A DNA stretch of 22,106 nt, taken from a virus. The DNA lies in the IMG/VR virus record IMGVR_UViG_3300002242_000293, positions 2,191 to 24,296 of that record, one strand, 5' to 3'. Made by a program: the position numbers and the translations under genes. Below the pieces are notes generated by a model, which was given only the letters and a program-made list of their open reading frames with translations, made no database searches and was not told where the DNA came from. Positions 1-22,106 of this stretch are shown here, one piece after another. Position 1 is the stretch's first letter. Each line of letters begins with the position of its first letter.

Positions 1-25
1 CACTCTGATATGAATAAGGGTAAAG

Positions 26-88
26 GTGTTATCAGTTTTTCTTATTATCATAGGTGGACTTATAGGAGCTGTAATTAGCTTTCTTTAA
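26..88 (+). CDS. possible tiny membrane peptide
   Basis: A 20-residue frame from GTG at 26 to TAA at 86-88 is almost wholly hydrophobic and would form one transmembrane helix with a glycine-rich centre (IIIGGLIGAV). An AAGGG lies just upstream of the GTG. The same frame is closed upstream by TGA at 11-13, so it does not run off the window edge. It could be a real micro-protein of the lysis region or the 3' remnant of a frame-broken gene; the length is too short to decide. Confidence 0.25.
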   Translation: MLSVFLIIIGGLIGAVISFL

Positions 89-93
89 ATGGA

Positions 94-396
94 ATGGCTA
101 AACGCAGACAGACAGCTTCTGTTGGACTTTACAATGAACTTATTGCACAGGCAGAATTTGCCAAAGACCCAAACAAGATTGTGTTTGTTCCGGCTATGGG
201 AAAAGGACCAATAGATATGGTTGTTTTAGATATAGACACAGGCAAATATCAAGCATATGATGTTAAAAGTGCTAATTATAGAAAGACAGATTATATACCT
301 AAAGATACCTATAAACGAAAAGCAGGAAGTTTAATTAATAGAGGTCTCACTCCAGAACAAAAAAAATTAAAGGTTAAGATATATTATAATAAATAA
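94..396 (+). CDS. small PD-(D/E)XK nuclease-like protein
   Basis: The 100-residue product has the layout of a minimal PD-(D/E)XK nuclease fold: an early helix with Gly11 and Glu15, a strand ending VFVP (30-33), then PID (39-41) followed by MVVLD, and the DVK core at 56-58 followed by Ser-Ala and Arg63. Asp41, Asp56 and Lys58 fit the metal-binding and catalytic triad. Such small enzymes occur in phages and mobile elements as Holliday-junction or homing-type endonucleases; the substrate here cannot be read from sequence. It is the first gene of a tight plus-strand series, ending one base before the next ATG. The start at 94 is chosen because an ATG at 89 opens a frame that closes soon after. 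The family assignment is by motif recognition only. Confidence 0.7.
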   Translation: MAKRRQTASVGLYNELIAQAEFAKDPNKIVFVPAMGKGPIDMVVLDIDTGKYQAYDVKSANYRKTDYIPKDTYKRKAGSLINRGLTPEQKKLKVKIYYNK

Positions 397-397
397 T

Positions 398-610
398 ATG
401 GACACAACTGAAATTATAAACGAGTACAAAGATCAGCTTAGAATACTTAAACAACAAATTAATGAGCTTGAAGATGCCGGAAAATCTAAGGATGCCGCCA
501 ATAAAAGATGTTTGCAAAAACTAGAATTTTCAACTAAAGATTTAGAAGATGCACAAGCTAAAATTAAAGAGTTAGAGGAACAAATAAAAGGATCAAATGA
601 TACCATATAG
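398..610 (+). CDS. small coiled-coil protein
   Basis: The 70-residue product is almost entirely charged helix with heptad-like leucine and isoleucine spacing (QLRILKQQINELED near 13-26; KIKELEEQIK near the C-terminus), so a coiled coil is likely and no enzyme motif is visible. It starts two bases after the preceding stop and overlaps the next gene by 14 bases, typical of a translationally coupled phage operon. Its position directly before a holin-like gene suggests a structural or lysis-associated helper, but the function is unknown. Confidence 0.65.
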   Translation: MDTTEIINEYKDQLRILKQQINELEDAGKSKDAANKRCLQKLEFSTKDLEDAQAKIKELEEQIKGSNDTI

Positions 611-972
611 ATTATTATTTAACATAGGTTCTAAAGCTGCGGGAACTTTTATGGAAAGACGAAGAGAAAAAAGCGAAAGAAAACACGCAATAGCTTTAGC
701 AGAGATGGAGACTGGAAACGAAAGAGCAAAAAGAAATGGCTCTTTGTTTTTAGATTTAATACTAGGTGCTTTTATTCTAGCACCTCTAGGTATTCTTGCT
801 TATGCTACGTTCTGGGGAGATATAGATATGTTTAAAGAAGGTAGAGTTTTACTTTGAACAATTAAAAAATATACCAGAAGTATATTTATATTTAATTTTT
901 ATCGTTGTAGGTGGTAACTATGGTATATCAGTTACTAATTTATTATCTGGAAAAAAATTTAATAAAAAATGA
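597..972 (+). CDS. probable holin, frame interrupted at 834-836
   Basis: Read as given, the frame from ATG 597 stops at 855-857 after 86 residues: a basic, helical N-terminus (MERRREKSERKHA) and then a hydrophobic stretch LFLDLILGAFILAPLGILAY. Shifting +1 at the AAA of 834-836 (dropping one A) gives a further segment containing VYLYLIFIVVGGNYGISVTN and ending at TGA 970-972. The combined product of about 124 residues has two membrane spans separated by an acidic segment, like many phage holins with a cytoplasmic basic tail. No start codon exists in the downstream frame, which argues that the two halves are one gene. I infer a sequence error or mutation; the holin role rests on topology and on its place among small plus-strand genes. 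No endolysin is recognisable in the window. Confidence 0.6.
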
Positions 973-1104
973 CACTAGCTACACAACAATATAAATAAGA
1001 AAGTAAGTTTATTATCTCAACAAACAGGCAAATATGGCAAGAGTAAAGTTCGATCTGCAAAAACCAAAGCACGAAAGAATACCAAAAAGAACAAGTATAA
1101 GTAA
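969..1104 (+). pseudogene. small basic protein, frame interrupted at 993-995
   Basis: ATG 969 overlaps the preceding stop as ATGA and opens MTLATQQYK before TAA. Dropping one A from the AAA at 993-995 continues into a lysine-rich stretch containing SLLSQQTGKYGKSKVRSAK and ending at 1102-1104, a 44-residue basic protein. The last 71 bases overlap the next gene in another frame, so only one of the two may be real, or both. The call rests on the ATGA coupling and on the same +1 pattern seen in neighbouring genes. Confidence 0.35.
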
Positions 1105-1183
1105 ACGTAAGAAACCTAAATTTAGTTCTATGAATAAAAATAAAAAAAAATCTTGGAAGAAAACTAGAGGTCAAGGCAAATGA
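1034..1183 (+). CDS. small highly basic conserved-type phage protein
   Basis: ATG 1034 encodes a 49-residue, very lysine- and arginine-rich protein (start MARVKFDLQKPKHERIPKR, end SWKKTRGQGK). The stop TGA overlaps the next ATG (ATGA at 1180-1183), a sign of translational coupling. Proteins with the same look, beginning near KPKH-x-x-IPK and ending RGQG, are in my memory common in marine phage genomes without known function. Nucleic-acid binding is plausible from charge alone. The complementary-strand frame over this region is rich in Phe, Tyr and Cys and looks like a shadow. Confidence 0.65.
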   Translation: MARVKFDLQKPKHERIPKRTSISKRKKPKFSSMNKNKKKSWKKTRGQGK

Positions 1184-1539
1184 AAGTAAATGAAAATTCT
1201 GTTGTGAGTTTACCTATTAGAAATCTTTTAGCTTTGTGTGCTGCCGTAGCTATGGGTATTTTTGCTTATACAGAAATTACCGCTAGACTTACATCACTTG
1301 AAACTTCAAGAGAATTACATCAAGCTGACTTACTAAAAAAAAGTGAACAGCTACCTACCGACCAAGAACAATTTATGTTATTAGAACACATTGCTGGACA
1401 AGTAGAAAATATACAAAAAGAAATGGAAACGATGAGAAATAATAACGTGAACATAACTTATGCTATGAAAGATATAGAAAAGATTAAAGAAAGTTTAGAA
1501 GCTATTAAAGATAAAGTTAGAAAGAATGGTAATCATTAA
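1180..1539 (+). CDS. membrane-anchored coiled-coil protein
   Basis: The 119-residue product has one N-terminal transmembrane helix (about residues 12-30, LLALCAAVAMGIFAYTEI) followed by a long charged helical region with coiled-coil character (about 35-117). That topology, an inner-membrane anchor with a periplasmic or cytoplasmic rod, is what an i-spanin looks like, and the gene sits a few hundred bases downstream of the probable holin. No o-spanin lipoprotein is embedded in or directly after it, so spanin is only a suggestion. It is coupled on both sides, by ATGA upstream and by TAATG downstream. Confidence 0.7.
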   Translation: MKVNENSVVSLPIRNLLALCAAVAMGIFAYTEITARLTSLETSRELHQADLLKKSEQLPTDQEQFMLLEHIAGQVENIQKEMETMRNNNVNITYAMKDIEKIKESLEAIKDKVRKNGNH

Positions 1540-1739
1540 TGGAATTAGTTGTAGCACTTCTCATGTATCTTGGTGATCCTCCGGTTTTAAAGGAACACTT
1601 ACTTATGCCGAACATCTCAGAATGTTTGAAGAGAAAACGTATATCAATGAGATCAACAAACAACGCACAGTTTCAATGCATGAAAGTTAATGCTGTTGTT
1701 AAAGATGGTAAAATATTAAGCATATCAAAAACAGATTAA
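1539..1739 (+). CDS. hypothetical small protein with two cysteines
   Basis: Sixty-six residues, with its start ATG overlapping the preceding TAA. The N-terminus (MELVVALLMYLG) is hydrophobic and could be a weak signal or anchor; the rest contains a CLKRKR stretch and a QFQCMKV strand followed by a probable beta hairpin with KDGKILSI. The pair Cys29/Cys47 could form a disulphide if exported. I recall similarly arranged unnamed proteins in marine phages after the membrane coiled-coil gene, but assign no function. Confidence 0.6.
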   Translation: MELVVALLMYLGDPPVLKEHLLMPNISECLKRKRISMRSTNNAQFQCMKVNAVVKDGKILSISKTD

Positions 1740-1897
1740 TGTATTCAATCATTTGGTTTCGAAATGATCGTTGGCAAATATTTACAAACGAAATATGGCA
1801 GACAGAAAAAGAAGCATTAGACTATGCTAAACGAGGTAACTTTAAAAAAAAAGATAAATGGAAAGTTGTGTTATACAATAAAAAATATTATATATAA
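1739..1897 (+). CDS. small tryptophan-rich hypothetical protein
   Basis: ATG 1739 overlaps the previous stop (TAATG) and encodes 52 residues: MYSIIWFRNDRWQIFTNEIW, then a helix with KEALDYAKRG and a final strand KWKVVLYNKKYYI. The pattern of strand, strand, helix, strand is typical of a small alpha/beta phage protein. It ends two bases before the next ATG. Function unknown; the coupling and lack of gaps make it a likely real gene. Confidence 0.65.
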   Translation: MYSIIWFRNDRWQIFTNEIWQTEKEALDYAKRGNFKKKDKWKVVLYNKKYYI

Positions 1898-1899
1898 TT

Positions 1900-2149
1900 A
1901 TGGCTATAGATTATAGAGGAGAAAAATTTTCAGGTTACAATAAACCTAAAAATGCAAGAACTAAAACTAAAAAGTTTGCGGTTCTAGCAAAAGTAGGAGA
2001 TCAAGTAAAGCTAATTAGATATGGCGATGCTAATATGACCATTAAAAAAAATAATCCTAAAAACAGAAAAGTCATTCAGAGCTAGACACAAATGTGATTC
2101 TGCAACCAGTAAGCTCACAGCTCGATATTGGTCCTGCAAAAAATGGTAA
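1900..2149 (+). CDS. conserved small phage protein, frame interrupted at 2067-2071
   Basis: The frame from ATG 1900 starts MAIDYRGEKFSGYNKPK and stops at 2083-2085. Dropping one base from AAAAG at 2067-2071 continues as RKSFRARHKCDSATSK, then ARYWSCKKW, and ends at TAA 2147-2149. I recognise the combined pattern: many marine and gut phages carry a protein of about 82 residues with KFAVLAK, KLIRYGDANM, FRARHKC and a C-terminal WSCK-x-W. The restored C-terminus contains the conserved cysteines, so the uncorrected 61-residue frame is truncated. The restored end overlaps the next ATG by 7 bases, matching the coupling elsewhere. Function unknown; Cys and His may bind a metal. Confidence 0.7.
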
Positions 2150-2358
2150 GAAAAAAAACTTGGGTTAAATCAAAAAGACAAAGAGTAATTAAATGTGGTA
2201 CTTGTACTATGTGCGATAAACCTATGATGTCAGATGAAGGTGGTTGGATTATTAATGCAGAAAAAAAATTCTTTTGTGAAAGACATCGTGCTAACGAACA
2301 TAGTTGCTTTGATGAATATTTAAAACAATATAGAGAGTGGAAACAATTACAACTGTAG
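2143..2358 (+). CDS. zinc-ribbon-like small protein
   Basis: A 71-residue protein with a CGTCTMC cluster (C-x2-C-x2-C) at about residues 18-24 and a second cluster FFCERHR with a later HSCF, so a Cys/His zinc-binding site is likely. The start at ATG 2143 is preferred to an in-frame TTG at 2128 because it gives a short overlap with the restored end of the upstream gene. It is the last plus-strand gene of the left block and ends face to face with the DnaA-like gene, the two overlapping by 12 bases. Function unknown. Confidence 0.65.
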   Translation: MVRKKTWVKSKRQRVIKCGTCTMCDKPMMSDEGGWIINAEKKFFCERHRANEHSCFDEYLKQYREWKQLQL

Positions 2359-2868
2359 TTGTTCTTTAAGTTCTTTAAACTCTTGGTGTATTGTTTTTTC
2401 TGACGACCAAAATCTATCTCCCATAAATTTTAATCTTCTATGATGAATAACTGTTGAGTGATCTATCTTTAACATTCTACCTAACTCAGATAAAGATATA
2501 CCATACACTTCTAAGAAAAGATTAATCATAATACTTCTTGCTCTAACTAAATATTCAAATCTTCTTGTCCCAAGCAATTTATCTCTTCGCATTTCATATC
2601 TAATGCAAATTTTATTAACAAGAGCATCAAAGGTATTACGACCTACACATTTTCTTTCTGTGGGTATTTTATTTTTTTTATCTTCTTCTATCTTTTGTTG
2701 TTTTAATTTTAATTTAAACAACTGACCTTCTATCTTTGCTTTGTTTTGTTGTAATGACATTCTATAACCATTCTTAAATCCAGTTTTGTATAACATTAGT
2801 TCTCTTCCTGTTAGTTCTCTATACATTGGAGCATTCATGGCTTGTTTTAATTGTGTAAGTGTTTTCAT
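2347..2868 (-). CDS. DnaA domain IV-like DNA-binding protein
   Basis: The 173-residue product has a charged helical segment (about 37-66) and a C-terminal region (about 78-147) that closely follows the DnaA DNA-binding domain: a basic helix with RRFEYLVRARSIMINLFLE, then GISLSELGRMLKI and the signature-like DHSTVIHH at 136-143, equivalent to the DnaA-box recognition motif. There is no AAA+ ATPase part, so it is not a full initiator. Phages carry such stand-alone domains, and a role at a replication origin or as a repressor at DnaA-like boxes is inferred. It is the last gene of the minus-strand replication and recombination operon, and its ATG overlaps the stop of the tiny gene upstream (ATGA). 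Confidence 0.8.
   Translation of the reverse strand: MKTLTQLKQAMNAPMYRELTGRELMLYKTGFKNGYRMSLQQNKAKIEGQLFKLKLKQQKIEEDKKNKIPTERKCVGRNTFDALVNKICIRYEMRRDKLLGTRRFEYLVRARSIMINLFLEVYGISLSELGRMLKIDHSTVIHHRRLKFMGDRFWSSEKTIHQEFKELKEQLQL
2349..2362. terminator. short palindrome at convergent gene ends
   Basis: ACAACT-GT-AGTTGT forms a 6-bp inverted repeat exactly where the plus- and minus-strand genes end against each other. It has no long T-run, so it is at best a weak bidirectional terminator. Confidence 0.2.
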
Positions 2869-2963
2869 TTGCGTAGCATCCCCTCTGTTGTTTGCACAAC
2901 CTTTTGTTGTTTTTTTAATAATGTATTAATGACTATCTGTTTGCCATTAATTGCTCTCTGCAT
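2865..2963 (-). CDS. tiny hypothetical protein coupled to the DnaA-like gene
   Basis: ATG 2963 encodes 32 residues (MQRAINGKQIVINTLLKKQQ, ending EGMLRK), and its TGA overlaps the ATG of the DnaA-like gene as ATGA. It is short, basic and helical with no known motif. The precise coupling supports translation; it may otherwise be a leader peptide for the downstream gene. Confidence 0.4.
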   Translation of the reverse strand: MQRAINGKQIVINTLLKKQQKVVQTTEGMLRK

Positions 2964-3066
2964 TCAGCAACTTCCAAATGTAAGTTATAGCTTTTCAACT
3001 TTCAATTTGTTTAGCTTTCTGTACTGCTTGAACATATAACTCACTTTTCTTCCTTTGTTTGTCCAT
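2933..3066 (-). pseudogene. small helical protein, frame interrupted at 3000-3002
   Basis: ATG 3066, inside the end of the preceding gene, starts MDKQRKKSELYVQAVQKAKQ and meets TGA at 2995-2997. Adding one A at the homopolymer complementary to TTT 3000-3002 continues as SYNLHLEVAECREQLMANR to TAG 2933-2935, giving 44 residues of regular charged helix. The restored reading fills a gap otherwise without genes. This is the only site needing an added rather than a removed base. Confidence 0.4.
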
Positions 3067-3280
3067 CAGTTTTTGCAGACGACTTTTGATGTTTTCCATC
3101 ACCAGCATCCTCCTTCACTTTTGTAAAGTCCCATTTTATCTCGGAGACTTTTACTTCTACTAACTCTCCCTCAAATGAGGGGTCGGCAGCTTTCTCTACG
3201 GAATCAAATCTTTCTACATATTGAAAGAATGCTTGTCCGTTTCTTGTTCTTATATAGGATTTAACCCTTTTGTCAATCAT
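3041..3280 (-). CDS. hypothetical acidic/lysine-rich protein
   Basis: A 79-residue protein with an ordered N-terminal half (VKSYIRTRNGQAFFQYVERF, then a strand ELVEVKVSEIKWDF) and a low-complexity, charged C-terminus rich in Lys, Asp and Glu. It overlaps DUF3310 by 8 bases at its start. No motif is recognised. Its place between DUF3310 and the DnaA-like gene suggests a DNA-metabolism accessory role, by context only. Confidence 0.6.
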   Translation of the reverse strand: MIDKRVKSYIRTRNGQAFFQYVERFDSVEKAADPSFEGELVEVKVSEIKWDFTKVKEDAGDGKHQKSSAKTDGQTKEEK

Positions 3281-3485
3281 TGTAATCTCTTTCTAATATA
3301 AACTGTAGATTTTGTATGGCTTTTAGTATATCCTCTTTGCCGTTTTTAAAGGAGTGTCTCGAAACATATTTAATAACGCATCCTTCCGCAAATTGCATAC
3401 GATTAGCTTGTATATATTCAATAGGTTGGATGTTAAAATTATCTTTATAATGTGACCCACCTATTTGTTCTTTTGGACTTTTCAA
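3273..3485 (-). CDS. DUF3310 family protein
   Basis: The 70-residue product carries the DUF3310 pattern: QIGGSHYK, then IQPIEYIQAN, then EGCVIKYVSRH with a Lys-Asn-Gly and EDILKAI. The family is widespread in phages; it is often described as nucleotide-kinase-like, but its biochemical role is not established. I choose TTG at 3485 rather than an upstream TTG at 3524 because this TTG overlaps the stop of a small membrane protein as TTGA, and the family normally begins just before QIGGSHY. An AGGAG lies about 10 bases upstream. Confidence 0.85.
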   Translation of the reverse strand: MKSPKEQIGGSHYKDNFNIQPIEYIQANRMQFAEGCVIKYVSRHSFKNGKEDILKAIQNLQFILERDYND

Positions 3486-3583
3486 AAAATTATTACTCCT
3501 AATATAAATCCTGCAAGAAACCAAAGTATCTCTTGTCTATAATACAAAGACCATATTTCAAATTTTTCTATATATTTTTTCAT
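3482..3583 (-). CDS. tiny single-span membrane protein
   Basis: ATG 3583 encodes 33 residues: a charged and aromatic head (MKKYIEKFEIWSLYYRQE) followed by a transmembrane segment LWFLAGFILGVIIF. Its TGA overlaps the TTG start of DUF3310. Small membrane proteins of this type often precede DUF3310 in marine phages as I remember them. Function unknown. Confidence 0.6.
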   Translation of the reverse strand: MKKYIEKFEIWSLYYRQEILWFLAGFILGVIIF

Positions 3584-3592
3584 AATTTTATA

Positions 3593-3633
3593 GGGACAGA
3601 GCAAGGCTACTATGTGATTTCTCTTGATGTCCC
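3593..3633. other. inverted repeat GGGACA/TGTCCC
   Basis: GGGACA at 3593-3598 pairs with TGTCCC at 3628-3633, with a further TA-rich flank partly matching. It lies in the 154-bp gene-free stretch between the tiny membrane gene and the possible ssDNA-binding gene. Confidence 0.3.
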
Positions 3634-3663
3634 ATAATTTATCTTACTTGTTAAAGGGGTCTC

Positions 3664-3721
3664 TGTGGGGAGGAAAACAACTAATGAAAAAGTCAAGGGT
3701 AAATGACTAAAACTCCCCACA
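3664..3721. other. nested inverted repeat in minus-operon gap
   Basis: TGTGGGGAG (3664-3672) pairs perfectly with CTCCCCACA (3713-3721), and AGTCA (3691-3695) pairs with TGACT (3704-3708) inside it. The GC-rich outer arms stand out in this AT-rich genome. On the minus strand it lies in the untranslated leader before the tiny membrane gene, so it could be an RNA structure, attenuator or protein-binding cruciform. No T-run follows either arm. Confidence 0.5.
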
Positions 3722-3737
3722 AAGATGTCAAGATTAT

Positions 3738-4070
3738 TTAAAATCCAGACTGTTTATTTGTACCATACGCAGCTTTTTTAGCAAACGTCTTTTGTGGTGT
3801 AAAAGATGGTTGTCCACCACCGCTACTACTAGCAGAACTAGGAGTATTAGGGGATAACTTAATTGTTATACCACCAGTAGGATTACCATTGTCATCTTTG
3901 GTATTCCAACCTGCCTGATTATACCATGCGTTGCCAACCTTAACTCCGATTGTCCAGTTCTTACCTTTGGCTTGTGCTTCCACGTTAGGTGGTGCTACCC
4001 AATCAGGATGTTTATCTTCTGTTTTTTTTTCGTTGGGTATTACATTTACCCATATAGCTTCATTGCTCAT
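3738..4070 (-). CDS. possible ssDNA-binding partner of the recombinase
   Basis: The 110-residue product has a beta-rich N-terminal region (about 1-72, with HPDWVAPP, KNWTIGVKVGNAWYNQAGW and GGITIKLS) and a flexible Ser/Gly/Pro-rich C-terminal tail (PSSASSSGGGQPSFTPQKTF). A small beta-barrel followed by a disordered tail is how many phage single-strand-binding proteins look, and the gene overlaps the ERF recombinase gene by 11 bases. The tail lacks the acidic tip typical of bacterial SSB, and I see no decisive motif, so the role is inferred from shape and neighbours. Confidence 0.6.
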   Translation of the reverse strand: MSNEAIWVNVIPNEKKTEDKHPDWVAPPNVEAQAKGKNWTIGVKVGNAWYNQAGWNTKDDNGNPTGGITIKLSPNTPSSASSSGGGQPSFTPQKTFAKKAAYGTNKQSGF

Positions 4071-4758
4071 TTTTTCCTTTTGTTACCTGCAACTTTACAG
4101 ATTTAAAGTCTCTATATTGTTGCACATTATTTAATTCCAACTCTTTAGCATCAGCAACTTTCTTTAATTGCTTGTATACTTTAGAATTGTTTTTCATAAG
4201 ATATTGGATTTCATGCTTATATTTATCCGCTAGATTATAAAACTCTTTAGAGCTTTTAGCTAACCGGATATATCCTTTTATCTCTTCGGCATCCACATTA
4301 TCATCAAGATAAACTGGACTTGTTTCTTTGGATTGCTCCTTAGAAATTTTATTAAAAGGTTTAGCTTCATAGCCATCTTCGTCTTTTACACCTGTCTTTA
4401 GATTTAAAAGATTTAAGAAAGCATACTTTCTGGAATAAGACATTGCCTTACCTGTTCCAAAAGCATCTATACCTCCCATTGCTGAACAACCATCAACTAT
4501 TACAAAACTTGTTGGGTTGTCAATGTCATGTACTTTCATTGTACAAACAACCATGACCGCATCTGTTTTATCCATAACTTCCGTTAGATAATTACAAGTC
4601 ACATACAAGTTATTATCGAGTAATGCTTGTGTAGCAACTTCTTGTACTGCGTCATGTAGTAAGGGATTAAAGTGCATCCCTCCTTTTTTTTCAGCTTTTT
4701 TTACTCCACCTGCTTGTAAACAAGCTGAGTGTAGTTTTTGATATATGTTTTTCTTCAT
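4060..4758 (-). CDS. erf: ERF-family single-strand annealing protein
   Basis: The 232-residue protein matches the ERF superfamily of phage recombinases, which anneal complementary single strands during recombination and end repair. Seen: an N-terminal helix-rich part with HFNPLLHDAVQEV, a beta region with VMVVCTMKVHD, and the signature GTGKAMSYSRKYAFLNLLNL at 101-120 followed by acidic DEDGY (126-130), corresponding to the ERF pattern G-x-A-x-(T/S)-Y-x-(R/K)-(R/K)-Y-x-L. The C-terminal third is charged and helical, as usual for the variable tail. An AAGGA lies just before the ATG. It is in an operon with a RecB-like exonuclease upstream, so the two form a likely exonuclease/annealase pair like lambda Exo/Bet. 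Confidence 0.85.
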   Translation of the reverse strand: MKKNIYQKLHSACLQAGGVKKAEKKGGMHFNPLLHDAVQEVATQALLDNNLYVTCNYLTEVMDKTDAVMVVCTMKVHDIDNPTSFVIVDGCSAMGGIDAFGTGKAMSYSRKYAFLNLLNLKTGVKDEDGYEAKPFNKISKEQSKETSPVYLDDNVDAEEIKGYIRLAKSSKEFYNLADKYKHEIQYLMKNNSKVYKQLKKVADAKELELNNVQQYRDFKSVKLQVTKGKNEQ

Positions 4759-4779
4759 ACGTTCCTTATGTTGTTATTA

Positions 4780-4866
4780 TTAAAAGGGTAATAGACCCCA
4801 AACTTTTTGTGCATAAATAAAAGTGTATGTTGCAACAACTTTTGTTTTATATACTAGCCAAGACAT
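4780..4866 (-). CDS. tiny hypothetical protein between exonuclease and erf
   Basis: ATG 4866 opens a 28-residue frame (MSWLVYKTKVVATYTFIYAQ, ending KVWGLLPF) with a good ribosome binding site AAAGGAA six bases upstream. It is moderately hydrophobic and has no recognised family. It fills the gap between two recombination genes. Translation is plausible because of the ribosome binding site, but the length gives little support. Confidence 0.4.
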   Translation of the reverse strand: MSWLVYKTKVVATYTFIYAQKVWGLLPF

Positions 4867-4878
4867 AGTTCCTTTCTG

Positions 4879-5799
4879 TTAGTTGTTATTCTTAATTCCC
4901 CAAAGTTTACTAATTAATTGTGTCTGTTCTGTGGCTAAATCTTTATAATAATAATAATGATTTAAATCTGGTGGCTCACACATTAATGCAAGTTCAGATA
5001 GATTGCCTTTGCAGAACATAATCATTCGTTCCCACAATAAAATTTTCTCTACCATTTTAAAGTATAGAAACTCTAGGTGTTCTTTACGCATTAACTCATG
5101 TTTATTATCGAATATAATATGTTCTTTATCATTCGTATAAATTAAGAATGGTGTCTTTTTAGAACACATATAATAAAACGCAGTTTGAGTTAAATTTTCT
5201 ATAGTAGGTTCAGTTGGTAGTGCTTGACTACTCATTGAGTATTCTTCTTTAAACTTTACTTTTCTTAAATTAGGTGGCTTCGTTTTTAATTCAATCATTA
5301 CATCATCAGTTTCATAATCTATCTTACCCAGAATTTCTTTAATCATTGTCATTTCTTTTTTTCTTACATGACGTTCACATTCTAATTTACTTTTACCTAT
5401 AATATCTTGAACAACCTTTTTTGTGACTGCAATACAATCGTGTGCAAAGTCTACCATTTGTTCTCTGCCATAAGCATCCTTGTCATCTACAGGTTCTTTC
5501 TTGTTAATTTCTGATAGTTCTTTTTCAAATGATATTTTATAATCTCTATCCCACTCTGTTATGGCTTGTTTTTCTCTCTTCCAAATTGTATCGCCAATCA
5601 ATCTTTGGACAGTATTGTTTACTAAATTACCAAAATTAGCTTTGTATCTAAAAGGAAAAGTTCGTCTTACATTTTGTGGAAAGGTATAATTAATTAAATT
5701 TTTAGCAAAAGGTGTAGACGTAGATGAATAAGACCAATGGTCCAATCCTTTGCCACCATTAAATATGGAAAATGCTTTTTTTATATCTTTTCTTTGCAT
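4879..5799 (-). CDS. RecB/Cas4-like PD-(D/E)XK exonuclease
   Basis: The 306-residue product shows motifs of the RecB-type nuclease fold: GNLVNNTVQ (57-65), corresponding to the G-x-x-(V/I)-H/N motif I; Asp161 in LGKIDY; the E-x-K core at Glu170-Leu-Lys172 in VMIELKTKPP; and a downstream QTAFYY (205-210), corresponding to the conserved Q-x-x-x-Y motif. These enzymes resect DNA ends to make the single strands that the annealing protein uses. It is first in the minus-strand operon. The leader is very short: the predicted promoter's -10 box lies about 15 bases from the ATG and no Shine-Dalgarno sequence is visible, so translation may be near-leaderless. Confidence 0.8.
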   Translation of the reverse strand: MQRKDIKKAFSIFNGGKGLDHWSYSSTSTPFAKNLINYTFPQNVRRTFPFRYKANFGNLVNNTVQRLIGDTIWKREKQAITEWDRDYKISFEKELSEINKKEPVDDKDAYGREQMVDFAHDCIAVTKKVVQDIIGKSKLECERHVRKKEMTMIKEILGKIDYETDDVMIELKTKPPNLRKVKFKEEYSMSSQALPTEPTIENLTQTAFYYMCSKKTPFLIYTNDKEHIIFDNKHELMRKEHLEFLYFKMVEKILLWERMIMFCKGNLSELALMCEPPDLNHYYYYKDLATEQTQLISKLWGIKNNN

Positions 5800-5813
5800 A
5801 GTTGTTTGGCGGT

Positions 5814-5842
5814 GTTATATACATAGTTTTCCACTATGTCTA
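5814..5842 (-). promoter_or_regulatory. sigma70-type promoter of the replication/recombination operon
   Basis: On the minus strand, TAGACA (5837-5842) and TATAAC (5814-5819) are separated by exactly 17 bases, each differing from consensus in one or two positions. The start of transcription would fall around 5806-5808, only about 8 bases before the exonuclease ATG. Confidence 0.65.
5821..5839. promoter_or_regulatory. perfect 19-bp palindromic operator
   Basis: ACATAGT (5821-5827), TTTCC spacer, ACTATGT (5833-5839): a perfect 7-bp inverted repeat located inside the minus-strand promoter spacer and touching its -35 box. A dimeric helix-turn-helix repressor bound here would block the promoter. 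The likely binder is the Cro-like protein encoded 75 bp away in the opposite direction. Confidence 0.65.
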
Positions 5843-5855
5843 TATAAATATTGAC

Positions 5856-5886
5856 TTGTGGATAAATATACCTTATTGGTTATACA
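5856..5886 (+). promoter_or_regulatory. weak candidate promoter for the plus-strand early arm
   Basis: TTGTGG (5856-5861) and TATACA (5881-5886) are 19 bases apart, upstream of ATG 5914. A TTGACT at 5851 has no good -10 box at normal spacing. The match is weak; a promoter is expected here because the two arms diverge. Confidence 0.3.
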
Positions 5887-5913
5887 AATTAACAAATCAG
5901 AAAGAAACAACAA

Positions 5914-6117
5914 ATGACACTTAAAGAATGGATGAAGAAGAATAAGTTAAGTTGTAGTGAAACCGCCAAGAAAGTTGGTATTCATAATATTAATCCAAGC
6001 ACAAATATTTATAGGTATAAAGAAGGACAAAGAATACCTAGAAAGTCAGAGATGAAAAAAATATATTTAGGCACAAATAAAGAAGTTCAACCTAATGATT
6101 TTTATGACTTCATCTAA
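5914..6117 (+). CDS. Cro/CI-like helix-turn-helix regulator
   Basis: A 67-residue DNA-binding protein. The N-terminal helix MTLKEWMKKN is followed by SETAKKVGI, a helix-turn-helix first helix and turn, then a recognition region NPSTNIYRYKEGQRIPRKSE, and a C-terminal EVQPNDFYDF that is common at the end of Cro-like proteins. It is the first plus-strand gene after the divergent promoter region holding the 19-bp operator. I infer that it regulates the minus-strand operon and possibly itself. A GAAAGAAA purine stretch precedes the ATG. Confidence 0.8.
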   Translation: MTLKEWMKKNKLSCSETAKKVGIHNINPSTNIYRYKEGQRIPRKSEMKKIYLGTNKEVQPNDFYDFI

Positions 6118-6370
6118 ACCTAAATTTAAATATAAAAGAGTGAAAATTATTTGGCAGGATATTGTCACTAACCCAGAATGGTTTGAAGATTTATCTGATG
6201 TAGATAAATTGTCTTATAGTTGGTGTGAAGATACTGGCTATCTTTATTATAAGGATAATAAGATGTTAAAAATATTCTCATCGTTTTCTTATGATGGAGA
6301 TAAACTATCTATAGGCACAGTCACGACATTTCCGAGATGTGTTGTAAAAAAAATAGAGGTATTAAAATGA
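6104..6370 (+). CDS. conserved-type small phage protein of unknown function
   Basis: Starting at ATG 6104 (an in-frame ATG at 6095 is also possible) the product is 88 residues with pattern VKIIWQDIVTNPEW, then SYSWCEDTGYLYY, a strand LKIFSSFSYDGD and a final TTFPRCVVKKIEVL. The W-x-D-I-x(4)-W / G-(Y/W)-L / (I/F)P-x-x-(V/I)-x-x-I arrangement is one I recognise in many phage genomes as a small beta-rich protein, function unknown. It overlaps the regulator gene by about 14 bases and is coupled to the next gene by ATGA. Confidence 0.65.
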   Translation: MTSSKPKFKYKRVKIIWQDIVTNPEWFEDLSDVDKLSYSWCEDTGYLYYKDNKMLKIFSSFSYDGDKLSIGTVTTFPRCVVKKIEVLK

Positions 6371-6591
6371 CTTATGTAGGTATATTTGATGAGATTGCTT
6401 TATCTGTAGCGACTAAACATTTTAAAAAAAAGATTAGAAAATTAAAAAAAGAATTAAAAGATATACAACAAGATAAAACTAGAGGTCAAAATGATCTTGA
6501 AAGAATTATTGAAGAACAAAAAAAAGAAATAGATACTTTAAAAACCCAGATTGATATTAAAGAATTAGAGATTGAAACATTAAAAAAATGA
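6367..6591 (+). CDS. coiled-coil protein
   Basis: From ATG 6367 (overlapping TGA as ATGA) the 74-residue product has a short N-terminal segment MTYVGIFDEIALSVATKHF and then a long lysine/glutamate-rich coiled coil (about 24-74). The upstream in-frame ATG at 6337 would add ten residues that only read through the previous gene, so I reject it. It overlaps the lipoprotein gene by 4 bases. Function unknown. Confidence 0.65.
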   Translation: MTYVGIFDEIALSVATKHFKKKIRKLKKELKDIQQDKTRGQNDLERIIEEQKKEIDTLKTQIDIKELEIETLKK

Positions 6592-7085
6592 GATTATTTT
6601 TATTATTAATACTTATACCTTTGACTAGTTGTGCTGATATTATGCTATTAGGTAGTAGTTATGGTGTTGTAGGATCATCTAATACTTATGTTAAAGCATA
6701 TAACACTATAGATGTTGTTTCTCTTGCAACAACAAAAAAGGATATTAAACAACACGCATTGGACAAAATACAAAAGAAGAAAGAACACCAACCGGTAGCT
6801 ACTTTAAATCAATTAAAGCTCATTACTAAACAATTAGTACAATTAACTGCATTACATAAAGAGGTTAATTTAAAATTAGATCAATTAACAATACAGGTTG
6901 AGCTTAATCAAGAAGATGTAGATACAAGACTTGTTGATTTAGAGACTAATAAGTTAGTTGCTTTTTATAAAACAAAATATGCTAATCTTATAGCTATGCA
7001 CAAAAAATCTAAATCTTATAAATCTCCAAAAGAATTAGCCATTGTTTTACAAACTAAACTTAAAAGACAAAAGGAATTTGATTGA
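6588..7085 (+). CDS. phage-encoded lipoprotein
   Basis: The 165-residue product starts MRLFLLLILIPLTSC: a short positively charged n-region, a hydrophobic core and a lipobox L-T-S-C with the acylated Cys at residue 15. After the cleavage site follows DIMLLGSSYGVVGSSNTYV, then a largely helical, lysine-rich region with coiled-coil character (75-115) and a basic end. It should be an outer- or inner-membrane lipoprotein facing the periplasm. Possible roles are superinfection exclusion, envelope modification or an o-spanin-like function; the gene lies far from the holin, which speaks against a spanin. Coupled to both neighbours by overlaps. Confidence 0.7.
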   Translation: MRLFLLLILIPLTSCADIMLLGSSYGVVGSSNTYVKAYNTIDVVSLATTKKDIKQHALDKIQKKKEHQPVATLNQLKLITKQLVQLTALHKEVNLKLDQLTIQVELNQEDVDTRLVDLETNKLVAFYKTKYANLIAMHKKSKSYKSPKELAIVLQTKLKRQKEFD

Positions 7086-7387
7086 TGACTTATAACCCTT
7101 TGCCTATCTTTTGTACTATCAAACCTAGTTTTATTCATGGTTTAGGTTTGTTTGCTACAAGAGAAATAAGGAAAGATACTGTTTTAGGTGTATCTCATGT
7201 TAGAGTTCAAAATGAGTTATTTCGCACTCCGTTAGGAGGATTTTTAAATCATTCGGAAACATCTAATTGCGAAAGAGTTGAAGTTCTTGGTCAAGATAGA
7301 TGGGTATTAAAAACAACAACAGATATTATGCCAGACCAAGAGCTGACACTAACTTATACTTTGTATAAACCTGATGAGATTTGCTAA
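7085..7387 (+). CDS. SET-domain protein (putative lysine methyltransferase)
   Basis: The 100-residue product is a compact SET domain: IHGLGLFATREI (17-28), corresponding to the GxG cofactor loop; LGGFLNHSETSNC (50-62), matching the N-H-S-x-x-x-N-C pseudoknot motif; and DQELTLTYTLY (84-94), matching E-E-L-T-x-x-Y with Tyr91 in the catalytic position. Known SET proteins transfer methyl groups from S-adenosylmethionine to protein lysines. There are no pre- or post-SET cysteine modules. The start is ATG 7085, which overlaps the lipoprotein stop (TGATG). It overlaps the next gene by 14 bases. The target is unknown; a host or phage protein is possible. Confidence 0.8.
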   Translation: MTYNPLPIFCTIKPSFIHGLGLFATREIRKDTVLGVSHVRVQNELFRTPLGGFLNHSETSNCERVEVLGQDRWVLKTTTDIMPDQELTLTYTLYKPDEIC

Positions 7388-7757
7388 ATACTTTGACAAA
7401 GACCTATATTCTAAATGGCATAGATTATGGGACGGGATCGCTATGTGTGATATTGATAGTGTTGAAATCTGTAAGAATAAAGGTTGCTGGAAACCATTAG
7501 CTATTATTGAGCATTTATATGATACTGGCTCTGATAAAAAGAAATACACCAACATAGTAGAACAGATAGGTAAAGGTTTAAATATCCCTGTTTATCTCGT
7601 ATATTACAAAGAGGTAGAGGATGATACTCTGGAGTTCAGAGTTGCTCAAAAATACCCTATCTCCGGTCCATTAAAGACTATGTCTGAGCAGGAGTGGGTT
7701 GGTACTTTGTTTCATCTACAGGCAGAGCATCAGAAAATTTGTAAACACAGAAAATAA
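7374..7757 (+). CDS. nuclease-fold-like protein of unknown function
   Basis: The 127-residue product contains CDIDSVEIC (25-33), then PLAIIEHL (41-48), then a helix KKKYTNIVEQIGKGLNIPVY and a strand LVYYKEV. The order Asp-x-Asp strand, (A/P)-x-x-I-E strand, helix and G-x-P-x-Y-(L/V)-V strand recalls a restriction-endonuclease-like fold, but the Lys expected after Glu46 is absent (Glu-His-Leu), so it may be inactive or a different family. Cys25, Cys33 and Cys38 could bind metal. It overlaps the SET gene and is followed closely by the winged-helix gene. Confidence 0.55.
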   Translation: MRFAKYFDKDLYSKWHRLWDGIAMCDIDSVEICKNKGCWKPLAIIEHLYDTGSDKKKYTNIVEQIGKGLNIPVYLVYYKEVEDDTLEFRVAQKYPISGPLKTMSEQEWVGTLFHLQAEHQKICKHRK

Positions 7758-7761
7758 GGCA

Positions 7762-8478
7762 ATGCAAAAATATTTACCGCACATTCGAATACCATTTAAA
7801 CTCTTTGATGATGAGAGGATAAGAAAGATACCGGAAGAACACCGATCATCTTCTTTGCTAATCCTCATTGCGTTGTTAAAGTTTGTAAATACCCAAAATG
7901 GACAATGTTATCCACGTCAAGCCACAATATCTAGTATGGTTTGTTTACACCGATCTACTATATATAGATGTACTGAATTACTACAGGAAGTTGGTATCTT
8001 AAAAACTAAACGACTTAAATCTACTTTGCTATATACTATTCATTCTGATTACCTTGTGCATAAGAAATACAATGTCTCATCAAAAGACAGTAATGTTTCA
8101 TTAAAAGACATGACAGGTCGCATGATGACTGATATTAGTAAAACTACCATTAAAGAAACTATCATATCTAACTTAGTAAAAGAGATTGTTAGTAATGGAG
8201 GGGATAAGGAACATATTACGGATAAATTAGCTACTCTACCCCGCAATACCCTTACTAAAGCAATTCAAGAAAAGGATAACCCTTATTATTGTTCTTTAGC
8301 TCTCAGTAAACAAGACGAAAAAGGCAAAGGTGTGCTGGTGGCTATACCTAGAAATATTATTAGTGATATTAGAAAGAAAACTCATTTCGGTTATCAACAA
8401 AAGGTAAACAAGACTAAACGAGATCATGACAGGAAGATTAAGTCAAAAGATTTATTGCGAGGCGATAGCAAAGACTAG
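7762..8478 (+). CDS. winged-helix DNA-binding protein, replication-initiator-like
   Basis: From ATG 7762 the product is 238 residues. The N-terminal domain (about 15-110) has LLILIALLKFVNTQNGQCYP followed by RQATISSMVCLHRSTIYRCT and ELLQEVGILKTKR, the classical winged-helix arrangement found in phage and plasmid replication-initiation proteins (N-x-x-x-G-x-(C/A)-(Y/F)-P-(S/R)-x-x-(T/R)-(L/I)-A/S). The C-terminal half is basic, with few hydrophobic residues. In phages such proteins act as initiators or transcription regulators. An in-frame upstream start at 7699 reads through the preceding gene and is rejected; TAAGG precedes ATG 7762. Its 3' end overlaps the CCCH gene by 53 bases. Confidence 0.75.
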   Translation: MQKYLPHIRIPFKLFDDERIRKIPEEHRSSSLLILIALLKFVNTQNGQCYPRQATISSMVCLHRSTIYRCTELLQEVGILKTKRLKSTLLYTIHSDYLVHKKYNVSSKDSNVSLKDMTGRMMTDISKTTIKETIISNLVKEIVSNGGDKEHITDKLATLPRNTLTKAIQEKDNPYYCSLALSKQDEKGKGVLVAIPRNIISDIRKKTHFGYQQKVNKTKRDHDRKIKSKDLLRGDSKD

Positions 8479-8848
8479 CGGTAAAAGATGTAGAGCCAAA
8501 GGATATTTTACACCTACAAGTAAACGATTTCTTTGTAGATTTCACAAAGGTTGCTTTTCAACAGATAGCAAGACCAGAAAATACAAAGGACTTTTTAGAA
8601 ATAATAAGTTAAGTATAGACAAAAAGATTATTAGATTAAAAAACTTAAAAAATTTTAGAGATAAAACAGATGAACAAATCAAAGAGTATATCCAAAGTGA
8701 AGAAAAACGATCTCACTCTTTCGGATATAGAACAAAGTACTATACTAGGCACTATCTACGATGGAGGTCTAGCCATAGACGTAGCAAAAGACTTAAAGAT
8801 CAGCTTACGGACTTTTTACAGGTACTTAGAGACAAACCCAAAGTTTAA
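8426..8848 (+). CDS. CCCH zinc-binding-like protein, long overlap with terS
   Basis: The 140-residue frame has Cys11, Cys22, Cys37 and His40 spaced C-x10-C-x14-C-x2-H in a basic context (GKRCRAKG, FLCRFHKG), likely a zinc-binding site, then a lysine-rich helical part up to about residue 95. The last 60 residues (RTKYYTRHYLRWRSSHRRSK and beyond) overlap the small terminase gene by 179 bases in another frame and look like out-of-frame reading. A lost base near the AAAAA at 8702-8707 would end the protein much earlier. The start overlaps the winged-helix gene. Function unknown; phage proteins with a Cys/His HGG-type motif before the terminase are common. Confidence 0.6.
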   Translation: MTGRLSQKIYCEAIAKTSGKRCRAKGYFTPTSKRFLCRFHKGCFSTDSKTRKYKGLFRNNKLSIDKKIIRLKNLKNFRDKTDEQIKEYIQSEEKRSHSFGYRTKYYTRHYLRWRSSHRRSKRLKDQLTDFLQVLRDKPKV

Positions 8849-9137
8849 AGCTGAGTTTAATAAAGCTCAGGAAGTAGGCATTAAAACTTTAGTTGAGAAA
8901 ATGCTACAAATATTTGATACTGGACAAATGGACCTATCCCCGAATGAACTTTTATTTATTCGAGAAAAAAAAGATTTTCTTAAATGGTTAGCTCCAAGAG
9001 TATCTAGCTTATTTACTGAAAAGCAAAAGATTGATGTCAAGTCTGATAGTGTCGTAAAAATTTCATGGGAGAGTGAACCTGATCTTATTGATGTAAGTAC
9101 TGCCGAAACAGTACCTACACCACCAAAGGATAACTAA
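8670..9137 (+). CDS. terS: terminase small subunit
   Basis: The 155-residue product has an N-terminal helix-turn-helix of the small-terminase type: a basic leader, LTLSDIEQSTILGTIYDGG, then AIDVAKDLKISLRTFYRYL with a recognition helix, and NPKFKAEFNKAQEVG leading to a helical central domain (LVEKMLQIF, NELLFIREKKDFLKWLAPRV), ending in an acidic tail. TerS binds the packaging site and hands DNA to the large subunit. Usually it directly precedes terL; here about 3.7 kb lies between. A GTG at about 8697 is an alternative start. The gene ends against the first gene of the minus-strand island, overlapping it by 4 bases. Confidence 0.75.
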   Translation: MNKSKSISKVKKNDLTLSDIEQSTILGTIYDGGLAIDVAKDLKISLRTFYRYLETNPKFKAEFNKAQEVGIKTLVEKMLQIFDTGQMDLSPNELLFIREKKDFLKWLAPRVSSLFTEKQKIDVKSDSVVKISWESEPDLIDVSTAETVPTPPKDN

Positions 9138-9430
9138 ATTTTAAATGAATTAAGTTTTACTTTATTCCAATTTTTACACCTAATAGATTTATGAGCTGAT
9201 GTCATTTCAGCTTTATCTAAATCTAAATTAACTTGTATTGATAAACCATTTAAACAAGCACTTCTGCTAGGATCATCACTTTTAAAATCTAATGGTATAT
9301 CAAAACCGACTTGTCTTTTATCACTATGTAAATATAAAAAAGTATCTTCCTGTTGTAAAAGATAACTTAATATATCTTCCTTATCTTCCAATGTAGATTT
9401 CTTTAAAAAATCTATTACTCTCTTGTTCAT
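9134..9430 (-). CDS. hypothetical island protein
   Basis: A 98-residue protein starting MNKRVIDFLKKSTLEDKEDI with a strong AAGGGGA ribosome binding site five bases before the ATG. It has an N-terminal helical part, then a beta-rich region with QVGFDIPLDF and LSIQVNLDLDKAEM. No family recognised. It is the last gene of the minus-strand accessory block and ends against the small terminase gene. Confidence 0.6.
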   Translation of the reverse strand: MNKRVIDFLKKSTLEDKEDILSYLLQQEDTFLYLHSDKRQVGFDIPLDFKSDDPSRSACLNGLSIQVNLDLDKAEMTSAHKSIRCKNWNKVKLNSFKI

Positions 9431-9584
9431 ATTTCCCCTTGTTTAGTTGTTTGTTTTTATAATGAGTGTAGATAACACCTCTTACACTCAAAATATTTAA
9501 TAGAGTTAATCTAGCTAACTCTGTTAAATTTATTTTACCACTTGCTATCGAAGTATTTTGATAAATATTTTTGTTGTTTTTCAT
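9381..9584 (-). CDS. hypothetical island protein with helical core
   Basis: From ATG 9584 the product is 67 residues with a helical centre INLTELARLTLLNILSVRGV and a charged C-terminus. It overlaps the membrane gene at 9535-9675 by 50 bases and the gene at 9134-9430 by 50 bases in different frames. In-frame ATGs further upstream (9602, 9623) are deeper inside the membrane gene. The central segment between its neighbours (9431-9534) has no other gene, supporting this one. Confidence 0.45.
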   Translation of the reverse strand: MKNNKNIYQNTSIASGKINLTELARLTLLNILSVRGVIYTHYKNKQLNKGKYEQESNRFFKEIYIGR

Positions 9585-9675
9585 ATTGTTTTTTCTTTTC
9601 ATCTTTGTACCATTGATAACCAAACACTACAACGGCAGTTAGTATAATTAATATTAATTGCTTTTCACTTGTCAT
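9535..9675 (-). CDS. small membrane protein starting MTSEKQ
   Basis: ATG 9675 encodes 46 residues: MTSEKQ, a transmembrane helix LILIILTAVVVFGYQWY and a charged tail KKKQYEKQQKYLSKYF. It overlaps the preceding gene's stop by 11 bases. The MTSEKQ start looks like a diverged copy of the MSSEK starts of three other genes in this island. Confidence 0.6.
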   Translation of the reverse strand: MTSEKQLILIILTAVVVFGYQWYKDEKKKQYEKQQKYLSKYFDSKW

Positions 9676-9856
9676 ATTTTAACCTTTTAAATTCTCTTTT
9701 AATTTTTCTTTTTAATTTTTTATGACTTAATATTATATCTGTTTTACGAAAAGATAACTTACTTAAATCGTAATCGTGTATTAAAGTTTCCATTATAACA
9801 TCAATATCAAATATAATATGTTCTTTTAATTGTTTGATTTGCTTCTCGCTACTCAT
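9665..9856 (-). CDS. small helical protein of the MSSEK group
   Basis: A 63-residue, highly charged helical protein (MSSEKQIKQLKEHIIFDIDV, ending KRKIKREFKRLKYDK). Its start codon sits in the repeated junction sequence ATGAGTAGCGAGAAG, where the upstream gene ends with GAG-TAG inside this gene's first codons. No function recognised. Confidence 0.55.
   Translation of the reverse strand: MSSEKQIKQLKEHIIFDIDVIMETLIHDYDLSKLSFRKTDIILSHKKLKRKIKREFKRLKYDK
9841..9856 (-). repeat. junction repeat copy 1 (ATGAGTAGCGAGAAGC)
   Basis: This 16-base unit recurs exactly at 9992-10007, and as 15 bases at 10427-10441. Each copy is a gene start (MSSEK) and also encodes the last Glu and TAG stop of the upstream gene. 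Confidence 0.8.
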
Positions 9857-10007
9857 TATTTATTTCCTCCGCTTTAAAATGATCTTTATCATAATCAAAA
9901 AACCACTCATCACTACCTTTTAAAATTGCGTCATCGTAGTCTTTAGCTTTGACTTCAATTTCCCACTCAATACTTACTTTGTATGTTTTTTGCTTCTCGC
10001 TACTCAT
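9855..10007 (-). CDS. small alpha/beta protein of the MSSEK group
   Basis: ATG 10007 encodes about 50 residues: MSSEKQKTYKVSIEWEIEVK, then AKDYDDAILKGSDEW and an acidic end finishing INNE with TAG inside the next gene's start. The pattern strand, V-x-A-x-x-x-(D/E)-(D/E)-A helix matches two other island products (10000-10164 and 10151-10441), so these look like paralogues. An AGGAAAT precedes the next gene within this one. Function unknown. Confidence 0.6.
9992..10007 (-). repeat. junction repeat copy 2
   Basis: Exact 16-base copy of the unit at 9841-9856. It starts the MSSEKQ gene at 10007 and ends the gene at 10000-10164 (LLNE then TAG). Confidence 0.8.
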
Positions 10008-10164
10008 TTAATAACTCGCTACTAATAGTATTATTTTGTAATATAGAATCAACTTGTTGCCAATTTTTAGCTTTCTCTATTGCTTCTTCTTCAGAATTAG
10101 CCTTAACCTCACACGTATAAATAATAGTTTGTTCTGAAGTATCTGTTAATTTATATGTTTTCAT
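10000..10164 (-). CDS. small EAnEEEA-type alpha/beta protein
   Basis: The 54-residue product starts MKTYKLTDTSEQTIIYTCEV and continues KANSEEEAIEKAKNW, the strand-turn-helix pattern V-x-A-x-S-E-E-E-A-x-x-x-A common in small phage proteins. ATG 10164 is chosen because AAGGGGA stands 5 bases upstream; an in-frame ATG at 10191 would lie before that site. It resembles its neighbours at 9855-10007 and 10151-10441. Function unknown. Confidence 0.65.
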   Translation of the reverse strand: MKTYKLTDTSEQTIIYTCEVKANSEEEAIEKAKNWQQVDSILQNNTISSELLNE

Positions 10165-10441
10165 TATTTCCCCTTTTTGTTTTTTTTTCATTTATTTTTA
10201 ATCTTCTACTTATTGGTTTTTCAAAAATAACTTGACCCTTACTATTGATACGTTCTATATCAATTAACTTATCATCTGCCTCTAAATCACCGATTTCTGT
10301 CCATTCGTGATTATAATTATATTTTAAATCGTGTGCTTTTCCACTTGCCTCTTCTCTGTTTTTAGCCTCAATAGTTATTTGATAATGTTGCAAAAACCCT
10401 CTCGTTGCAATAAATTTATATTTTTTCTTCTCGCTACTCAT
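10151..10441 (-). CDS. MSSEK-group protein with EAKNREEA motif
   Basis: The 96-residue product begins MSSEKKKYKFIATRGFLQHY, followed by QITIEAKNREEASGKAHDL, the same strand-helix unit as two neighbours, and then an extra region with WTEIGDL and VIFEKPISRRLKIN. The ribosome binding site of the next gene is encoded in its C-terminus (KRGNNENI). It is the largest of the paralogue-like group. Function unknown. Confidence 0.6.
   Translation of the reverse strand: MSSEKKKYKFIATRGFLQHYQITIEAKNREEASGKAHDLKYNYNHEWTEIGDLEADDKLIDIERINSKGQVIFEKPISRRLKINEKKTKRGNNENI
10427..10441 (-). repeat. junction repeat copy 3
   Basis: ATGAGTAGCGAGAAG, 15 bases identical to copies 1 and 2. It starts the 96-residue gene and supplies the final Glu and TAG of the gene at 10434-10667. 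Confidence 0.8.
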
Positions 10442-10667
10442 CTGATACCTCCTTTACTTTAAATCTTACTTCAAATATTCCGTCATCATCCTTGCCATAG
10501 TGAGCCATTATTTGATTGTCATTTATAAAATCACATACAAGTTTTTCAACATAATTCCTTGAAAAAACTTCGTAATGGTTAGGACTATTTTTTATTTGTT
10601 TTTTCTTTTCTTCATACATTCTAGCTTTGTTGCTATCTTGTAATTCTGCTTTCTGTTCGTAGTTCAT
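10434..10667 (-). CDS. hypothetical island protein
   Basis: A 77-residue protein with a charged helical N-terminus (MNYEQKAELQDSNKARMYEE), a central FSRNYVEKLVCDFINDNQIM and a C-terminal strand DDDGIFEVRFKVKEVSDE. Its start overlaps the upstream stop as ATGA, and its end lies in the junction repeat. No known family. Confidence 0.6.
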   Translation of the reverse strand: MNYEQKAELQDSNKARMYEEKKKQIKNSPNHYEVFSRNYVEKLVCDFINDNQIMAHYGKDDDGIFEVRFKVKEVSDE

Positions 10668-10813
10668 TTAATTAACTCCTTTATTTGTTTATTATTATAT
10701 CCATAAGTTTTTAAACATTTGTAAAGTTGTTTTTTATTTATAATCTTATCAAAATAATCTTGAATTATATTGTTAATTGTATGTTCCATTTGCATATTAT
10801 AATTATTGCTCAT
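10664..10813 (-). CDS. tiny hypothetical island protein
   Basis: ATG 10813 encodes 49 residues (MSNNYNMQMEHTINNIIQDY, ending YNNKQIKELIK), helical, with its TGA overlapping the next ATG. GATGGGA about ten bases upstream may serve as ribosome binding site. Its C-terminal coding region contains AAGGAG, a good Shine-Dalgarno sequence for the following gene. No function recognised. Confidence 0.6.
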   Translation of the reverse strand: MSNNYNMQMEHTINNIIQDYFDKIINKKQLYKCLKTYGYNNKQIKELIK

Positions 10814-10814
10814 A

Positions 10815-10997
10815 TTATTTTTCCCATCTTTTGATTTGTCTCAATAGAGCTTCAGCACATCCAGAACGACCATAGTTTATATTATCAGTCCCGTCTGAAC
10901 ATATTTCTTCTAAATTATTATCTTTGGCATTAACAATTTCTTCATTATGTTTTATTTCGTCTTTTAACCATTTTTTTATTTTACTTATTGTTGTCAT
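10815..10997 (-). CDS. hypothetical island protein with ICSDG motif
   Basis: From ATG 10997, behind AAGGGGA, the 60-residue product is MTTISKIKKWLKDEIKHNEE followed by LEEICSDGTDNINYGRSGC and a final helix AEALLRQIKRWEK. The ICSDG stretch also occurs in the product of the next gene upstream. Cys and Asp could coordinate a metal. No family assigned. The longer frame from 11045 reads through the upstream gene and is rejected. Confidence 0.6.
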   Translation of the reverse strand: MTTISKIKKWLKDEIKHNEEIVNAKDNNLEEICSDGTDNINYGRSGCAEALLRQIKRWEK

Positions 10998-11193
10998 GTT
11001 TTTTTTCCCCTTGTTTAAGTTTGATTTCATCTTTCCAAGTATCAATCATTTCTTGTTCTTTTTGTGTTGCTTTCTTGTCAGCAATAAACTTTTTAACATG
11101 ATCCGGAAGGATATTAGAACCTATAAAGCCGTCTGAACAAATATACTCAAATGGTTGCATATGCTCTAATTCTTTGTCTATTTTTTTAAACAT
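10981..11193 (-). CDS. hypothetical island protein with ICSDG motif
   Basis: From ATG 11193 the 70-residue product has MFKKIDKELEHMQPFEYICS, DGFIGSNILPDHVKKF and a charged helical end. The YICSDG segment matches EICSDG in the following gene, also at DNA level over about 13 of 15 bases. It overlaps both neighbours by 16-17 bases. A longer start at 11265 would run through the tiny membrane gene and is less likely. Function unknown. Confidence 0.55.
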   Translation of the reverse strand: MFKKIDKELEHMQPFEYICSDGFIGSNILPDHVKKFIADKKATQKEQEMIDTWKDEIKLKQGEKKHDNNK

Positions 11194-11300
11194 TTTTGTT
11201 CTTTCTTTATAATGATTGAAGCTAAAATATAACCACCGATTATTTGTGTACCGGTAATTAAACAACCTAATAAAGTTATATCTAATATTAAATTAAACAT
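11178..11300 (-). CDS. tiny membrane protein
   Basis: ATG 11300 (TAATG with the preceding stop) encodes 40 residues, MFNLILDITLLGCLITGTQI then IGGYILASIIIKKEQKCLKK: one or two hydrophobic helices and a basic tail, which by the positive-inside rule would be cytoplasmic. No recognised family. Confidence 0.55.
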   Translation of the reverse strand: MFNLILDITLLGCLITGTQIIGGYILASIIIKKEQKCLKK

Positions 11301-11425
11301 TAATTAAGCTCCATTTGTGCAAACACATTATCTATTAATTGAGCTATAAGGTATTCTATACCTAAATAGCTCAAAAATAAAATCAATGTAATCAAGATTG
11401 ATACTATCATTATTTGCTTAAACAT
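11300..11425 (-). CDS. tiny membrane protein
   Basis: ATG 11425 encodes 41 residues with one transmembrane helix (IMIVSILITLILFLSYLGI) and a short end VFAQMELN. It overlaps the stop of the upstream gene and is followed by TAATG into a second tiny membrane gene, so the two are probably made together. Function unknown. Confidence 0.55.
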   Translation of the reverse strand: MFKQIMIVSILITLILFLSYLGIEYLIAQLIDNVFAQMELN

Positions 11426-11669
11426 TTAAATGTCTTGCAACCTCTTCAGGTGTTAAAACTCTAACATCTTTAATATTGCAATTATTTTGTCTCAACCATT
11501 TATTGATATGTTTTGTAGTCGTCATAGAGTATTTTTTAGAAGTTTTAAAAAAACCCTTTTCATCTAATCCGGCTACCGGTGTCGAGTATGAGAAAAAAAC
11601 ACTTTCGCAAGGTGTTTTCCCGTTTGTTATCTCTGTCTCGTTGTTTCCGTGTTTTATTAGTTTTATCAT
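11418..11669 (-). CDS. small conserved-type phage protein (SY-T-VA / YSxTTxKHI)
   Basis: The 83-residue product contains FFSYSTPVAGLDEKGFFKT, then KKYSMTTTKHINKWL and a C-terminal VRVLTPEEVARHLNV. The combination of S-Y-x-T-x-V-A with T-x-x-(K/R)-Y-S-x-T-T-x-K-H-I is a pattern I recognise from a widespread phage and plasmid domain of unknown function. AAAGGG precedes the ATG by 5 bases. Its end overlaps the tiny membrane gene. Confidence 0.7.
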   Translation of the reverse strand: MIKLIKHGNNETEITNGKTPCESVFFSYSTPVAGLDEKGFFKTSKKYSMTTTKHINKWLRQNNCNIKDVRVLTPEEVARHLNV

Positions 11670-11723
11670 TTTTTACCCTTTGTTAGTTGTTTATTATTAT
11701 TATACTTTTTATTGTGTCGTAAT

Positions 11724-11900
11724 TTAGGCATTATCTATTAATTTTACTTGTCTATAAATATAACCATTATCTAAAACTTGCTTTTGTTTTTTGCAAACAC
11801 CTTTTAAAACAAGTTTATTAACAATATTTCTTGTTGCCTTGTCGTTTCCGTACCATTGCCAATTTTTATTTGCTTTTAAAAATTTAATTAAATTTTTCAT
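11724..11900 (-). CDS. small winged-helix-like island protein
   Basis: ATG 11900, behind a strong AAAGGGGAAAA, encodes 58 residues: MKNLIKFLKANKNWQWYGND, then KATRNIVNKLVLKGVCKKQK and a final YIYRQVKLIDNA. A helix, a T-x-x-x-V-x-x-L-V-x-x-G helix and a beta hairpin fit a winged-helix shape, so DNA binding is possible. It is the second gene in the island and could be a regulator. Confidence 0.6.
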   Translation of the reverse strand: MKNLIKFLKANKNWQWYGNDKATRNIVNKLVLKGVCKKQKQVLDNGYIYRQVKLIDNA

Positions 11901-11914
11901 TTTTTCCCCTTTCC

Positions 11915-12115
11915 CTATTCTAAATTTAAAGATTTTTTTAAATATTGTATAGTTGGAACTTTATTTAAAACTTCATCTTTAGTTTCACCTGAATAAAACT
12001 TACCATACCATTTTAAGAAATAAGTATTATTTATTTTATAAATTTTATTTCCTATTGTAATATTTTTCATAGCAAGTTGATTTTTAAGTTTTTCTTCAAC
12101 TATTGTGTTTATCAT
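11915..12115 (-). CDS. hypothetical first gene of the minus island
   Basis: From ATG 12115 the product is 66 residues: MINTIVEEKLKNQLAMKNIT, a hairpin IGNKIYKINNTYFLKWYGKF, and YSGETKDEVLNKVPTIQYL. An alternative ATG at 12145 adds MPYLFYTILA and would lie inside the 11-bp tandem repeat, so the inner start is favoured. It is the first gene of the minus-strand block, so its upstream DNA should hold the island's promoter. Function unknown. Confidence 0.55.
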   Translation of the reverse strand: MINTIVEEKLKNQLAMKNITIGNKIYKINNTYFLKWYGKFYSGETKDEVLNKVPTIQYLKKSLNLE

Positions 12116-12132
12116 TGCCAAAATGGTATAAA

Positions 12133-12154
12133 ATAAATAAGGCATAAATAAGGC
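12133..12154. repeat. two tandem 11-bp repeats upstream of the island
   Basis: ATAAATAAGGC occurs twice head to tail (12133-12143, 12144-12154), one helical turn each, between the divergent genes at 12115 and 12194. This spacing suits side-by-side binding of a regulator on one face of DNA. Confidence 0.6.
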
Positions 12155-12193
12155 ATATATTAATTATTTTATGTGTGATATATTTGCAACACT

Positions 12194-12376
12194 ATGAGAT
12201 ACACTTATTCAATAAAGGACCAATCTGGCAAAGAGGAAGAATATGAAGCCATGAGTTATAAAAAGCTATTGAAGAAGTTATCAATTAAATACAAGGACCA
12301 ATTAATTAAGATCAAATATATTAATAAACATAAGAATGAATTGATTAAGTTGGTTAAGATTAAAGAAGTTGAGTAG
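12194..12376 (+). CDS. small hypothetical plus-strand protein
   Basis: A 60-residue, lysine-rich product: MRYTYSIKDQSGKEEEYEAM, then SYKKLLKKLSIKYKDQLIKI and a strand-rich end. The strand, strand, helix, strand order resembles small phage alpha/beta proteins. No ribosome binding site is clear. It stands alone between the minus-strand island and the non-coding stretch before the late genes. Confidence 0.5.
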   Translation: MRYTYSIKDQSGKEEEYEAMSYKKLLKKLSIKYKDQLIKIKYINKHKNELIKLVKIKEVE

Positions 12377-12435
12377 AAAGTTGATATCCATTTACATTAA
12401 CAACGTTTGTTTTCAATGCGTATATAGTCGGATAG

Positions 12436-12467
12436 ATTACTAGCGATAATCTTTAGTTATCGGTAAT
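12436..12467. other. bulged stem-loop
   Basis: ATTAC (12436-12440), a 3-base bulge TAG, CGATAA (12444-12449), a 7-base loop, TTATCG (12457-12462) and GTAAT (12463-12467) form an 11-bp stem with one bulge. It lies in the gene-free stretch 12377-12660 upstream of terL. No T-run follows, so it is not a simple terminator; an RNA element, a packaging or recombination site are all open. Confidence 0.5.
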
Positions 12468-12509
12468 AGTAAATGCCTGTAATTTGTAGGAATTTGACTT
12501 TGTAAAATG

Positions 12510-12521
12510 GGGGTATACCCC
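12510..12521. promoter_or_regulatory. perfect GGGGTATACCCC palindrome
   Basis: A 12-bp perfect palindrome in an AT-rich, gene-free region. It stands out by base composition and could be a protein-binding operator. The same gap holds a T9 run (12535-12543), a second T-rich run (12630-12639) and the small repeat TACTA-TATC-TAGTA (12643-12656) directly before the next gene. I see no convincing -35/-10 pair, though a late promoter is expected here. Confidence 0.5.
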
Positions 12522-12660
12522 AGCAGACTGTCGCATTTTTTTTTATATATATACTCCGGATTTCTCAACAGACACACAGACAGCTTCTAAAGTAACCCAC
12601 ACCTAAATATAAACCCCTTTATACTTTAATTTTTTTTTTATTTACTATATCTAGTAGTAT

Positions 12661-12852
12661 ATGTGGGACTACATACAAGATGATTTAACCTCTATAGTGT
12701 TTATTGATGAGAAAACCAATACTCTTACTATTAAGATATATGGACTACACAATAAAAAAATTGCAGAACACTTTGCTCAATATACAATGAGCTTATTAGA
12801 CTTTGATTATAACCCTTCTGCATATAGTATGATAAGCAAAAGAATACACTAA
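12661..12852 (+). CDS. small conserved-type protein preceding terL
   Basis: The 63-residue product MWDYIQDDLTSIVFIDEKTN, then TLTIKIYGLHNKKIAEHFAQ and a C-terminal YNPSAYSMISKRIH is a two-strand, one-helix protein. I recall near-identical small proteins directly before the large terminase in marine phages. No Shine-Dalgarno sequence is visible before the ATG. It ends two bases before terL. Function unknown; a terminase-associated role is inferred from position only. Confidence 0.65.
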   Translation: MWDYIQDDLTSIVFIDEKTNTLTIKIYGLHNKKIAEHFAQYTMSLLDFDYNPSAYSMISKRIH

Positions 12853-12854
12853 AT

Positions 12855-14126
12855 ATGGATATTAAGATTCCTTACACACCTAGAAAACACCAAGCCTTTT
12901 TGCACAACAAAATTTCTAAATACAGATGGTCTGTACTGGTTTGTCATAGGCGGTTCGGCAAAACAGTATGTATGATTAATCATTTAATTAGGTCAGCACT
13001 ACTGTCTAAACAAAAGAATCCTAGATACGCATACATATCGCCAACATTTAAACAAAGTAAATCTATTGCTTGGGATTACATGAAACAGTTTACTGCCAAG
13101 ATACCTTTTACTAAGTTTAACGAAACAGAGTTAAGGGTAGATTTACCCAATGGTGCAAGAATAACTTTGCTTGGATCAGAGAACTCTGATGGGTTAAGAG
13201 GTATCTACCTAGACGGATGTGTAATAGATGAGTATGCCAATGTCCATAGCAAGTTGTTTCCTGAAATAATTAGACCAGCACTATCAGATAGAAAAGGTTA
13301 CTGCGTATTTATAGGTACACCACAAGGAATGAATAATAATTTTTACGAGCTGTACCAGCACTCACAAGGTGCGGATGATTGGTTTAACTATAAAGCTAAA
13401 GCAAGTGAAACTAAAATTGTAGACCCAGAAGAGTTAGTCAAGGCAAAAGAAGTAATGGGAGAAAAGAAGTATCAACAAGAGTTTGAATGTGATTGGATAG
13501 CTAACATAGAAGGTGCAATCTATAACGATGCTATTGTTAAGATGGAAGATAATAAACAATTAACAAGAGTACCTTACGATCCTAGTCTACCGGTCTCTAC
13601 AGCTTGGGATTTAGGAGTGGCGGATCATAGTAGTATTATCTTTTATCAGGAACTAGGTAGAGCTATTAATATTATAGACTACCATGAAGAACGTGGACAA
13701 GGATTACCGCACTACATACAGATATTAAAACAAAAAGATTATGTCTACAAAGAACATTTTGCTCCTCATGATATAGAAGTTACAGAGTTTGGTAATGGTA
13801 AGACGAGGAGAGAGGTCGCCTATCAATTAGGAATAAGATTTAAAGTTGTTCCAAAACTACCATTAGAAGATGGTATACACGCAACGTCTATGATTTTACC
13901 TAGATGCTGGATTGATACAGACCATTGCAAAAAGTTAATAGATGCGTTAAGACATTATCATCGGAAGTATATAGACAAAAATCGTATGTTCCGAAGTAAA
14001 CCTGTACACGATTGGTCGTCTCATGCGTGTGATGCGATGAGATACTTAAGTGTTGGTTTGCGAGAAATAAAAACTGGACAATCAGCTCCACAAGATGTAG
14101 CAGATAACAGTTACCAAATTATATAG
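12855..14126 (+). CDS. terL: terminase large subunit
   Basis: The 423-residue protein is the packaging motor and headful or site-specific nuclease. The ATPase domain has Walker A VCHRRFGKT (29-37), an adenine-side motif TPRKHQ near the N-terminus, Walker B CVIDE (122-126, Asp125/Glu126) and the coupling motif IGTPQG (153-158). The C-terminal RNase H-like nuclease has Asp252 in TAWDLGVADHSS, Asp276 in INIIDYHE and Asp393 in HACDAMRY, the expected acidic triad. The length is slightly short but complete. It is the first large gene of the late module. Genes of this compact type accompany T7-like or P22-like portal proteins. Confidence 0.95.
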   Translation: MDIKIPYTPRKHQAFLHNKISKYRWSVLVCHRRFGKTVCMINHLIRSALLSKQKNPRYAYISPTFKQSKSIAWDYMKQFTAKIPFTKFNETELRVDLPNGARITLLGSENSDGLRGIYLDGCVIDEYANVHSKLFPEIIRPALSDRKGYCVFIGTPQGMNNNFYELYQHSQGADDWFNYKAKASETKIVDPEELVKAKEVMGEKKYQQEFECDWIANIEGAIYNDAIVKMEDNKQLTRVPYDPSLPVSTAWDLGVADHSSIIFYQELGRAINIIDYHEERGQGLPHYIQILKQKDYVYKEHFAPHDIEVTEFGNGKTRREVAYQLGIRFKVVPKLPLEDGIHATSMILPRCWIDTDHCKKLIDALRHYHRKYIDKNRMFRSKPVHDWSSHACDAMRYLSVGLREIKTGQSAPQDVADNSYQII

Positions 14127-14135
14127 GAATTAAAT

Positions 14136-14363
14136 ATGGGTTCAATACTTAAACCAAAAATGCCACCTTTACCACCGGTTCAACCACCACCACCAATGCC
14201 AGAACCCACAGTATCTGCCGAAGAAAAAGAAAGACTAGCACAAGAGAGAGCAGCAGTAGAAAGAAAAAGACGTGGTAGAAAATCTACAATATTAACAGGA
14301 TCATTAATGCCAGAAGCTGAAGAAGCGGCAAAAAAAGAAAAAACTTTATTAGGAGATGCATAA
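14136..14363 (+). CDS. proline-rich structural protein with TILT/LLG motif
   Basis: A 75-residue protein with a proline-rich N-terminus (residues 6-24, PKMPPLPPVQPPPPMPEP), a charged helix (27-47) and a C-terminal GRKSTILTG, ending KTLLGDA. The S-T-I-L-T-G ... K-T-L-L-G ending is a recurring motif of small phage virion-associated proteins near the portal gene. It sits between terL and the portal and shares this ending with the next gene. AGGAATTAA precedes the ATG. The role is probably a head or connector component, by context. Confidence 0.65.
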   Translation: MGSILKPKMPPLPPVQPPPPMPEPTVSAEEKERLAQERAAVERKRRGRKSTILTGSLMPEAEEAAKKEKTLLGDA

Positions 14364-14364
14364 C

Positions 14365-14832
14365 ATGGGTAGTTCAAGTGCTGGTGCGAGTGGATCAGAT
14401 GCAGGTTTTGCAAATACAACAAAAGTAACAAACGCAAAAGCTAAACCAAAAAATTCTATTTTAGATTACACTCTAACTGGTCAAATAATAAAAGCGGGTA
14501 AAAATTTTTTAGATAAAAGAAATCCGGGATCAAGAATGAATGATCCACAAGGTTTATATGCAGAAGGATTAACTAAAGGATCAAAACCTAATAATAGTAA
14601 TATGAGTGGTGGTGATAGTGATAACAATAAAACCGCAACTAACGTAGGTGGAAAAATAATTATTGCTCCATCAAAAGCAGAAGTTTCACAAAGCAATGCA
14701 ACAGATGTAACTTATGATGCAAGAAAAACAAAAGCTAAAGGAAGATCAATGACAATATTAACAAGTTCAAAAGGAGTTCGTAAAGATGACCAAGCTGTTT
14801 TAGGAAATAAATCTTTACTAGGAAGAGCATAA
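14365..14832 (+). CDS. low-complexity virion-type protein with TILT/LLG motif
   Basis: From ATG 14365 the 155-residue product is rich in Ser, Gly, Asn, Ala and Lys (MGSSSAGASGSDAGFANTTK), with no strong fold signature, and ends GRSMTILTSSKG then NKSLLGRA. The ending mirrors that of the gene just upstream, suggesting duplication of a functional tail or a common docking site. An in-frame ATG at 14356 lies inside the previous gene and is rejected. AGGAGAT precedes the start. It overlaps the portal gene ATG by one base. Confidence 0.65.
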   Translation: MGSSSAGASGSDAGFANTTKVTNAKAKPKNSILDYTLTGQIIKAGKNFLDKRNPGSRMNDPQGLYAEGLTKGSKPNNSNMSGGDSDNNKTATNVGGKIIIAPSKAEVSQSNATDVTYDARKTKAKGRSMTILTSSKGVRKDDQAVLGNKSLLGRA

Positions 14833-16457
14833 TGGCAAAAACAGAATTAACAACATCTTTAATATCAAGATTCGATAGACTATCAGGTAGACGACAAAAC
14901 TGGGAAATACATTGGCAAGAAGTAGCTGATTATATGTTACCAAGAAAATCAGATATTACTAAAAGAAGAAGTCGTGGCGATAAGAGAATGGAAAAAATTT
15001 TTGATTCTTCTCCACTACAAGCATTAGAATTATTAGCATCATCTTTACATGGTATGCTTACTAATCCCTCTACAGCTTGGTTTACTTTAAGATATAAAAA
15101 AATGGAAGATATGAATGATGACGAAGCAAAACTTTGGTTAGAAGAAGCAACTGAAGTTATGTACAAAGCATTTAACAGATCAAACTTCCAACAAGAAATT
15201 TTTGAATTGTACCATGACTTAATTACATTTGGCACAGCTGCAATGTTTATAGAAGAAGATGATGATGATTTATTAAAATTTTCTACAAGACATATAGATG
15301 AATTATATATAGCTGAAGATAAAAAAGGTAAAATAGATACAGTTTTTAGAAAATTTAATATGACAGCTAGAACATTAGTTCAAAAATTTGGCAATTCAGT
15401 ATCTGCTGATGTTAAAACTACATCTGTAAAAAATCCTTATGAAGAAATTAGTGTTATTCATGCGGTCTATCCAAGAGATGATTTTAATCCAAAGAAAAAA
15501 GATAAAAAAAATATGCCATTTGAATCTGTATATTTTGAATACAAAGGTGGTAATGAGTTATCTATTTCTGGATTTAAAGAATTTCCTTTTGTAGTTCCAA
15601 GATATTTAAAAGCATCAAATGAAGTGTATGGTAGATCACCTGCTATGACAGCATTACCAGATGTTAAAATGTTAAATGAAATGTCTAAGACAACAATCAA
15701 AGCTGCACAAAAACAAGTAGACCCACCTTTATTAGTTCCTGATGATGGTTTCTTATTACCTGTAAGAACAGTTCCCGGTGGATTAAATTTTTACAGAAGC
15801 GGCACAAGAGATAGAATAGAACCATTGAACATTGGCGCAAATAATCCATTAGGTTTAAATATGGAAGAGCAAAGACGAAATGCAATTCGAGGTGTGTTTT
15901 ATGTTGATCAATTAATGATGAGAGATGGTCCACAAATGACAGCAACAGAAGTTATCCAAAGAAACGAAGAGAAGATGAGATTACTTGGACCAGTATTAGG
16001 AAGATTACAATCGGAATTATTACAACCCCTTATTGATAGAGTATTTAATATTCTATTAAGAAACAACCAGTTTGCTCCACCACCTGAATCTTTATCCGGT
16101 GTTAATATAGATATTGAATATGTTTCTCCTTTGGCAAAGGCACAGAAATCCACAGAGCTTCAATCTATTATAAGAGCTGTTGAAATACTTGGAAGTTTAG
16201 CTAATGTAGCTCCTGTATTTGACTATGTAAATTTTGATAATTTAGTTAAGCACGTTGCCGATATTGTTGGTATGCCACAAAAATTATTAAAGTCTCAAGG
16301 TGAAGTACAAGAAATGAGAAACGAACAAGCACAACAACAACAGGAGCAAATGCAGATGCAACAAGCACAACAAGTGGCTAAGATGGCAGGAGATGCTGCA
16401 CCACTTGCTAAAGCTCTTCCAGAAGAAGCTAAAGCTATTGTAAATGCTACAGAATAA
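14832..16457 (+). CDS. portal (head-to-tail connector) protein
   Basis: The 541-residue protein matches the podoviral head-to-tail connecting protein family: N-terminal RFDRLSGRRQNWEIHWQEVA and DYMLPRKSD, then FDSSPLQALELLASSLHGML and TNPSTAWFTL, a core with YGRSPAMTALPDVKMLNEMS, the pattern PPLLVPDDG, and MTATEVIQRNEEKM followed by LGPVLGRLQSELLQPLI. The C-terminus has a glutamine- and methionine-rich coiled stretch (about 498-515). Twelve copies form the DNA channel at one head vertex. The length is typical (about 500-560). It is followed after two bases by the next gene. Confidence 0.95.
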   Translation: MAKTELTTSLISRFDRLSGRRQNWEIHWQEVADYMLPRKSDITKRRSRGDKRMEKIFDSSPLQALELLASSLHGMLTNPSTAWFTLRYKKMEDMNDDEAKLWLEEATEVMYKAFNRSNFQQEIFELYHDLITFGTAAMFIEEDDDDLLKFSTRHIDELYIAEDKKGKIDTVFRKFNMTARTLVQKFGNSVSADVKTTSVKNPYEEISVIHAVYPRDDFNPKKKDKKNMPFESVYFEYKGGNELSISGFKEFPFVVPRYLKASNEVYGRSPAMTALPDVKMLNEMSKTTIKAAQKQVDPPLLVPDDGFLLPVRTVPGGLNFYRSGTRDRIEPLNIGANNPLGLNMEEQRRNAIRGVFYVDQLMMRDGPQMTATEVIQRNEEKMRLLGPVLGRLQSELLQPLIDRVFNILLRNNQFAPPPESLSGVNIDIEYVSPLAKAQKSTELQSIIRAVEILGSLANVAPVFDYVNFDNLVKHVADIVGMPQKLLKSQGEVQEMRNEQAQQQQEQMQMQQAQQVAKMAGDAAPLAKALPEEAKAIVNATE

Positions 16458-16459
16458 AT

Positions 16460-16708
16460 ATGGGTCAAGCAAAGAATAAAGAAAAGAACTTTGAGAAATA
16501 TGTTCAAGGTTTAAAAAAAAACTACCAATACATATTTAATACAGACGAAGGTAAACAAGTTATGTCTGATTTAGAAAAAAGATGTCATCATCATACTACC
16601 ACTAATATAAAAGGTGATAGTCATGAGAGTGCATATATGGAAGGACAACGTAGCATCCTTCTATTTATTAAAGCAATGCTACTTAACGATAATGAAAAGG
16701 ATAAATAA
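16460..16708 (+). CDS. Bbp19-like small phage protein
   Basis: The 82-residue product has YQYIFNTDEGKQVMSDLEKR followed by Cys, several His (RCHHHTTT), then SAYMEGQRSILLFIKAML. The layout (F-x-T-x-x-G-x-x-V-(L/M)-x-D-L ... C ... E-G-x-R-x-(I/V)-x-x-x-I) matches the small proteins found between portal and scaffold genes in podoviruses (Bbp19-like family, as I recall it). Role unknown, probably in head assembly. Confidence 0.7.
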   Translation: MGQAKNKEKNFEKYVQGLKKNYQYIFNTDEGKQVMSDLEKRCHHHTTTNIKGDSHESAYMEGQRSILLFIKAMLLNDNEKDK

Positions 16709-16710
16709 AA

Positions 16711-17595
16711 ATGTCATCAGAACAGATAACACAGGAAACTGTGCCTGTAGAAAAGACAGAAACTACAGAACCACAAGCAACAATAGCTAGTGTTGCAAAA
16801 ACAGATACACCTGTATCACCAACAACAGAACAACCAGTAGCTGCTAAATCTTGGAAAGAAGCAATTTCTCAAGAGTTTAGAAACGATCCCAACATAGAAA
16901 AGTTTACAGAGATAGATGCACTTGCAAAGTCATACATCAATGCAACTCAAATGATTGGAAAAGATAAAGTTGCTGTACCAAATAAAAACTCAACTGAAGA
17001 ACAATGGAATGAAGTATTTGATAAATTAGGTAGACCAGCTTCCGCTGATAAATATACTTTAGATGTTAAATCTGATGTTGTTCCATTAAATGAATCAGAT
17101 GTAAAACAATTTGCTCAAAACGCACACAAGTTAGGTTTAAGCAATAAACAAGCTCAAGGTGTTTTAGAGTTTTATAAAAGTAATATGGAAACAAATGCTC
17201 ATCAATCAAAAGTTGATGCAGAAACTTCTCAAGTCCAAGCTGAACAAGAGTTAAGAAAAGAATGGGGAAGAGATTTTGACGCAAATGTTAAAAGAGCTGG
17301 AGCATTAGCTAAAGCCAATTTAAATACTGAGATACTTGATCTTGAACTTAAAAATGGAATGAGAGTAGGAGATCATCCAGAAATGATTAAAGGTTTTGCT
17401 AAGATTGCTAATTTATTAACTGAAGATAAAATTATGTCTCCAGAAGATGAAAACGCATCTAAAACAAGCGATATTGAATCAGAAATATCTTCTATTATGG
17501 ATAACAAAGAAGGACCATACTGGAACAAACAACATCCAGATCATGATAAAATGGTACAACAAGTTTATACATTAAGAGAAATGCTAACTAAATAA
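16711..17595 (+). CDS. scaffolding protein
   Basis: The 294-residue product has a disordered, Thr/Pro/Glu-rich N-terminus (1-45), a middle part with WKEAISQEFRNDPNIEKFTE, IDALAKSYINATQMIGKDKV and KLGRPASADKYTLDV, a helical coiled-coil region (about 120-200) and an acidic C-terminus ending HDKMVQQVYTLREMLTK. The P-x-S-A-D-K-Y motif and the location between portal and capsid gene are typical of internal scaffolds, which shape the procapsid and then leave. No protease is encoded near, so release is probably without maturation cleavage. Confidence 0.85.
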   Translation: MSSEQITQETVPVEKTETTEPQATIASVAKTDTPVSPTTEQPVAAKSWKEAISQEFRNDPNIEKFTEIDALAKSYINATQMIGKDKVAVPNKNSTEEQWNEVFDKLGRPASADKYTLDVKSDVVPLNESDVKQFAQNAHKLGLSNKQAQGVLEFYKSNMETNAHQSKVDAETSQVQAEQELRKEWGRDFDANVKRAGALAKANLNTEILDLELKNGMRVGDHPEMIKGFAKIANLLTEDKIMSPEDENASKTSDIESEISSIMDNKEGPYWNKQHPDHDKMVQQVYTLREMLTK

Positions 17596-17601
17596 AAATT
17601 T

Positions 17602-17641
17602 TAATCCCTTGTTTTTTTTAATAAATTAAGATAAGGGATTA
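17602..17641 (+). other. hairpin after the scaffold gene
   Basis: TAATCCCTT (17602-17610) pairs perfectly with AAGGGATTA (17633-17641) around a 22-base loop containing T8. It follows the scaffold stop by six bases. No T-run follows the right arm, so it is not a standard terminator; it may separate scaffold and capsid messages by processing or pausing. Confidence 0.55.
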
Positions 17642-17643
17642 TT

Positions 17644-17726
17644 AGTAGGACAATTCGCAAGAACCCTATTGACGAGAAGGAAGAGACTTCTAGTCTAAAA
17701 GACTTTAAATCCAAGAATTGCCTACT
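17644..17726 (+). ncRNA. structured RNA leader of the capsid gene
   Basis: AGTAGG and CAATTC (17644-17649 and 17651-17656, one bulged A) pair with GAATTG and CCTACT (17715-17726) to close a 12-bp stem. Inside, AGACT (17684-17688), AGTCT (17692-17696) and AGACT (17700-17704) allow two mutually exclusive hairpins, and AGAAG (17675-17679) can pair with CTTCT (17687-17691). The arrangement looks like a folded RNA, perhaps a switch, in the 193-base gap before the highly expressed capsid gene. No known RNA class is recognised; hammerhead cores were looked for and not found. Confidence 0.45.
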
Positions 17727-17788
17727 TATTTTAAGTGGATAACCTTTCTGTTTTAATAATAACAATAACAATAAATGGAGAGACAATT

Positions 17789-18652
17789 ATGTCATCACAA
17801 ATAACAACAGCTTTTGTACAGCAGTATTCTGCTAACGTACAAATGCTATCTCAACAAATGGGATCGTTATTAAGAGACAAAGTTCGTGTTGAATCTATCG
17901 TTGGAAAAAATGCATATTTTGACCAAGTAGGTTCAGTAACTGCTCAACTTAAAACAAGTAGACATTCAGACACTCCGCAAATAGACACTCCTCACTCAAG
18001 AAGAAGAGTATCTCTTGCAGATTATGAATTTGCTGATTTAATTGATCAACAGGACAAAGTACGTCTTTTAATTGACCCTACATCATCTTACGCACAAGCC
18101 GCTGCTTATGCAATGGGGAGAGCAATGGATGATGTTATTATATCTGCTGCAACTGGTACAGCTTTCACAGGCGAAACTGGTTCTGGAACAGAAACTGCAC
18201 AAACTGCAATCGCAGCTAATGTTGGTTCAACTACAGGATTAAACATTCCTAAATTAGCAAAAGCTAAAGAAACTTTTGATAAAGCGGATGTTGATCCTTC
18301 AATTCCAAGACACCTTATCGTGTCTCCGGAGCAGATTAATAATCTTTTAAACGTAACCGAAGTTACAAGTTCAGATTTCAATACTGTTAAAGCACTCGTG
18401 CAAGGCGATATTGATACTTTTCTTGGCTTCAAATTTACAGTTTCCAATAGACTTGCAAAAGCTGGCAATGATAGAACTTGCATAGCTTTCGCACAGGATG
18501 GAATCACTCTAGCAATAGGCAAAGATGTAAATGCAAGAATAGACGAAAGAGCAGACAAATCGTATGCTACTCAAGTTTACTACTGCATGAGCATTGGTGC
18601 TACTAGAATGGAGCAATCTAAAGTTCTTGGTATAACTTGTACAGAAGCATAA
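17789..18652 (+). CDS. major capsid protein
   Basis: The 287-residue product begins MSSQITTAFVQQYSANVQML followed by SQQMGSLLRDKVRVESIVGK and AYFDQVGSVTAQLKTSRHSD, then TPHSRRRVSLADYEFADLID and QQDKVRLLIDPTSSYAQAAA. This is the pattern of an HK97-fold capsid family of podovirus-like and other phages with an N-terminal arm and the DT-P-H-x-R-R linker. The end has YCMSIGATRMEQSKVLGI. The start is ATG 17789 with GGAGAG 8-13 bases upstream; the in-frame ATG at 17735 lies within the leader. It lies between scaffold and decoration-type genes, which supports the call. Confidence 0.9.
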   Translation: MSSQITTAFVQQYSANVQMLSQQMGSLLRDKVRVESIVGKNAYFDQVGSVTAQLKTSRHSDTPQIDTPHSRRRVSLADYEFADLIDQQDKVRLLIDPTSSYAQAAAYAMGRAMDDVIISAATGTAFTGETGSGTETAQTAIAANVGSTTGLNIPKLAKAKETFDKADVDPSIPRHLIVSPEQINNLLNVTEVTSSDFNTVKALVQGDIDTFLGFKFTVSNRLAKAGNDRTCIAFAQDGITLAIGKDVNARIDERADKSYATQVYYCMSIGATRMEQSKVLGITCTEA

Positions 18653-18664
18653 TAGGAGGAAAAT

Positions 18665-19129
18665 ATGGCTACAGTTTATTCAATACAAAAGACTAAATGG
18701 GATCAGAATGTTCCTTCTGAAAAAATAGAGACTACAGAATTAGCAGGTAGAGTAAGAGTTGCTTTCGCAGAATACGAAGCAGCTTCTCTAGCGATTAATG
18801 ATGTTATCCAAATGTTTAATTTACCGAATGGTGCAAGAATTGTATCTGGTAGATTAGCACATGATGCTTTAAATAGTTCAACTCAATTATCAGTTGGTTA
18901 TGCAGCACATACTAATTCAGCAGGTTCTACTGTTGCTTTAGATGCTGATGCTTACAAAGCTGCGGCAAGTTCTGCTTCAGCTTCAGCTGCTAATGTTGCG
19001 AACACTATTGCATTAGGAGAAAACTCTATTGTAGATGCTAATAAAGACGGGTTACCTGTCTCTATTACTCTTACAGGAGCAGTCGCTAGTGGAACGATTC
19101 AGCTTACAATGTTTTACGTTGTAGACTAA
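18665..19129 (+). CDS. head decoration/stabilisation-like structural protein
   Basis: The 154-residue product is beta-rich and alanine-rich: KIETTELAGRVRVAFAEYEA, then SLAINDVIQMFNLPNGARIV, then AHDALNSSTQLSVGYAAHTN and a C-terminal SGTIQLTMFYVVD. Proteins with G-A-R-(I/V)-x-x-G-x-L, S-S-x-x-L-x-(V/I)-G-Y and Y-V-V-D directly after the capsid gene are common in phages and thought to decorate or stabilise heads. An AGGAGGA ribosome binding site lies close before the ATG. The decoration role is inferred. Confidence 0.7.
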   Translation: MATVYSIQKTKWDQNVPSEKIETTELAGRVRVAFAEYEAASLAINDVIQMFNLPNGARIVSGRLAHDALNSSTQLSVGYAAHTNSAGSTVALDADAYKAAASSASASAANVANTIALGENSIVDANKDGLPVSITLTGAVASGTIQLTMFYVVD

Positions 19130-19153
19130 TCTAACATTAGTTAAAATTATAGA

Positions 19154-19193
19154 ATTTTAGGCGGTGAAAGCGAGAGTGGAAGCCGCCTAGAAT
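19154..19193 (+). other. strong intercistronic hairpin
   Basis: ATTTTAGGCGG (19154-19164) pairs with CCGCCTAGAAT (19183-19193) in an 11-bp stem with one G-U pair, around an 18-base purine-rich loop with a central GC-GAGA-GT mini-stem. It is among the most GC-rich spots in the right arm. No T-run follows, so it is better explained as an RNA processing, stability or protein-binding element than as a terminator. Confidence 0.65.
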
Positions 19194-19222
19194 GCTTAAA
19201 GTAAAAACATAATAGGAGAAAC

Positions 19223-19351
19223 ATGAGCTTATATAGAAATATAAACGCAAGAAAAAAAGCAGGTACGTCAAGACCAAAATCAAAATCAACAATATCAGCT
19301 AAAGCATATAAAAACATGAAAGCTGGTTTTCCAAAAAAGAAAAAATCTTAA
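19223..19351 (+). CDS. small basic phage protein
   Basis: ATG 19223, behind TAGGAGAAAC, encodes 42 residues: MSLYRNINARKKAGTSRPKS, then SAKAYKNMKAGFPKKKKS. The start M-S-L-Y-x-N-I-x-A-(R/K)-(R/K)-K and a Lys-rich end are a pattern I recognise from many tailed-phage genomes between capsid and tail genes. Its charge suggests DNA binding or packing inside the head. It ends three bases before the tail gene. Confidence 0.75.
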   Translation: MSLYRNINARKKAGTSRPKSKSTISAKAYKNMKAGFPKKKKS

Positions 19352-19354
19352 CAC

Positions 19355-19936
19355 ATGGCATCAGTAGTAGACATATGTAATGGAGCATTAAACCAACTAG
19401 GTGCTACTACTATACTTTCATTAACAGAGGATTCTAAAAACGCAAGACTTTGTAATGCAAGGTATACTCAAGTAAGAGATGCGTTATTTAGAAGTCATGC
19501 TTGGAACTGTTTACAAGTAAGAGCATCATTAGCAAAAGATGCAACAGCTCCGGCATGGGGATTTACAAGTCAATTTACACTACCAGCTGATTGTTTAAGA
19601 TTACTTTACATTATAGATTATGATTCTAATTACAAAGTAGAAGGTAGAAAAATTTTAAGTGATACAGATACAATGAAAATTTTATATGTTTCAAGAGTTA
19701 CTGATCCAAATGTATACGATGAATTATTAAGAGAAACATTATCAGCTGCTTTAGCAGCAGACATAGCATACGGAATTACATCATCTAATCCTGTTGCAAC
19801 AAACATGAATACGTTGTTTCAAGATAAATTAAGAGATGCTAGGTTTGTAGATTCTACCGAAGGTCAAAACACATCACCTGATCTTGGAATGACAGATGCT
19901 ATAGATGCTAGTACGTTTGTAAATATAAGGTACTAA
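19355..19936 (+). CDS. tail tubular protein A (T7 gp11-like gatekeeper)
   Basis: The 193-residue product follows the gp11-like family: MASVVDICNGALNQLGATTI, then NARLCNARYTQVRDALFRSH and AWNCLQVRASLAK, a middle FTLPADCLRLLYII and the C-terminal helices ELLRETLSAALAADIAYGIT. These proteins form the ring between portal and nozzle in podoviral tails. Length and order (capsid, gp11-like, nozzle) agree with T7-like tails. No ribosome binding site is obvious, suggesting coupling to the small basic gene three bases upstream. Confidence 0.9.
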   Translation: MASVVDICNGALNQLGATTILSLTEDSKNARLCNARYTQVRDALFRSHAWNCLQVRASLAKDATAPAWGFTSQFTLPADCLRLLYIIDYDSNYKVEGRKILSDTDTMKILYVSRVTDPNVYDELLRETLSAALAADIAYGITSSNPVATNMNTLFQDKLRDARFVDSTEGQNTSPDLGMTDAIDASTFVNIRY

Positions 19937-19939
19937 ACT

Positions 19940-21292
19940 ATGGCACGAGTTGCAGTACAACTAACTAACTTCACAGCTGGTGAACTTTCACCACGATTAG
20001 ATGGTCGTAATGATTTATCTAAATACTCATCAGGTTGTACTAAATTAGAAAATTTTATTATCTATCCTCATGGTGCGGCAGCAAGAAGATCAGGAACAAG
20101 TTTTGCAGCTGAAGTTGCTAATAGTGCAAACAAAACAAGGTTAATGCCTTTTGAATTTTCTACAACTCAAACTTATATGCTTGAATTTTCTAATTTAAAA
20201 ATTAGAGTTTTTAAGGATAGTAGTACAGTATTTGAAGCTAACAAAACTATTACCGCAGTTACAAAAGCTAATCCAGCAGTAGTTACTTCTAGTGGTCATG
20301 GTTATTCTAATGGTGATGAAATAAAAATTACTAATGTTGTAGGTATGACAGAACTAAATGAAAAAAGATATTTAGTTGCAAACAAAACTACTAATACATT
20401 TGAATTAACAGATAAAGATGGAACTAATATTAACAGCACTAATTTTACAACTTATGCATCCGCAGGAACAGCAAACAAAGTTTTTGAAATAACAACACCT
20501 TATACAACTGCACAACTTTTTGATATTAAATTTGTTCAATCAGCTGATGTTATGTATCTATGTCATCCATCACATCCACCAGCTACTTTATCAAGAACAG
20601 GAGATATTAGTTGGACATTAGCAGATGTTGTTTTTACAAAAGGACCATTTCAAGATGCTAATATTACAACAACAACTTTAACACCTTCTAATGCATCTAC
20701 AGGATCAAGAACTATTACAGCTTCAGCAACAACAGGTATTAATAATGGTTCTGGTTTTTTATCTACTGATGTAGGCAGGTTTATTCATTTTAATGATGGT
20801 TATGGAACAATAACAGCTGTCGGCAGTACAACAAGTATTACAGTAGATGTTACTACAGCTTTTGCAAACACTAACGCAATAACTGCTTGGCATTTAGGAT
20901 CATTTTCTAACACTACAGGATTTCCAGCTTGTGTTACTTTCTTTGAACAAAGATTAGTATTTGCAGGAACAACTAACCAACCTCAAACTGTATTCTTTTC
21001 TAAATCAGGAGATTACGAAAATATGGATGCAAACATAGGCGGTACTGTAGCTGATAGTGATGCTATTATTTATACTATTGCATCTAATCAAGTTAATGCA
21101 ATTAGATTTATGACAGCAACTAGAACTCTAGTTATTGGTACAGCAGGTGGTGAGTTTTCTGTATCAGGCGGTGGTACAGATAGTGCAATTACACCTACTA
21201 ACATATTAATTAAAAAACAATCTAATCATGGTGCATCTAATTTAGATGCTGTTTCAGTAGGTAACGTAACTTTATTTTTACTAACGTGCTAG
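19940..21292 (+). CDS. tail nozzle (tail tubular protein B-like), 5' part
   Basis: The frame from ATG 19940 encodes 450 residues that open LTNFTAGELSPRLDGRNDLS followed by YSSGCTKLENFIIYPHGAAA and RRSGTSFAAE, the typical N-terminus of podoviral nozzle proteins. Inside is a beta domain with AVVTSSGHGYSNGDEIKITN, like the FCCH-type repeats seen in phage tail proteins. The frame stops at TAG 21290-21292, in the middle of a conserved stretch. Removing T21282 and one T from 21321-21324 would give FLQRARRKIRELAYNFDVDG and join it to the 3' part, so the whole is one gene. Confidence 0.9.
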   Translation: MARVAVQLTNFTAGELSPRLDGRNDLSKYSSGCTKLENFIIYPHGAAARRSGTSFAAEVANSANKTRLMPFEFSTTQTYMLEFSNLKIRVFKDSSTVFEANKTITAVTKANPAVVTSSGHGYSNGDEIKITNVVGMTELNEKRYLVANKTTNTFELTDKDGTNINSTNFTTYASAGTANKVFEITTPYTTAQLFDIKFVQSADVMYLCHPSHPPATLSRTGDISWTLADVVFTKGPFQDANITTTTLTPSNASTGSRTITASATTGINNGSGFLSTDVGRFIHFNDGYGTITAVGSTTSITVDVTTAFANTNAITAWHLGSFSNTTGFPACVTFFEQRLVFAGTTNQPQTVFFSKSGDYENMDANIGGTVADSDAIIYTIASNQVNAIRFMTATRTLVIGTAGGEFSVSGGGTDSAITPTNILIKKQSNHGASNLDAVSVGNVTLFLLTC

Positions 21293-21324
21293 AAGAAAAA
21301 TTAGAGAGTTAGCTTACAACTTTT

Positions 21325-22106
21325 GATGTAGATGGTTATCTAGCACCAGACATGACTATTCTATCAGAACATATTACAGAAGGTGGACTATCACAATTAG
21401 CTTATCAACAAGAACCTAATCAAATTATATGGGGAGTGCGTGGTGATGGAGAACTTATTGGATTAACTTATCAAAGAGAACAAGAAGTATTAGCTTGGCA
21501 TAGACATATATTTGGTGGAATATTTGGTATACCAAAAATTACAGTTAGTGATTATGCAAATATTATAACAGGAACAAGAATTGTAATTACAAAATCAGAT
21601 GGCACAGAAATTACTTTTACGTCTACAACAGGTACAGCTTCTGCTCAACAATTTAAAACAGAGACTAACAATGACACAACAGCTACTAATTTAAAAAATT
21701 CTATTAATACTGCTAACACAGCATCATCAACTGGTGTAACAGCTACAGTTAGCGGTTCTGTAATTACTTTAACAGAAGTTGAACCAACAGGTTTAAGTTA
21801 TTTAACAATAAAAAGTTTTGATGAAACAAGATTAACAAGTGTTAGTCAAAGTAAACCAGTTTGTGAAAGTGTTGCAGTTATTCCTACTGATAATGACGAA
21901 TATCAAACTTGGGTTATTGTTAAAAGAACAATTAATAATATTACAAGAAGATATGTAGAATTTTTAAATACTTTTAAATTTACAGCTACAGATAATACAA
22001 CATTTAATTTTTTAGATAGTGCGGCTTCATATAGTGGTGCAGCAGCTACTACTATTTCTGGATTAGATTATTTAGAAGGTCAAACTGTTAATATTTTATC
22101 TAATGG
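21325..22106 (+). CDS. tail nozzle protein, 3' part, open at window end
   Basis: Open frame from 21325 to the window edge (260 residues) beginning DVDGYLAPDMTILSEHITEG and continuing with QEPNQIIWGVRGDGELIGLT, YQREQEVLAWHRHIFGG, then a low-complexity Thr-rich insert and CESVAVIPTDNDEYQTWVIV followed by KRTINNITRRYVEFL. These are the conserved C-terminal features of the same nozzle family as the 5' part. It has no ribosome binding site; the first ATG is at 21352, inside the conserved region. The gene end is outside the window. Confidence 0.8.

Follow-up and report, generated by a model that had tools for sequence, protein, structure and literature searches.

A strand-reversed island of small genes between terS and terL of HTVC010P-type Pelagibacter phages as a probable early anti-defence locus

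The terminase genes of the phage investigated here are set apart by a minus-strand block of small genes (9134-12145), hereafter the island, which keeps its position and strand among relatives while its gene content is almost wholly different from phage to phage. Given the fixed locus, the turnover of its content and the anti-restriction genes that relatives carry there, the island is most likely an interchangeable early toolkit against host defences. At the level of the locus it is probably an operon of anti-defence and host-takeover cassettes, for which early expression is predicted. The window, that is the whole stretch of 22,106 nucleotides analysed (from IMG/VR record IMGVR_UViG_3300002242_000293), was identified as a Pelagibacter podophage of the HTVC010P type (proposed family Ubiqueviridae), an ocean virus of SAR11 bacteria.

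An island of small genes at a fixed position

TerL (12855..14126, plus strand), recognised by its identity to isolates, shares 82-90% of its amino acids with HTVC010P-type isolates, the exception being HTVC028P (59%), and the head and tail module displayed DNA similarity to the same type. The replication module contained an ERF-superfamily single-strand annealing protein (4060..4758, minus strand; PF04404, 45.9 bits, cut-off 25) and a DnaA_C protein (PF08299), both above cut-off; the isolates are annotated with the same kinds of replication gene. TerS (8670..9137, plus strand), whose stop is overlapped by the island by 4 bp, matched PF20901 Sf6_terminase (33.5 bits, cut-off 27) and phrog_1482, terminase small subunit (6.8e-10), and these Sf6-type matches ruled out a misidentification. 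Counterparts of TerS were present in 20 isolate records, most isolates annotating a 'putative DNA binding protein'. The claim of an earlier note that two real terminase genes are separated by the minus-strand block was thus confirmed. Its description of such genes as normally adjacent also holds, since TerS lies next to TerL in HTVC028P (452 bp) and likewise in a more distant group. On the TerL side, the small gene F5 (12194..12376, plus strand; 72 loci, pN/pS 0.19) diverges from the island, and a 63-aa gene, F0 (12661..12852, plus strand; 50 loci including HTVC028P, pN/pS 0.18), lies directly before TerL and is the only near-universal gene of the terS-terL interval.

On the minus strand, ORFs of 40 aa or more cover 97.7% of the island, against 9.2% in simulated sequences (n = 300, maximum 29%); plus-strand coverage was 29.8%, equal to chance. 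For the most part, codon scores were positive for minus-strand frames and negative for plus-strand ones. About 15 tiny genes had been proposed; small minus-strand genes were indeed found, and their number was corrected to 16 ORFs. Two ORFs that had been listed mechanically with TTG starts more probably begin at internal ATGs (10997 and 11193).

All 16 ORFs, designated a to p, are on the minus strand. The head gene, ORF p (11915..12145), may start at a downstream ATG near 12114. It is followed by ORF o (58 aa, 11724..11900, behind AAAGGGGAAAAA; 2 loci, pN/pS 0.15), ORF n (83 aa, 11418..11669; phrog_5643 of unknown function, 2.9e-19; pN/pS 0.25), the hydrophobic ORFs m (41 aa, 11300..11425; pN/pS 0.30) and l (40 aa, family F23, 11178..11300; 21 loci, pN/pS 0.46), ORF k (F3, in 14/52 islands, 10981..11193; pN/pS 0.28), ORF j (10815..10997, its ATG behind CAAGGGGAAAA; 1 locus, 88% identical, pN/pS 0.17), ORF i (10664..10813; 4 loci, pN/pS 0.50) and ORF h (F7, 10434..10667; 24 loci, pN/pS 0.18). 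The linker ATGAGTAGCGAGAAG was found at the starts of ORF g (10151..10441), ORF e (F10, 9849..10007; pN/pS 0.17) and ORF d (9665..9856; pN/pS 0.81, the weakest constraint). ORF f (10000..10191), with a likely start at 10164 behind AAAGGGGAAATA, gave weak PHROG matches and a sub-threshold DpnD-PcfM match. The operon ends with ORF c (46 aa, F9-like, 9535..9675; 73 loci, pN/pS 0.28), ORF b (F1, in 23/52 islands, 9381..9602; pN/pS 0.35) and ORF a (98 aa, 9134..9430; homologs in 14 loci, pN/pS 0.45). Hydrophobic membrane-type stretches, as judged by eye, were seen in ORFs c (a single stretch), l and m. No homologs of ORFs f, g and p were found in the compared loci, and Rfam gave no structured-RNA match across 8400-13000. 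Nearly every testable island gene of the window is under purifying selection, pN/pS being 0.15-0.50 in 12 of 13 and 0.81 in the remaining one.

The island was present between terS and terL in 10 of the 11 isolate genomes (the exception being HTVC028P) and in 41 distinct IMG/VR contigs, with lengths of 1.7-4.3 kb, and its place and strand were the same across 60 loci. Over 52 islands the proteins fell into approximately 206 clusters, 126 of which were singletons. Because this accessory content changes almost completely at a fixed position and strand, the island is not core in relatives. A structural or replication core, which the earlier note had named as the finding that would speak against an accessory system, was ruled out by the lack of conserved content.

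Anti-restriction genes at the locus and the leader of the operon

The island families of relatives that have a recognisable function were all anti-restriction or DNA modification families, namely Ocr, Mom (29.8 bits, cut-off 27.1), Dam (61.6 bits) and MT-A70 (102 bits). The Mom and methylase genes are plus-strand genes of the TerL end, outside the minus-strand operon. Ocr of relatives matched PF08684 (27.5 bits, cut-off 25) and phrog_2568 (3.1e-15), and its profile matched T7 Ocr 1s7z (2.8e-5); a divergent branch (L280), taken alone, fell short of Pfam significance. Two members carry a net charge of -16 to -17 over 104 aa, and a structure model made from 5 sequences (pLDDT 54) was too poor to assign a fold. 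Wherever an Ocr locus includes a TerS or TerL marker, Ocr lies on the other strand from the terminase genes. It is found on the promoter-proximal side of the operon, approximately 0.85-1.6 kb from TerL where the contig includes TerL. A recognised anti-restriction gene was detected in only about 9 of the 52 islands. The earlier guess of an anti-defence role is upheld at the level of the locus by the Ocr, Mom, Dam and MT-A70 genes of relatives. This support does not extend to the genes of the window, as none of the island ORFs was assigned by Pfam or PHROG scans to a known anti-defence family or to any named family.

In the close relative L010 (TerS 98% and TerL 96% identical to the window), the slot of ORF n is filled by Ocr; the 5′ leader AAACAACTAACAAAGGG is common to both genes, and gene m follows in either case. 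Gene m is in relatives preceded by several different genes, one of them Ocr, most of which end in GAGGTTGCTTAATG or a close variant; the start of ORF m appears to be the point where upstream genes are exchanged. For a structure model of ORF n (pLDDT 68), the best PDB hit was not significant (E 0.63). By its place in the slot that Ocr holds in close relatives, this anonymous ORF becomes a specific hypothesis.

The leader at the head of the island (12100..12193, minus strand) contains a -10-like TTTTATA, a palindrome-like ACCATTTTGGC and a ATATCACA element. An ACCA..GG element was found in 40 of 44 aligned heads, the window included. The leader of relatives is conserved, with TTGAAC-N16-TATAAT-like boxes and an ACCA..TGG palindrome, and that of the window is a divergent version of it without a clear -35/-10 pair. 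A conserved non-coding control region (12377..12660) displays a GATAAT..TTATC inverted repeat, TATACCCC and a TATATATATA block. A consensus scan of the window region revealed no excess of promoter-like sites (26 vs 27.2), and terminators were likewise not in excess. A recurrent GGAGCTATAATATTTT, met in islands by a TATAAT scan, was rejected as a promoter because it belongs to the 3′ terminus of the genes of family F2. The conserved promoter-like leader of relatives is consistent with early expression.

The working of the island may be depicted as follows: phages that depend on the host polymerase would reserve a fixed genomic position, equipped with a divergent promoter region, for tiny proteins whose make-up varies from phage to phage. 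These proteins would counter the defences of the host, chiefly restriction, and would also redirect the host. Transcription of the operon would take place early, with the RNA polymerase of the host acting on the conserved leader, and the genes without a name, among them ORF n as occupant of the slot held by Ocr in L010, would be functionally of the same kind. Cassettes would be exchanged by annealing at short shared starts, plausibly via the ERF-type protein of the phage itself (4060-4758).

Two other accounts of the gene content were weighed. Fast-evolving non-functional or spurious ORFs in a spacer could be suspected from the tiny sizes, the value of 0.81 for ORF d and the three ORFs that have no homolog in the compared loci (10000-10191, 10151-10441 and 11915-12145). 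Such an origin is nevertheless extremely improbable, and was ruled out for most genes by minus-strand coverage, codon scores and pN/pS values well below 1 in nearly all testable genes; the operon is moreover kept across 60 loci. A general host-takeover operon, encoding inhibitors of host transcription, translation or metabolism in the manner of the early regions of T7 and T4 and with anti-restriction in a minority, is compatible with the anti-defence reading and is possible, though less likely than not, as the fuller description. It agrees with the many unnamed families, with small soluble and membrane proteins of a sort typical of takeover genes and with the low share of islands that hold a recognised anti-restriction gene, but the families that can be recognised are anti-restriction or DNA modification.

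Shared gene starts and exchange of cassettes

Unrelated island genes were found to have near-identical start sequences in common. Among start-similar pairs, the flanks switched in 219 of the 261 pairs in islands, compared with 16-18% elsewhere in the same phages. By protein comparison 92 pairs with at least 29/37 identity, from 66 families and 49 loci, were unrelated on both sides (a column-shuffled null gave about 2 pairs); diverged homology was rejected as their origin, as the protein re-test left 92 of 104 in this state. The MSSEK start keeps the uncommon synonymous codons AGT AGC GAG in 20 of 26 copies (approximately 0.9% expected) and its similarity reaches past the initiation region, and some linkers fall within the 3′ part of the gene upstream (GAGGTTGCTTAATG). 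From the shared starts and the switching of similarity at gene starts, island genes appear to be exchanged as cassettes.

A bolder proposal is put forward tentatively. The island might be a purpose-shaped locus for cassette exchange, with several standard linkers at the starts and ends of genes serving as short homologies with which the ERF recombinase swaps single anti-defence genes in register with the ribosome-binding site; the abundant HTVC010P-type phages might then draw on a common, largely undescribed pool of tiny counter-defence genes that spans the population, and ORF n might be a replacement of Ocr. Rivalling the exchange of cassettes and leaving the anti-defence reading aside, the shared starts could be regulatory, that is, phage-specific ribosome-binding or translation-control elements kept by selection, with recombination incidental. 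This is a serious possibility that falls somewhat short of an even chance. The elements are sited exactly at the ribosome-binding site and start codon, and the start-associated sequences (SASs) of cluster K mycobacteriophages were described as possible translation signals (PMC3203893). AAGGGG precedes 18% of island genes and 0.9% of long genes in the same phages, an enrichment of about 20-fold over long non-island genes. AAGGGGA sites, which had been said to precede many of the genes, are present in the window, but exactly so before 4 of the 16 starts (9430, 10164, 10997 and 11900), and 'many' was an overstatement. A purely regulatory role is opposed by the codon conservation of the MSSEK start and its extension past the initiation region, by the gene-to-gene switching of similarity and by the linkers within upstream genes.

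Comparison with known systems

HTVC010P-type phages rank with the most abundant ocean viruses known, and little is known of how they handle SAR11 defences. A locus at which relatives carry Ocr, Mom and methylases offers approximately 200 mostly unnamed small protein families as counter-defence candidates, and the shared starts offer a testable route for shuffling single phage genes without breaking expression.

Like the early region of T7-type phages, the island keeps small host-facing genes apart from the replication and structural modules, and relatives have a small acidic Ocr-family protein towards the promoter end, as in gene 0.3 of T7. It differs from T7 in being opposite to the late genes, between terS and terL, and the window is without Ocr; an RNA polymerase encoded by the phage is also reportedly lacking in the HTVC010P-type group (PMC10504331). 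The early anti-defence arrays of the archaeal virus SIRV2 similarly consist of many tiny unrelated genes with a common start or regulatory sequence, known anti-defence genes among them (PMC11065993). There, however, most array genes have their own promoter and a repressor, Aca8, is predicted (PMC11065993), whereas the window has one apparent operon with linkers at ribosome-binding sites and starts, and no repressor was identified.

The SASs of cluster K mycobacteriophages are likewise short and conserved, stand immediately ahead of the starts of genes with no other relationship, and have been suggested to be translation signals and possible recombination targets (PMC3203893). The linkers here are of several types, some entering the coding sequence (ATGAGTAGCGAGAAG) or the upstream stop (GAGGTTGCTTAATG), are concentrated in one island and have measured flank switching. 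The commonest island start sequences differ from the cluster K consensus GGGATAGGAGCCC with its extended inverted repeats. Judged on their sequence, the island starts work like SASs and are not members of them. The published hypervariable regions of HTVC010P-type phages contain tail-fibre, lectin-domain and ribonuclease genes rather than the terS-terL interval, and have in common with the island a conserved position and variable content in the same phage group (PMC10504331, PMC6487183).

A minus-strand operon between the terminase genes

The window, part of a 27.3 kb IMG/VR virus record, is assigned, on DNA and TerL comparison, to the HTVC010P-type pelagiphages, the proposed family Ubiqueviridae (PMC10504331). 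Both terminase genes are genuine. TerS (8670-9137, plus strand) belongs to the Sf6 type of small subunit, with a PF20901 score over the cut-off and a match to phrog_1482; the isolates' records give its counterpart no more specific name than 'putative DNA binding protein' or 'hypothetical protein'. TerL occupies 12855-14126 on the plus strand. The island between them (9134-12145, minus strand) is an almost gap-free operon, with minus-strand ORFs of at least 40 aa covering 97.7% of it versus 9.2% expected (maximum 29%); plus-strand ORF coverage across the same interval was at chance level. The minus-strand block between terS and terL described in an earlier note was thereby confirmed, as was its dense packing with small ORFs, the count being 16 in place of about 15. 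Of the 13 island genes that could be tested, 12 had a pN/pS of 0.15-0.50 and one, ORF d (9665-9856, minus strand), had 0.81, compared with 0.07 for TerL; on this measure the island genes are real.

A small plus-strand gene (12194-12376) diverges from the island head, and a conserved 63-aa gene (12661-12852, plus strand) precedes TerL. TerS and the last island gene have convergent stops overlapping by 4 bp (9134-9137), and 4-bp overlaps are found at the same place in the records of the isolates HTVC010P, Lederberg, Greip, HTVC204P and Skadi-2. A plus-strand gene at 8426-8848 adjoins and overlaps TerS; its counterpart is labelled 'putative methylase' in several isolates, a label without Pfam or PHROG support here. 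Elsewhere the window encodes a SET-domain protein (7085-7387, plus strand; PF00856, 41 bits, cut-off 22.4), to our knowledge unusual in phages of bacteria, and a DnaA C-terminal DNA-binding domain protein without the rest of DnaA (2347-2868, minus strand; PF08299).

Fixed position and changing content

TerL and TerS served to gather upwards of 130 loci from IMG/VR, in addition to the genomes of 11 isolates of the group and four outgroup genomes. Comparison of terS-terL synteny among relatives, as proposed in the earlier note, found the island slot throughout the 60 loci where both genes were placed, the terminase genes being on the same strand and 1.66-4.3 kb apart. The sole exception was the integrase-encoding isolate HTVC028P (TerL identity 59%), in which TerS adjoins TerL without an island, the gap being 452 bp. 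TerS also adjoins TerL in a distant group of three IMG/VR loci (L267, L269 and L281; TerL 52%), where an Ocr-bearing small-gene operon diverges upstream of TerS. The operon therefore occurs on either side of terS; terS may have changed position, or the operon may have been installed on two occasions. No megablast match to this distant group (L267:3208-5745) turned up in the phage collection.

A simple gene caller, applied to a non-redundant set of 52 islands from 10 isolates, the window and 41 IMG/VR contigs, gave genes that were mostly on the minus strand, with a median of 64 aa. They formed about 206 clusters including 126 singletons, counts that are approximate, since the caller misses genes and short, diverged homologs may end up in separate clusters. 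The commonest families were present in 23, 21 and 14 of the 52 islands, and only the TerL-adjacent plus-strand gene was near-universal.

Among 143 island-family representatives searched for function, the recognisable ones were Ocr (PF08684), Mom (PF25680), Dam (PF05869) and MT-A70 (PF05063), all four above Pfam's own cut-offs; every other match was weak, resembled DpnD-PcfM or concerned a domain of unknown function. Approximately 9 of the 52 islands carried one of the four. Pfam and PHROG scans detected none of them in the window's island ORFs, and the anti-defence role guessed in the earlier note is thus supported at this locus in relatives, not by the window's own genes. The relatives' Ocr, a protein of 104 aa for which two members gave net charges of -16 to -17, matched phrog_2568 (3.1e-15), and a profile built from 17 sequences of the family hit T7 Ocr among PDB entries (2.8e-5). 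Of the genes with a name in the phage collection, the closest to it were those annotated 'ocr-like anti-restriction' in enterobacterial podophages. Wherever an Ocr locus also holds a marker for TerS or TerL, Ocr runs opposite to the terminase genes; in contigs that include TerL, it lies about 0.85-1.6 kb from that gene. Mom and the methylases were plus-strand genes situated at the interval's TerL end. The head-position genes of four IMG/VR loci (L035, L051, L111 and L129) have net charges of -17 to -21, which makes them strongly acidic, and end in EVA; they are possible further DNA mimics besides Ocr.

The close relatives of the window show Ocr and ORF n replacing each other in one slot. ORF n (11418-11669, minus strand; 83 aa) belongs to phrog_5643, a family of unknown function. 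In L010 (TerS 98% and TerL 96% versus the window) Ocr lies directly before the hydrophobic 41-aa ORF m (11300-11425, minus strand), a place filled by ORF n in the window, L013, L177 and L211/L286. The L010 Ocr and the window's ORF n have the 5′ leader AAACAACTAACAAAGGG in common, and the following gene is also the same. In L090 (TerS 96%) and L091 (TerS 94%) Ocr is near the head, with other genes separating it from ORF m. Various genes stand before ORF m across the relatives, and most of them terminate in GAGGTTGCTTAATG or a sequence close to it. Judged from its slot, ORF n might hypothetically be an anti-defence gene; its relatives among named phages of the collection were found only in Prochlorococcus phages.

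Gene-start linkers

Near-identical DNA opens unrelated island genes. The linker ATGAGTAGCGAGAAG (MSSEK) is present in 3 copies in the window, where a one-mismatch search with GAGTAGCGAGAA found 3 versus 0.04 expected, and outside the window it opens many different proteins. An IMG/VR scan located it at no fewer than 40 places in contigs that carry a pelagiphage marker, almost always at the start of a short ORF; matches in contigs without the marker were mostly unrelated or internal. The uncommon codons AGT AGC GAG recur in 20 of 26 MSSEK starts, where codon usage would predict about 0.9%. The start is therefore conserved at the DNA level.

When 391 island genes were compared, 261 pairs were start-similar (at least 29 of 37 bases agreeing at -22 to +15) versus a null of about 2, and at the protein level 92 pairs, from 66 families and 49 loci, were unrelated on both sides. 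A by-family test gave strong enrichment at -20 to -1 (165 pairs, null maximum 18); at +4 to +15 the 194 pairs were below the largest null value of 203. The linkers could be translation signals or recombination sites. Similarity was lost on one or both sides in 219 of the 261 island pairs (84%), compared with 16-18% among these phages' genes outside the island, a switching which speaks against the former, and recombination sites are the tentatively favoured reading. The ERF-family annealing protein encoded by the window phage would be a plausible agent of exchange at the linkers. The more novel proposal, that the island is a locus shaped for cassette exchange at these linkers, is somewhat more likely wrong than right.

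Expression timing and known systems

The leader is conserved in 44 relatives of the same head type despite differing first genes. It contains repeats resembling GTTGYATWTATATCACA in tandem, boxes of the TTGAAC-N16-TATAAT type (17 fit the strict pattern) and, in 40 of the 44 including the window, an ACCA..GG palindrome-like element before the RBS. Because the leaders share descent, shuffled controls show only that the pattern is non-random. The window's leader is shorter and without a clear -35/-10 pair, and a generic promoter scan of the window found no excess of promoter-like sites. For these reasons we can only infer early expression; the grounds are that the leader is separate and divergent, that the group reportedly lacks a phage RNA polymerase (PMC10504331) and that there is an analogy with T7 Ocr. 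The pelagiphage transcriptomes in PMC12753301 are from types other than the HTVC010P-type. Before the TerL operon, a conserved non-coding region (about 12377-12660) contains a GATAAT..TTATC inverted repeat, TATACCCC and a (TA)n block; its HTVC010P counterpart carries the DnaA-box-like TTATCCACA, and its recognisable blocks are absent from HTVC028P. The region could be an origin, a packaging site or a promoter region.

At the level of the locus, the island is probably a cassette operon that is expressed early and whose products counter host defences and serve host takeover. The combination and its terS-terL placement appear undescribed in the surveyed literature, the group's main genomic account being outside the survey. 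The parts are of known kinds, the start linkers resembling the start-associated sequences of cluster K (PMC3203893) and the small-gene array resembling the early anti-defence arrays of the archaeal virus SIRV2 (PMC11065993).
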